DNA of 49,491 nucleotides, taken from Moorena sp. SS36440bin_2. GTDB taxonomy: Bacteria > Cyanobacteriota > Cyanobacteriia > Cyanobacteriales > Coleofasciculaceae. The notes below the pieces were generated by a model that searched no databases, was not told the origin of the DNA, and saw only the letters and a list, made by a program, of their open reading frames with translations. The translations under genes were made by a program, and so were the position numbers. The stretch is from positions 1 through 49,491 of the forward strand of contig WTKN01000378.1 in assembly GCA_011524395.1 (NCBI GenBank), in the 5' to 3' direction. Of this stretch, positions 1 through 49,491 are shown in pieces. Within the stretch, counting starts at the first letter, position 1, and every line of letters starts with the position of its first letter.

Positions 1-24
1 CCATCACCCCATCACCCCATCACT
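1..24. repeat. short tandem repeat (8-mer CCATCACC)
   Basis: The window opens inside three copies of an 8-bp unit (ccatcacc), ending four bases before the stop codon of the M23 peptidase gene. It is one of many short tandem repeats that follow gene ends in this window. Confidence 0.8.
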
Positions 25-27
25 GCC

Positions 28-1512
28 CTAAAATCCTCGTAGGGAAAAGGAGGTATTTTGGGCTACCTGTAGGGCTTGGACTAGTTGACCTAAAGAATAC
101 TTCAAATGGGAGCCAGCATCCACTGCTACCCAGCCTTGGGGAGTGGCATGCCGCCATTCAAAGTGTAGGTGGGGACCAGTAGAATTACCGGTGCTGCCAA
201 CGCGCCCAATTACAGTTCCTTTTTGTACCCATTCCCCAGGTTGGACAAAGATTTCTGATAGGTGAGCGTAGCGGCTTTCTTGGGTACCTTCCTCATGGCG
301 CACCATAACGGTCAAACCGTAGCCACCTAAGAAGTCAGCTGTTACTACTTCACCATCAGCGGCAGCAACAACTGGAGTACCTAGGGGTGCTGCTATATCT
401 GTACCAGCGTGGAAACGGCGATTACCGGAAATCGGATGAATCCGCCAGCCGAATAGGGAGCTAATGGCAGAAGGAATGGTTACGGGGAACACAAAGCTGG
501 ATTGCCTGAAATTGGCCAATCCTGAGGGTCGTTGGGTAAGATTGTAGTAGGCTAAGGCTGTAGGAAGTTTACGGACAGACCGATTCCGCCGAGCAACGCT
601 AATCCCACGAGGAACCCATTTAGCTGGACGACTCTTGACAGGTTTGACTCGATTAAATCTGACTGGTTGAACTGAATTATATCTGAGTGGTCGAACCCGA
701 TTATATCTAGCAGTTTGAGTACTAATTACTCGTGGTCTGGGTAATTGAGTTACTCTACCGTTCCTTCTACTTCCAGAGATAGCAATTGGTTGACGCCTCG
801 GGGCAATACCACAATTCCCCCTGAGTTGGCCATTTCTGGCTACGGTGCGACAACCCCTTGACCGTTCAGTTAAAACAACTGCCGAGGGGGGAGTGTACCG
901 TTTAGTGGCACCAACATTGTAGTTTGTGCGGTCAATATAGCTATTTTTAGCAGCCGCTTTTGGAACACTAGCCTGTAATGCTACTGGATTGAGCTTGACT
1001 TTCGGTGGCTTGGCTACAGTGGCTTTAGCTGGTACAGAAAATTGGGTTCTACGCTGTACTGGTTTGACTGCGATCGCTTTTGTCGGAACAGATTTCCTAG
1101 CTGGTGGAGCAATCGGTTTCCTGACCTGGATTGGCACCGAAGGAGCTACTGATTTCCGGGCAACTTTTGGTGCTGGTGGGGCAATGGGTTTAGTGACTTT
1201 GGTTGCTGATACTTGTTTTGAAGCAGCTTTTGCTGGAGCTGGTTTTGCCACTGGCACAGCTGGCACCGGAAAGGAGGTTGGGGGTGTAGGTTTAGGCAAA
1301 GCAGCAATAAGAGTTGGATCAAATGCTGCTTCCGTTATAGATTTGGTAGTCGTGTTTACTGATACAGCTTCTATGGGTGACTGAGTTTTTGCCACAACCA
1401 TACCGCTGCTGAGGACACCAATACTACTCATCACACTCAGTCCATGGATGAGTTTTGGACATCGGTAGAAAATGCTATACAGGGTGCTACCAGGGGAGTT
1501 TTCTTTGGTCAT
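28..1512 (-). CDS. M23 family (LytM-type) metallopeptidase, probably envelope-anchored
   Basis: Protein of 494 residues. A hydrophobic stretch at about residues 24-41 could be a signal or membrane anchor. Residues about 45-340 are a low-complexity Pro/Ala/Lys then Arg/Asn-rich linker. The C-terminal domain (about 345-475) is a peptidase M23 domain: the zinc motif HxxxD is seen as HAGTD (H368, D372) and the second motif as HLHFE (H448-H450). The family cuts peptide cross-links in peptidoglycan; cyanobacterial members act in the periplasm in cell-wall remodelling. The ATG at 1512 has no better alternative downstream. The linker is unusually long and basic, which suggests wall or polysaccharide contact (inference). 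The enzyme class is secure; the physiological role is not. Confidence 0.9.
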   Translation of the reverse strand: MTKENSPGSTLYSIFYRCPKLIHGLSVMSSIGVLSSGMVVAKTQSPIEAVSVNTTTKSITEAAFDPTLIAALPKPTPPTSFPVPAVPVAKPAPAKAASKQVSATKVTKPIAPPAPKVARKSVAPSVPIQVRKPIAPPARKSVPTKAIAVKPVQRRTQFSVPAKATVAKPPKVKLNPVALQASVPKAAAKNSYIDRTNYNVGATKRYTPPSAVVLTERSRGCRTVARNGQLRGNCGIAPRRQPIAISGSRRNGRVTQLPRPRVISTQTARYNRVRPLRYNSVQPVRFNRVKPVKSRPAKWVPRGISVARRNRSVRKLPTALAYYNLTQRPSGLANFRQSSFVFPVTIPSAISSLFGWRIHPISGNRRFHAGTDIAAPLGTPVVAAADGEVVTADFLGGYGLTVMVRHEEGTQESRYAHLSEIFVQPGEWVQKGTVIGRVGSTGNSTGPHLHFEWRHATPQGWVAVDAGSHLKYSLGQLVQALQVAQNTSFSLRGF

Positions 1513-1903
1513 TTACGACTCACTAAATAATTACTACACAGTTATACTCGCTCGGCTCAGCCATCAGCCATAATTCCGGCGTTGCGTCAGTCTTGGAATG
1601 AATAGGACTAGAGTGGGCATCCTGCCCGCCGGGAAACTGTAACAGGCAAGATGCCAGTGTCAGCCATGCAAAGCGCGAGTGGGGGAAACCCCCGCGTGAA
1701 GGCGCTGCATCGCTTCCACGCCTGATGCCCATTCTATAGGTGCGCACCTGTGGAACGGGCAAGATGCCCATTCCACAAAAATTTTAAAATCATTCCATTA
1801 TTAAGCAACGCCATAATTGCTGTTTTGTTGATCAGTTGATTAACCTTAATCGCTGTTTGTTGATGGTTAACCTTTAAGATTTCACCCTTAACCGTAAGAG
1901 TTC
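1513..1903. repeat. repeat-rich intergenic region
   Basis: There is no convincing gene here. The region holds a mosaic of dispersed repeats: a 'gggcatcctgcccgcc'-type segment that recurs near 34430-34480, then a copy of the palindromic family with a GGGGGAAACCCCC core near 1680-1692 and a 'gctgcatcgcttcc' tail. An 82-codon minus-strand reading frame (1523-1771) is built almost wholly of this repeat and is not called as a gene. Confidence 0.7.
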
Positions 1904-2734
1904 TCAACAACTACGATAGCCAAGACTGATTGTACCGGGCTTGAGCAAAATTTCTTTTGGGGTCGGAGTATCGTGTAGATGCACTCGCAGTTCGCCCCTA
2001 GGGGTTACCCCTGTTATGATGCCTGGATTTCCTTCTACCATGACCTGGCTTCCTTGATAATTGAATAGCGCTAGATATCGTGGTAGCAAACTATTCATTC
2101 CTTCCTCTGACCAGAGTTGATATCCGGACAGTAGTCCTTGTAAAACAATGGCAGCGAGCATTTCTATAGACGTCACAGTGGGAGAGGGCTCGGGTTGCCA
2201 AAATGAGCGCAAATTGATGCCAGATTCCGGCACCTGATTGCTCCAGTTGATTCCGACACCCACGACTGCTTTGGTAATTTGACCCTGTTGGACACGGGTT
2301 TGTGTTAGAATTCCTCCGAGTTTACGTCCTTTAAGCAGTAGGTCATTGGGCCACTTCAGAGACACTGGTATGGCGTAAGCTCTCAGAGCTGTAGCAATTC
2401 CCCAAGCACTACACATAGTTAGCTGGGAGCTTTCCAATGCCTGTAACTTGGGAGCTAAAGCTAAGGATAAATAGAGTCCACCTTTTGGAGATTGCCATTG
2501 TCGTCCCCACTGTCCCCGCCCTGCTGTCTGTTTACCAGCAATAACCATGGCGGGGACTGTTACACCTTGGTTGAGCAATTCCCAAAGGGTTTGGTTGGTG
2601 GATGGGAGAGTATCAAAGATTTGTAGGGGAATTGGTGGGAATTGCCCCATGGCTGGGGAGTTGAGGGGCAACTTTTCCCTTACTGCTTCCAGAGCAATTT
2701 CAAACGCTTGTTGATTAAATGAGCTTTCATGCAT
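1904..2734 (-). CDS. birA: biotin--[acetyl-CoA-carboxylase] ligase
   Basis: Protein of 276 residues that activates biotin to biotinyl-AMP and transfers it to the biotin carboxyl carrier protein of acetyl-CoA carboxylase in the cytosol. The biotin/adenylate loop is visible as AGRGQWGRQW followed by SPKGGLYLSLAL, and the lysine motif as SLKWPNDLLL with GRKLGGILTQTR. A C-terminal SH3-like BPL_C region follows (VMVEGNPGIITGVTPRGEL). There is no N-terminal winged helix, so this is the monofunctional cyanobacterial type and not a repressor. It starts at the ATG 2734. The downstream lipoprotein-type gene lies only about 29 bp further upstream on the same strand, so co-transcription is possible. Confidence 0.93.
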   Translation of the reverse strand: MHESSFNQQAFEIALEAVREKLPLNSPAMGQFPPIPLQIFDTLPSTNQTLWELLNQGVTVPAMVIAGKQTAGRGQWGRQWQSPKGGLYLSLALAPKLQALESSQLTMCSAWGIATALRAYAIPVSLKWPNDLLLKGRKLGGILTQTRVQQGQITKAVVGVGINWSNQVPESGINLRSFWQPEPSPTVTSIEMLAAIVLQGLLSGYQLWSEEGMNSLLPRYLALFNYQGSQVMVEGNPGIITGVTPRGELRVHLHDTPTPKEILLKPGTISLGYRSC

Positions 2735-2763
2735 TTAAGTGATAAGCTCACGTACATGAGTAT

Positions 2764-3459
2764 TTAGGGTGAAGGACATTTATCTCGGCAATAGACTTCT
2801 ACGGATTTAATTGTCGCTGAGTCGCGATAGTTCTTGGTTTGGTTATATTCTTTCAAGGGTTTAACATAAATGCCAGAAAACTGATTATTAGTATCATTGG
2901 CGGCTACTCCCATGCGAAAGGCTATATCTTGTGATAGGTTGGCAAAATTGACGTATTCCCTAGACTCGCTGGCATAGTTAAAGGACAAGGTAGCATCACC
3001 GTAAGTTTGCTCAGCTAGTTTGAGGGGTGTGCCAGGACCAACACCATTGCTGGTACGATAGTTAGGGTTTTCGGTAAATAACACTTCCATTACGGTTGAA
3101 TTACCCATAGGTGTTCCCATCGGGTAAAGAATATAGTATTGGGGTTGTCCTGATTGCATAACTGCGATCGCATCGAAACCGACAATAAACGGTGACTTGA
3201 CCTCAAATTTTGCTTTATCCCCTAGGGATTGTTTCAGCTGTCCCAAGGTCATTCCCAACTTAGCCGGTCCAATTCCTTTAGCAGAGATAGTAAAAGCATC
3301 TGATGCCGGAGGAGACAGTTTGGCTTTAGATGTGTCCTCTAACTTAGAGGGAGTTGGCATCGGTTGGGAAACCGGTTTTGTATTAGATGATGGAGTAGGC
3401 GACGGGCTACAGCTCATCAGCACCATCAGCAAACTCGTGATTAACCATCGAGATTTCAT
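2764..3459 (-). CDS. hypothetical lipoprotein
   Basis: Protein of 231 residues. The N-terminus has a lipoprotein signal peptide ending LMVLMSC (lipobox Cys about residue 17), then a Pro/Ser/Thr-rich linker to about residue 55, then a globular domain starting around ISAKGIGPAKLGMTLGQLK. The phrase 'G..KLGMT..ql' recalls periplasmic domains seen in many bacterial lipoproteins, but I do not recognise a named family. There is a Cys pair near the C-terminus (EVYCRDKC). The ATG at 3459 is chosen over the TTG one codon earlier. It is probably membrane-anchored on the periplasmic side. The function is unknown. Confidence 0.75.
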   Translation of the reverse strand: MKSRWLITSLLMVLMSCSPSPTPSSNTKPVSQPMPTPSKLEDTSKAKLSPPASDAFTISAKGIGPAKLGMTLGQLKQSLGDKAKFEVKSPFIVGFDAIAVMQSGQPQYYILYPMGTPMGNSTVMEVLFTENPNYRTSNGVGPGTPLKLAEQTYGDATLSFNYASESREYVNFANLSQDIAFRMGVAANDTNNQFSGIYVKPLKEYNQTKNYRDSATIKSVEVYCRDKCPSP

Positions 3460-3645
3460 CAAAAATTCACGGCTGGATACTCCCCTGACACCCCATTGGG
3501 GTTAAACCTGAGAGGTTGCGCCGCGCCTCCTACAAAGATCAGTTCATGAACATTTAACCTATATATTTTAATTGATCGGTGTTTTTTGACGATTGACGGT
3601 TAACTGTTAAATCTCAAGAGTAACTCTCAACAAAAACATGCTTGT

Positions 3646-3674
3646 GCGCTCTTACCATTAAGAATTAAATTCGC
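3646..3674 (-). repeat. dispersed 29-bp repeat, copy A
   Basis: These 29 bp are the exact reverse complement of 34538-34566. A diverged copy lies at 41047-41075. All three are intergenic. The core reads GAATTTAATTCTTAAT on the minus strand here. Confidence 0.75.
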
Positions 3675-3693
3675 GTGATTGTCGCACCTATAA

Positions 3694-4830
3694 CTATTTT
3701 CCTGACTCAATTACTTCTTTCAGAATTAGTTGTGCTGTAGCCGGAGCCAGGAGTACACCATTGCGATAATGACCTGTTGCTAGCCAAACATTATTGTAGC
3801 CAGGCAGTTGATCAATGACAGGGGCAGGTCGTCCTTCTGGACGAGGGCGTAACCCGTACCATGTGTGGATAATCTCTGCTGTGGCTAGAGGAGGGCAATA
3901 TGCGATCGCATTCTGTCTGACCACCTCCAGTAACCCTGGTTGTGCTTCCACATTACCGGCATCATCGGGAAACTCAACCGTTGCCCCCACCCAGTAGTCT
4001 TGCTTACCCACTGGCAAAATATGAACATCATCACGAGTAATCACTGGCTGAAAATCTTCATATCCCATGGGCTGGGGCAGCCGCAATTTTAATGCTTGTC
4101 CCAGTACTGGTTTGAGAGTCAGAGGCAGATCTTGACTAACTTGCTGGTTTGGTGGTTGGAGCATCTTAATCAGCCCAGATGAACCTAACCCAGCAGCCAC
4201 TACTAGCCAATCTATCTCTAGGCTTCCAGCATCAGTATAGATTTGGGAGCAATTGAGACAATTGTTGAGATCGGAACCTATGGATTCAAACCCTCTAACT
4301 GTGACTCCCAAATTAAACCTAACCCCATTGGCCTCAGCACCAGCTACTAATACTTGGGTTAGGATGCTTGGATCAATTTGTAGGTCTTGGGGAGAATAGA
4401 TTCCAGCAATAAATTGATCTTGACTTAGCTGAGGACAGCGATGCTTGACTTGGGGAACATCCCAAATTTCTAATTGCCAACCTTGGGTGAGGCGAGTTTG
4501 TACTAGTTTTTCCCAAGAACCCAAGTCCTCTCCACGCAAACACAGCTTCAAGATACCGTTGCGATTGACTGGAATCTGGTACCCGGTGAGTGCCTCTAAT
4601 TCAGGAATCAGGGTCTGATAGCGCTGGATACTGGCTTGGCGCAGCTGCCACGCCCTACCCTTGACTTTCTTACTAATGGCACCCATCAGTACCCCTAAAG
4701 CAGCACCAGTAGAGCCTTGTGCTGGCATATGCTGGTCGAGGACAGTGATACTTAGCCCATTTACCCGACTAAGTTCATATGCGATCGCTGCTCCAACGAT
4801 ACCGCATCCAATAATAGCGACTTTACTCAC
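3694..4830 (-). CDS. FAD-dependent amino-acid oxidase family protein (glycine oxidase/ThiO-like)
   Basis: Protein of 378 residues of the D-amino-acid-oxidase (DAO) fold. The N-terminal dinucleotide-binding motif is clear (VAIIGCGIVGAAIAYEL, about residues 4-20), followed by the FAD ribose-binding acidic position (ITVLDQ). The C-terminal FAD motif appears as TWYGLRPRPEGRPAPVID and WLATGHYRNGVLLAPATA. The family oxidises glycine or other small amines; ThiO supplies dehydroglycine for thiazole synthesis in thiamine biosynthesis. No thi gene lies next to it here, so the substrate is open. The start is a GTG at 4830; no strong Shine-Dalgarno is visible. It could equally be another DAO-family oxidase. 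Confidence 0.8.
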   Translation of the reverse strand: MSKVAIIGCGIVGAAIAYELSRVNGLSITVLDQHMPAQGSTGAALGVLMGAISKKVKGRAWQLRQASIQRYQTLIPELEALTGYQIPVNRNGILKLCLRGEDLGSWEKLVQTRLTQGWQLEIWDVPQVKHRCPQLSQDQFIAGIYSPQDLQIDPSILTQVLVAGAEANGVRFNLGVTVRGFESIGSDLNNCLNCSQIYTDAGSLEIDWLVVAAGLGSSGLIKMLQPPNQQVSQDLPLTLKPVLGQALKLRLPQPMGYEDFQPVITRDDVHILPVGKQDYWVGATVEFPDDAGNVEAQPGLLEVVRQNAIAYCPPLATAEIIHTWYGLRPRPEGRPAPVIDQLPGYNNVWLATGHYRNGVLLAPATAQLILKEVIESGK

Positions 4831-4842
4831 AATTTTATCGAT

Positions 4843-5178
4843 TATGAAGTATGAATTATGAAGTATGAATTATGAAGTATGAATTATGGTTATGGATAAC
4901 CCTTGTAGTCAACCTGAATTGGAATGGTACTGAGTTAAGATTCCTGATACCCGTGCCTAGTTAAGCTACATAAACTCAAGCTGTGTACCTAGCCTCGGAA
5001 ACATTGATTTTATCTTTATTTCCCAAAGAGCGAATTTGGTTTTTGTAGCCCTAGGATATAAGCCTTCAAGGTCTAAAGCACGAGCCATTTACCATCAGTG
5101 AGCCACCAATAACCCCATTTCACAAGTCACACTTCATAAGTCACACTTCATAGCTTAAACTTCATCATTCATACTTCA
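4843..5178. repeat. tandem and inverted repeats flanking the TnpB element
   Basis: From 4843 to about 4888 there are three copies of a 14-bp unit (tatgaagtatgaat). From about 5118 to 5178 related units occur in the opposite orientation (cacttcata, acttcatcattcatacttca), ending at the presumed right end of the TnpB element. The stretch between is unremarkable intergenic DNA with no gene seen. Confidence 0.7.
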
Positions 5179-5179
5179 G

Positions 5180-5235
5180 TGACATCCTCCCGACGCTGAC
5201 CCTACGGGTACAGCGCGGGCTTCCAAACCTCACAG
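5180..5235 (-). ncRNA. candidate omega-RNA / right-end region of TnpB element
   Basis: TnpB nucleases use an RNA copied from the 3' end of tnpB and the right end of the element, with the guide lying just outside the element. Here that region is the minus-strand segment containing the 5189-5219 hairpin. The adjoining flank (below about 5180) would be the guide and reads TGAAGTATGAATGATGAAG on the minus strand. This is inferred from the family; the 5' limit of the RNA lies somewhere inside tnpB. Confidence 0.4.
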
Positions 5236-6501
5236 TTTGGCATTCCTAGTTTTTCTCTTGGGAGGTTTTGCCTCTGACCTAGACGGAGGAAACTCCGTCC
5301 CCGGCAGACCGACTGCATAGGCGTTTTCTCTTCCGCAGAGTCCCTGCGTACTAATGAGTTCTAGACCACGCAATCTGATTACTTCCGATGCTGCATGATC
5401 TCGATCTGTTTCATATCCACAAACATCACACTTATGCACTCGTTCGGAAAGTTTTTTCTTTCCCGTGTGCGTACCACACTGAGGACAGGTTTGAGACGTT
5501 CCATCCGGGTTGACACGGGCAAAGTAGACCTGATGCTTATGGGCTACCCATTCGAGCAAATTGAGAAACTGACCGAAAGCTGCATCCAAGGTATGCTTTC
5601 TCAGCATACCTCTCGACATAGCCTTCAAGTTCAAATCCTCAACAAACACCATCCCAATACCTTCCTTAGTACACAGATGGTTAGCCAGTTTGAACTGCCA
5701 ATCTTTCCTCACGCTGGCAATGTGGTTGTGGAATTTGGCCACCTTGATTCGAGCCTTTTCGCGGTTCTTAGAGCCTTTCTTCGTTCTGGCATACTTGCGT
5801 TGCAGCAATTCCAGCTGGCGGTACAAGCATCTCAGGAATCGGGGCCTAGCAATAAAGTCTCTATCCGAGGTTGTCAAAAACTTCTCCAATCCCAAATCAA
5901 TACCTATAGCTTCTCCGTGAGGTTGAGGGTCTGGTATCGATATGTCAGACTCTATCGTCAGTACTACGAACCACCTATCTGCCTTCCTCAACACCCTTAC
6001 TTGTTTAACCACAAACCCGAATGGAATGGGTCGGTGCAAGTTGATGGGGATCTTCCCCACCTTGGGCAAAGCAATCTGCCAACCCGTAATCGGATGGGTT
6101 TTGAATTGAGGAAACAGCATGGACTTGATTTGTCCAAACTTCTTGAAGCGTGGAAAGCCAAACCCTCTTTGTTGGAAATAATTCCAAGCGTCGTGCAGTC
6201 TACGAATTGTAGTTTGCAGAACTTGAGAAGGGGCTTGTCCCAATTGAGGAAATTTTTTCTTCGCTTTGGGAAGTGCGTTTTGCTGGTTGTAGTAGGTGGG
6301 AAATGGCTTGTCGGCTGGAATGATGTATTCTCGTTTGAGCGAACAATAGTCCAAACTACATTTGCGCGAATTCACCCAATCTTTGATTTCTCGCAAAGCA
6401 TAGTTGTACACCTGGCGAGAGATTTCGAGCCAATGCAGCATTGTCTGCTCTTGGTTGCTGTCGGGGTAAATTCGGTAGCAGTAGTTGATGATAGTCGCCA
6501 T
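5230..6501 (-). CDS. tnpB: TnpB RNA-guided endonuclease (IS605/OrfB family)
   Basis: Protein of 423 residues and apparently intact. RuvC-like catalytic residues are visible: D202 in GIDLGLEKF, E288 in VFVEDLNLKAM and D368 in the ETDRDHAASEV motif. The zinc ribbon sits between the last two as TCPQCG (about 339-343) and CDVCG (about 358-362). The N-terminal OrfB helix-turn-helix region is present (YRIYPDSNQEQ, about 9-19). TnpB cuts DNA matching its guide RNA and favours retention of the element. The C-terminal tail (about 385-423) is basic and overlaps the omega-RNA zone. It starts at the ATG 6501. A decayed relative lies at 8459-8610. Confidence 0.93.
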   Translation of the reverse strand: MATIINYCYRIYPDSNQEQTMLHWLEISRQVYNYALREIKDWVNSRKCSLDYCSLKREYIIPADKPFPTYYNQQNALPKAKKKFPQLGQAPSQVLQTTIRRLHDAWNYFQQRGFGFPRFKKFGQIKSMLFPQFKTHPITGWQIALPKVGKIPINLHRPIPFGFVVKQVRVLRKADRWFVVLTIESDISIPDPQPHGEAIGIDLGLEKFLTTSDRDFIARPRFLRCLYRQLELLQRKYARTKKGSKNREKARIKVAKFHNHIASVRKDWQFKLANHLCTKEGIGMVFVEDLNLKAMSRGMLRKHTLDAAFGQFLNLLEWVAHKHQVYFARVNPDGTSQTCPQCGTHTGKKKLSERVHKCDVCGYETDRDHAASEVIRLRGLELISTQGLCGRENAYAVGLPGTEFPPSRSEAKPPKRKTRNAKL

Positions 6502-6549
6502 ACTAGTAATTCTAACACAGAACTACTGTTATATAAACTTACATCTGTT

Positions 6550-6649
6550 GCCGATTTGACCGGGATTGACCGGATCAAATCGGCTTGGGGGAGCGATAAG
6601 TCCCGCGCTCATCTTTTGAGATAGAGCGCGGGACTTATCGCTCCCCCAA
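6550..6649. terminator. two adjacent strong stem-loops between psbQ and tnpB
   Basis: 6550-6584 is a 10-bp perfect inverted repeat (gccgatttga / tcaaatcggc). 6585-6649 is a 26-bp perfect inverted repeat (arms 6585-6610 and 6624-6649, loop 13 nt). They lie 21 bp past the psbQ stop codon in its direction of transcription, so the pair could end psbQ transcription, although no long T-run follows. Alternatively the pair marks the left end of the TnpB element. Confidence 0.6.
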
Positions 6650-6670
6650 ATCCCCTCGACAGTTAACTTT

Positions 6671-7120
6671 TTAACTAGTGGGAATTAATTCCAAAAAGTC
6701 ATCAAAGTTTTTCAACGCTGCTGTGTAGTTTTTGAGTGCCAGCTGGGAGTTGCGCTCTACAGAAGCTTCGTCAATTTTAACCAAAGATTTCAACAATACT
6801 TCAGCCGCTTCCTTGGCAGCTTTCTGGTCTTTGGGAAGGAGTTGACCACTCAGATAGTTACTGCTGCGCCCTAGATCTCCTAACGGACCATGGATAAATG
6901 AACTAATATCTACCCAGTTTTCGTCTTGAATGTTGGCTTCGAGAACTGGCATTTTCTCGCGAAGCTCAAGCACTCTAGTAGCACTTGTCTGGATTTGGGC
7001 AATTTTTTCAGGGGTGTAGGTAGGAGCTGTGGTGGCACTTGGGCTACCACAGCTGACCAAAAAGGTCATCACCATTGCCAGAATCACAGTCAGAATAGAC
7101 CGATAACTTCTCATCATCAT
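6671..7120 (-). CDS. psbQ: photosystem II protein PsbQ (CyanoQ) lipoprotein
   Basis: Protein of 149 residues from the first of three consecutive ATGs (7120). A hydrophobic signal ends in the lipobox FLVSC (Cys about residue 24), so the mature protein is lipid-anchored on the lumenal face of the thylakoid. The family signature is clear: PTYTPEKIAQIQ, then SFIHGPLGDLGR, then LLPKDQKAAKEAAE and a C-terminal helix ending FDDFLELIP. CyanoQ stabilises the oxygen-evolving side of photosystem II. A TTG start six codons earlier is possible but less likely. The gene stands alone and is followed by the paired stem-loops at 6550-6649. Confidence 0.9.
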   Translation of the reverse strand: MMMRSYRSILTVILAMVMTFLVSCGSPSATTAPTYTPEKIAQIQTSATRVLELREKMPVLEANIQDENWVDISSFIHGPLGDLGRSSNYLSGQLLPKDQKAAKEAAEVLLKSLVKIDEASVERNSQLALKNYTAALKNFDDFLELIPTS

Positions 7121-7761
7121 TGTTTGTTCGCTAGCCAACCGATCGGGAAAAGGAATTAAGGTTCGTCAAGTACTATAACCTAATATTGGTTACATCAAAC
7201 GCAAAGTTCACTACCCAATAGGGCAGCTTGACCACTGATTGTGTCGAAGCTTACCCACCCAAGCACTACTTTCAGCAAGATCTTGGTTGGCGAAATACTA
7301 ATCAAATCACGAGCTGCTCAGGTAGACGCTGCTGGGAGCATGTCAACTTTATAATTAGGACTATATTCAGGAAGATACTCTAACTCTAAATGAATATTCG
7401 GCAGTTTTTATTATAGTTTTTATTATCTGCTTTTTTGTGAAAACTTGCATTGTATAAAATCATGAGTATTTTAGTTTTTTTTTAGCAAAATGTTCTTTTT
7501 TATTTACCGCTCATCCTCATTTATTAACTAGTTCTCAATAAAAAGCTTTTAAAAAAAACCAAATAAGTAATTTCACTCAATTACTGCATCTTAAATTTTA
7601 TTTCATACATGAGTGTTGTCACTATTGCTATTGCTAGTCAATTTTTCTAAATTAATAGAAAAGCAAGTAATTATTTTGCCATAGTTTAGAAGCTACAGGG
7701 TGTTTAACAGGTTTTAAATCTACGCAAACTACAAAAACTTTATCCCTTTTTAAAAAAAAAC
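7121..7761. other. AT-rich intergenic region
   Basis: This is a 641-bp gap between the divergent psbQ and PEP-CTERM genes. The half nearer the PEP-CTERM gene (about 7380-7760) is very AT-rich with poly-A/T runs. I see no gene, RNA or repeat that I can support; it presumably holds both promoters. Confidence 0.6.
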
Positions 7762-8301
7762 ATGACTAACATTTTAAAAAAGTTATCTTTGGTTGCAACA
7801 AGTGCAGTTGTTGGCTTCACTGTCCTTCAGGCTAATCCTGTTAATGCAGCTTCCATGATTTATGATTTGGAAGTTAGTATAGATTCAGGTTTTTTAGATG
7901 GTGAAACCTACTCTGGATTTTTTGAGTTTGATGATTCAGGATTAACGGGAATAGGTGAAGAATTTTTATCAGTCTCCAATATCAGTTTTGACTTTGGTGG
8001 TGTTAACTACACTGAAACTGATGGTTTAACCGATCCTGAAGTTGTATTTTTCAATGGTGATTTCTTAGGGTTGAGTTGGTCAGATGATCAATTCTTTTTT
8101 ATAGAGGGTTTCTTTGACCCTAGTGACGCTTTCTTTGCATACGATATTCCTCAAGGAGCTGGTGCAGGAGACATTGCATACACTTTACGTCCAGATACCC
8201 CAGTATCTACACCTGTATCTACACCTGAACCAACTGCTCTTTTTAGTTTGTTAGCTTTGGGTGCTACAGGTTGCAGTGGTATTTTGAAAAAGAGAAAGTA
8301 A
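7762..8301 (+). CDS. PEP-CTERM sorting-domain protein
   Basis: Protein of 179 residues. An N-terminal signal peptide (about residues 1-29, ending in ..NPVNAAS) precedes an acidic, Gly/Phe-rich beta-type domain. After a Thr/Pro/Val repeat (TPVSTPVSTPEP), a PEP-CTERM tail follows: PEPTALFSLLALGATGCSGI then KKRK, that is, PEP motif, hydrophobic helix and basic end. Such proteins are exported and processed by an exosortase, and are often matrix-associated. No exosortase gene is in this window. The central domain is not otherwise recognised. Confidence 0.85.
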   Translation: MTNILKKLSLVATSAVVGFTVLQANPVNAASMIYDLEVSIDSGFLDGETYSGFFEFDDSGLTGIGEEFLSVSNISFDFGGVNYTETDGLTDPEVVFFNGDFLGLSWSDDQFFFIEGFFDPSDAFFAYDIPQGAGAGDIAYTLRPDTPVSTPVSTPEPTALFSLLALGATGCSGILKKRK

Positions 8302-8319
8302 ACATCGGTAGTTATAAAC

Positions 8320-8440
8320 GGCTCTTCCGGCTTTGCGTTGATAAGGCAAGCTTATATCAGGTAATTCTGCCAGTTCCAGCCACGTTTATTTTCGATTTTG
8401 TGCCTTTTGATACGTTTTCAACCACAGATCCGGAAGAGCC
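8320..8440. repeat. 11-bp inverted repeat next to tnpB remnant
   Basis: GGCTCTTCCGG at 8320-8330 is matched by its reverse complement at 8430-8440. The right arm is about 20 bp before the tnpB fragment at 8459. It may be the scar of an insertion element. Confidence 0.5.
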
Positions 8441-8458
8441 ATGGGCTTTCAAACGTGG

Positions 8459-8610
8459 GTGTTACAGGAGCGCGAGTAGACCCACGTGGAACCAGCCAGA
8501 CTTGTCCTGAGTGTCAGATCACAGTAAAGAAAGATTTGAGGGTTAGAGAACATAAATGTTCTGAATGCAGCTACACGACACATTTTGCTGCTGATCGCAA
8601 CATCTTTTAA
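8459..8610 (+). pseudogene. tnpB C-terminal remnant
   Basis: Only the zinc-ribbon end of a TnpB/OrfB protein survives: VDPRGTSQTCPECQ, then HKCSECSYTT, then a damaged final motif (HFAADRNIF where ..DRDxAA.. is expected). No RuvC core or N-terminus is present, so this is a decayed transposon fragment. It differs in sequence from the intact TnpB at 5230-6501, so it comes from another subfamily. Confidence 0.8.
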
Positions 8611-8631
8611 TTGCCAACGATACTAAACAAT

Positions 8632-9516
8632 TCAAGCTTTGCGTCGTAGAAACGGCACCAGGATTTCACTAATTTCCTTCGACCAATGCTCCTGAGGATA
8701 ATGTCCAGCTTCCTCCAGCTTCACTAATTCCTTATTCTTAAGCTGATTAGCAAATTGCTCAGCTTGCTCAACGGGAAGCCAAGGGTCTTTGAGTCCCCAA
8801 ACAATTAAGGTTGGCTTGTCCCAGTTGCGGAAACCTGATTCAATTTCTGCCATAGACTTGTTCATCTGGATATTCTTGATAGTCGCTACCAGAGAACGTC
8901 CAGGATCAGAACTTTTTAGGAAGGGCTTGCGATAGAGATCTAAATAGTTGTCTTCAATGCGATAGCGCGACCCCCCTTCGAGAGTTCGGTCAACTAACAA
9001 GGGGTCTTGGGTTAACATATCTCCGATGAATGGCCATCCCCATTGCTGCATTTTGCTGGGTAACTTGGCAGCCGAAGAGACAGGTGTATTTAGAATCACT
9101 AGACGCTCAATCTGGTCTGAGTGACGCAAGGCATATTGAAGTCCCACTGAGGCGAGAAAGCCTTGGACAACTAAGGAAAACCTTTCGATTTCCAGGTGTT
9201 TAAGGAAATCCCCTAAGGCTTCAATAAAAGCATCTGGTGTGTAGGGAAAGTCAAGCCGATCCGGTTTTGCGGATAATCCAGAACCGAGCCAATCTGGTGC
9301 GATCGCATCGTAGCCTACTTTAGCTAAATCTGGCATGATCTCACACCAGCAAAAACTCTGGGATGGTAAGCCATGAAGCAGTATTACTGGCACTCCTCTA
9401 CTATCGCCAACTGCTTTAGCTTCCCGATAGAACCATTCCCAAGACCCGACTTCTATAGATTCTTCACTGATTGACACGGTTGTTTTGCCTTTACGCTGTT
9501 GCTTGTAGTGTGGCAA
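8632..9516 (-). CDS. alpha/beta-hydrolase fold protein lacking the usual nucleophile
   Basis: Protein of up to 294 residues, most like haloalkane-dehalogenase/epoxide-hydrolase-type alpha/beta-hydrolases. Visible are the oxyanion motif LLHGLPSQS (about 47-55), the strand-4 motif APDWLGSGLS (about 73-82), the acid region WGLKDPWLP (D244) and the catalytic-type His in EAGHYPQEHW (H272). The nucleophile elbow, usually G-x-S-x-G or H-D-W-G, reads VVQGFLASVG, placing Gly119 where Ser or Asp is expected. It may be non-hydrolytic or use another mechanism. The first codon is a TTG at 9516 after an in-frame stop; a GTG at 9477 is an alternative start. Confidence 0.82.
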   Translation of the reverse strand: MPHYKQQRKGKTTVSISEESIEVGSWEWFYREAKAVGDSRGVPVILLHGLPSQSFCWCEIMPDLAKVGYDAIAPDWLGSGLSAKPDRLDFPYTPDAFIEALGDFLKHLEIERFSLVVQGFLASVGLQYALRHSDQIERLVILNTPVSSAAKLPSKMQQWGWPFIGDMLTQDPLLVDRTLEGGSRYRIEDNYLDLYRKPFLKSSDPGRSLVATIKNIQMNKSMAEIESGFRNWDKPTLIVWGLKDPWLPVEQAEQFANQLKNKELVKLEEAGHYPQEHWSKEISEILVPFLRRKA

Positions 9517-9901
9517 TCCTCATCGATTGGTGAACAATACTTCTGTTGAAAATAGTTCGTCAGTCCTGAGTCCTGAGTTTTGAGTAAGAACTGTGATTGT
9601 TCACTTTTTAGATCGGATTGCCATATGAGCTTACCGCGCTCGTGGGAACTTAGGCAACTTAGGAGGATGATTTATCAACAGGGGAAGGCAAGTAGGGGAC
9701 GTGGGTATCTGATTGGCCTTTTGGCCTTTTGGTCACGCTACGCGAACGGAAATGCTGCTATCTCAGAAGACCTGGTTCTGATATTGATTAAATATTTAAA
9801 TTATACTACGAAAGTCTAAATTATTATAAATAATTGGGTACATTTGTTTTAGGTTGTAATAAAAAGATACAAATTACGTTACTAGCAGTAGGAGATTAGG
9901 C
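9517..9901. repeat. intergenic region with dispersed repeat
   Basis: The centre (about 9715-9750) carries the 'ggccttttggtcacgctacg' palindromic repeat family common in this window. The end (9800-9880) is AT-rich and probably holds the promoter of the next gene. A 79-codon plus-strand frame (9580-9819) runs through the repeat and is not called. Confidence 0.6.
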
Positions 9902-10318
9902 GTGAACGCAGCTGAACAAGCAATCGGCTTAGAAGTCACCACCAAAATTGCGGCTGTTGTCAATTTGTTTAAGTTTGAGTTCCCTGATGCCAAGGCTGAC
10001 CTCAAGCCTTGGACAAATGACCCGGAAACCCGAGAACTCGTGGATCCTAACTCCATTGACATTGGGTTTCACTTCCCTGGCTGGAGTAGACGCTTCCAAA
10101 GTCGAAGTATTTTGTTACAGATTCGGTTTCATAAAGACCACTTGGATCAATCTCATCGGCTGATTGGTTTGGAAGCGACCGCCTTTAACCATCAAGGAGA
10201 AGCTTGGCGACTGTCCACAGTAGAGCGTTGGCAAATTATCGGTAATTGTCAGCCATCAGCTGAAGTAGGCGACAAGCTAAAACATTTCTGTCGTCAGGTG
10301 TTTGAGTTGTTTCTCTGA
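9902..10318 (+). CDS. conserved-type hypothetical protein
   Basis: Protein of 138 residues starting at a GTG (9902), with TAGGAG about 10 bp upstream as a plausible ribosome-binding site. It has no signal peptide or membrane segment and an even, soluble composition (FPDAKADLKPWTNDPETREL, SIDIGFHFPGWSRRFQSR). I do not recognise a family. The reading frame is clean and free of repeats, so it is probably a real gene. It is followed by tandem repeats and then the convergent CbiG-CobJ gene. Confidence 0.65.
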   Translation: MNAAEQAIGLEVTTKIAAVVNLFKFEFPDAKADLKPWTNDPETRELVDPNSIDIGFHFPGWSRRFQSRSILLQIRFHKDHLDQSHRLIGLEATAFNHQGEAWRLSTVERWQIIGNCQPSAEVGDKLKHFCRQVFELFL

Positions 10319-10344
10319 TTTAACTTGCCAAATCTGCTTTCAAC

Positions 10345-10440
10345 CAAATAACCTTAAACCTTCAACCAAATAACCTTCAACCTTGGCCTTTGGCCACGCG
10401 TGCGCGTTCAACCTTCAACCAAATAACCTTCAACCTTCAA
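10345..10440. repeat. tandem repeat 'aaccttcaaccaaat' with embedded palindromic repeat
   Basis: The unit 'aaccttcaacc(aaat)' occurs several times, interrupted near 10384-10408 by a 'ggcctttggccacgcgtgcg' repeat. It runs into the end of the convergent CbiG-CobJ gene. Confidence 0.75.
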
Positions 10441-12355
10441 GCCGATATCCCCGTGGTGTAATCATCCAATCCTGATGAACATCAGTGGTTTGATTACCAA
10501 TCAGCACCATAGTCAGCATATCAATGGGTATTTCTAGCATTTTGTCAAGGGTTGTGAGAGTGACTTTTTCATCCTCTCGATAGGCGGAAACCACAATGGC
10601 TACAGGGGTATCAGGTTTCCGATGCTTGAGAAAAATCCGTTGTGCGATCGCAATCTGTTCAGTCCGATTACGCGATCGCGGATTGTACAATGCAGTCACA
10701 AAATCTGCTGCGGCTGAGGCTTCTAGACGCTTTTCGATTACTGGCCAAGGGGTCAATAGGTCACTCAAACTAATGGCACAAAAATCATGCATCAGGGGTG
10801 CTCCCACACGAGAGGCAGCAGCTTGTAAGGCTGTAATACCAGGAAATACTTGCACCTGGGGTGTCTTACCATCCCAGCCTGTAGAGCGCAATTCTTCTAG
10901 CACTAACCCCGCCATACCATAGATACCGCAGTCACCAGAGGAAACCACTGCTACCGTTAATCCCCACTTAGCCAGTTCAATGGCACGTTTTGCTCGTTGG
11001 GTTTCTTGGGTAATCGGTAATGCTTCGATAATTTGTCCTGGACGTCGCAAGGTTGCAATTAAATTGATATAGAGGGAGTAACCAATCACAGCATCAGCGC
11101 TGGATATAGCCATTTTAGCTGCTGGGGTTATTTGGTCAAGATTCCCCGGACCGATACCCACTAGCAACAGTTTCCCAATACGTCCAGTGTATTCTACTGG
11201 GGATTGAGCGATCGCTACAGTTACTGCTCCTACATGATTCGCTGATTTGACTATTTGTTTGGGAACTAATAAAGGTTGTTCGGGAAGCGTGGCCTTTTGG
11301 GCAACGTTCGCGAACAACTTGCTAACTTTCAACTCTTGAGCGCTATACAGAGCTGCTGCTTCGGCAACGCTGGGAGTACCAACTTCTGCCGCCACCACAT
11401 CCGATGGGTTGGGTACAGTTACCGAACGGAGTACCTCAGCTGGGAAAGTCCGTAAAGGCCAATGGCGCTCTTGGCACAATTGGACTATACCGACTTCATC
11501 GGCTTTCAGGTCAATAGTCGCAATTCCTGCGATCGCATTTTCTGATAAACCATAACCCTCAAAGGTCTGCCGAATCGCCATTTCAATCAACTGCTTCGAT
11601 GTCCCTCGCTCACAGCCAATTCCCACCCACAGTACCCGTGGATACCACTGCACGTTTGGTAAATCCGATTCTCGGGAAAATTGCTGGTGGGTGGGACTAA
11701 TCCAAATCTTGGCTTTGGGTGAGATCGACTCGGATTCATTTGTAGCGCTATCCTCTGGAGATCCGAAATAGAAAGGATGTCCATCTCTAAGATGAGCTTG
11801 CCAAAGAGTGGAACCAGCCTCTTGAATTACCTGTACTATTTCCCCACGGGCAACCACAGCACTTACTCTCGTCCAATCCCCTTCTCCCCGATACCAGCCA
11901 AAGGGAATACCTAAGACATCAACTCCAGGTAGACCTAAATCCGCTGCTGCTCCCGTTAAAATAGGCGTTGAGTCGAGTTGGGAAGCAATTAACCGTGTCA
12001 GTTGATCTGCCCCCCCTTGATGACCACTACACAAACTAATTACAAAACCTCCCCCTTGATCAACTACCACCACCGCTGGATCACTGGATTTATCCGTTAA
12101 CAAAGGAGCAATTAAGCGCACCACTGCTCCGGCTGCCAAACAAAACACCAAAGCACGGTGGTTTGGCCAGAGGGAGGCAATGTGGTCTTTGAGGGAACCC
12201 TTGTAGACAGCAACCTGTTCTAGGGTGCTCAGAGAATTCGGTACCCAAAGGGTTGCACCAGTAGTTTCACAGAGGGGCTGCAGGATTTGAGCCCCAGTAT
12301 AAGTGGTAGCGATCGCAGCTAGGGGTTGGAAATTTTTAAAAACCGATGCCATCAT
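10430..12355 (-). CDS. cobJ: fused CbiG-type protein and precorrin-3B C17-methyltransferase
   Basis: Protein of 641 residues. Residues 1 to about 345 match CbiG/CobE (cobalamin ring contraction): LAAGAVVRLIAPLL, then DQGGGFVISLCSGHQGGAD and the C-terminal domain WVGIGCERGTSKQLIEMAI. Residues about 393-641 are a tetrapyrrole (SAM) methylase: GKLLLVGIGPGNLDQITPAA, then VAVVSSGDCGIYGMAGLV and a C-terminal FVTALYNPRSRNRTEQI. It acts in corrin ring contraction. The two-domain fusion is common in cyanobacteria. The linker (about residues 345-370) contains a dispersed repeat at 11285-11318, read in frame as FANVAQKATLPE. Start: ATG 12355 or the next codon. Confidence 0.92.
   Translation of the reverse strand: MMASVFKNFQPLAAIATTYTGAQILQPLCETTGATLWVPNSLSTLEQVAVYKGSLKDHIASLWPNHRALVFCLAAGAVVRLIAPLLTDKSSDPAVVVVDQGGGFVISLCSGHQGGADQLTRLIASQLDSTPILTGAAADLGLPGVDVLGIPFGWYRGEGDWTRVSAVVARGEIVQVIQEAGSTLWQAHLRDGHPFYFGSPEDSATNESESISPKAKIWISPTHQQFSRESDLPNVQWYPRVLWVGIGCERGTSKQLIEMAIRQTFEGYGLSENAIAGIATIDLKADEVGIVQLCQERHWPLRTFPAEVLRSVTVPNPSDVVAAEVGTPSVAEAAALYSAQELKVSKLFANVAQKATLPEQPLLVPKQIVKSANHVGAVTVAIAQSPVEYTGRIGKLLLVGIGPGNLDQITPAAKMAISSADAVIGYSLYINLIATLRRPGQIIEALPITQETQRAKRAIELAKWGLTVAVVSSGDCGIYGMAGLVLEELRSTGWDGKTPQVQVFPGITALQAAASRVGAPLMHDFCAISLSDLLTPWPVIEKRLEASAAADFVTALYNPRSRNRTEQIAIAQRIFLKHRKPDTPVAIVVSAYREDEKVTLTTLDKMLEIPIDMLTMVLIGNQTTDVHQDWMITPRGYRLEG
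11285..11318. repeat. dispersed palindromic repeat inside the CbiG-CobJ linker
   Basis: The segment 'gaagcgtggccttttgggc' with 'gttcgcgaac' resembles the intergenic repeat family of GCGTGGCC..GGCC type at 9715-9750, 42365-42435 and 47400-47665. Here it is read through in frame between two enzyme domains. Confidence 0.5.
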
Positions 12356-12741
12356 GAAAGAAATAAACGTTAACTAGGGCAGATCAAGATACCCTGCTTT
12401 ACTATTAAAATAGACTATTTGCCCTTGCTGTTTATCGGTTTCTCGATTACCAAACAAGCCTAAAAATACCCCGGCTACTAATAACTGATTTCCTGACCAA
12501 CTTAGTCCTATTTTTTGTCATTAGTTTACCGTTAAATTATTGAAATAAAAAGCACATAAAAATATAATATAATTATAATTTATTAAAATTATTACAATTA
12601 AACCGCCATCATCTAGATAACATTTATAACTCTATCATGAAACCTAATGCTAATTTATGATCAGACAAAAAAATAATCACATCTCTTTACTAAATAACAA
12701 GCTGCTAACCTTCAAGCTATTTTAAAATTAGATTTTATATT
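12356..12741. promoter_or_regulatory. divergent AT-rich intergenic region
   Basis: A 386-bp gap lies between the divergently transcribed cobJ fusion and pheA. The part from about 12530 to 12740 is strongly AT-rich. It should contain both promoters, but I cannot name a specific site, and I see no recognisable riboswitch. Confidence 0.4.
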
Positions 12742-13602
12742 ATGTCAGTTTCTATTGCTTATCTCGGACCACCAGGAACTTATACAGAAGGCGCTGCCAC
12801 AGCTTATGCTGAGCGACTCCAGAAACAACAGGGTCAGCAATGCTTATTGTGTCCTTATCCCAGCATTGCCCAAACCTTACAGTCAGTAGCTAACCAACAA
12901 GCTGATCTAGCAGTGGTACCTGTAGAGAATTCCATTGAAGGCAGTGTCACCATGACACTAGATCGGCTTTGGCAACTAGATCAGCTACAAATCCAACAGG
13001 CTCTGGTTTTGCCAATCAGACATTTTCTGATGTCACGGGCATCAACCATGGCAGACATTAAAATTGTTTATTCCCATCCCCAAGCCCTGGCTCAGTGTCA
13101 GGGGTGGTTAGAGCATTTTCTGCCATCAGTGCAACTGGTAGCGACCAACTCCACCACTGAAGCGCTACAGTTTTTGGACAAAGATCACAATGCAGCAGCG
13201 ATCGCTTCTGAACGAGCAGCAAAGCTTTATACTCTACCAGTACTCGCATCTAACATTAATGACTATCCCGATAATTTCACACGGTTTTGGGTGCTGAGTT
13301 TAAAGCCATCTCCTGGAGGTAGTCATACCTCCTTAGCATTTAGTCCTCCTGCTAATATACCTGGATCATTGTCTAAACCACTCCAGGTATTTGCCCGTCG
13401 AGGTATTAATTTAAGTCGGATTGAGTCTCGTCCCACCAAGCGATTACTTGGTGAGTACATATTCTTTATTGAACTGGAATCAGATCTGTATGCACCATTA
13501 TTTAAAGCCGCTCTTGAGGAAATAATTCCTGATCAGGAAATCCTCAAGATTTTTGGCAGCTACACCCTCATAAATGTTGATAATTTGACTGTCAACAGTT
13601 AA
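12742..13602 (+). CDS. pheA: prephenate dehydratase
   Basis: Protein of 286 residues converting prephenate to phenylpyruvate, the committed step to phenylalanine. The catalytic domain (about 1-185) shows IAYLGPPGTYTEGAA, VVPVENSIEGSVTMTLD and the Thr-Arg-Phe motif in DNFTRFWVLS. An ACT regulatory domain (about 197-278) follows, with the Phe-binding ESRP motif in INLSRIESRPTK, so feedback inhibition by phenylalanine is expected. There is no chorismate mutase domain. It lies about 4.8 kb upstream of a PAL-like ammonia-lyase that may use phenylalanine, although many genes intervene. Confidence 0.95.
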   Translation: MSVSIAYLGPPGTYTEGAATAYAERLQKQQGQQCLLCPYPSIAQTLQSVANQQADLAVVPVENSIEGSVTMTLDRLWQLDQLQIQQALVLPIRHFLMSRASTMADIKIVYSHPQALAQCQGWLEHFLPSVQLVATNSTTEALQFLDKDHNAAAIASERAAKLYTLPVLASNINDYPDNFTRFWVLSLKPSPGGSHTSLAFSPPANIPGSLSKPLQVFARRGINLSRIESRPTKRLLGEYIFFIELESDLYAPLFKAALEEIIPDQEILKIFGSYTLINVDNLTVNS

Positions 13603-13758
13603 CCGTCAGCTGTGAACAAAAATGTTGTTATAGCGCTGGAAGCACCGAATAGGGATTAGGGAACTTCGGACAAGGGAAGGGAAAATAACTGATGAAAACA
13701 GTATCAAGAAAGTAATAATTATACGAGGTCTATTCTGTCTTAAGCTTATAATCAAAGC

Positions 13759-14400
13759 TTAATTTAAGGCATCTTTGAGTACAGTGCGTGCTGCTAAGTG
13801 ATTCCGAGTAGAAGTTAGAATTTCTGTTTCCCGTTCTAGACGTTTTTCCGTGTCTAAGGTCTCTAAAAGTGCCTGCTGTTCTAAGGCTACGCCGTACAGA
13901 TTGCTAGCAACCCAGTAAGACAACTCAACCGGTAGATCGGGCAGGTCTTCTGGTAGCTCAATTTTCTGGTTGGTCAACTTAGCGGAAAGACGTACAACAT
14001 CCCGCAATAACTGTGCCACGTCTTGTGCCTTTGGTTTGAGGTCTTTAGCAGGTGGCTGGTCTTCAATCCATTCAACTAGTCCAACCCGATAGGGCTTTTC
14101 ACGAACGTACTCTAAGAGCCGAAACCGCTGCTGACCTAAGGTTACGATTTTCATCCGGTCATCGGGAAGACGCTGAAAGTGGATAATTTCAGCGCAACAG
14201 CCAACTGTAGCTGGTTCCTGTTTAACAGGATCCCACATTAAGACACCAAATCTGCGATCGCTATCCAAAATCGTGTTCATCATGATTCGGTAGCGAAATT
14301 CAAAAATGTGTAACGGCAGAGGGCGTCCAGGAAATAAAACGACTTCAGGTAGGGGAAAGATGGGGAGTTCTCTGACAGCTATCGAGGAAGAGGATACCAT
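13759..14400 (-). CDS. Lon N-terminal-domain (LON substrate-binding) protein
   Basis: Protein of 213 residues from the ATG at 14400. The LON/PUA-like domain is clear: ELPIFPLPEVVLFPGRPLPL, then HIFEFRYRIMM and RRFGVLMWDP, with a helical C-terminal part (LPVELSYWVASNLYGV...). It has no ATPase or protease domain. Such stand-alone Lon-N proteins are conserved in cyanobacteria, possibly as adaptors (inference). The frame extends 23 codons upstream, but conservation seems to begin at MVSSSSIAVREL, so the later ATG is preferred. A short inverted repeat (ttaagctt/aagcttaa, 13740-13763) covers the stop codon. Confidence 0.85.
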   Translation of the reverse strand: MVSSSSIAVRELPIFPLPEVVLFPGRPLPLHIFEFRYRIMMNTILDSDRRFGVLMWDPVKQEPATVGCCAEIIHFQRLPDDRMKIVTLGQQRFRLLEYVREKPYRVGLVEWIEDQPPAKDLKPKAQDVAQLLRDVVRLSAKLTNQKIELPEDLPDLPVELSYWVASNLYGVALEQQALLETLDTEKRLERETEILTSTRNHLAARTVLKDALN

Positions 14401-14479
14401 TGTGCCTGGGTTGAAAAGGTAACTGCGCTTATTTACATACTGTAACGGATTTTGTGGTTGATACTCCACGGCATAATTC

Positions 14480-14705
14480 TTCCTGTAGTCTTTTGTAGTG
14501 ACCTAGCTAGACTCACCAGGGTAGGGGAGTGTAGGCTTGAGCTTGTGAGCCATAGGGGTGATATAGCGCTACGCGCAAGGCAAGAGGCAATAGGCATGCT
14601 AGCAAAAGTTGACTACAACAGTTTTTCAGCTTATATCAATGTCCTAACTTTAATGGGTAGTGCTATAACTTCCAACTCTGACAGCGGATCTGTAGGCTAA
14701 AGCAT
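14480..14705. repeat. dispersed repeat fragment upstream of XisH remnant
   Basis: The segment about 14622-14665 (ttcagcttatatcaatgtcc ... tagtgctataact) recurs in reverse complement at about 25275-25325. It appears to have replaced the front part of the xisH gene. Confidence 0.6.
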
Positions 14706-14711
14706 GCTGGT

Positions 14712-14783
14712 ATACAAAAGTATCAGGTCTTTATAATTGTGTATCATCCCGCCGATGAGGTTATGGTTGAATGGAGAAAGTAG
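14712..14783 (+). pseudogene. xisH C-terminal remnant
   Basis: A reading frame ending in the stop codon at 14781-14783 encodes IQKYQVFIIVYHPADEVMVE then WRK. This matches the characteristic C-terminus of XisH (fdxN-element excision-controlling factor). It overlaps the xisI start (14771) by 13 bp, as intact xisH-xisI pairs typically do. The upstream part of xisH is absent and replaced by repeat DNA. This is direct reading of the frame; the family call rests on context and pattern. Confidence 0.7.
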
Positions 14784-15106
14784 CTCAATACCGCGAGTAC
14801 GTTCAAACATTACTGAACGAGTACGCCAAGGATGATGTTTCAAATGATGAGGTGGAAGTACAACTCATTTTTGACACTTTTCGGGATCATTACCAGTGGA
14901 TGAATGTGGGTTGGGAAGATTGTAATCGGATTTACCGTTCTATCGTTCATTTAGATATCAAAGACGGAAAAATTTGGCTCCAGCAAAATCTCACAGATCT
15001 CAATCCTGCTGAGGACTTAGTTGAGATGGGCGTTCCAAGAGAGGATATTGTCTTGGGTTTACAAGCTCCTTACAAACGCCAGTACACTGATTATGGTGTC
15101 GCTTGA
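14771..15106 (+). CDS. xisI: XisI family protein
   Basis: Protein of 111 residues, the usual length of XisI (fdxN-element excision-controlling factor I). Typical features are MEKVAQYREYVQTLLNEYA, then VEVQLIFDTFRDHYQWMNVGW and the C-terminal VEMGVPREDIVLGLQAPYKR. XisH/XisI pairs were first linked to excision of the nif-region fdxN element in Anabaena, but they occur in many copies in cyanobacteria without that element. XisH is predicted to have an endonuclease-like fold, so this gene has probably lost its partner. It starts at the ATG 14771 inside the xisH tail. Confidence 0.92.
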   Translation: MEKVAQYREYVQTLLNEYAKDDVSNDEVEVQLIFDTFRDHYQWMNVGWEDCNRIYRSIVHLDIKDGKIWLQQNLTDLNPAEDLVEMGVPREDIVLGLQAPYKRQYTDYGVA

Positions 15107-15338
15107 GATAGTAGCGGTGCCATCTAAAGTATTGGGTCTAACAGGAGACTTCGCCGCAGTTATCAGACAAAAGGCTTCAATGCAAAAAGCTTACAGTTGT
15201 ACTGTTGAGGTATAAAATCCAGGTATAGCTATAGTTGGAGTTGTTTTAACTAACCGTTTGGTATAGTAAGTCAGGAAAATCTTGATTTTTTATACAGTAA
15301 TATATAAAAAATGGGAATATCTGAAGATAATCAAAACA

Positions 15339-16433
15339 ATGAATACTGGAAAACAAACGGTATTTATCAATGAAAATAAAAAGCTTACTTTGCTTTATCC
15401 TCAGACTATATGCAGTCAATACAAAATAAATGAAAAAGCTAAAAAAAGTATTATAGAAAAAGTAAAAATATTGCAACAATACTTTCAATCACCAAAAAAT
15501 TATAAAGAGATGGGCAATCTCCTTACTCTATTTGAAAGTAACGCTAGGGTTGAAAACGCCGATCAAATATCAGCAATTGAATTATTGAATTCAGAGGGTA
15601 AAGTTAAATCGGTTAAGCAACATAAAATTGAAGAATTCAACAATTACTTTGATATCCAGTATGTTTTAACAGAATGGCCAGAATATATTTTATTATATAG
15701 TGCTTTAACCGGATATGTCACATTTCTGGAACTGACTAAAAACAGCGCTAATAAATGGACTTTAGGTAAATTAGATACATTGGTCAACCCGGAATTTAAG
15801 CCATTGCTAATTTGGAAGAAATTCCATTGGATATTCTTGATATTTGTCCAGGGTTTGATCCTCTGCTTGCTGCGGTTTGAAAAAGCGATAAAAATGAATA
15901 ATTTAAATCAGATAAAACTAGAGTTAGAAACAGCCTCAAATCTAATGATTGGAGCCGGATCAGTAATGAAATTAGCGGGAAGTTACAGTAGAAAAGAATA
16001 TCAAGAGCAAATTCTCCCCACAATGAAGCCGCCTAATATGAAAATCGAGGGATTTAGTGGGCTAATGTCTTCGGACCATGCCTATCTAGTGACATTATGG
16101 AAGCAGAACAAAAAAAACTTCCAAAATTTACCGCTATCCCTTCAACCTCAGTACGAAACATTCTTACTAGCATATAAAATTATGGCATCATCCCATAGGA
16201 ATATTTGTAGCAAGTTTGGCGGTGGAGAAGTAGGCGGGAGTGTTAAGCATCCAACGAAAAATGCTTTGTTAGCTCTGGAGAAGATTGTTCAAGCTCGCTG
16301 GCAGATGATAAATCCCACTCATCAATCAGTACATGAATGGATGGAAATGATGAATGATCCACGTGAATTGGTCCAAACTGGATTTAAAAATCATCTTCAG
16401 CTTCTCTTAAGGACTTTTAACCTAGAACTATAG
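15339..16433 (+). CDS. possible heme-dependent dioxygenase-superfamily protein (IDO/PrnB-like)
   Basis: Protein of 364 residues from the ATG 15339; the frame extends 19 codons upstream. By eye it resembles the helical heme fold of indoleamine 2,3-dioxygenase and PrnB. A helix ending LELETASNLMIGAGS aligns with the IDO helix containing IASCLEKAL. IEGFSGLMSSDH occupies the place of GGSAGQSS. A candidate proximal heme ligand is H286 in YKIMASSHRNICSKF, followed by GGGEVGG (294-300), comparable to SYHLQIVTKY and GTGG in IDO. IDO oxidises tryptophan; PrnB rearranges it in pyrrolnitrin synthesis. Residues about 154-180 look frame-scrambled (see findings), so activity is doubtful. It is AT-rich, unlike the lyase downstream. 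Family assignment is tentative. Confidence 0.5.
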   Translation: MNTGKQTVFINENKKLTLLYPQTICSQYKINEKAKKSIIEKVKILQQYFQSPKNYKEMGNLLTLFESNARVENADQISAIELLNSEGKVKSVKQHKIEEFNNYFDIQYVLTEWPEYILLYSALTGYVTFLELTKNSANKWTLGKLDTLVNPEFKPLLIWKKFHWIFLIFVQGLILCLLRFEKAIKMNNLNQIKLELETASNLMIGAGSVMKLAGSYSRKEYQEQILPTMKPPNMKIEGFSGLMSSDHAYLVTLWKQNKKNFQNLPLSLQPQYETFLLAYKIMASSHRNICSKFGGGEVGGSVKHPTKNALLALEKIVQARWQMINPTHQSVHEWMEMMNDPRELVQTGFKNHLQLLLRTFNLEL

Positions 16434-17022
16434 TGAGCCTAAATGAGTTGCCCAATCCCTCCAGATGTTCATTTTTTGGCAACGGGATCCTAAGAGTGAT
16501 TTATAAAGTAAATCTTAAGACCCCTCCATCATAAATAACCGAAGATATTATCACTACAACTATAGCAGAAGTCAGAAGTCAGAAGTCAGAAGTCAGAAGT
16601 CAGAAGTCAAACTCTTGCGCTTACTTAGGTTTGAGACTTTTGTCATGTCCGCGCCTGCCCTGGCGACTGCTATAACAACTGACAACTCAGATGCTGGGCA
16701 ATGGCTACCCTAGCAACTCACAACTAACAACTGACAATTGGGTAATGATGCTCTATGGATTCGATGAGTGGGTTGATGACACTGCACAGCTAATAGCCTA
16801 TTTTCAGAATGAAATAGCCCTGATCAAAGATATGTATTTTTTAATTAATAGCTGAAATCAATTTATAGTATAGTTTTCAGCCTAGATGTAGGCATGGGTA
16901 TTCCCGTTCGAATTTACAAATCTTAAATCTAGTTAAATCTAATTAAATCTAAAATTTTAATCGCACCACGGCAGATCATATTACACTGATGGAGTCGAAA
17001 TACTAAAAACGGAGAATTGAAT
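16434..17022. repeat. intergenic region with AGAAGTC heptamer array and dispersed repeat
   Basis: 16567-16608 holds six copies of AGAAGTC. 16616-16674 is a segment (ttgtcatgtcc ... cctggcgactgctata) that recurs in reverse complement at 38600-38660, again beside heptamers. Near 16920-16955 there is a loose 10-bp repeat (ttaaatcta). GGAG at 17011-17014 is the ribosome-binding site of the next gene. No gene is seen. Confidence 0.75.
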
Positions 17023-17505
17023 ATGTCAGATATGGATCGAGACGGTCGGCTGTGGCTGATGAAAGACTTGTATGGGATGAAAACAGTCCCACCAGCTCAG
17101 GACTATAATGCCTTTGTCAAAGCGGTTCTGATCTGTGCAAAAGGAGATGGCGTCCTGACACCAGAAGAAAGAAACTGGGTTGTTGGTCGTGCTGCCTGTT
17201 ATTATACAAATAACGAGTATGAAGTGGCAAAAAATTACCCAGCAGATGAGGATTTACTTGAGGTTCTCGCCCAGGCTCCTAAACTAAACCAAAGCGGTCG
17301 TAGAGTGATTATTTATGTTGCAATTCAGGCTTGTGCTGCTGATGGATCTTACCATCCGGATGAACGGGCATCAGTCCACAAAATGGCCAAATATCTTGGC
17401 ATTGAAGAAGATGTCGTTAATCAGATTGAGGAATATTGCATCGAGGAAGCCAAGATGCGAGAAAAACGGATTGCCCTAATGTTTACCGAAGGCATCCCTT
17501 ATTAG
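17023..17505 (+). CDS. TerB-like (tellurite-resistance TerB fold) protein
   Basis: Protein of 160 residues from the ATG 17023, with GGAG eight bases upstream. Two similar acidic motifs, KGDGVLTPEERNWVVG (about 41-56) and AADGSYHPDERASVHKMA (about 106-123), are separated by helices, as in the TerB/DjlA-N helical fold in which such acidic residues bind metal. There is no signal peptide, so it is probably cytosolic. It lies 155 bp before a methyltransferase and a MIO lyase on the same strand, with a strong hairpin between. TerB-fold proteins can act in stress or as accessory proteins; no tellurite cluster is present here. Confidence 0.7.
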   Translation: MSDMDRDGRLWLMKDLYGMKTVPPAQDYNAFVKAVLICAKGDGVLTPEERNWVVGRAACYYTNNEYEVAKNYPADEDLLEVLAQAPKLNQSGRRVIIYVAIQACAADGSYHPDERASVHKMAKYLGIEEDVVNQIEEYCIEEAKMREKRIALMFTEGIPY

Positions 17506-17526
17506 ACTTGTTGTTAATGGAGAGTA

Positions 17527-17564
17527 ATTATGTTGTTGAATCAGTTACATTTCAACAACATAAT
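17527..17564 (+). promoter_or_regulatory. perfect 14-bp stem-loop between TerB-like gene and methyltransferase gene
   Basis: ATTATGTTGTTGAA (17527-17540) is followed by a 10-nt loop and its exact reverse complement (17551-17564). No T-run follows, so it is not a classical terminator. It could stabilise or process the upstream mRNA, or be a palindromic operator for the downstream genes. Confidence 0.6.
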
Positions 17565-17663
17565 CGCCCTTAGATGAAAACAGATATTAATGTCGGGTAG
17601 AATGACAGTTAAATAAGATTAATTTAAAAAGCTCCAAGGCTTGCTATATAAGCATTGAAACCA

Positions 17664-18338
17664 ATGACGATCTCAAGAGTGCTCGAACCAGAAGTAATGG
17701 ATACTTGGGAAGATGCCGTTGAGTACGACTCGATGGACTTCACTGAGGTAAACGGAGCCTTTGCCCAACTTGCGGTAGAATTAGGAACCCAAGCGGGTTT
17801 AGTCCTGGATGTGGGTACCGGAACGAGCCGCATTCCGATTATAATTGCCCAGATGCGCCCTCAGTGGCAGATATGGGCGATCGACCTCTCGGAAAATATG
17901 CTCAAAGTAGGCGCACAGAATGTAGAGGATGCCGGGTTACAAGAACAGATTAAACTGGAATGGGTTGATGGCAAGCAGATGCCTTATCCAGATAGCATGT
18001 TTGACATGGTAATTTCCAATAGCATCGTCCATCACCTGCCAGATCCCCTGCCATTTTTCCGGGAAGTCAAGCGACTGCTAAAACCAGGAGGCGGCATTTT
18101 GCTGCGGGATTTAATCCGCCCCGCTGATGTGGCGACAATGGATGCTTTAGTTGCTAGGATATCAGGGGAGTACAATCAGTATCAGACCCAGTTATTTCGG
18201 GATTCTCTCCATGCTGCTTTGACTCTGGACGAGGTAAACCAGATGGTGTTAGACGCTGGGTTATCAGGGGTGAGGGTTTATCAATCTTCGGATATACATT
18301 GGACAGCGGAACGTCCTGACCAGCAGATGCTTTTGTAG
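17664..18338 (+). CDS. class I SAM-dependent methyltransferase
   Basis: Protein of 224 residues from the ATG 17664 (a TTG three codons earlier is less likely). The Rossmann-type motifs are in order: motif I VLDVGTGTSRIPI (about 52-64), acidic motif II WAIDLSEN, motif III region DGKQMPYPDSMFDMVIS, then HHLPDPLPFFREVKRLLKPG and ILLRDLIRP. It is of the Methyltransf_11/25 type, typical of small-molecule methylation. It sits 52 bp ahead of the MIO lyase and probably shares its transcript, so it may methylate the lyase product or a precursor (inference). Its G+C is visibly higher than that of the upstream heme-enzyme-like gene. Confidence 0.85.
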   Translation: MTISRVLEPEVMDTWEDAVEYDSMDFTEVNGAFAQLAVELGTQAGLVLDVGTGTSRIPIIIAQMRPQWQIWAIDLSENMLKVGAQNVEDAGLQEQIKLEWVDGKQMPYPDSMFDMVISNSIVHHLPDPLPFFREVKRLLKPGGGILLRDLIRPADVATMDALVARISGEYNQYQTQLFRDSLHAALTLDEVNQMVLDAGLSGVRVYQSSDIHWTAERPDQQMLL

Positions 18339-18390
18339 AGAGTCCCCAGAGTGGATCTTGATAATTATTTCCTTCTGTGAAGCGACCGTT

Positions 18391-20061
18391 ATGAAATTGG
18401 GAATTTTTGAATCGAATAGCGATCGCAGTGTTATTGTAGGGGAGCGGCACCTTTCGATCGAAGACGTGGTCAGCGTGGCTCGTTATGGAGCGCAGACGCA
18501 CCTGAGCCAAAATCCCAAGATTTGGCAGGGCGTGCAAGCCTCGGTTGACTATATCAGCGAGGCGCTGGCTGCTAAGGAGCCCATTTATGGGGTGACCACT
18601 GGCTTCGGGGGAATGGCAAATACTGTAATTTCCCCCGAAAAGGCTACTGAGTTGCAAAACAATATTCTATGGTTTCACAAAGCCGGGGCCGGAAAGCGCT
18701 TGCCCTCTGAGGCTGTCCGAGCGGCGATGCTGTTGCGGATTAACTCTCATTTGCATGGAGCATCGGGCATCCGCCGGGAACTGATCGAACGCATGCAAAT
18801 ATTTCTCAATGCTGGCGTGACGCCCTACGTCTACGAATTGGGTTCAATTGGAGCCAGCGGCGATCTCACCCCCTTGACGGACATTACCGGGGCCTTAGTC
18901 GGTGTGGATCCTGCATTCAAAGTGGACTTCAACGGCGAGGAGATGTCTTCGGTTGAAGCCCTCAAGCGGCTGAACTTGCCTCGGTTGAGCCTGGGGCCGA
19001 AAGAAGGACTGGCAATGGTGAACGGAACCTCCGTGATGACAGGCATGGCGGCCCTGTGTGTGAGCGAGGCGCAAGTGTTGCTAGCCCTGGCCATGGGAAC
19101 CCATGCCCTGCTGATTCAAGGGTTAGGGGGTACGAATCAGTCGTTTCATCCGTTTATTCACGCCCTTAAGCCCCACAAGGGTCAGATTTGGGCGGCAGCG
19201 GAAATGCTACAATTGCTTTTCGGGTCGAGTTTGATCCGGGACGAGTTGTCCGGCGGGGCCTGCCACCAGGGCAATGCCCCGATCCAAGACCGCTATTCCC
19301 TGCGCTGCTTGCCCCAGTACCTCGGACCAATCGTCGATGGCTTGAAAGAAATTACCGAGCAAATCGAAGTCGAAATGAATTCGGTTACGGATAATCCTCT
19401 AATTGACACAGAGGGTAATACCAGCTATCACGGCGGGAATTTCCTGGGTCAGTACGTGGGCATGGGGATGGATCGCTTGCGCCATGTTCTGGGTTTGATG
19501 GCTAAGCATCTGGACGCGCAAATTGCCTTGGTAGTAGCACCGGAATTTAGTAATGGACTTTCCCCTTCTTTGGTGGGCAATTCTGCAAATCTTGTCAATA
19601 TGGGCCTCAAGGCGCTGCAAATTACTGGTAACTCGATTATGCCCCTGTTGACGTTTTATGGAAATTCCCTGGTCGATCGCTTCCCGACTCATGCCGAACA
19701 ATTCAATCAAAATATCAACAGTCAAGGGTTTGGCTCGACTAATTTAACCCGGCAATCCCTGGAACTGTTCGGGCAATATATGGCTGTTTCCTTGATGTTT
19801 GGGGTGCAAGCCGTTGACCTGCGAACGTCCATAGTGGCTGGTCATTACGACGCGCGGGAGTGTTTGTCCCCGGAGACGATTCCTCTGTACGAAGCTGTGC
19901 GGGAAGTGGTAGGCAGGCCCCCGAGTGTTGAACGTCCTTATATCTGGAACGATCGCGAACAATTTCTCGATATGCACATTGCCCGGTTGGCCAACGATTT
20001 GACCTCCGGCAGTCGGCTTGCCCGGGCGGCTAACAATATTTTGTCCCGCTTGAACAGTTAA
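18391..20061 (+). CDS. MIO-type aromatic amino acid ammonia-lyase or aminomutase (PAL-like)
   Basis: Protein of 556 residues from the ATG 18391. It closely follows the known cyanobacterial phenylalanine ammonia-lyases along its whole length. The MIO cofactor forms from A155-S156-G157 in GSIGASGDLTPL. The catalytic Tyr (Y66) is in IYGVTTGFGG, and further hallmarks are NGTSVMTG, IQDRYSLRCLPQYLGP, SVTDNPLID and FPTHAEQFNQNINSQG. PALs convert Phe to cinnamate and ammonia; relatives use Tyr or His, or make beta-amino acids. The substrate-selectivity pair is F95-H96, where cyanobacterial PAL has Phe-Leu. The gene is clearly G+C-richer than its neighbours, suggesting transfer. Lyase versus mutase cannot be decided by reading. 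Confidence 0.93.
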   Translation: MKLGIFESNSDRSVIVGERHLSIEDVVSVARYGAQTHLSQNPKIWQGVQASVDYISEALAAKEPIYGVTTGFGGMANTVISPEKATELQNNILWFHKAGAGKRLPSEAVRAAMLLRINSHLHGASGIRRELIERMQIFLNAGVTPYVYELGSIGASGDLTPLTDITGALVGVDPAFKVDFNGEEMSSVEALKRLNLPRLSLGPKEGLAMVNGTSVMTGMAALCVSEAQVLLALAMGTHALLIQGLGGTNQSFHPFIHALKPHKGQIWAAAEMLQLLFGSSLIRDELSGGACHQGNAPIQDRYSLRCLPQYLGPIVDGLKEITEQIEVEMNSVTDNPLIDTEGNTSYHGGNFLGQYVGMGMDRLRHVLGLMAKHLDAQIALVVAPEFSNGLSPSLVGNSANLVNMGLKALQITGNSIMPLLTFYGNSLVDRFPTHAEQFNQNINSQGFGSTNLTRQSLELFGQYMAVSLMFGVQAVDLRTSIVAGHYDARECLSPETIPLYEAVREVVGRPPSVERPYIWNDREQFLDMHIARLANDLTSGSRLARAANNILSRLNS

Positions 20062-20140
20062 TTACGTTTGGAGTTGCTCTGAAGATGATGCCGTTGGCGA
20101 TTAGGCGAAACTCCAACAGTGCGATCATTCGATCTTGTAG

Positions 20141-20244
20141 TGGCGTGGCACAGCTAAAATAGTGCAATAGTTTTTTCCGCTAAACCCTTGTTAAAAGTAG
20201 ATTATGGTATTTTTCTAAAGCAACATTTAAGGTGTGCCACGCCA
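20141..20244. mobile_element. 104-bp MITE-like element with terminal inverted repeats
   Basis: TGGCGTGGCACA (20141-20152) and its exact reverse complement (20233-20244) bound a 104-bp non-coding segment; over the first 20 bp the ends match at 18 positions. GTAG flanks both sides (20137-20140 and 20245-20248), as expected for a 4-bp target duplication. It lies between the MIO lyase and the convergent DNA methylase gene. Confidence 0.7.
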
Positions 20245-20287
20245 GTAGGATGCGTTAGTGATAGCGTAACCCAGTATTAATTGAGGC

Positions 20288-21169
20288 TTAGTTTGCTAAA
20301 AACCAATCCAAATTTCGGCCAATCAGCAATTCGGTCTTCTCAGCATGATGAGTGTTTTTCATAGCAATAGGTTGTACAGCAAATTCATAGCCACTTGCTA
20401 GATCACTTATTTCTTCTGTATTGTCATAGCTCATCAAAAAATCCCCTTCCAATTTGCTAGCAAGTTTAAAGACAGCTTCATGATCAACTGCTGAATAGCG
20501 ATAGAGCCTGCGCCCAGCTTTTAGATAAGGTGGATCAATGAAATAAATAGCATCTTTTCGGTCATAATTTGGCTCACAAACCTCAAACCCATCCCCGGCA
20601 ATAAATTGAATTTTTGTCCGGATTTTATCAATAGAAAGTATACGCTTTTTCAAGGTTTCAGGATACCAGCGTGAGGTGATTCCTTTACCATTTTCCCCAT
20701 TTTTCATCAAGCTAGCACCATCAGCCAGAATTCCACCACGATTAACGCGATTTTTCACTACTGTTGCGAAAGCCAGAGATTCCAGGGATTCATTAGCAGA
20801 ATCAATAGCTTGCTTGGCACTCTGTGGAGTTAGATGAAAGTTGACAATAGTTTCCGCTAGCCATTCGGCACCACCACCTAGAATCACCTGCCACACAGCA
20901 GCAAGCCCTTCATCTTTTTCTACCATTGTCACTCTACCTACTAAATTCTCGAAAGCAGCAGTAAGACTGACTATACCTCCACCAGCAAACGGTTCAAAAA
21001 GTTCCTTATCTGTACCACCTTTATTATACAACCATTGGCGAATTTGGGGTATTAGCCAAGTTTTCCCACCAGCATAGTGAAATGGGCTACGTTGGGGGAC
21101 ACTAGCTACATTTATGACTTTTTTAGAACTGGTGATAGAGGGAGTATTAAATAGCTCAAGTTGAGTCAT
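20288..21169 (-). CDS. DNA adenine (N6) methyltransferase, Dam/DpnII-M type
   Basis: Protein of 293 residues from the ATG 21169, preceded by AAGGTG. The N-terminal SAM site reads SPFHYAGGKTWLIPQI, with FEPFAGGGIVSLTAAF shortly after; the catalytic motif DPPY is in IYFIDPPYLKAGRRLY. The order of motifs is that of the alpha class of N6-adenine methylases (MethyltransfD12). The target site cannot be read from sequence. It could be a solitary housekeeping or phage-derived enzyme, or the protective methylase of the adjacent ATPase/nuclease genes, which lie about 130 bp upstream on the same strand. Confidence 0.9.
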   Translation of the reverse strand: MTQLELFNTPSITSSKKVINVASVPQRSPFHYAGGKTWLIPQIRQWLYNKGGTDKELFEPFAGGGIVSLTAAFENLVGRVTMVEKDEGLAAVWQVILGGGAEWLAETIVNFHLTPQSAKQAIDSANESLESLAFATVVKNRVNRGGILADGASLMKNGENGKGITSRWYPETLKKRILSIDKIRTKIQFIAGDGFEVCEPNYDRKDAIYFIDPPYLKAGRRLYRYSAVDHEAVFKLASKLEGDFLMSYDNTEEISDLASGYEFAVQPIAMKNTHHAEKTELLIGRNLDWFLAN

Positions 21170-21300
21170 TGTCACCTTTCTTCGGACTTCCCTATAAAAT
21201 ATACACAACTCAACCAGTTAGGCTCAAAATCAGCAGACTGAGGTAGCATACAGTGACTTTACTCTCAAGAAAGTCAAGAATAAGAAGCGTAAGCATAGGC

Positions 21301-21762
21301 TTACTTACTTTTTTTACTGATGGTGATCTTACTTAAATCACAAGTATATGGAGTTCTCTCAACTATTAACTTAGCATTATAGTTCTTCTTAAACTTACTT
21401 TTTATATTTTGTATATCCGTTCTTAGTTTGGGTGGGCCAAAGTGAGTAAAAACTACAAAGCACACTTTTTTAGTTTCTTTTAGGTTACCTGAATCTGAAA
21501 GTAACCTAATAGTCGATTCTATCTGCTCAACTGCATTTTTAATCTTACTTCCTTTCAACTCTACATAAATTTCTACTCCGTTACTACAAACAAGGGCATA
21601 ATCACAGCGCAGAGTTTCATTATCTCGGATAGCACAGCCATCAACTTTAATTATTCTTATTTGATCTGGCTTGGGATTGAGGAACGTTAGTTTACTTCTA
21701 TTTTCTGATAAAACGATTATCTTGTCATTTTTAAATTTCTCACAGCCTCGGAAACGTTTCAT
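21301..21762 (-). CDS. small PD-(D/E)XK-type nuclease candidate
   Basis: Protein of 153 residues from the ATG 21762, six bases after the ATPase stop codon, so the two form an operon. The pattern LRCDYALVCSNGVEIYVELK puts D54 before E68-x-K70, the arrangement of the PD-(D/E)XK nuclease core, followed by a helix starting IKNAVEQIESTIRLL. The N-terminal KVDGCAIRDNE may supply the usual upstream acidic residue. The C-terminus is Lys-rich (KITISKKSK). No matching named restriction enzyme is recognised; the nuclease call rests on the motif alone. It is AT-rich, like its partner. Confidence 0.6.
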   Translation of the reverse strand: MKRFRGCEKFKNDKIIVLSENRSKLTFLNPKPDQIRIIKVDGCAIRDNETLRCDYALVCSNGVEIYVELKGSKIKNAVEQIESTIRLLSDSGNLKETKKVCFVVFTHFGPPKLRTDIQNIKSKFKKNYNAKLIVERTPYTCDLSKITISKKSK

Positions 21763-21768
21763 AAATAC

Positions 21769-23169
21769 TCAAGCTAAGTCCAGAAGTTCATCAAACTGAA
21801 TAGCTAGTTCATCAGAAACACCGTCAATAAGATTGGCATCGATCAGACCTGTATCATTGTCTAAAATATTTTCAGCCTTGCCATTTTCTAGAACATAGGC
21901 TGATAAATCAGACGTACTCAGGGCTTTATAGCTAGGGACGATTTTTTCTAATTTAGGTAAGGTATCTTGGCTAGATTCTTCATAGAGCATACCAGCTTGA
22001 ATCAGATTATTGATTGCAGTTAGGACGTAAGGACTATGGGTGGTGATAAAGAATTGAAGTTTTTGCTTTTGCGGATCAGAATTAAAAACACAAGCGATTA
22101 ATTCAATAATGTTTCGTTGTGCCCTTGGAAATAGATGGGCTTCTGGTTCCTCAATATAAACAGTTTGTCCAGCAGAAGTATCATCAACTAACAAAGGTAA
22201 TGCTGACAGTATAATCGTCAGGGGAAATGTTTCTTGCTGACCAGAAGAAGAGTTAGCAATACTAATCCGTCTTCCATCTTCCATCTTCAGAAAATCTTCG
22301 CCTTTTTCCTGTATATGTTCCCCACATAAAACTTCCTTGATCAGCGTGTCGATTTCATCGTTTATCTTTTTTTTGTTGATATCTTCAGTTTCTTTGATGA
22401 TTCTCCCATTCAAACGTTTTATACCTTCGTAAGTGGAACCAAACTCGATCATAAAGGGCTCGATAACAGTCTTATTATAAATCAAGGAAAATATACTACT
22501 TTGGAGATTAGCAAAGAAAGAGCGACCAGCAGGAATAAAAAGCTGGGTATAAGCTGCCTCATCGCATAATGAACTACTCAAAAATTCTATTAACTGTTCT
22601 CTTGAAAATGACTGTTTTATTATAGTTTCATTACTTTCTATATTTTTTTTTGCTTTTTCTAATAAGATGTCAATATCCTTTGATGAAAAATTTATATCAT
22701 CAGATTTTTTTTTATTTTCTTCTGTCCGCTGATTTTTATTTTCTATCAGTGAATTAATGACATATTGGATTATCTTGGAATTATTTACTTCCTCTAATAG
22801 CTCTCCTTTTAAATTTTTAAAAAACTCTGAGTAATTGAGATTGATTTTGTTTTTATTCTCTTTAAGTCTGGTAACTTCAATAAAAACATTAGAAATTTCA
22901 TACTTAATATAGAAATTATGATCTCCCCAGGAATCTGAGGGAAAGTACTCTTGAAAAGTTTGAGAGTAGCTTGAATCTAACTGAGGATTAGTTTGTTCAA
23001 TTTCTACTGTCTCTAAAATTTTCCAAACAAAGTTTTTAAAGTAAAAAATAAGTTTAGCACATACACTTTTACCACTAGCTTGAGGTCCAATCACGATATT
23101 GATTCGTTTAACCTCAATCTCTAGTTCCTCGATACCAGCAAAATTTTTAACTGTAAGTTTTTCAACCAT
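21769..23169 (-). CDS. AAA (ABC-type, OLD/RecF-like) ATPase
   Basis: Protein of 466 residues. N-terminal MVEKLTVKNFAGIEELEIEV leads into Walker A GPQASGKS (28-35). Near the C-terminus are an ABC-like signature (NSSSGQQETFPL), Walker B TVYIEEPEAHLFP (E340/E341) and the switch His in FITTHSPYVL (377-380). The middle (about 120-190) is Lys/Asn-rich and predicted coiled-coil. This is the AAA_15/AAA_21 type found in several phage-defence systems (for example Septu PtuA, Gabija GajA, PARIS AriA), but no TOPRIM domain follows. The nuclease candidate starts 6 bp after its stop codon. It is very AT-rich, which suggests recent acquisition. Confidence 0.85.
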   Translation of the reverse strand: MVEKLTVKNFAGIEELEIEVKRINIVIGPQASGKSVCAKLIFYFKNFVWKILETVEIEQTNPQLDSSYSQTFQEYFPSDSWGDHNFYIKYEISNVFIEVTRLKENKNKINLNYSEFFKNLKGELLEEVNNSKIIQYVINSLIENKNQRTEENKKKSDDINFSSKDIDILLEKAKKNIESNETIIKQSFSREQLIEFLSSSLCDEAAYTQLFIPAGRSFFANLQSSIFSLIYNKTVIEPFMIEFGSTYEGIKRLNGRIIKETEDINKKKINDEIDTLIKEVLCGEHIQEKGEDFLKMEDGRRISIANSSSGQQETFPLTIILSALPLLVDDTSAGQTVYIEEPEAHLFPRAQRNIIELIACVFNSDPQKQKLQFFITTHSPYVLTAINNLIQAGMLYEESSQDTLPKLEKIVPSYKALSTSDLSAYVLENGKAENILDNDTGLIDANLIDGVSDELAIQFDELLDLA

Positions 23170-23279
23170 GACCAGAGATTAGAGTAAGCTGAGGTCTAGT
23201 GCATGGGTATTGCTATCCCTTACACTACACTAGTTTTGAGTTATTTAGTTATAGTTTAGCATCTATAGATGCTCTTACC

Positions 23280-23473
23280 ATGTTCAACATCCTGATAGCT
23301 GTTCGCGTAGCGTGTGCGTAGCACATATGCTGTTCGCTTAGCGTGCGCGTAGCGCTTAAGCTAATAGCTGATAGCTGATAACTAATAGCTGATTGCTGAT
23401 TGCTGATTGCTGATTGCTGATTGCTGATTGCTGATTGCTAATCGCTGATTGCTGATTGCTAATCGCTGTTCGC
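23280..23473. repeat. GCTGATT heptamer array and GCGTAGCG-type repeats
   Basis: 23300-23355 holds two tandem copies of 'ctgttcgc(g/t)tagcgtg(t/c)gcgtagc'. About 23365-23470 holds more than ten copies of the 7-bp unit GCTGATT with a few variants (gctgataact, gctaatc). The array ends at the stop codon of the zinc permease gene. Confidence 0.9.
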
Positions 23474-24367
23474 TTACCCTCGATTCAATCTCAATAATGC
23501 TTTCAGCAAAGTCAATAACTTAGCCTGGCGACGTGCGACAGCTGGCTCCGTGAGAATACCTTGCCTTGGGCTAAACAAAAATGCTAGGAAAAATAAGCCA
23601 AAGATTACCATTACAATTGCTGGACCTGATGGCCAATTAAAATAGTAGCTTATATACATGCCACTGACACTAGAAAAAATTCCAATCATTGAGCCTAAAC
23701 CCATCATGTGATGTAATTCTTTGACTAATAAATAAGCCGTAGTCGCGGGTCCGATTAACATAGAAATAACGAGCAACACCCCTACCGTCTGCATACTGGC
23801 GACAATGGTGAGAGTAATCGCCAAGATTAACCCAAAATAAATGACTTTTACCGGTAAACCGCTAGCTTGGGCTCCCAAAGGATCAAAGGTATAGAATAAT
23901 AGCTCTTTATAGAATAACTTTGTTAATAGTAAAATTACTCCTGTAATCACCAGGGTTTGCCAGACATCTCCTGGTCTCACCCCTAAGATGTCACCAAAAA
24001 GAATATTTTCTAAGTCAAGTTGGTTAGTTTTCAGCACCGTAATTAGTATCACTCCCAAACCTAAAAAACTGCTGAAAGTCAACGCCATCGCTGCATCCAC
24101 TTTGACTCGCGTACGCTGAGGAATCACGGCGACAACTAAAGCGCTAAGGACACCTGCAATAAAGGCACCAATAGAGATATTTATTCCTAAAAAAAAGGCG
24201 ATTGAGAGACCAGGTAAAACCGCATGGGCAATTACACTACTAATCAGGCTCATTTGTTGTACAATTAAGTAGCTGCCTACCACTGCGCCTAATATCCCCA
24301 ACAGCACAGCCGTTGCGATCGCATTCCGCATAAATTCAAAACCTAGGGGCTCAATCAGCCAATTCAT
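23474..24367 (-). CDS. znuB: zinc/manganese ABC transporter permease
   Basis: Protein of 297 residues from the ATG 24367. The frame continues 33 codons upstream, but that part encodes repeat DNA (SPHLPTPYSLLPVPCSL) and is not counted. About eight hydrophobic membrane segments are seen. The family motif is visible around SSVIAHAVLPGLSIAFFLGI and VGVLLVISMLIGPATTAYLL (ABC-3 type permease). It imports Zn2+ or Mn2+ across the plasma membrane together with the ATPase at 25423 and the binding protein at 26267. A short unknown gene lies between permease and ATPase on the same strand, so the operon is interrupted. Confidence 0.88.
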   Translation of the reverse strand: MNWLIEPLGFEFMRNAIATAVLLGILGAVVGSYLIVQQMSLISSVIAHAVLPGLSIAFFLGINISIGAFIAGVLSALVVAVIPQRTRVKVDAAMALTFSSFLGLGVILITVLKTNQLDLENILFGDILGVRPGDVWQTLVITGVILLLTKLFYKELLFYTFDPLGAQASGLPVKVIYFGLILAITLTIVASMQTVGVLLVISMLIGPATTAYLLVKELHHMMGLGSMIGIFSSVSGMYISYYFNWPSGPAIVMVIFGLFFLAFLFSPRQGILTEPAVARRQAKLLTLLKALLRLNRG

Positions 24368-24379
24368 AATAAATAAAAG

Positions 24380-24580
24380 GGAACAGGGAACAGGGAGTAG
24401 GGAGTAGGGAGTAGGGAGATGAGGAGATGGGGAGATGGGGAGATTTTTATTAAGTGTCAATAGCATTTATAAATAGGTCATTAACAATCTTATTGCGGAT
24501 TTTTAATAATACCAAAAATACTCCAAACTATTTCATACTGCTCCCTGCTCCCTGCTCCCTGCTCCCTAAAAAACTCACAC
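24380..24580. repeat. GGGAGTA/GGGAGAT and CTCCCTG repeats upstream of permease
   Basis: 24393-24445 has 7-bp units (gggagta) and 'gatgggga' units. 24540-24565 has three copies of 'ctccctg'. These are the same repeat families found at 27395-27425, 27550-27600 and 34322-34345. Confidence 0.8.
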
Positions 24581-24599
24581 AATTAAAACTCCTGTAATT

Positions 24600-25082
24600 T
24601 TAGGATGCAGTATTATTGATTTTTTCAATCTTGAAAACATTGTCAATAGTTTTGCCAGCTGTTTTTTCCTCCCATCCTAGGGCTGTTAAAAATTGCTCTG
24701 CTGAGGTTGTTTCTACAACATCAATTCCCCATTCTCCCGTTTGTAGAGTATCAGGATAATTACTTAAGGGTGGAGTTTTCTTTAAGCCTCCTAATATTAA
24801 GATATCTGGCAAAAAATCTCCCTTTTTTTGACTAATACGCTTCTCGTCTAGAGCTTTAGCGCAAAATTCTCCAACTTCAGGTGCTGTAAACTCTTGAGTA
24901 GGGAATAAAATTTCAACCATCCAATGGGGATGATCTAATTTACGACACTTTAAGGATGGATACTTACTTAATCCTTCAGCAAATACCTGAGTAAATTCTT
25001 CCCGGTTTAGTTCAGGGAAACTATCATCTGATAGTTCAAAGTTATGGGAAAGCAACATCCGACCAGTTTCAGAGTAAGTCAT
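24600..25082 (-). CDS. hypothetical protein between zinc transporter genes
   Basis: Protein of 160 residues from the ATG 25082 (a TTG nine codons earlier is possible). It is soluble, with an even composition and no signal peptide. Recognisable stretches are PHWMVEILFPTQEFTAPEVG and GEWGIDVVETTSAEQFLTAL. I do not recognise a family. It lies on the same strand between the permease and ATPase genes of a zinc uptake system, with repeat DNA on both sides, so it may be an insertion into the operon and not a transporter component. Confidence 0.6.
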   Translation of the reverse strand: MTYSETGRMLLSHNFELSDDSFPELNREEFTQVFAEGLSKYPSLKCRKLDHPHWMVEILFPTQEFTAPEVGEFCAKALDEKRISQKKGDFLPDILILGGLKKTPPLSNYPDTLQTGEWGIDVVETTSAEQFLTALGWEEKTAGKTIDNVFKIEKINNTAS

Positions 25083-25109
25083 GAGTCTTGTGATATCCTG
25101 TTTGATCAA

Positions 25110-25422
25110 TTTTCCAGCCCAGCAAGAATCAGTATATATTACGTTGGGTTCATTGCTGAACAGTGAACCCTAATAGGTATTTACCAAAGGGAACAGCGGA
25201 TCTGGGAACAGGGAAAAAAAGTCTCACAATTCCTCCACGGATTGGTATGAATCTCCAACTCTCGGACTGACCGAGTTATAGCACTACGCAATAAAGTTAG
25301 GACATGGCTAAAAGCTGAAAACCTGTTGTAGTAAACTTCTGACTTCTGACTTGTGACTTTTGACTTGCGCGTAGCGCTATAGTAGGCTCCGCACTCAAAA
25401 CTAAGCACTCAATACTAAGCCA
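25110..25422. repeat. repeat-rich gap in the zinc transporter operon
   Basis: The segment about 25253-25330 is a reverse-complement relative of 14620-14700. 25333-25365 has 'ctgacttctgacttgtgac' units, and 25368-25382 a 'gcgtagcgctatagt' motif. No gene is supported. Confidence 0.65.
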
Positions 25423-26142
25423 TCAAGTTCCTACTAAACTCATCACCTTACCATAAGCCTTGCTCAGGTTTTCCGGTGTCAGCACTTGGGCCCTTGAACC
25501 CACAGCAATCAGTTGCTTATTCAATAACAGGAGTTGATCATAATGAGCTAAGGTTTCTCCTAAATCATGGCTGATCACTAGTAAGGTTTTGTCTTGGGAT
25601 TTAAGTTCACTAAAAATTTCAAAAATAATATCTTCGGTCTTTTTGTCGATGCCCACAAATGGCTCATCAAAAAATAATAACTCGGCTTGTTGAGCTAGAG
25701 CCCGCGCTAAAAATACCCGCTGCTGCTGTCCACCAGAGAGTTCGCCAATTTGACGGTGGCGATACTCGAACATGCCCACCCGTTCTAACGCATTCTTAAC
25801 AATTTCCTTAGATTGGCGACTAGCAGACCTAAACCAACCGGTGTGGACTGTACGACCCATCATCACTACATTCCATACCGTAATCGGATAATCCCAATCA
25901 ATTTGCGATCGCTGAGGAACATAAGCGACTCGTTTTAATTGACTCCGGAGGGGACGGGCTGCCAATTTCACTACCCCCTTCGCTGCTGGAATCAGTCCCA
26001 GCATCGCCTTCACCATAGTACTTTTACCAGCACCATTGGGCCCGAGCAAACCAGTTAATTGTCCTGGCTGGAGGGAGAAGGATATATCACAAATAGCCCA
26101 AGTGTCTCGGTAACAGACTCCTAGGTTATGGACTTCTAACAT
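25423..26142 (-). CDS. znuC: zinc/manganese ABC transporter ATP-binding protein
   Basis: Protein of 239 residues. Walker A is GPNGAGKST (about 34-42), the signature is LSGGQQQRVFLARAL, Walker B is ELLFFDEPFVGID and the switch His lies in LLVISHDLGE. The conserved KRVAYVPQRSQIDWDYP sequence at the Q-loop is typical of the metal (Zn/Mn) ABC-3 subfamily. It powers metal import with the permease at 23474. It is divergent from the binding-protein gene, with 124 bp between, so one shared regulatory region probably controls all components. Confidence 0.9.
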   Translation of the reverse strand: MLEVHNLGVCYRDTWAICDISFSLQPGQLTGLLGPNGAGKSTMVKAMLGLIPAAKGVVKLAARPLRSQLKRVAYVPQRSQIDWDYPITVWNVVMMGRTVHTGWFRSASRQSKEIVKNALERVGMFEYRHRQIGELSGGQQQRVFLARALAQQAELLFFDEPFVGIDKKTEDIIFEIFSELKSQDKTLLVISHDLGETLAHYDQLLLLNKQLIAVGSRAQVLTPENLSKAYGKVMSLVGT

Positions 26143-26266
26143 TAGGTTTTGTGAAAACGACTACCGCTATCATAGTGTAGCGTGGCTGCAACTGATTGTC
26201 GTTCTCAACAAAGCCTTGTAAAATGATTCTTGTTCTTGATTCCTACTAATTTAAACGGGTTGATCT
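26143..26266. promoter_or_regulatory. shared control region of zinc transporter genes
   Basis: These 124 bp separate the divergent ATPase and binding-protein genes. Zur control would be expected for zinc uptake genes. I see AT-rich half-site-like words (aaaatgattctt, gctatcatag), but no convincing palindrome, so no operator is claimed. Confidence 0.35.
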
Positions 26267-27355
26267 ATGCTAAAACCCTTACCAGTTAAACTTCGGAGGC
26301 TCTTTGCTAGTGGTGCTCTCGCCGTTGGGGTAGCACTAGGTGGTTGTAGTCAAAGCACCGAAACCTCATCAAGGGAGAAGCCACTAGTGGTAGCATCCTA
26401 CAGTGTGCTTTGTGACTTAACAACAGAAATTGCCCAAGATACCATTGATATGACCTGTCTGATTGAACCAGGTCAAGACCCTCATACCTACAAAGCTACC
26501 ACCTCAGCTCGCCAATCCCTAGAGCAAGCTCAACTAGTTCTATACGGTGGCTACGACTTTGAACCAGAAGTTATTAAATTAGTTCAAGCCACTAATACAC
26601 CAGTTCCTAAAATAGCGGTGCATGATCAAGCTGTGCCTAGTCCAATTATGGCGGAAGCACATCACCACGATCATCACGAGCAAGAAAAGGATGACCATAA
26701 GGATGATCATAAGGATGACCATGATCATCACCATGACCATGACCATGAGGAAGAAAAGACAGGATCCGCTCACAGTGATGAGGAACTAGAGCCCGACCCC
26801 CATATTTGGCATGATGTCCAAAATGTTATCAAGATGGCAGAAGTAATTCGTAGCCAACTGGCAGCACTTAACCCAGATGATCAGGAATTGTATGCCAAGA
26901 ATGCCAAACAGCTAACCACTGAACTGGAACAGTTGGATGCTTGGGTAAAAGCACAAGTTGCTACCATACCCAAAGGGCAACGCCAACTAATTACTACCCA
27001 TGATGCCCTAGGGTACTACATTAACGCTTACGGTTTTTCTGATTCTGATGCGTTGCAAGGGCTTAGCGCAGAAGAAGCACCGACAGCAGCACGGGTGAAA
27101 GAACTGGTACAAAAGATTAAGAAAAGTAAGGTACCAACAATTTTCGCGGAAGTAACAACAAATGATAAGGTTATAGGCACTGTCGCCAGAGAAGCAAAGG
27201 TTAAACTCTCAGATCAAAAGTTATTGGTTGATGGTCTAGGAGAAAAAGGGAGTGATACTGGAACTTATATTGGCATGATTACTAGCAATACCTGTGCCAT
27301 TGTGGATGGGTTGGGGGGAAATTGTTCTTCTTTTGATGGCAAAGCTGCTAAATGA
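26267..27355 (+). CDS. znuA: zinc ABC transporter substrate-binding lipoprotein
   Basis: Protein of 362 residues. The signal peptide ends in a lipobox (ALGGC, Cys about residue 27). The SBP_bac_9 metal-binding fold shows EPGQDPHTYKATTS, HIWHDVQN, TTHDALGYYINAYGF and the C-terminal VDGLGEKGSDTGTYIGMI. Between about residues 128 and 166 is a loop very rich in His and Asp (HHHDHHEQ..., DDHKDDHDHHHDHDHEEE). Such loops mark the zinc-specific ZnuA branch and are thought to sense or capture zinc. It is lipid-anchored at the periplasmic face. Three Cys near the C-terminus (SNTCAIVDGLGGNCS) could form a disulfide. Confidence 0.92.
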   Translation: MLKPLPVKLRRLFASGALAVGVALGGCSQSTETSSREKPLVVASYSVLCDLTTEIAQDTIDMTCLIEPGQDPHTYKATTSARQSLEQAQLVLYGGYDFEPEVIKLVQATNTPVPKIAVHDQAVPSPIMAEAHHHDHHEQEKDDHKDDHKDDHDHHHDHDHEEEKTGSAHSDEELEPDPHIWHDVQNVIKMAEVIRSQLAALNPDDQELYAKNAKQLTTELEQLDAWVKAQVATIPKGQRQLITTHDALGYYINAYGFSDSDALQGLSAEEAPTAARVKELVQKIKKSKVPTIFAEVTTNDKVIGTVAREAKVKLSDQKLLVDGLGEKGSDTGTYIGMITSNTCAIVDGLGGNCSSFDGKAAK

Positions 27356-27389
27356 TATATAGCAATTATACGACTTGTGAGGTACAAAG

Positions 27390-27603
27390 ATTTAGGTTTT
27401 AGGGAGCAGGGAGCAGGGAGCAGGTAAGAGAGAAGAGGCAAGAGCCAATAGTCAAACAATTATGTGTACCTCATGAGTCCTAGAAACGCTATAGTCTTTT
27501 AGTTTAAGATGTAAAGATAGAATAAAAAAAAAGGGAACAGGGAACTCAGACTTCCCTACTCCCTACTCCCTACTCCCTACTCCCTACTCCCTACTCCCTA
27601 AAA
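27390..27603. repeat. GGGAGCA and CTACTCC heptamer arrays
   Basis: 27399-27425 has about three copies of 'gggagca'. 27551-27600 has six to seven copies of 'ctactcc'. The intervening DNA shows no gene. Confidence 0.85.
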
Positions 27604-27636
27604 CGAAAGTACCTCAGCCCATTGACAACTTGTATA

Positions 27637-28413
27637 TTATCGGTAGTAAAATTCAAAATCTTTTAATGCAGCTACTCTGGCTCGATTAAAATTATAGTGA
27701 TAGACCAGTTTGCGTTTCAAAGAAGTCCAAAACGTTTTCTGTGTTTTTTCATGAGAAGCATCTAGATGTTTCTTGACTTCATTGATCCTGTCCCAGCTAG
27801 AACTTCTGCTAATCCTCAATCCAGCCTTAGCAGCCGCCAGTCCTAAGATAATACCTTCGCCACCATGAATACCTTTTAATTCAAAATAGCGCCCGATTAT
27901 ACCCCATTTTTTAATAAATTCTTTTTCTTTGCCACCATCTCTAGAAACAAAAACTAAAGATTCTCCTATATAAATCACCTTGTCTAAGGGGATATCTAAC
28001 TTAGAGGCTATCTGTTTAAGGGGCTTTAATCTTTCCGGATTATACTTTTCGACATGCTTGACAAGATTTGCTTGATGTCCTGCTGTAATTCCGGGCAATA
28101 CTTCAATGGTTTCAGGTAAGCTACCTACAATCCTGGTGTCAGCATCAATTTGTATAGCAACAGAAAACATTGACAAAGCCTTCTCAATCTCAAAGCGTTT
28201 GTCATGATAACAATGAAGAATTCCTGTTTGCTGGTGTTTAAATGCTAAAACATTCTTACAGTTATCAAAATCCTTGACATCATCTGTGGCAACTATTAAT
28301 AATTTTCCTGGAGCATACTTTTCTAAATCTCCTGCTAGTTCCTTGGCAAGAGAGCGATACTTACTACGGAGAGCTAAAGTACAGAAGCAAAAATCTTTTT
28401 CTGGCTTAATCAT
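27637..28413 (-). CDS. hypothetical glycosyltransferase-like protein (GT-A fold candidate)
   Basis: Protein of 258 residues from the ATG 28413, with GGAG just upstream; a TTG four codons earlier is less likely. An N-terminal beta-alpha pattern (FCFCTLALRSKYRSLAKELA, LLIVATDDV) leads to a DxD-like motif, IQIDADTRIVGSLPE, typical of metal- and sugar-nucleotide-binding GT-A glycosyltransferases. GIHGGEGIILGLAAAKAG later may be the acceptor/active-site loop. There is no signal or membrane segment. The exact family is not recognised, and no sugar-pathway neighbour helps. Its reading frame is clean and isolated. Confidence 0.6.
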   Translation of the reverse strand: MIKPEKDFCFCTLALRSKYRSLAKELAGDLEKYAPGKLLIVATDDVKDFDNCKNVLAFKHQQTGILHCYHDKRFEIEKALSMFSVAIQIDADTRIVGSLPETIEVLPGITAGHQANLVKHVEKYNPERLKPLKQIASKLDIPLDKVIYIGESLVFVSRDGGKEKEFIKKWGIIGRYFELKGIHGGEGIILGLAAAKAGLRISRSSSWDRINEVKKHLDASHEKTQKTFWTSLKRKLVYHYNFNRARVAALKDFEFYYR

Positions 28414-28975
28414 AGTCTTCTCCAAAAACCGTTTTTTCCTTCCTATCTCTTGGTGCGCTTTCCCAATCGAGAGTCTGAGCTGACACTTATCCAGCTGATT
28501 TTCCGACTGCCAATCACCATGTCATGGCTTAAACAGTCGTGGCTGGAGCTATAGTCTCAAGCCCTAGCTACCTGAGGTATCTCAGAAGAGCTTACTTATA
28601 TAATTCCCAGAAATATAAAGCTAGTCACAGTATTGATAGATACCAAAAGTCCCATCAATCTGGACTATCAGTCGATTAATAGACGTTGATAAATTAATTT
28701 TTATATGTATCGAATCGATGAGCGCAAACTTTTTATGCAAAATGGCTGCTGCTTTTGCGTTCCCGTAGCGGCTCTTTTGGAGCATCCCATTTCCCCCACG
28801 GCCTAAGATAGCGCAGCCTTGAAAAAAACCCAGCCGTAACCAGTCAACCTCTGAGATGAGAATTAGATCTCAGATGACACTTGTGAATGTATCGCTATAT
28901 GTATACCAGTTTACGGCTGAAGTCGTTGTTTAGTGATAACAACTACAACCAAATAAGTCTAATTAGATTTCCCTT
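28414..28975. other. intergenic region, no gene seen
   Basis: This is a 562-bp gap. A small palindromic segment occurs near 28850-28876 (tctgagatgag..agatctcagatg), and a 'ttgcgttcccgtagcggctc' repeat piece near 28757-28777. Nothing else is supported. Confidence 0.5.
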
Positions 28976-29686
28976 TCAAATACGCTTGAGCAAGCTTAAC
29001 CCATGAGTATCAGTGCCACAGGTATTCAATAGATTGTAGGTAGCACTTAACTGTTTCACCTGCTTAGTTTGTTTTGGACTAGGTTGCCAGGGTTCAGGAT
29101 TGGTGTAGGCATAGTAAGTTTCAACACCATCAATCCCTAAGTTGGCTATAGCAGTAATTAACTCATCTGCTGACTTACGGTAACGGGCTGGATGAGCCAA
29201 CACTGCTAAACCACCAGCCTGATGGATAGCATCAATCACTGCACCAGCCTCAGCATCATTACCGGTCGGTGCGATGCCAGTGAAATAGCGCTTTAAACTT
29301 GGATGTTCTGGATCAAAGGCATAACCGAGGATATGAACGTCATCATCCAGGAGGTTGGCGGTAATTTCGACACCAGTCCAGAACTGGGGTAATGAATCAC
29401 AGAAAGATGACTCCTGCTGCCATTTTTCTATGCAAGCTTGAGCAACTTGATAACCACTAACGGAGTGGTGATCGGTGATGGCAAGTCCCTTAAGACCAAT
29501 GGTAATTGCTTGCTTGATCAACTCTTCCGGTTTGAGCCGACCATCAGAGTAAATCGTGTGCATATGGAAATTGTAGCGATAGGGACAGCTATCAGGCTCA
29601 ATCGTTTCCCACACTTGCCGAAGAGCTTGTTGATTTTTTGCTGCTATCTTAGGTGAAGCAGACCCTTGAGCAATATTGACTACCAT
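28976..29686 (-). CDS. PHP-domain phosphoesterase
   Basis: Protein of 236 residues with the PHP metal motifs: YNFHMHTIYSDGRLKPEEL (HxH, about 40-58), GLAITDHHSVSGY (about 70-82), PQFWTGVEITA, LAVLAHPARY and the final CGTDTH. This is the family of trinucleotide phosphoesterases/RNase AM-like enzymes (YciV/TrpH), which hydrolyse short nucleotide phosphates. It is probably cytosolic. It starts at the ATG 29686. There are no operon partners. Confidence 0.88.
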   Translation of the reverse strand: MVVNIAQGSASPKIAAKNQQALRQVWETIEPDSCPYRYNFHMHTIYSDGRLKPEELIKQAITIGLKGLAITDHHSVSGYQVAQACIEKWQQESSFCDSLPQFWTGVEITANLLDDDVHILGYAFDPEHPSLKRYFTGIAPTGNDAEAGAVIDAIHQAGGLAVLAHPARYRKSADELITAIANLGIDGVETYYAYTNPEPWQPSPKQTKQVKQLSATYNLLNTCGTDTHGLSLLKRI

Positions 29687-29767
29687 AGATACTTACTGTA
29701 ATGACTATTGGTTGATTGACCAGATTGGATCTGCAGCCGCGAAATACTTTTAAGGGTCTAGGCCAAT

Positions 29768-29826
29768 GGTTTAATCGCTCTAGGTTTAATCGCTCTAGGT
29801 TTAATCGCTCTAGGTTTAATCGCTCT
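29768..29826. repeat. 16-bp tandem repeat
   Basis: The unit 'taatcgctctaggttt' occurs four times, the last diverged (ctatgc). It contains TCGCTC but not the HIP1 octamer. The flanking gap (29687-30069) is otherwise without a recognisable gene. Confidence 0.9.
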
Positions 29827-30069
29827 ATGCTTCTGACAAGCCTATGAAGCGCCCCGACTTGAGCACGGAGGCTGTCAACTGCCCCTGGTGTACCTAATCC
29901 CGAACTCCATTAGCCTAAAACCTAGAATAAAAATAAATATAAATACGCGGTACGAGTTTTCAGTTGTTAACATAACCTTAGCAAACTTAATACTTTGTCG
30001 GTGTTGGCATAACTACTTAACCTTTACCTAACTCTCCTGCTTACTCAGTTCCTCCAAGGAGATTCGAGT

Positions 30070-31278
30070 CTAATTGCCATGGCCAATTTCTGAGTTACGA
30101 GTCTTCCAAGCTAGTTCCAACACCTTAGTCCAGCGCTTTTGCACTTGCTTTTGGGTACACTTGAGGGCTTTGGCAATTTCTTGATCACTCTTTTGCGCCT
30201 GTTTCAGGGGCAGTAAGGCTAGCTGTTGGCTATCGAGTTTAGCCACAAAGATATCCCACTGCTTGGATGACATCCCTAGTTTTTGATCCAGGTCTGCTCC
30301 TAGCCATTGGTGTACCAATTTCCACTGAGCTGAACGAGAGAACTTTTCTACATGGTACTTAAAGCGCTGTTGTAGATAATCCCGCTGACGGGGTGTTAGA
30401 CCCATGATTTCGTCAATCTCTGGTGCAGCCAGGTCTTGCAGCTTCAGCACTAGATAATCAGCACAGTCATTATGACCGTTAGACTCTAGGTATTTGATCA
30501 ACTCAGAGATAATGCGATCGCGTAAAACAGCATCGCTGGGGTCAATGGTTTTCTCAATCAGGTTTGAGCGTACCTGTTGTACAGTAGCTGAACGGTTGTG
30601 CTCTTGGGCTTCTTCATCCCTACCATACTCCACAGCCTGTTCAATATCCACAGGGGTTTCATTAGGCTGACGTCGGGAAAAGCTTTGTGCTCTGAGTACA
30701 ATCAACTGCTGGCTACCGCGACCACGTAGGTTAATGCGTCGCTTAGCATATTGCTCACTAAAGCCCATGTACTCTGCTAGTTCTAGCTGGGTACGGGGAG
30801 TGTAGTCAGAATCAACAGGATTTTCCCGGCGGAAGGCTTTGAGGCACTCAGCGTAAAAGTCTTGTAAAAAGTCCTCAATCAAATTGTATCGAGCAGAAAA
30901 GTTTAACTGAGATTGGGACGGTGCCACATGGCGATAAACCATGGTACTGAGGGTACTATGGAGTTCCACACGACCCTGCCGAGAACCTAGTTTGTAGTAT
31001 GACAGACATTTGTGCAGTCGGTGACGTGCTAGATTCAACATCCAAGTATCAATTTCACCGGAATTCTGGATGCGATCGCTCTTAGTACAAATCCGTTCTA
31101 CCTCCAAGGTTATCCGGTGGGCAACCGATTGAATACTCCTGGATTTAGTTCCAATTTCCGACTGGAGTTCCTCCACTAAGACCTGGGTCAAGTTTTGGGT
31201 TTGATTGTCTAGAGTAATTTCCGGAGCCTGATTGTTAGTGGCGGAATTTTGATTATTAGTAACAGTTTTGACTTGCAT
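30070..31278 (-). CDS. hetZ: HetZ-family regulator
   Basis: Protein of 402 residues, the length of HetZ. The conserved core is recognised from LARHRLHKCLSYYKLGSRQG, RVELHSTLSTMVYRH, NLIEDFLQDFYAECLKAFRR, TQLELAEYMGFSEQYAKRRI and the C-terminal LTPRQRDYLQQRFKYHVEKF with a second helix-turn-helix-like region (KSDQEIAKALKCTQKQVQKR). HetZ is a DNA-binding regulator of heterocyst differentiation in Anabaena, but it also occurs in filamentous cyanobacteria without heterocysts. No other het genes are in the window. The N-terminal 25 residues are Asn/Gln-rich and probably disordered. Confidence 0.78.
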   Translation of the reverse strand: MQVKTVTNNQNSATNNQAPEITLDNQTQNLTQVLVEELQSEIGTKSRSIQSVAHRITLEVERICTKSDRIQNSGEIDTWMLNLARHRLHKCLSYYKLGSRQGRVELHSTLSTMVYRHVAPSQSQLNFSARYNLIEDFLQDFYAECLKAFRRENPVDSDYTPRTQLELAEYMGFSEQYAKRRINLRGRGSQQLIVLRAQSFSRRQPNETPVDIEQAVEYGRDEEAQEHNRSATVQQVRSNLIEKTIDPSDAVLRDRIISELIKYLESNGHNDCADYLVLKLQDLAAPEIDEIMGLTPRQRDYLQQRFKYHVEKFSRSAQWKLVHQWLGADLDQKLGMSSKQWDIFVAKLDSQQLALLPLKQAQKSDQEIAKALKCTQKQVQKRWTKVLELAWKTRNSEIGHGN

Positions 31279-31713
31279 GGTATTGCCCCCAAAAATAGAT
31301 TCACAGAATTGCCATGAAACAAGTAACAGAGGAAATGTGTGTGAATGTGATCTACAAACCTTGGAGTGGTCCGCTGTCCTTTGTCCTTGTCCACCCTAAA
31401 TGTAGACTCGTGAGTGTAGCCCTGGTCGGGTGAGTGTGTGACTCTCTCAGCTGACTAGTTTTCACCCCTAGCACCCTTTGTAGTTTCCGTAGGATTACCT
31501 AAGGCTGAAATCCTTACTAGATATAGCGTTCAAGACTTTCGACCATCAAGCTGATTTAGGATGACCAAAACTTGAGCAGTGGTCAATCCAGAAACTGACT
31601 GAACTAGTGATGAGTTTTCCGTAAACGACTAACGTTTTCTTGTAGTCAAGTGCTGCTTGATGCTCTCATTACCCAACCTGAGCTGACTAGTTAATCACTA
31701 GCTAAAGCACTAC
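31279..31713. promoter_or_regulatory. upstream region of hetZ-family gene
   Basis: This 435-bp gap has no gene, with the hetZ-like start at its left end and the TsaC-type gene ending at its right. It probably holds the long leader or promoter of the hetZ-like gene. No specific site is claimed. Confidence 0.35.
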
Positions 31714-32355
31714 CTAAATCCAAGCGTACGCTTCCTCCCATCCCAAACCCTGCCGCACCATCATCGGTTCTGAAGCAGTCAGGTCGAGGATAGTTGAGAC
31801 TTGAAATCCCGGTTCTAAGTCATTGTCCACAATGATGTCTACGAGACCATCGAGAGCATCAAATAGTTTAGCCGGTTCCAATCCCACCGTTGGAGTGTCA
31901 CCATCCTGATTCGGTAGATGAGCTGAGGTAGAAATAATTGGATGACCTAGAGCTGAAAGCAACGCCTGACAAACGTTATGATCCGGGACTCGGATACCAG
32001 TAGTTTTACGATTGGGACTCATCACCAGCTTAGGTACTAACTTGGTTGCTGGTAACAAGAACGTATACGGTCCCGGAATCAAATGCTTCATAATCCGGTA
32101 AGCTGGATCACTTACCCGAGCATATTTAGCAATATTGGACAGAGACGAACACAAAAACGTCAGGGGTTTATCATTGGATAGTTGCTTCAAACGCCTAACT
32201 CGTTGCACTGCGGACTTCACATGTAAATCACAACCAATTGCATAGACAGTGTCAGTGGGATAGAGCATCACTGCACCATCTTCGAGATACTCTCTTATTT
32301 TCTCTATTCGACGTATTTGAGGTGTTTCCGGATGGATAGTATAAATAGTAGCCAT
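31714..32355 (-). CDS. tsaC: L-threonylcarbamoyladenylate synthase (TsaC/YrdC/Sua5 family)
   Basis: Protein of 213 residues from the ATG 32355 (seven codons into the open frame). The YrdC fold motifs are visible: YPTDTVYAIGCDL, RRLKQLSNDKPLTFLC, LIPGPYTFLLPAT, TTGIRVPDHNV and HPIISTSAHLPNQDGD. The enzyme makes threonylcarbamoyl-AMP from threonine, bicarbonate and ATP for the t6A modification of ANN-decoding tRNAs. No Sua5 C-terminal domain is present. Cyanobacteria often have two paralogues, so this could be the second, YciO-like one. Confidence 0.85.
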   Translation of the reverse strand: MATIYTIHPETPQIRRIEKIREYLEDGAVMLYPTDTVYAIGCDLHVKSAVQRVRRLKQLSNDKPLTFLCSSLSNIAKYARVSDPAYRIMKHLIPGPYTFLLPATKLVPKLVMSPNRKTTGIRVPDHNVCQALLSALGHPIISTSAHLPNQDGDTPTVGLEPAKLFDALDGLVDIIVDNDLEPGFQVSTILDLTASEPMMVRQGLGWEEAYAWI

Positions 32356-32904
32356 AAATATTGTTGAATTCCTCAATATTGAATTGCTAAAGCCTAACCT
32401 TGGGAAAATTCACCAAGGCCAGACCATAGAAACGGTTCTGCCAAAGGATTAAAAACTACTGCGACCTAAGTGTGTTGCCAGTTTGGCTTTTTCTGACTCA
32501 GAGGTCAGTATAGTTAGTAAGATCTGGCCATAATTCCCTGATCTCTCAAGGGGTGACAACAAAGCTCAAACCTACGCAGGTGTTGGTTAATGGTTAATGG
32601 TTAATGGTTAATGGTTAATGGTGTTGGGAAAAATGAGCGCGACTCGTGTTGTTGTATTTCCCAGCAGTTGAAGCAATTTTCACCAATCCAACTGCATAGA
32701 TAGTGTTAATCAACCACTACGCCATGACCATGTTCACGCTTCACCTAACCCCTAAAACCTAACCCCTGTAAGATTTTAAAGAGCGCTTGTCACCCCGTGA
32801 GCCCTGATCTAGACCTGTAGGGTTTGTGGGGGATGAATTGCTCCAAATCCTTTTGTCTTAATTAATTTGTTTTAATTAATTTGTCTTAATCAAGAAGATC
32901 TAGA
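32356..32904. repeat. intergenic region with GGTTAAT heptamer array
   Basis: 32582-32623 carries about five copies of 'ggttaat'. The segment 32546-32576 (ctcaaggggtgacaacaaag) recurs in reverse complement at 42193-42223. 32860-32890 has 'ttaatttgt' repeats just before larC. No gene is seen. Confidence 0.75.
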
Positions 32905-34344
32905 ATGACAAAGCTAGCTTACTTAGATTGTCCCACTGGAATTGCTGGTGATATGTGCCTAGGAGCACTAGTTTCTGCGGGTTTACCGTGGGAATATTTA
33001 GTGGAAAAGCTAGCAGGACTCGGAATTGAGCAAGAGTATCACTTAAGACTTAGCCAAGTACACCACAATGGTCAGTTGGCAACCAAAGTTGATGTAGATT
33101 TACCAGATCAAGACCATCAGCATCATCACCATCAACAGGAACACCACCATGAACACAGCCATGAACACAGCCATGAACACCACCATGAACACAGGTCAGG
33201 CATAACAGAGATCAGTACACCTGAGCAGAATCATCATCATCATCCCACACGACACTTACCAGACATAGAGAAATTAATTACAGCAGCAAAATTACCGACG
33301 AGAGTATGCCAGTGGACTCTTGCTATCTTCCGGAAACTAGCAGAAGCCGAAGGAGCCGTTCATGGTATTTCCCCAGACAAAGTTCACTTCCATGAAGTAG
33401 GCGCTACCGATGCCATTATCGATATAGTTGGTACTTGCTTAGGCTTGGATTGGCTAGGAATTGACCAAATCTATTGTTCTCCACTGCCCACTGGTGGCGG
33501 GACAGTATGGGCAGCTCATGGTCGGCTACCGGTGCCAGTACCAGCAGTACTAAAATTGTGGGAATCCCGTCAGGTGCCAGTTTACAGTAATGGGATTGAG
33601 CGGGAATTAGTAACACCAACAGGAGCAGCTATTGCAGTTACCTTAGCCACTAGCTTTGGTTCACCACCAGCAATGACTATCCAAAAAATCGGTAATGGTG
33701 CCGGTTCTCGACAATTACCCATTCCCAATATGTTGCGATTGTGGATTGGTGAGTCCTCAGAAGCCCTCAATCTTGGCAAGTCCAAGGTTAAACCGTCAAA
33801 CTTACCCCCACAAACCCTACACCAGTCACCCCTTTCTGCTAACTCTTCTTCTGCTAACTCTTCCCTAGAAACTATCTCAGTCCTAGAGACTCAAATTGAT
33901 GACCTCAATCCTCAAGCCATTGGCTATGTATTCCAGGAGTTATTTAACGCTGGTGCTGTGGATGTGTTTACTCAAGGGATTGGCATGAAGAAATCTCGAC
34001 CAGGTATCCTGCTTAGTGTGATCTGTCATCCTCAAGATCTAGAGGCCTGTCAGGCAGTATTATTCCGAGAAACCACTACCTTAGGAGTCCGACGTCTGAC
34101 TCAGCAAAGAGCGATATTACCTCGGGAAATCCAGCAGGTACAGACTAAATATGGCCAAATTAGTGTCAAAGTGGCTTGGAGCGATCGCTCACCTGACAAA
34201 ACGATTATGAATGTCCACCCAGAATACCAAGATTGCGCTAAGTTAGCCAAGGACAATAACTGCTCTTGGTTAGAAGTACATCACTTAGCACTGTCCGCTT
34301 GGTATTCTCAACATGGAGCAAAGGGAGTAGGGAGTAGGGAGTAG
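32905..34344 (+). CDS. larC: nickel-pincer cofactor biosynthesis protein LarC
   Basis: Protein of 479 residues. LarC inserts nickel into the pyridinium-thiocarboxylate cofactor of lactate racemase and related enzymes. The start, LAYLDCPTGIAGDMCLGAL, and HFHEVGATDAIIDIVGTCLG are hallmark motifs; the C-terminal half has VLETQIDDLNPQAIGYVFQE and GMKKSRPGILLSVI. Residues about 70-115 form a His-rich metal-binding insert (HHHHQQEHHHEHSHEH...). In Lactobacillus LarC is made by programmed frameshifting; here both halves are one frame. The last residues (KGVGSRE) are encoded by a GGGAGTA repeat, so the native C-terminus may have been altered. No larB or larE is nearby. Confidence 0.92.
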   Translation: MTKLAYLDCPTGIAGDMCLGALVSAGLPWEYLVEKLAGLGIEQEYHLRLSQVHHNGQLATKVDVDLPDQDHQHHHHQQEHHHEHSHEHSHEHHHEHRSGITEISTPEQNHHHHPTRHLPDIEKLITAAKLPTRVCQWTLAIFRKLAEAEGAVHGISPDKVHFHEVGATDAIIDIVGTCLGLDWLGIDQIYCSPLPTGGGTVWAAHGRLPVPVPAVLKLWESRQVPVYSNGIERELVTPTGAAIAVTLATSFGSPPAMTIQKIGNGAGSRQLPIPNMLRLWIGESSEALNLGKSKVKPSNLPPQTLHQSPLSANSSSANSSLETISVLETQIDDLNPQAIGYVFQELFNAGAVDVFTQGIGMKKSRPGILLSVICHPQDLEACQAVLFRETTTLGVRRLTQQRAILPREIQQVQTKYGQISVKVAWSDRSPDKTIMNVHPEYQDCAKLAKDNNCSWLEVHHLALSAWYSQHGAKGVGSRE

Positions 34345-34639
34345 GGAATCGGGAATCGGGAATCGGTAATCGGGAGCGGTGCGAGGCGTGGAATGGGCAT
34401 CAGGGGTGGAACTGGCATCTTGGGTAGAACTGGCATCTTGCCAGTTTCCTCCTTATTTTCGGGCGGGCAGGATGCCCACTCTACTGCTATTGATTCCAAG
34501 ACCGGAAAATTAGGCTTTTCAACAGATGCGACCCGTGGCGAATTTAATTCTTAATGGTAAGAGCGCACCTAACAAAATTTTCTGAATACGACCTCTTTCC
34601 AGTATTCACTATTCCCTGTTCCCTATTCCCTGTTCCCTC
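34322..34639. repeat. repeat cluster after larC
   Basis: It contains GGGAGTA units (34325-34345), GGGAATC heptamers (34344-34372), a 'ggaactggcatcttg' duplicate (34407-34440), the exact 29-bp dispersed repeat (34538-34566, compare 3646-3674) and 'ctattccctgttcc' units (34608-34636). No gene is seen. Confidence 0.85.
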
Positions 34640-35614
34640 TTATTTATTCCTGATGCGATTAATTTCCTGTTGCAATTCCTGGATTTGACGCTGCAACTGT
34701 TCCGCTTCATTCACTGAGTTGTTCGGTGGTTGATTCGAGTCAACGTCAACTGCTCCCTTTTTGGTAACACGTTGATAATTGCCCTGACGAATTTGGCGAT
34801 ATTCCTCGGAATTTGCCCACTTTCGCAAGTAGTGTATGCGTTCCACTGGAAAGGGATGGCTCAGAAATTGACGATTAATACCACCATTATAGAGTAAGAA
34901 CTTATAGATTTGATTGAGACTGTCTTGGTCTAATTCTTGATAATTTTCTGATTGACGGATAAATTCATCAAGACTGCATTCCTGTAGATGCTTAGCACTG
35001 CCACCAGACACTTTCATCATCGTTTGCATCACAGTCTTCAGGTCATCTATCACTAGTAAGGCAGCACGGTCAGCAGATAATTCAGCTTTGCGACGCCATT
35101 CATAAAAGGCGAAAAGTAAGCCAGTGCTGACGATATTCCCTAAGCCAAAGGTCATTTCACTTAACATAGAGGCAGCATTCATTGCCCAAATACCCATCTG
35201 AATTAAGATGGTGTGACCGCACTTGATATGTCCTAATTCGTGAGCCAGGATAGTACGTATTTCTGCTTCATTCAGTAAATCTAATAAGCCAGTGTTTATA
35301 ACGATGTAAGGATTGTCTTGACCTAAAGCATAGCTATTAACCTGAGCGTTTTGACTAACAAATAGGGCTGGTTCGGGATGTACATCTAAATCCCGAACAC
35401 ATTCTCGAAATAAGTGATAAATATTAGCATACTGGCGCGGTCCGACTTGGATACTGTTCCCCATAAGATAAACAAACTGGGGACGCTCGTAGAGAAATTC
35501 CACAAACTTACGAGAAACTAAGTCAAAACCAGGGACACTGCGTAACGCTTGCTCCGCTTGTTGGTCAAGGGGGTGCTTGAAGGCGTCGCTAGAAATTCCG
35601 GGATAGGTAGCCAT
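34640..35614 (-). CDS. M48 family metallopeptidase
   Basis: Protein of 324 residues. The zinc motif HELGH (125-129) is in RTILAHELGHIKCGHT; the third ligand is probably in RRKAELSADRAALL (E..AD). VNSYALGQDNPYIVINTGLL is typical of M48 Ste24/HtpX relatives. Unlike HtpX it lacks clear N-terminal membrane spans; one moderately hydrophobic segment (MTFGLGNIVSTGLLFAFYEW) follows the active site. The C-terminus is a Gln/Glu-rich coiled coil (about 300-324). It probably processes or degrades proteins at or near a membrane. Confidence 0.88.
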   Translation of the reverse strand: MATYPGISSDAFKHPLDQQAEQALRSVPGFDLVSRKFVEFLYERPQFVYLMGNSIQVGPRQYANIYHLFRECVRDLDVHPEPALFVSQNAQVNSYALGQDNPYIVINTGLLDLLNEAEIRTILAHELGHIKCGHTILIQMGIWAMNAASMLSEMTFGLGNIVSTGLLFAFYEWRRKAELSADRAALLVIDDLKTVMQTMMKVSGGSAKHLQECSLDEFIRQSENYQELDQDSLNQIYKFLLYNGGINRQFLSHPFPVERIHYLRKWANSEEYRQIRQGNYQRVTKKGAVDVDSNQPPNNSVNEAEQLQRQIQELQQEINRIRNK

Positions 35615-35639
35615 AGTAGTCCAGTACTTTAGTGGTCTA

Positions 35640-35745
35640 GTTCTTTAGGCATTAGGCATTAGACATTAGACATTAGGTACTAGGTATTAAGTACTAAACC
35701 CAAAACCCAAAACCTAATACCTAAAACCTAACACCTAAATTTGGC
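35640..35745. repeat. ATTAGACATT/CTAAAACC repeats
   Basis: Units of the 'gcattagacattagac' type and then 'ccaaaacctaatacctaaaa' fill the gap before the HTH gene. Confidence 0.7.
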
Positions 35746-35825
35746 TTGTGTCCTTGCCAATTCTTTGATGATTCATTATAATACTTATATCGGAATAGTA
35801 AAGGAAGTTAGAGGAAAATAAACTT

Positions 35826-36281
35826 ATGAACAAGTGCGTTGGTACTACTGAAGCAGCATCTCTGTTGGGTATAACTCCTCGACGATTAAGACAATTGCTT
35901 GATTCCGGTAGAGTAAGGGGTGCTTATAAAAGCGGTAAGTTCTGGATTATTCCCCTGTTCAACTATCTGCCACAAATCACCAAGAAGAACCGGGGACCGA
36001 AAGGAACTTGGCGAAAAAGTCGTCCTCCTGCTTTAGCCAAAATTAATGTCAATCGTAATCGGATTGGCTCTAATAACCACAAAAGCCCTGAAGAGCGGCT
36101 ACCAGTGATTTCGGTAAAACGAAGTGGCCACAATAACTATGGCAACCAGGTAGAAATCCTCGGTCCGTGTCGGATTGTATATCAACCGGATCAGCCTCTT
36201 GATTGTGGAGCTCGTCTGTGGATCGAAACCTTCAGTGATATTCACTTTATCGGTGGGAGTTTTCCGGCCAGTGGTGCTTAG
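35826..36281 (+). CDS. helix-turn-helix (excisionase/MerR-like) DNA-binding protein
   Basis: Protein of 151 residues with GAGGAAAA upstream of the ATG. The N-terminal 40 residues (VGTTEAASLLGITPRRLRQL, then LDSGRVRGAYKSGKFWIIP) are a classic winged helix of the excisionase/HTH_17 type. The middle is basic and Lys/Arg/Asn-rich. The C-terminus (VEILGPCRIVYQPDQPLDCG) may be a small beta domain. It lies 99 bp before a Ser/Thr kinase gene on the same strand. Its role could be transcriptional control or plasmid/phage-type excision; no integrase is nearby. Confidence 0.75.
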   Translation: MNKCVGTTEAASLLGITPRRLRQLLDSGRVRGAYKSGKFWIIPLFNYLPQITKKNRGPKGTWRKSRPPALAKINVNRNRIGSNNHKSPEERLPVISVKRSGHNNYGNQVEILGPCRIVYQPDQPLDCGARLWIETFSDIHFIGGSFPASGA

Positions 36282-36380
36282 GACAAACGTTTTGGTCGTT
36301 TGAGCAAAATTTAAATTGAAATACTACTCATAACGAATCACAAAATTGCTCAGTTCGATAGAATCAAATCACAATGTCTG

Positions 36381-38153
36381 TTGAGCTGTATTGTGCATTC
36401 ATTTGTGGCTGAATCAATTCATTGCATTAATCCCAATTGCCCAGCGCCCTACCCTCAGCCAAGGGATAACAACTTTTGCAATGGTTGTGGAGCAAAGTTA
36501 AGGCTCAAGAATCGCTACTTTCCTCTCCAGCTCTTGGGTTCAGGAGGATTTGCCAACATATACACTGTTTGGGATTTGCAGTCGAAGACAGAAAAGGTGC
36601 TGAAGGTCTTGCTGGATACCAAACCAAAGGTATTGCAACTATTTCAGCAAGAGGCAGATGTTTTGCAACGTTTGGATCATCCAGGCATTCCTAAAGTTGA
36701 GCAAGATAGCTATTTTGTCATCAATCTAGGTCTTGATCTACACCCAGACCTGCACTGTTTGGTGATGGAAAAAATCAACGGTTCAACCTTGGAGCAAATG
36801 CTCATGGATCATGCTCAGGGATGTCCAGAGATGTTAGTACGGGACTGGCTCTACCAGGCAGCAGAAATTTTACAGGTCTTGCACAGTTGTGGAGTGATTC
36901 ACCGTGACATAAAACCGTCAAACTTAATGCTGCGGCAAACTACGGGAGAGCTAGTGGCGATTGATTTTGGGGGAGCTAAACAATTAAGTGTGGGTTCTGA
37001 GCTTTCTCAGGAGGATTCGACTCGGTTGATTACTCCAGGTTACTCTCCACCGGAACAGATAGCTGGTGCAGCAATTGGACCGGCTGCTGATTTCTATGCC
37101 CTGAGTCGAACTATGATTCATTTACTGACGGGTATTGAGTTGAAGGATTTACAACACCCAGTAACTGGTGAATTTCGATGGCGAGAGCAGGCAGTGGTAA
37201 GTCATGACTTGGCGGACTTGCTAGATGAAATGCTGAGCGTAGTACCCCAACAACGACCAACAACTACCATTGAGATTCATCTGCGTCTAGGTATGACTCC
37301 TAGCCCTAGCTACCAACCTACCCCAGCACCAGTATTTTCCTCAGCACCAGTTTCTTCGTTTCAAGGAAATCAGGTAGCTGCTCTGGGGTTATCTAGCCCT
37401 AAATTAACACAATCTGTGACAGGGTTGACTCATTCGATCACATCCGTAAAAGATTCCCTCTTAGCAGTAGTGATCACCATCGCACTAGCTTGTCTCGATA
37501 GTGTTTGGGAGATGTTCCTCGGAGCTTTTGGGGGAGTTTTTTGTGCAACGGTTGGGTTTATGGTACTGAATTGGACAAGTGTTGGGAAGAAAGTGACAAA
37601 TTGGCTCTCTGGGGAACTGTCTATGATCTTGCCTTCGGTGCAAACAACAATGTGGCAAGAAATGCTGTTGTTTGGGGCGGCTGGCTTAGGTACAGCTTGG
37701 GGATTGACCGCTGCAGGAGGCTTTGGTCAGCAGCGGCGTTTTTTAGTGGCAGGGATAATGGGTATTTTTGGTTATAGCCTGGGATGGTTGATGTGGCAGG
37801 CAACGGTACCTACGCTATTATTTGTCTCTAATGTACCTGACCAGGGTTTGCTGATCTGGATTACTGCGGTTACAGTAATGCTCCTGGTACTAGGATTAGG
37901 ACTACCCAGTCATAATCTGATTCATGCCTTAGTGGTGGCAGCAGGAACTGGTGGTGTATTTGGGGGTCTAGTCTCATCTCATTTATTGCCACCAGGATTT
38001 GTGGTTAATATCTTTTCTTTTTCTAGAACCGGTAAACTGGATTTCTATCAGCCGATGGCTTTTTTTGCTATGTTGGCTATCTTAGAAGGATTTTGGCTAG
38101 GGGTGAGTTATTACCTGCTAGTGCCAGTAATGCGTTGGTTTGGCTGGCGTTAA
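36381..38153 (+). CDS. membrane serine/threonine protein kinase with N-terminal zinc ribbon
   Basis: Protein of up to 590 residues. N-terminal Cys pairs (C15, C20, C33, C36) form a zinc-ribbon seen in many cyanobacterial Ser/Thr kinases. The kinase domain (about 47-305) has the G-loop GSGGFANIY (53-61), Lys75, HRDIKPSN and DFGGAK, so it should be active. A Pro/Ser-rich linker (about 310-345) leads to a C-terminal membrane region with several hydrophobic spans (about 360-590). No ATG exists in frame; the start is a TTG at 36381 or a GTG at 36393 or 36405. The ligand of the membrane part is unknown. Confidence 0.88.
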   Translation: MSCIVHSFVAESIHCINPNCPAPYPQPRDNNFCNGCGAKLRLKNRYFPLQLLGSGGFANIYTVWDLQSKTEKVLKVLLDTKPKVLQLFQQEADVLQRLDHPGIPKVEQDSYFVINLGLDLHPDLHCLVMEKINGSTLEQMLMDHAQGCPEMLVRDWLYQAAEILQVLHSCGVIHRDIKPSNLMLRQTTGELVAIDFGGAKQLSVGSELSQEDSTRLITPGYSPPEQIAGAAIGPAADFYALSRTMIHLLTGIELKDLQHPVTGEFRWREQAVVSHDLADLLDEMLSVVPQQRPTTTIEIHLRLGMTPSPSYQPTPAPVFSSAPVSSFQGNQVAALGLSSPKLTQSVTGLTHSITSVKDSLLAVVITIALACLDSVWEMFLGAFGGVFCATVGFMVLNWTSVGKKVTNWLSGELSMILPSVQTTMWQEMLLFGAAGLGTAWGLTAAGGFGQQRRFLVAGIMGIFGYSLGWLMWQATVPTLLFVSNVPDQGLLIWITAVTVMLLVLGLGLPSHNLIHALVVAAGTGGVFGGLVSSHLLPPGFVVNIFSFSRTGKLDFYQPMAFFAMLAILEGFWLGVSYYLLVPVMRWFGWR

Positions 38154-38878
38154 GGGAGTCGGAAGTCGGGAACAGAGAACGGGGAAAAAATCACGTAAGC
38201 ATAAGCGCTACGGGCACCCGTGCGCGTTCAGCTATCAGCTATCAGCTATCAGCATTCAGCTATCAGCTATCAGCATTCAGCTGAATGCTTACAAAATCAC
38301 GAACAATACAACAGCAGGTAATCGGTTTTCTTATAATTTTCTCATTTAGATATCACGTCCTTTTCAGTGTAGAGCCTAATACTTAATATTAAGTCCAGTT
38401 GAGGAGCTATTCCTGGTTCACTGACAAAAGATCATCGCGTAGGTTGGGTTGAGGCAACAAAACCCAAAACCAGTCAAGCTTTTGTGTTCGTTACGTTATT
38501 GCTAACCGCTCCCTACGGGAGAATAAACATTTCAAGGGTTTTGTCAGTCAATCAGGGAGCTATCCTTGAGGGTTCTTGGTTAATTAATAATTTGCTCTTA
38601 TAGCAGTCGCCAGGGCAGTTAGGACATGACAAAAGTCTCACACCTAAGTAAGCGTAATAGTTTTACTATCTTGGTGCGCATTCTGACTTCTGACTTCTGA
38701 CTTCTGACTTCTGACTTCTGCTATAAAACGGGACTATACCTAATAATAGGTAATGGCTGATTGCTGAACGCGCACGCGTGTGCGTAGCACATAGGCTGAT
38801 TGCTGAACGCGCACGCGTGTGCGTAGCACATAGGCTGATAGGTTGATAGTGACTAAATTGTAATTTTGAGAGTTAAAA
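38154..38878. repeat. repeat-filled intergenic region
   Basis: It contains CAGCTAT/CAGCATT heptamers (38227-38282), an inverted copy of the 16616-16674 dispersed repeat (38600-38660), TGACTTC heptamers (38684-38718) and two copies of 'gctgattgctgaacgcgcac' followed by 'gcgtgtgcgtagcacatag' (38757-38834). No gene is seen. It separates the kinase from the AurF-like gene. Confidence 0.85.
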
Positions 38879-39883
38879 ATGAAAGTCTTACACACTAGTC
38901 AATTGAAAACTACAGCTACTCTTTCACTTCAAGAAAGAAACGTCAATTCTCATGAAAGCTCCTATTGTCGCAGTTTATTACAGAGGATTTCTAATCACTG
39001 GTCTAAACGAGCACAAGTGAAGAAGAAGGAGCCAGATCAGAAATTCGATCCAAGTTTGAAAGACTTTCGCGTGGATTTGTTGCCATTTAAAAACCATCCT
39101 CGTTTTTTAGAAGCATCCGAGGAAGTCCAGAATAAAATTCTCTCCTGCGGCTGGCTGGCTTACAATGAGAAAACTACCGCCATTGAATTAAAAATAGTTG
39201 TCCCTGCCTGTTCCGATATTATTTATAAAAATGTACCCGGAACAGAGGATGACATCAGTCAGAAGATTGCGATCGAGACACTTACCGATGAAGCTTTCCA
39301 TGTGTTACTAGTAAACAACGCTTGCTCCATTACCCGCAAGCAAAGGGGTTTAGAGTCCCTGAGGTTGCCGGAGTTCAATCTTGTGATGAAGATGCTTCAG
39401 GAGCAAGACCGCTGGTCGGAAGATTGGCAAAAAATGATTGTTCAGTTGGTAACGGCGATCGTCTCCGAAGTTTTCATCAGTGACTATCTTAAGCTTTTAG
39501 CAGAGGATAGCACCATTCAGCCATTCAACCGATTGACCGTTGATATGCATCGCCGCGATGAAATGGCTCATAGCCCTATCTTTAAGAATTTGGCTAAGTT
39601 GGTTTACACCAAGCTGACTACACAACAGAAGGAATTCTTCATGGAGATGCTGCCCAAACCAGTTCACTGGTTTGCCAATATCGAGCTTGGTGTATGGGAA
39701 GCAATGTTGGCTCAAATCGGCTTTCCACATACTAAAGAGGTGATTGGTGATTGTGCAAGAGACAACGAAGTTAACTTGATGCGCATTGATTATAACGGGA
39801 TTACTAAGCTAGCCCAAGAGTTAGGGATTTTAGACTGCCAGCGTGGGCTCGATAGCTTTGCCCAAGCAAATCTTATTAACTGA
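38879..39883 (+). CDS. AurF-like di-iron N-oxygenase
   Basis: Protein of 334 residues. Its seven candidate iron ligands can all be placed: E103, E138 and H141 (DEAFH), E197 (VSEVF), H224, E228 and H231 (MHRRDEMAH). The spacings agree with the AurF ligands E101, E136, H139, E196, H223, E227, H230 to within one residue. AurF oxidises the amine of p-aminobenzoate to a nitro group through hydroxylamine in aureothin synthesis; relatives oxidise other amines or do hydroxylations. The N-terminal 50 residues are variable. A glutamine amidotransferase gene follows 291 bp downstream on the same strand, suggesting an amine-to-nitro or N-hydroxy pathway (inference). Confidence 0.9.
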   Translation: MKVLHTSQLKTTATLSLQERNVNSHESSYCRSLLQRISNHWSKRAQVKKKEPDQKFDPSLKDFRVDLLPFKNHPRFLEASEEVQNKILSCGWLAYNEKTTAIELKIVVPACSDIIYKNVPGTEDDISQKIAIETLTDEAFHVLLVNNACSITRKQRGLESLRLPEFNLVMKMLQEQDRWSEDWQKMIVQLVTAIVSEVFISDYLKLLAEDSTIQPFNRLTVDMHRRDEMAHSPIFKNLAKLVYTKLTTQQKEFFMEMLPKPVHWFANIELGVWEAMLAQIGFPHTKEVIGDCARDNEVNLMRIDYNGITKLAQELGILDCQRGLDSFAQANLIN

Positions 39884-40174
39884 AAATGCAGGTCACGCCG
39901 AAAATTCAGATGGGTGCATCTCATAGTTGTAAAAAAGAAAGAGCTAAGCGAACAGCTTATGGACTATCAGCAAGCTAAAAGAACAGCTTTTGAATAAGCG
40001 CACCTAAGCGATCTTGGGGAGGCAGCGCGGTATTGGAAGTTCTCCCCACTCGCGCTTTGCATCAATCAATACAGCTGCGTTCACGTAGTGTCTCCAAAGG
40101 AGAATCGCGGTGTTCCGCACACAGACCCATGCGCCACTGGCGCTTTGCATCAACACAACAGGTAAGCAAAAGTT
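39884..40174. repeat. intergenic repeat region between AurF-like and amidotransferase genes
   Basis: It contains fragments of the palindromic repeat family ('cgcgctttgcatcaa' twice, at about 40050 and 40140) and a 'gcgcacctaa' word shared with the 29-bp repeat family. No gene is supported. Confidence 0.6.
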
Positions 40175-40882
40175 ATGACTAAAAATGCGATTGCAATCAC
40201 ACACGTTACTTTTGAAGATCTAGGCAGTTTACATCAGGTTCTGGATCGACAGGGTTATCATGTCACCTACTATAAGGCTGTTGATCTAGTTGATCTAGAT
40301 AAGATAGATTTTCTCTATCCAGACTTGGTAATAATTTTAGGCGGGCCGATTGGAGCCTACGACGAACGGGATTATCCTTTTCTGACAAACGAACTTCACA
40401 TCCTCGAGCAGCGTTTAGCCGCTAATTTACCCACCATCGGTATATGCTTGGGGGCTCAACTGATGGCAAGGGCACTGGGAGCAAGGGTATATCCTGGTGG
40501 TGTAAAAGAAATTGGCTGGGCACCCATAGAGCTTAGGGATGCAGGTCAAAAGTCACCTTTGAACTATTTAGCCAAAGACAATACTCCCGTCTTACACTGG
40601 CATGGCGATACTTTTGACCTTCCTGATGGTGCTACTCATCTAGCCTCTAGTTCAAAGTACAACAACCAAGCCTTTAGCTGGGGTGAATGTGGTTTAGCTT
40701 TACAGTTTCACCCAGAAGTAACTGCTGCAGGACTAGAGCATTGGTTTGTTGGTCATGCCTCCGAAATTAGTTCAACTCCGGATCTTAGTGTTGCCGAATT
40801 GCGCAGAGATACAGCTATGTTTGCCAAAACATTAGAGTCTCAAGCTACGTTATTTTGGGAAACATGGCTCAAACAACTATAG
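40175..40882 (+). CDS. class I glutamine amidotransferase
   Basis: Protein of 235 residues. The triad is visible as C91 in IGICLGAQLMARAL, and H179 and E181 in LALQFHPEV. LVIILGGPIGAYDERDYPFL is the expected oxyanion-strand motif. It resembles the GMP-synthase-like stand-alone GATase1 proteins, which release ammonia from glutamine or cleave gamma-glutamyl bonds. It has no synthetase domain, so a partner is needed if ammonia is transferred. It lies downstream of the AurF-like gene; co-operation is possible but unproven given the 291-bp repeat-bearing gap. Confidence 0.88.
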   Translation: MTKNAIAITHVTFEDLGSLHQVLDRQGYHVTYYKAVDLVDLDKIDFLYPDLVIILGGPIGAYDERDYPFLTNELHILEQRLAANLPTIGICLGAQLMARALGARVYPGGVKEIGWAPIELRDAGQKSPLNYLAKDNTPVLHWHGDTFDLPDGATHLASSSKYNNQAFSWGECGLALQFHPEVTAAGLEHWFVGHASEISSTPDLSVAELRRDTAMFAKTLESQATLFWETWLKQL

Positions 40883-41548
40883 GTAACTATAGGGTTTGTA
40901 TTGGAATGGTGAACATACTTGCTTAGGCAAGAGACAAGGTAAGCATTTAGTCGTCACTTGTCAGCTTTGAGCTTTCCGTAACTCAGATTATACCACTACG
41001 GATTAAGGTGTTTGAGATTGATACAAGCAGCAAAATGCGATCCGTGGTGAATTTAATTCTTAATCCGGAAAGCGCACCTAAGCTGTTGTAGTAAACTTTT
41101 GGATGCATGCATTAATGTCTCTTGCTTTGGGCGTAGCGCTATCAACGAATGCTTACCTATTTTATTCAAACTTACTAGCGTGATTTGCGCGGTCTTGGGG
41201 GTTCCCCCCGGAGACAAAACCTGATTACGTGGAGCCTTTATGGTTGGTAGGCTATGCAGAAAAGGGGGAAAACTTATTGATTAAGGCTCCACTGTCTTAC
41301 GGTAAATTCAAACCATGAGCGACTGCATCAAGACAAGGACTTTGAGGTTGAAACGCTTACCTCATAACTTCGATAAATGCTCTTTTTATGGTTTTATAAG
41401 GGAGATATCAGGTAATTTTAATAAAATAGTATTATCCTCAATATTAAGTCCGGTTGAGTATTTATCGTTGAAGGGTATTGGTTAATTAACAATTTTTCGT
41501 TAAACAGTAAATTTGTTTAGGGCGCTTTCTTGATGAGAGGTGATTGAG
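40883..41548. repeat. intergenic region with scattered repeats
   Basis: It contains a diverged 29-bp repeat copy (41047-41075), a palindromic-family piece near 41188-41213 (gcggtcttgggggttccccc) and AT-rich DNA before the next gene. No gene is seen. Confidence 0.6.
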
Positions 41549-42139
41549 ATGACTAATACTATAGCACGTTGGGAATTAACTAAGGCTCGTCTTGTAGGCT
41601 CTGGTGCTTTTTTATTGGGAATATTGCTACCAACTACTCTTTATGGCTTACCTGCTAAGACGATTGAGATCGGTAATGGTAAGACTGTGTTTAATCGTGC
41701 TCCGCGCTTAGTTAGGGCAGCTACGAGCTTTAATAGAGTAAGGATTCCATCAACCTACCAATTTACCCTCAAATTACCGGAAGATGCTGGAGAGTCTTTG
41801 CAAGCTGTAACGATTACCCAGAATAAAACTAATATCGAGAAAGTCACATTTGATCCGAGAAAGAGTCGTGCCTTTGTTGGCAAAACGTTTGCTGGTGGCT
41901 CATCCCTGACCTTGGCTAATATTGGCGGAAGTGAGTCGTCTAACTCGGATCAAGTAACTGTTGTGTTTGATCCACCCGTTACTCCTGGTCAAACGATTAC
42001 AGTTTCGGTTAGAGCTAAGCAAAATCCTGAGTTTAGTGGTTCTTATTTATTTGGAGTCACGGCTTTTTCTACTGGAGAGAATAGCCCTGGTTTATTCTTA
42101 GGTAGCCGTAGGTTGTTTTTTGATGAGTTTGGAGACTAA
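41549..42139 (+). CDS. DUF2808 domain protein
   Basis: Protein of 196 residues from the ATG 41549, with GAGAGG upstream. An N-terminal hydrophobic segment (VGSGAFLLGILLPTTLYGLP) is a likely signal peptide. The rest matches the cyanobacterial DUF2808 pattern: TYQFTLKLPEDAGESLQAVT, VTFDPPVTPG-type strand (VVFDPPVTPGQTITVSVRA) and GSYLFGVTAF. Such proteins are exported and of unknown role. Confidence 0.85.
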   Translation: MTNTIARWELTKARLVGSGAFLLGILLPTTLYGLPAKTIEIGNGKTVFNRAPRLVRAATSFNRVRIPSTYQFTLKLPEDAGESLQAVTITQNKTNIEKVTFDPRKSRAFVGKTFAGGSSLTLANIGGSESSNSDQVTVVFDPPVTPGQTITVSVRAKQNPEFSGSYLFGVTAFSTGENSPGLFLGSRRLFFDEFGD

Positions 42140-42744
42140 GGGATATAGCAAGTCTTATACCCATGAGGTACAAATTTTTAGGTTTTAGGTTTTAGGTTTG
42201 AGCTTTGTTGTCACCCCTTGAGGGATTGCACCGATCAACTAGGGTTTAGCTGTTGGTAACCACTGCCCACCATCGGATTAATCACTTAATCGGAATAGTT
42301 ATAACTGGAGCTGAAGCCTGCTCACAAAGAACGACAGTATGGAAAAGCGTTCGATACGCGATCGCGAAGCGTGGCTAAAGGCCAATCGCTTTTAGCGGAA
42401 GCAAAGCTTCATCGCGTAGCGTGATCAAAGGTCAATCGCATTTTTAATTCCAGTCACCTGATCGGAATAGTAAAACACAGGAAACTTTATAAGATGGGGA
42501 GTCAGAGCAGCAACTGGCTCCCCTTTTTACTGGCTGCATAGCTATTCTCTAAAATTCCAAAATTGTGTAGTTTACCTATTTTATAAATCCTATAAATTCC
42601 TTTCAGGAATTTTAGTATTAATCTACCCATAATTCGCTATTTTACTATACAATATACTACACTGAATACCATGACAGTAATGAGAGCAATTATCTCTTTT
42701 TTATGAGATGGTTTTTAGGATTAGTCTAGAAGTAAAAAATAGAA
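42140..42744. repeat. intergenic region with GCGATCGC/GCGTAGCG repeats
   Basis: 42193-42223 matches 32546-32576 in reverse complement. 42356-42438 holds two copies of a 'cgcgaagcgtggctaaaggc / catcgcgtagcgtgatcaaa' unit. The remainder (42540-42740) is AT-rich. No gene is seen. Confidence 0.7.
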
Positions 42745-43233
42745 ATGAACGAACCCATAGCTGACTATGACAATCCTTGGAAAGAAGCATTACAAGCTTA
42801 TTTTGATTCATTTTTGCAGTTTTGTTTTCCCGAAGTCTACACTCTGATTGATTGGAATCAGACCCCCCAAGCCCTTGATACAGAACTACAGCAGATAGTT
42901 GGTGCAGCCGAATCAGGAAAACGAATCGCTGATAAATTATTCCAGGTCTGGCTCTGTAGTGGAAATGAAACTTGGGTCTTGATTCATGTAGAGGTACAAA
43001 GCCAAAAAGAATCAACCTTTGCTAAGCGAATGTACCAATATCATTACAGGGCATTTGACCTGTACGAGAAACCTGTGATTAGCTTAGCGGTATTGGGAGA
43101 TGAGAATGCGTCTTGGTCTCCATCGTCCTATGAATATGGCTTGGGAGGTTGTCGCCTGAGTCTACAATTTCCGATAGTTAAATTACTCAACTATCAGTCA
43201 AGGTGGCAGGTATTGGAATCAAGTACTAATCCC

Positions 43234-43285
43234 TGTCTTGATGCAGTCGCTCATGGGGGAAACCCCCAAGACCGCGCTGCATCGC
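43234..43285. mobile_element. 52-nt palindromic repeat inserted in the Rpn gene
   Basis: The insert carries a GGGGGAAACCCCC core and ends GCGCTGCATCGC. Relatives are near 1671-1713 and 48771-48812, with partial copies near 40040-40060 and 41188-41213. Its precise fit between two halves of one frame shows that it moved or was copied into the gene. Confidence 0.8.
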
Positions 43286-43554
43286 TTTGCCGTAGTGGTG
43301 ATGGCTCATTTGAAAACCAAAGCTACCCATAAACAACCAATGGAGCGCAAGCGATGGAAGTGGTACCTGGTTCGAAGACTTTTTGAACGAGGTTATAGTA
43401 AAAACGATATAGTGAAACTGTTCCAGTGTATTGACCAAATGATGGCTTTACCGGAAGAGTTAGAACTGGAGCTGAATCAAGAACTTGAACGTTATCAGGA
43501 GGAAAGACAGATGCCTTTGATTAGTCGAGTCGAAGAAAGGGCAATGAAGAGGGG

Positions 43555-43610
43555 TCTTCAACAAGGACTTCAACAAGGACTTCAACAGGGACTTCAACAA
43601 GGACTTCAAG
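43555..43610 (+). repeat. 12-bp tandem repeat inside coding sequence
   Basis: The unit 'caacaaggactt' occurs five times with small changes and encodes the LQQG repeat in the Rpn-family protein. Such arrays can vary in copy number. Confidence 0.9.
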
Positions 43611-43805
43611 AATCTCGGGAAGGTTTTCAAGAGACAGTGGTTAAGATTTTACAAAATCGGTTTGAATCGGTATCACCAGAATTGGTGGCAGCGATTAATG
43701 CCATAGAAGATATTTCTGTGTTGAAACAGTTGATTGATATCTCTCTTGAGAGTAACTCCCTTGAGGAATTTGAGCAGCTCTTGGCACAACATCACTCCCG
43801 ACTTC

Positions 43806-44690
43806 CTACAACTCAATGGAATAATGATCTTTAGCACTTTTTCCCGGACCCTGAGTCCACCGTGAATCAGGTTTCCAAGCACCATTAGCTTCTTCCCGGC
43901 GGCGAGTGTAGACAGTGAGCTGATTACCGTTAATTTTCAGTAGATTATATTGCCAGGGATAACCAGTTCTTAGTTCAAGGGTCGGTGCGCCAAAGGTGCC
44001 AGCACAAATTCCATCAAGTTTGCGCCCATCTGGACTGAGGTCGTAACGAAAAAGGCTGGTTTCAGCTTTGTGGATATGTCCATGCAGGAAAAAGCGGAAT
44101 CTAGCAACAGCAAGTTCTTCCATCAATCCTTGGTCAGTAAGGGGATGGTGCCAAACCGCTATTTTCAGGCAGTTGTCATAGTCTGAGTTACGGCGAATCT
44201 CGGTCAGGGCGTTGGTTAGAGCAATTTGGTCGATGCTAGCACGGTCTTTGAAGTGGTGATCCAGTTGCCAAGCGGAGTTTAGTCCTAGGATCAGCAGGTT
44301 TTGGTCTGGGAAATGGTCGATAATGGCTTGCTGGTCATAGTCGAGGGGATAGGGTTGACCTTTGATGGCTTGATAGAATTGACTGAAGTGGGCAAAGCGT
44401 TGTTGGTATTTGGCTTCATCTCGGACTCGAATCACCTCTTCACTGACTTTGATGTAGTGACCGTCTTTTAGCTCACCATCGTAGTCTTCGAGATCGCATA
44501 ACTGATAAGCCTGCTTTGCCAGTTTCCAGTTGAGGTCATGGTTACCGGGAACTAGAACAATTTGCTTCGGGTCTAGGGGAAAGTCTTGGCGGAGGTTGTC
44601 GATAAACTGTTGTGCAGCCTGGTATTCTTCAGGGTTTGGGATTATCGATTGGTTTGTATTGGTAGCGCTCTTGAATGGCGTTAAGGACAT
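43806..44690 (-). pseudogene. metallophosphoesterase lacking its N-terminal metal motifs
   Basis: The frame of 294 codons contains GNHD (49-52), WHHPL and the final FFLHGHIHKAE of calcineurin-like phosphoesterases. The first half of the fold, with the DxH and GDxx(x)D metal-binding motifs, is missing. The first 19 codons lie inside the end of the NACHT-HEAT gene in another frame and look accidental; family-like sequence begins around NPEEYQAAQQFIDNL. The gene has lost its 5' part at a junction near 44640 and is probably inactive. Confidence 0.75.
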
Positions 44691-47316
44691 TCATGATTGT
44701 CTGAAAAATATCCTGATTACGAGTTGCTGCGAATTCTTGCTTGTTCAGGAGATTAATCAGTTTAGGAATAGTGGCTTCTGTCCCGATTTTTCCCAGAGCT
44801 TCTGCCGCACTTTCACGCACAGATACACAGTCATCATTCAGGTATTTAATTAAGGGTTCTATCGCTATTTCTGACCCGATTTTTCCTAGAGCATCTGCCG
44901 CCATACTCCGCACATATGAGTTGTGATCATCTAGGGATTTAATTAAGGGGTCTATGGCGGCTTCTGTCCCAATTTTACCCAGAGCATCTGCTGCCATACT
45001 CCGCACATAGTATTCGTTGTCATCGAGGGATTTAATTAACGGCCCAATCGTGACTTCTGTCCCGATTTTTCCCAGAGCTTGTGCTGCTATTTCACGCATA
45101 GATGGTTTGGGGTTATCCAGGGATTTAATTAAGGGATCTATGGCGGCTTCTGTCCCAATTTCCCCCAGAGCTTCTACTGCCATTTCACGCAGATCTAAGT
45201 CTTGATCATCCAGGGATTTAATTAAGGGGTCTATGGCGGCTTTTGTCCCAATTTCTCCCAGAGCTTCTACTGCCATTTCACGCACAGATAATTTGGGGTC
45301 ATCCAGGCATTTACTTAACCGCTCAATTGTGGCTTCTGTGCCAATTTTAACCAGAGCTTCTGCCGCACTAATCCGCACCTCATAGTCGTTATTCTCCAGC
45401 AATTTAATTAACGAGTCAATGGCGGCTTCTGTTCCGATTTTTCCCAGAACTTTTGCCGCACTAATCCGCACCTCATAGTCGTTATTCTCCAGCAATTTAA
45501 TTAACGGGTCAATGGCGGCTTCTGTTCCGATGTTTCCCAGAGCATCTGCCGCACTTCTACGCACAGAATAGTCGTGATCATCCAGCAATTTAATTAAGGG
45601 GTCGATACTGGCTTCTGTGCCGATTTTTCCCAGAGCTTTTGCTGCCATCCTACGCACAGAATAGTTCTCATCATCCAGCAATTTAATTAACCGGTCTATC
45701 GTGGTTTCTCTTCCAATTTTCTCCAGAGCATCTACCGCACTCCTATGATGCCACTCATAGTTTTCATCATCCAGCAATTTAATTAAGGGCTCTATGATGG
45801 CTTCTGTCCCGATGTTTTCCAGAGCATCTACCGCACTATAATCCACAGAATATTCGTCATCATCCAGGCATTTACTTAGCTCAGGTATCGCTCTATCTGA
45901 TTCAGTTATTCCCAACAGTTCAATCTTAAAAAAATTCGGAACCTCTAACCTAGCCACCAACCCAACAGTCTGCTCCTGAAACTCGGGTTTTACTGCTCCT
46001 GCTAACCTGGCTCCCAATTGCCAATCCACTGCTAACCCTAACCTTACCAGCCGCTGCGCTTGGGCTTCATTATCTACCAATTGCAGCATTAGCACCAGAG
46101 TTTCTGTCCATTTCAAATAATTGAGATAGTCCTGTTGTAACTCCTGATCCCTAAGACGTGGTAATTGCTTCAATAAATATTCTGCTGTATAGTATTCTTG
46201 GATCAGTTGGTGTCGAAACTCAATCGACTCTTCTGTCAAATCTCGTGATGGTTGAATCAAGTGATGGTTGAGCAAGTCATCAAGCCAAGTCTTGGCGCAA
46301 ACATTAGGATTGACAACAGCTTTCTTAAGTAGATAATTAGTTAAAATTTCCTCGCCTTTGGTCTTGGCAATAGCAACGCTGATCTCCTTGGGGTTATCCC
46401 CTGTTGTCATCACAAACCCTAACTGTTGCAGCAGCTCTGACCAAAATTTTCTTGATTGATTATCGGAAACCTTAACATCTTGCTTGATTTGCTTAGAATA
46501 GAACTGGGTAAATGAGCGAAACACTAAACCGAGATTCGACGGTATCTCTCCCCTATCCTGAAAAAGGGCACATAGCATCATCAATAGTAGGGGGGTTTGC
46601 CCAAATTCCCGTAAGCGATCGCCCAACTGCTGGAGCATCTGCTCCCCCTGTTGTGGCAAATACTTGCGGACAAACTCCGACATTTGGGCTGCACTCAAGG
46701 GTTGCATTTCCAACTTCTTCTGAATCCCCAAGTCACCACCAACTCCTAAATCCCTGGTGGTGAAAATCATGGGAGTACGTTTCTGGTAATCCTGCCGAAA
46801 CTGAGTCAAATCTAGGCGTGCTGCTTCTGAGGGTAGCTCGTTCACGCCATCGATAAGTAAGCAGAATTGTCCATCAAACAGTAGTCTTTCGATATCGGTA
46901 GAGTCGAGGAGTACACCATGGCGCTTGAGAAAATTCCGCACTAACTCCAGAACCGATGTCTGGTAATATCGCAGTTCCACCAGCACCGGAATTTTCTCTT
47001 GTATCCCTTCATCTGCCAACAATTGCACTAAAGCAGTGGATTTTCCTGAACCCGGACGTCCCACCAGTAAGACATGGTCAGCAGCATACTTGCGCAATCC
47101 TTCTAGGACAGGCAAGCGTTCAGTTTCTTCCCGATTCTGGTTTCTTTGTGGTTGCTCGGACTTGATGGTTTCGACCATTAGGTCAAAGTTAAACAATCCA
47201 GGGGTCTGTTGTTGCTGCTTGCGCTTGCGGTCTTCGACATCGCTTAGGGTATAAGCTTGCCACCTTTGGGCGTAGGTGTTACGGATTGATGCTAGATAGG
47301 GATCCCAAGTGACCAT
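44629..47316 (-). CDS. NACHT-type STAND ATPase with C-terminal HEAT repeats
   Basis: Protein of 895 residues. The short N-terminal region (1-80) precedes a NACHT NTPase: Walker A GRPGSGKS (86-93), Walker B FCLLIDGVNELP (151-162), IFTTRDLG and TPLLLMMLCALF further on. From about residue 474 to 848 there are twelve nearly identical 31-residue HEAT/PBS-type repeats (consensus IDPLIKLLDD..., VR..AA.ALGKIGTEA), then a short tail. Such proteins are STAND sensors, some of which act in phage defence with an effector domain. No effector domain is evident in this chain. The 3' end overlaps a broken metallophosphoesterase. It starts at the ATG 47316. Confidence 0.88.
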   Translation of the reverse strand: MVTWDPYLASIRNTYAQRWQAYTLSDVEDRKRKQQQQTPGLFNFDLMVETIKSEQPQRNQNREETERLPVLEGLRKYAADHVLLVGRPGSGKSTALVQLLADEGIQEKIPVLVELRYYQTSVLELVRNFLKRHGVLLDSTDIERLLFDGQFCLLIDGVNELPSEAARLDLTQFRQDYQKRTPMIFTTRDLGVGGDLGIQKKLEMQPLSAAQMSEFVRKYLPQQGEQMLQQLGDRLREFGQTPLLLMMLCALFQDRGEIPSNLGLVFRSFTQFYSKQIKQDVKVSDNQSRKFWSELLQQLGFVMTTGDNPKEISVAIAKTKGEEILTNYLLKKAVVNPNVCAKTWLDDLLNHHLIQPSRDLTEESIEFRHQLIQEYYTAEYLLKQLPRLRDQELQQDYLNYLKWTETLVLMLQLVDNEAQAQRLVRLGLAVDWQLGARLAGAVKPEFQEQTVGLVARLEVPNFFKIELLGITESDRAIPELSKCLDDDEYSVDYSAVDALENIGTEAIIEPLIKLLDDENYEWHHRSAVDALEKIGRETTIDRLIKLLDDENYSVRRMAAKALGKIGTEASIDPLIKLLDDHDYSVRRSAADALGNIGTEAAIDPLIKLLENNDYEVRISAAKVLGKIGTEAAIDSLIKLLENNDYEVRISAAEALVKIGTEATIERLSKCLDDPKLSVREMAVEALGEIGTKAAIDPLIKSLDDQDLDLREMAVEALGEIGTEAAIDPLIKSLDNPKPSMREIAAQALGKIGTEVTIGPLIKSLDDNEYYVRSMAADALGKIGTEAAIDPLIKSLDDHNSYVRSMAADALGKIGSEIAIEPLIKYLNDDCVSVRESAAEALGKIGTEATIPKLINLLNKQEFAATRNQDIFQTIMNVLNAIQERYQYKPIDNPKP
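44773..45897 (-). repeat. 93-bp HEAT-encoding tandem repeats
   Basis: Twelve units of about 93 bp lie inside the NACHT-HEAT gene; many share long identical stretches such as 'atggcggcttctgtcccaat'. This degree of identity suggests recent expansion or gene conversion. Confidence 0.9.
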
Positions 47317-47714
47317 CTTAAGGTTGAATGGGCTTAAAGGTTATTTGCTTGGAGGGAGCAGGGAGCAGGGCACTATCGGATGGGGTATGCGATCGCATAA
47401 GCGCGGAAGCGAAGCTTCCGGAGCGTAGCGTGGCCTTAGGCCAATCCCATGATTGTAGAGGCACTATCGGTATAGAATGCGTTCGCGTAGCGTGGCCTTA
47501 GGCCAATCCCATTATTTCTAGACTACTGTAGCAAACTGCCTTGATGCCAGTTCCACCAATTAGTTGTAGAGGCATGATCGGATGGGGTAAGCGATCGCAT
47601 AAGCGCGGAAGCGTTGTGGCCTATGGCCTCAGCTTCCGGAGCGTAGCGTGGCCGTAGGCCAATTGCATTCTACTTCCCTACTCCCTACTCCCTACTCCCT
47701 ACTCCCTATTAAAA
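47317..47714. repeat. GCGATCGC / GCGTAGCGTGGCC repeat cluster
   Basis: It contains three related units (47386-47447, 47468-47512, 47577-47663) of 'gcgatcgcataagcgcggaa' plus 'gagcgtagcgtggccttagg' type, GGGAGCA heptamers (47356-47370) and CTACTCC heptamers (47678-47708). No gene is seen. Confidence 0.9.
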
Positions 47715-48602
47715 TTAAAGCGAACTAGAATCAAGACTTGCAGCTTCACCAGGAGTTTCAGGCAAGTGTATACCACACTCTTGCTTAAGGCCATGAAAAC
47801 GGGTATCCCGTTCATCTTGATCATCAAAGGATAACGGTCGGCTGGAATGCCAATCACCGACGGTTGTATAACCCTCATCAAACATGGGATGATAGGGTAA
47901 GTCGTGAGCGGTGAGATACTTATAGATATCCCTAGAGTGCCAGTTAAGAATTGGCAAAATCTTATACTGCTCTGCCTGCTTGTTAACCCAGCCCATAGTC
48001 TTGCGGTGGTCAGTTTGTTGCTTACGCAATCCTGCTAACCATCCCGTTGCATTCAGTTCCCGCAAAGCGCGCTGCATCGGTTCCACCTTGCGGATCTGGT
48101 CATAGCGGTTGAGGGATTCTACATCCTGCTTTTCCCAGAGTCTGTCATACAAGGCTTCCATCCGTGCCGGACTCATGGAAGACTGGTACACTTTTACATT
48201 CAAGTTGAGCCGTTCGATCAACTCCTGGGCAAATCGATAGGTTTTCACCGGTAGGTAACCGGTATCTACCCAAATTACTGGTATATCTGGAACAACACTA
48301 GTGACCAAGTGCAGCATGACCGCTGACTGGATCCCAAAGCTGCTACTCATCACTAAGCCATCACCAAAGGTTTCAGCTGCCCATTCTACGATTTTGGTAG
48401 GACTAGCCTCAGCAAGTTGCTGATTCACTGCTTCCAAATCCAGCTCAATTTGGTTTGATGTTACCCCGGTCATGGGGTCTGACTGCTGAGATTGAGGCTG
48501 GTTTGTTTTCCCATTCCCATCAAAGTGATCAGGGCTTTGGATAGGTGCAGCCTGTTGATTTCCAGAAGCTTGATCAGAAGCGATCAGATTCAGTCGCGGC
48601 AT
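47715..48602 (-). CDS. cysH: phosphoadenylyl-sulfate (PAPS) reductase
   Basis: Protein of 295 residues that reduces PAPS to sulfite with thioredoxin in assimilatory sulfate reduction. Motifs are [18 protein letters not shown] (PP-loop), [32 protein letters not shown] and the catalytic Cys in [10 protein letters not shown]. The paired cysteines of Fe-S APS reductases are absent, which supports PAPS use. About 43 N-terminal residues (Gln/Ser-rich) exceed the usual start; [20 protein letters not shown] (ATG at 48473) may be the true beginning. The preceding small gene overlaps this one by 13 bp. Confidence 0.93.
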
Positions 48603-48994
48603 GGTGGTAGTATCTTGATTTGTACTCTGGATATATTGCTATGGTAATTTATTCGTGAATAATCTCTTTGGGGAGAGGCAATAGGCAAGAGGCAACCCTG
48701 AGCTGACTCCCGACTCCCGACTCCCGATTCCCTACTCCCTATAATCCTAAGAATCTTCTTCAGTTCTTGATGCAAAGCGCGAGTGGGGGGAACCCCCAAG
48801 ACCGCGCAAATCACGCTTATTGGCTCCCCGATATCAAAGATAATCACAAATTGATCATCGGGCATTAGCCGTTTCAGAGCCTGCATATGACCCTCCGCAT
48901 CCGATCGTTTACGGAACCGAGCAACAATTACTCGTTGCATCTTGGGCAATAGGCGAACCACCACCCATGGATGTAGGCGTTCAGCATAGGACAT
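48590..48994 (-). CDS. small conserved protein with repeat-derived C-terminus
   Basis: Frame of 134 residues. The first part ([54 protein letters not shown]) looks like a small cyanobacterial protein of about 60-90 residues. From about residue 57 onward the sequence is encoded by the palindromic repeat (48771-48812) and GACTCCC repeats (48705-48735), so the rest is not native. The gene may be truncated, or still work with a changed tail. The function is unknown. Confidence 0.65.
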
Positions 48995-49026
48995 AATCTA
49001 ATGTATCTCCTGTTATAAGGGGTCCT

Positions 49027-49066
49027 AGAGCCAGCCTTCAGCCTGGAATATCTTCAGGCTGGCTCT
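49027..49066. promoter_or_regulatory. 11-bp perfect stem-loop upstream of 48994 gene
   Basis: AGAGCCAGCCT (49027-49037) pairs with AGGCTGGCTCT (49056-49066) around an 18-nt loop. No T-run follows on either strand. It lies 33 bp upstream of the small gene's start and could be a leader structure or operator. Confidence 0.5.
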
Positions 49067-49169
49067 TCCCGTTGAACGTTTCCTTTAACGTCTGGGGCAA
49101 TTTAATTATAACATAAAAATTATTTTATAATAACATATTTTGAAAAATTTTGTAACAAATTTTGGAGGG

Positions 49170-49200
49170 AATCGGGAATCGGGAATCGGGAATCGGGAAT
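49170..49200. repeat. GGGAATC heptamer array
   Basis: Four copies of 'gggaatc' lie in the gap at the right end of the window; the same unit occurs at 34344-34372. Confidence 0.85.
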
Positions 49201-49228
49201 AGAGACTCAATGGAGAATTTCTAGATAT

Positions 49229-49257
49229 AAAAAAACCAGCCATTGAGAGGGGCTGGT
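49229..49257 (-). terminator. rho-independent terminator (minus strand)
   Basis: On the minus strand ACCAGCC, a 9-nt loop and GGCTGGT (49257-49235) are followed by seven T's. It would end a transcript coming from the right, from a gene outside the window or a small RNA between 49260 and 49400. Confidence 0.75.
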
Positions 49258-49259
49258 GA

Positions 49260-49400
49260 TACTTGCTGTGTTGGGAGGAGAAAACCTAGGGCCAATACGC
49301 TTACAGTGTGCCTTTATCCTTGGCTGTGAGCTCAAGGTCTTAAGGACGTAGTGGTCCTCGGGTAATCAGTTATGTAAACAAATGTAACGAATATTTACAG
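49260..49400 (-). ncRNA. possible small RNA upstream of the terminator
   Basis: The segment has no reading frame and little of the local repeat DNA, and ends in a clear terminator. It could be a small RNA or only the 3' untranslated region of a gene to the right. I do not recognise a known RNA family in it. Confidence 0.25.
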
Positions 49401-49431
49401 ATAACGCAACATTTATTAATATTTTTTTTAG

Positions 49432-49491
49432 GGATTCGGGAGATAGGGAGATAGGGAGATAGGGAGATAGGGAGATAGGGAGATAGGGAGA
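49432..49491. repeat. 8-bp tandem repeat (GGGAGATA) at the window end
   Basis: About seven copies of 'gggagata' run to the edge of the window. Confidence 0.9.

What the first reader, a model, noticed from the sequence alone, without database searches (positions are those of the whole stretch)
17023..20061. TerB-like protein, SAM methyltransferase and PAL-like MIO lyase in one plus-strand group
Seen: three same-strand genes with 155-bp and 52-bp gaps and no unrelated gene between. Known: MIO enzymes make cinnamate-type acids or beta-amino acids used as natural-product building blocks; class I methyltransferases often decorate them. The TerB-fold partner is unexpected for such a pathway. Inference: a small biosynthetic unit, possibly with the heme-enzyme-like gene just upstream, that does not match a pathway I know.
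Basis: partly seen in the sequence, partly recalled or inferred. Interest (0 to 1): 0.72.

Follow-up and report, generated by a model that had tools for sequence, protein, structure and literature searches.

The report
Tyrosine-to-cinnamate gene island in Moorena
A marine cyanobacterium carries an inserted block of four genes (a heme tyrosine-hydroxylase relative, a small TerB-like protein, a methyltransferase and an ammonia-lyase) that look like a short route from tyrosine to a decorated cinnamic acid, a combination for which no described pathway was found.

Summary
The three genes are real and intact: TerB-like 17023-17505, class I methyltransferase 17664-18338, MIO lyase 18391-20061. The genome is Moorena-like. 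All four lie in a block of about 4.9 kb that three other genomes of the genus lack at that site. Only Moorena sp. SIO3H5, of 80 named loci kept, has the trio. Pairs recur, though. TerB lies upstream of a lyase twice in Microseira, on separate branches of both gene trees. Methyltransferases of this family sit in or beside the heme-enzyme operon in 5 of 39 other loci, against 0 of 78 control loci of the same order. The lyase is of CybB (furanolide) type; its pocket pair is F-H, where the sister strain has Y-H, the pair of Herpetosiphon. No furanolide partner gene is adjacent, and none close was found for the two searched genome-wide. The methyltransferase model matches the aromatic C-methyltransferases CouO and NovO best. 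Best reading: tyrosine is ring-methylated and/or hydroxylated and deaminated to a substituted cinnamate, TerB being an unexplained accessory. The chemistry is inferred; there are no transcript or enzyme data.

The parts
15339..16433 (+). SfmD-like histidyl-heme aromatic oxygenase (HDAO), 364 aa from ATG (a TTG start lies at 15282)
   Evidence: phmmer to SfmD 6vdp 9.5e-9; profile of 14 sequences to SfmD 2.4e-33 and to tyrosine hydroxylase 7kqr 8e-5; predicted fold best matches SfmD, Z 14.8; W159, H163, H247, H286, C290 invariant in 14 sequences
16566..16678 (.). CAGAAGT heptamer array (16566-16609) and overlapping dispersed repeat (about 16573-16678) between HDAO and TerB
   Evidence: many copies of the 16573-16678 stretch in three other genomes of the genus
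17023..17505 (+). TerB-like protein (COG3793), 160 aa
   Evidence: Pfam TerB above its cut-off; PDB 2ou3 4e-34 over the whole protein
17664..18338 (+). class I SAM methyltransferase, 224 aa, best structural match to aromatic C-methyltransferases CouO/NovO
18391..20061 (+). MIO ammonia-lyase of the cyanobacterial PAL/CybB type, pocket pair F95-H96
15199..20052 (.). presence/absence block (about 4.9 kb) absent at this site from three other genomes of the genus
   Evidence: homology to those genomes stops at 15072-15198 and resumes at 20296 (window) or, seen through SIO3H5, at the 3' end of the lyase

Best explanation
The block at 15339-20061 is a small accessory pathway in Moorena that turns L-tyrosine into a ring-decorated cinnamic acid. 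The heme enzyme hydroxylates the tyrosine ring next to the phenol (as SfmD and LmbB2 do). The methyltransferase methylates the ring carbon, or less likely the new catechol oxygen. The MIO lyase removes ammonia. Likely products are 3,4-dihydroxy-5-methyl-cinnamate, or caffeate/ferulate if the methyltransferase is an O-methylator. TerB is an accessory protein of such enzymes whose action is not known; I think it binds or stabilises the enzyme or its product. SHOWN: gene identities, catalytic motifs, block presence/absence, and recurrence of the TerB-lyase and HDAO-methyltransferase pairs. INFERRED: substrates, order of steps, product, that the four proteins act together, and any TerB role.
For: HDAO: SfmD and tyrosine hydroxylase profile hits, SfmD the top structure; WxxxH, [DEN]H and HxxxC kept in the window and all 39 relatives examined. 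Relatives lie beside or in a row with PLP decarboxylases, NRPS-type genes, an O-methyltransferase and a tyrosinase, as expected for tyrosine/DOPA chemistry. Methyltransferase: CouO Z 25.6 and NovO Z 24.7, next 21.9. Same-family methyltransferases lie in or beside the HDAO operon in 5 of 39 other loci; against 0 of 78 lyase and TerB regions of the same order p is 0.003, or 0.03 with three loci of one family counted once. Lyase: PAL/CybB type, catalytic residues present, purifying selection; sister-strain pair Y-H as in the six Herpetosiphonaceae sequences, and an H. aurantiacus TAL supplies a tyrosine-derived phenylpropanoid pathway in an engineered host (PMC9474286, passages). TerB-lyase adjacency also twice in Microseira wollei, on separate branches of both trees. 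All four genes share one block absent from three genomes of the genus.
Against: HDAO ends 583-589 bp before TerB with a dispersed repeat between, so it may be a separate transcript. HDAO has 13 amino-acid-changing against 2 silent codon differences from SIO3H5 over 160 codons, unlike the lyase; this hints at relaxed or changed selection, or an artefact at that contig's edge. The methyltransferase ortholog is a one-copy gene in 140 of 291 genomes; of 20 such regions fetched, none has TerB or a lyase and one has HDAO. It does not co-occur with HDAO genome-wide (12 of 33 HDAO genomes, p 0.2). No HDAO locus outside Moorena has TerB or a lyase (0 of 39). The lyase pair is F-H in the window strain; in RsTAL the H89F change turned the enzyme to phenylalanine (PMC9002059, passage). 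SfmM2, the saframycin tyrosine C-methyltransferase, does not accept p-coumarate (PMC13109631, passages); I recall it as a larger type of enzyme and did not compare it. The genome has no CoA-ligase of this kind above 31% identity and no KASIII-like partner above 27%, so the fate of the acid is open.
Confidence: 0.4

Rival explanations
1. The lyase works alone as a tyrosine or phenylalanine ammonia-lyase, a leftover CybB-type furanolide gene, and its neighbours are passengers of one genomic island.
For: 32 of 38 lyase regions from the order hold a CybC-like ligase, often with DAHP synthase, a TPP enzyme and a CybF-like gene; none of these is next to the window gene, and the genome has no close CybC or CybF. 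The methyltransferase ortholog is widespread and was not near a lyase in any of 20 fetched regions.
Against: Purifying selection on the lyase (8:31), separate TerB-lyase pairs and HDAO-methyltransferase pairs are not expected of passengers.
Confidence: 0.3
2. Two separate units: HDAO plus methyltransferase chemistry on tyrosine (DOPA or methyl-DOPA for an amine or peptide made elsewhere), and TerB plus lyase making cinnamate or coumarate; they merely share an island.
For: The two recurrent pairs are HDAO-methyltransferase and TerB-lyase; none of the 39 HDAO or 20 methyltransferase loci fetched contains TerB or a lyase.
Against: In the window and SIO3H5 the methyltransferase lies between TerB and the lyase with short gaps, an odd layout for two units.
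Confidence: 0.2
3. The block is a stress or metal-response island, with TerB the stress protein and the lyase a phenylpropanoid sunscreen or antioxidant step.
For: TerB family name only; in 24 of 42 TerB loci the gene has no close same-strand neighbour.
Against: Close same-strand neighbours of TerB include lyases, P450s, an FMO and an NRPS: 7 of 35 near genes in these four families against 0 of 64 far genes, p 0.0005, or 6 of 33 without the window, p 0.001. The families were chosen after the fact, and three of the seven are the lyases already counted.
Confidence: 0.08

Closest known systems
Furanolide pathway lyase CybB and maculalactone relatives (PMC13288894, passages seen)
   Same: Same type of lyase in cyanobacteria, same reaction type (Tyr or Phe to coumarate or cinnamate)
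   Different: No CybC-, CybE-, CybF- or DAHP-synthase-like gene found next to it (SIO3H5, window); CybC- and CybF-like proteins absent from the genome above 31% and 27% identity; HDAO, methyltransferase and TerB instead. The CybB sequence itself was not compared
Saframycin precursor enzymes SfmD with SfmM2
   Same: A heme enzyme of the SfmD family together with a candidate aromatic methyltransferase
   Different: Methyltransferase is of CouO/NovO shape (224 aa); an ammonia-lyase follows; no NRPS at the locus; no sequence of SfmM2 was compared
LmbB2-type tyrosine hydroxylases (lincomycin; PMC3851162, passages seen)
   Same: Same superfamily of His-ligated heme enzymes; LmbB2 makes DOPA from tyrosine
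   Different: Weaker profile match to the tyrosine hydroxylase structure than to SfmD (8e-5 against 2e-33)
CouO / NovO aromatic C-methyltransferases (PMC5289526, passages seen)
   Same: Best structural match over 210-212 residues; an invariant His pair H123-H124 in the family sits where CouO should have His120-Arg121, by my reading of spacing
   Different: 20% identity; the second residue would be His, not Arg; no tool printed that alignment
2OU3, a solved TerB-like protein (COG3793; from Nostoc punctiforme as I recall)
   Same: Same length and family, 4e-34 over the whole protein
   Different: No function known to me; its gene context was not seen

Membership tests
MIO aromatic amino acid ammonia-lyase | ASG tripeptide and two catalytic tyrosines | tested here: met
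   GASGD at 155-157, Y66, Y302; Pfam 1.4e-145
MIO aromatic amino acid ammonia-lyase | Lyase and not aminomutase activity; substrate | not testable with these tools
   Pocket pair F-H; Y-H in SIO3H5; F-L in the two PAL structures 2nyf and 2nyn
Furanolide biosynthesis cluster | CoA ligase CybC, TPP enzyme CybE and synthase CybF with the lyase | tested here: not met
   None adjacent in SIO3H5 or among the window ORFs read; best own-genome match 31% (CybC) and 27% (CybF); CybE not searched genome-wide
Histidyl-heme aromatic oxygenase (SfmD/LmbB2) | Fold and conserved heme-site His and HxxxC | tested here: met
   residue roles recalled, positions from the alignment
Histidyl-heme aromatic oxygenase (SfmD/LmbB2) | Heme content and tyrosine hydroxylation | not testable with these tools
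   needs protein
CouO/NovO aromatic C-methyltransferase | Same fold as the closest structural match | tested here: met
   Z 25.6, rmsd 2.5, 212 residues
CouO/NovO aromatic C-methyltransferase | Catalytic His-Arg pair | tested here: inconclusive
   Family-invariant H123-H124; equivalence to His120-Arg121 inferred from spacing only
TerB / COG3793 | Profile match over the domain | tested here: met
   Pfam TerB above cut-off, residues 77-135; 2ou3 4e-34
Tellurite resistance operon | Other ter genes as neighbours | tested here: not met
   None among the seven proteins between 12742 and 21208 scanned against Pfam

The most novel reading that the evidence does not exclude
COG3793 TerB-like proteins are dedicated accessory proteins of aromatic tailoring enzymes in cyanobacteria, and in Moorena one of them joins an SfmD-type hydroxylase, a C-methyltransferase and an ammonia-lyase into a previously undescribed route from tyrosine to a ring-methylated catecholic cinnamate.
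Probability: 0.25. Interest if true: 0.72.

Novelty: new variant of a known kind. Interest (0 to 1): 0.52.

Why it matters
It would link two enzyme logics so far known apart, saframycin-type tyrosine ring tailoring and the cinnamate route, in a genus known (recalled) for bioactive compounds, and would give TerB-like proteins of cyanobacteria a first testable role in small-molecule biosynthesis. The Y-to-F change in the lyase pocket between two close strains is a natural experiment on substrate choice.

Tried and rejected
Conserved trio in other genomes: looked for in 38 lyase regions from the order and 80 named loci; found only in Moorena sp. SIO3H5. 35 of the 115 relatives confirmed were not kept by the tool and were not examined.

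Furanolide pathway in the window genome: rejected for CybC and CybF; CybE was not searched.

Second lyase in the own genome: none. RNA regulator at the locus: none at Rfam's thresholds in 15000-20400. Promoter- and terminator-like patterns: no clear excess (16 promoter-like against 10.4 +/- 3.6; 3 terminator-like against 5.6 +/- 2.4; all three on the minus strand).

HDAO and methyltransferase co-distribution across genomes: tested, negative (12 of 33 HDAO genomes have it, against 128 of 258 others, p 0.2).

HDAO Foldseek search: no match under E 0.001; the ranking (tyrosine hydroxylase, then IDO) agreed with the sequence result, and VIA-align put SfmD first.

Direct view of the CouO alignment: tried with a profile and a fragment; CouO was not among the printed alignments, so the catalytic-residue match stays an inference.

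Papers: the searches listed no paper that I recognised as describing this gene set; 'Moorena' with 'ammonia lyase' gave 0 papers. The library lacks most subscription journals. Jendresen et al. 2015 was not read (named in PMC9474286). Of seven papers I saw matched passages only.

Full report
OBSERVATION. The three plus-strand genes exist as described, with intact frames and clear family matches. The lyase ATG is at 18391 and the methyltransferase ATG at 17664. The first gap is then 158 bp, not 155.

WHERE IT IS. The window is contig C308 of a 7.75 Mb, 441-contig genome. The closest named locus is L180, Moorena sp. SIO3H5, at 98-100% protein identity for the trio; the genus name is inferred from it. 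Three other genomes that the tool places in the same genus (G065, G147, G173) lack lyase, methyltransferase and HDAO at the thresholds used. At the same site, between an XisI gene and a D12-class DNA methylase gene, they carry other DNA. In two of them this includes DNA matching a choloylglycine-hydrolase-like gene of SIO3H5, and in G173 that gene looks interrupted. SIO3H5 has the trio and then that hydrolase; the window has the trio without it. The join lies at the very end of the lyase frame (window 20052-20054). So HDAO, TerB, methyltransferase and lyase are inside one presence/absence block of about 4.9 kb. Whether it was gained or lost is not settled. Its left edge is not seen in SIO3H5, whose contig starts inside HDAO.

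THE LYASE. Its close cyanobacterial relatives are 63-73% identical. Of 38 regions fetched from the order, 32 hold a CybC-like AMP ligase, nearly always just downstream, often with DAHP synthase, a TPP enzyme and a KASIII-like gene. These resemble the furanolide genes described for cyanobacterin and maculalactone (PMC13288894, passages). Two pocket classes dominate: Y-H in 48 and F-L in 44 of 118 lyase sequences, named and unnamed sets together with overlaps. F-L is the pair in the PAL structures 2nyf (N. punctiforme) and 2nyn (A. variabilis, as I recall). Y-H is the pair in all six Herpetosiphonaceae sequences. An H. aurantiacus TAL supplies a phenylpropanoid pathway in an engineered host (PMC9474286, passages); which of the two DSM 785 copies that is was not checked. 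The window has F-H, one amino acid from the Y-H of SIO3H5 (TTT against TAT). F-H also occurs in two distant bacteria (L230, L231). On the tree the two Moorena lyases form a long separate branch; deeper forks are partly weak. The genome holds no CybF-like protein above 27% and no CybC-like protein above 31% identity.

THE HEME ENZYME. The ORF upstream had no Pfam or NCBIfam match. phmmer against PDB gives SfmD, 9.5e-9. A profile of 14 sequences gives SfmD 2.4e-33, tyrosine hydroxylase 7kqr 8e-5 and 8r2s 0.002. The model (pLDDT 73, pTM 0.80) matches SfmD first (Z 14.8, 226 residues, 3.5 A), then IDO, MarE and TDO. Helical folds can reach such Z by chance, but ranking and sequence agree. WxxxH, [DEN]H and HxxxC are kept in the window and all 39 relatives examined. 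In one search H247 faces SfmD residue 274, and H286/C290 face 313/317; that these are heme-site residues of SfmD is recalled. LmbB2 makes DOPA from tyrosine and is said to have cyanobacterial orthologs (PMC3851162, passages). SfmD and TyrH work with H2O2, or when reduced with O2 (PMC11791213, passages). Matches occur in 40 of 388 genomes, the window's own included. Of 39 other loci fetched, 24 have the enzyme split into two neighbouring, often overlapping frames. Genes nearby include PLP decarboxylases, NRPS-type genes, a CmlA-type hydroxylase, an aminotransferase, a tyrosinase and an O-methyltransferase; one representative of each was identified.

THE METHYLTRANSFERASE. A one-copy ortholog is in 140 of 291 genomes of the order at E 1e-30. 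Of 20 regions fetched, none has TerB or a lyase and one (L165) has HDAO. Its general role is unknown. The model (pLDDT 94) matches CouO (Z 25.6) and NovO (Z 24.7) above all others (21.9 and less). Both are aromatic C-methyltransferases for which a His base is proposed (PMC5289526, passages). Family members lie beside HDAO in L165 (67-68% identical), L315, L316 and L320 (28-29%), and in the same gene row in L306 (30%). That is 5 of 39 HDAO loci. Against 0 of 78 lyase and TerB regions of the same order p is 0.003, or 0.03 with the three loci of one family counted once. A wider control of 119 loci, partly not cyanobacterial, gives 0.0007 and 0.013. Genome-wide co-occurrence with HDAO is absent (12 of 33).

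TERB. The protein belongs to a multi-copy family: 23 of 291 genomes at E 1e-20, three such copies in this genome. In Microseira wollei NIES-4236 a TerB match ends 0.26 and 0.47 kb before two different lyase matches (L199, L220); in the second a 112-aa ORF of doubtful reality lies between. The three lyases lie on different branches, and so do the three TerBs (three changes forced, 0% of 200 bootstrap trees with one). With 4 to 12 copies in 10.6 Mb, two such placements by chance have a probability of about 4e-8 to 3e-7 under random placement. Other same-strand neighbours are an NRPS with an O-methyltransferase (L141), an FMO (L142), an O-methyltransferase (L144) and a P450 (L147). In 24 of 42 TerB loci there is no close same-strand neighbour.

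MECHANISM. I read the block as tyrosine ring hydroxylation, ring methylation and deamination, giving a decorated cinnamate. The order may follow saframycin (methylate, then hydroxylate), with the lyase last. SfmM2, the saframycin tyrosine C-methyltransferase, accepts tyrosine and DOPA and not p-coumarate (PMC13109631, passages), which fits methylation before deamination if this enzyme behaves alike. Against this stand the 583-bp gap with a repeat between HDAO and TerB, the 13:2 codon pattern in HDAO, the general spread of the methyltransferase and the absence of TerB and lyase from the 39 other HDAO loci. No expression or activity data were available.

VERDICT. The finding is real. No paper on the four-gene set was recognised. 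Each enzyme is of a known kind; the combination is a new variant. The most surprising part, TerB with aromatic-tailoring genes, is a recurrent association without a mechanism.

Noticed in passing
L303-L327 except L307 and L319, and L165 (24 of 39 HDAO loci): The SfmD-like heme enzyme is split in two neighbouring frames (about 157 + 190 aa, often overlapping by a few bases); the heme-site motifs are in the second, and the split falls near the low-confidence linker (residues 137-150) of the fused window form.
   Followed up: partly
L303, L308, L310, L312, L313, L317, L322-L326: Recurrent cyanobacterial gene row with HDAO, in varying completeness: CmlA-type beta-hydroxylase fused to a reductase domain, methyltransferase, class III aminotransferase, sometimes tyrosinase and thioesterase (families identified in L303 only).
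   Followed up: no
L328, L329, L331, L335 and L305, L330, L332-L334, L336, L338: HDAO directly beside PLP-dependent decarboxylase genes (two clusters, identified in L328 and L334), as for dopamine- or tyramine-type products; L328, L329 and L331 also have a formylglycine-generating-enzyme-like gene.
   Followed up: no
window 20055-20295 against L180 4106-5720: A choloylglycine-hydrolase-like gene present in SIO3H5, and as matching DNA in two other genomes of the genus, is missing in the window right after the lyase.
   Followed up: partly
window 16573-16678: A dispersed repeat of about 106 bp with many near-identical copies in genomes of this genus, overlapping a CAGAAGT heptamer array.
   Followed up: no
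L211, L218 (Crocosphaera sp. MO_133.B10, Symploca sp. SIO3C6): CybB-like lyases with a DAHP synthase and a distant methyltransferase downstream but no CybC-, E- or F-like match of 100 bits in the fetched flanks.
   Followed up: no
G000:C354:7605-10609 (L147): Second TerB of this genome directly downstream of a P450, next to an R2K ATP-grasp gene.
   Followed up: no
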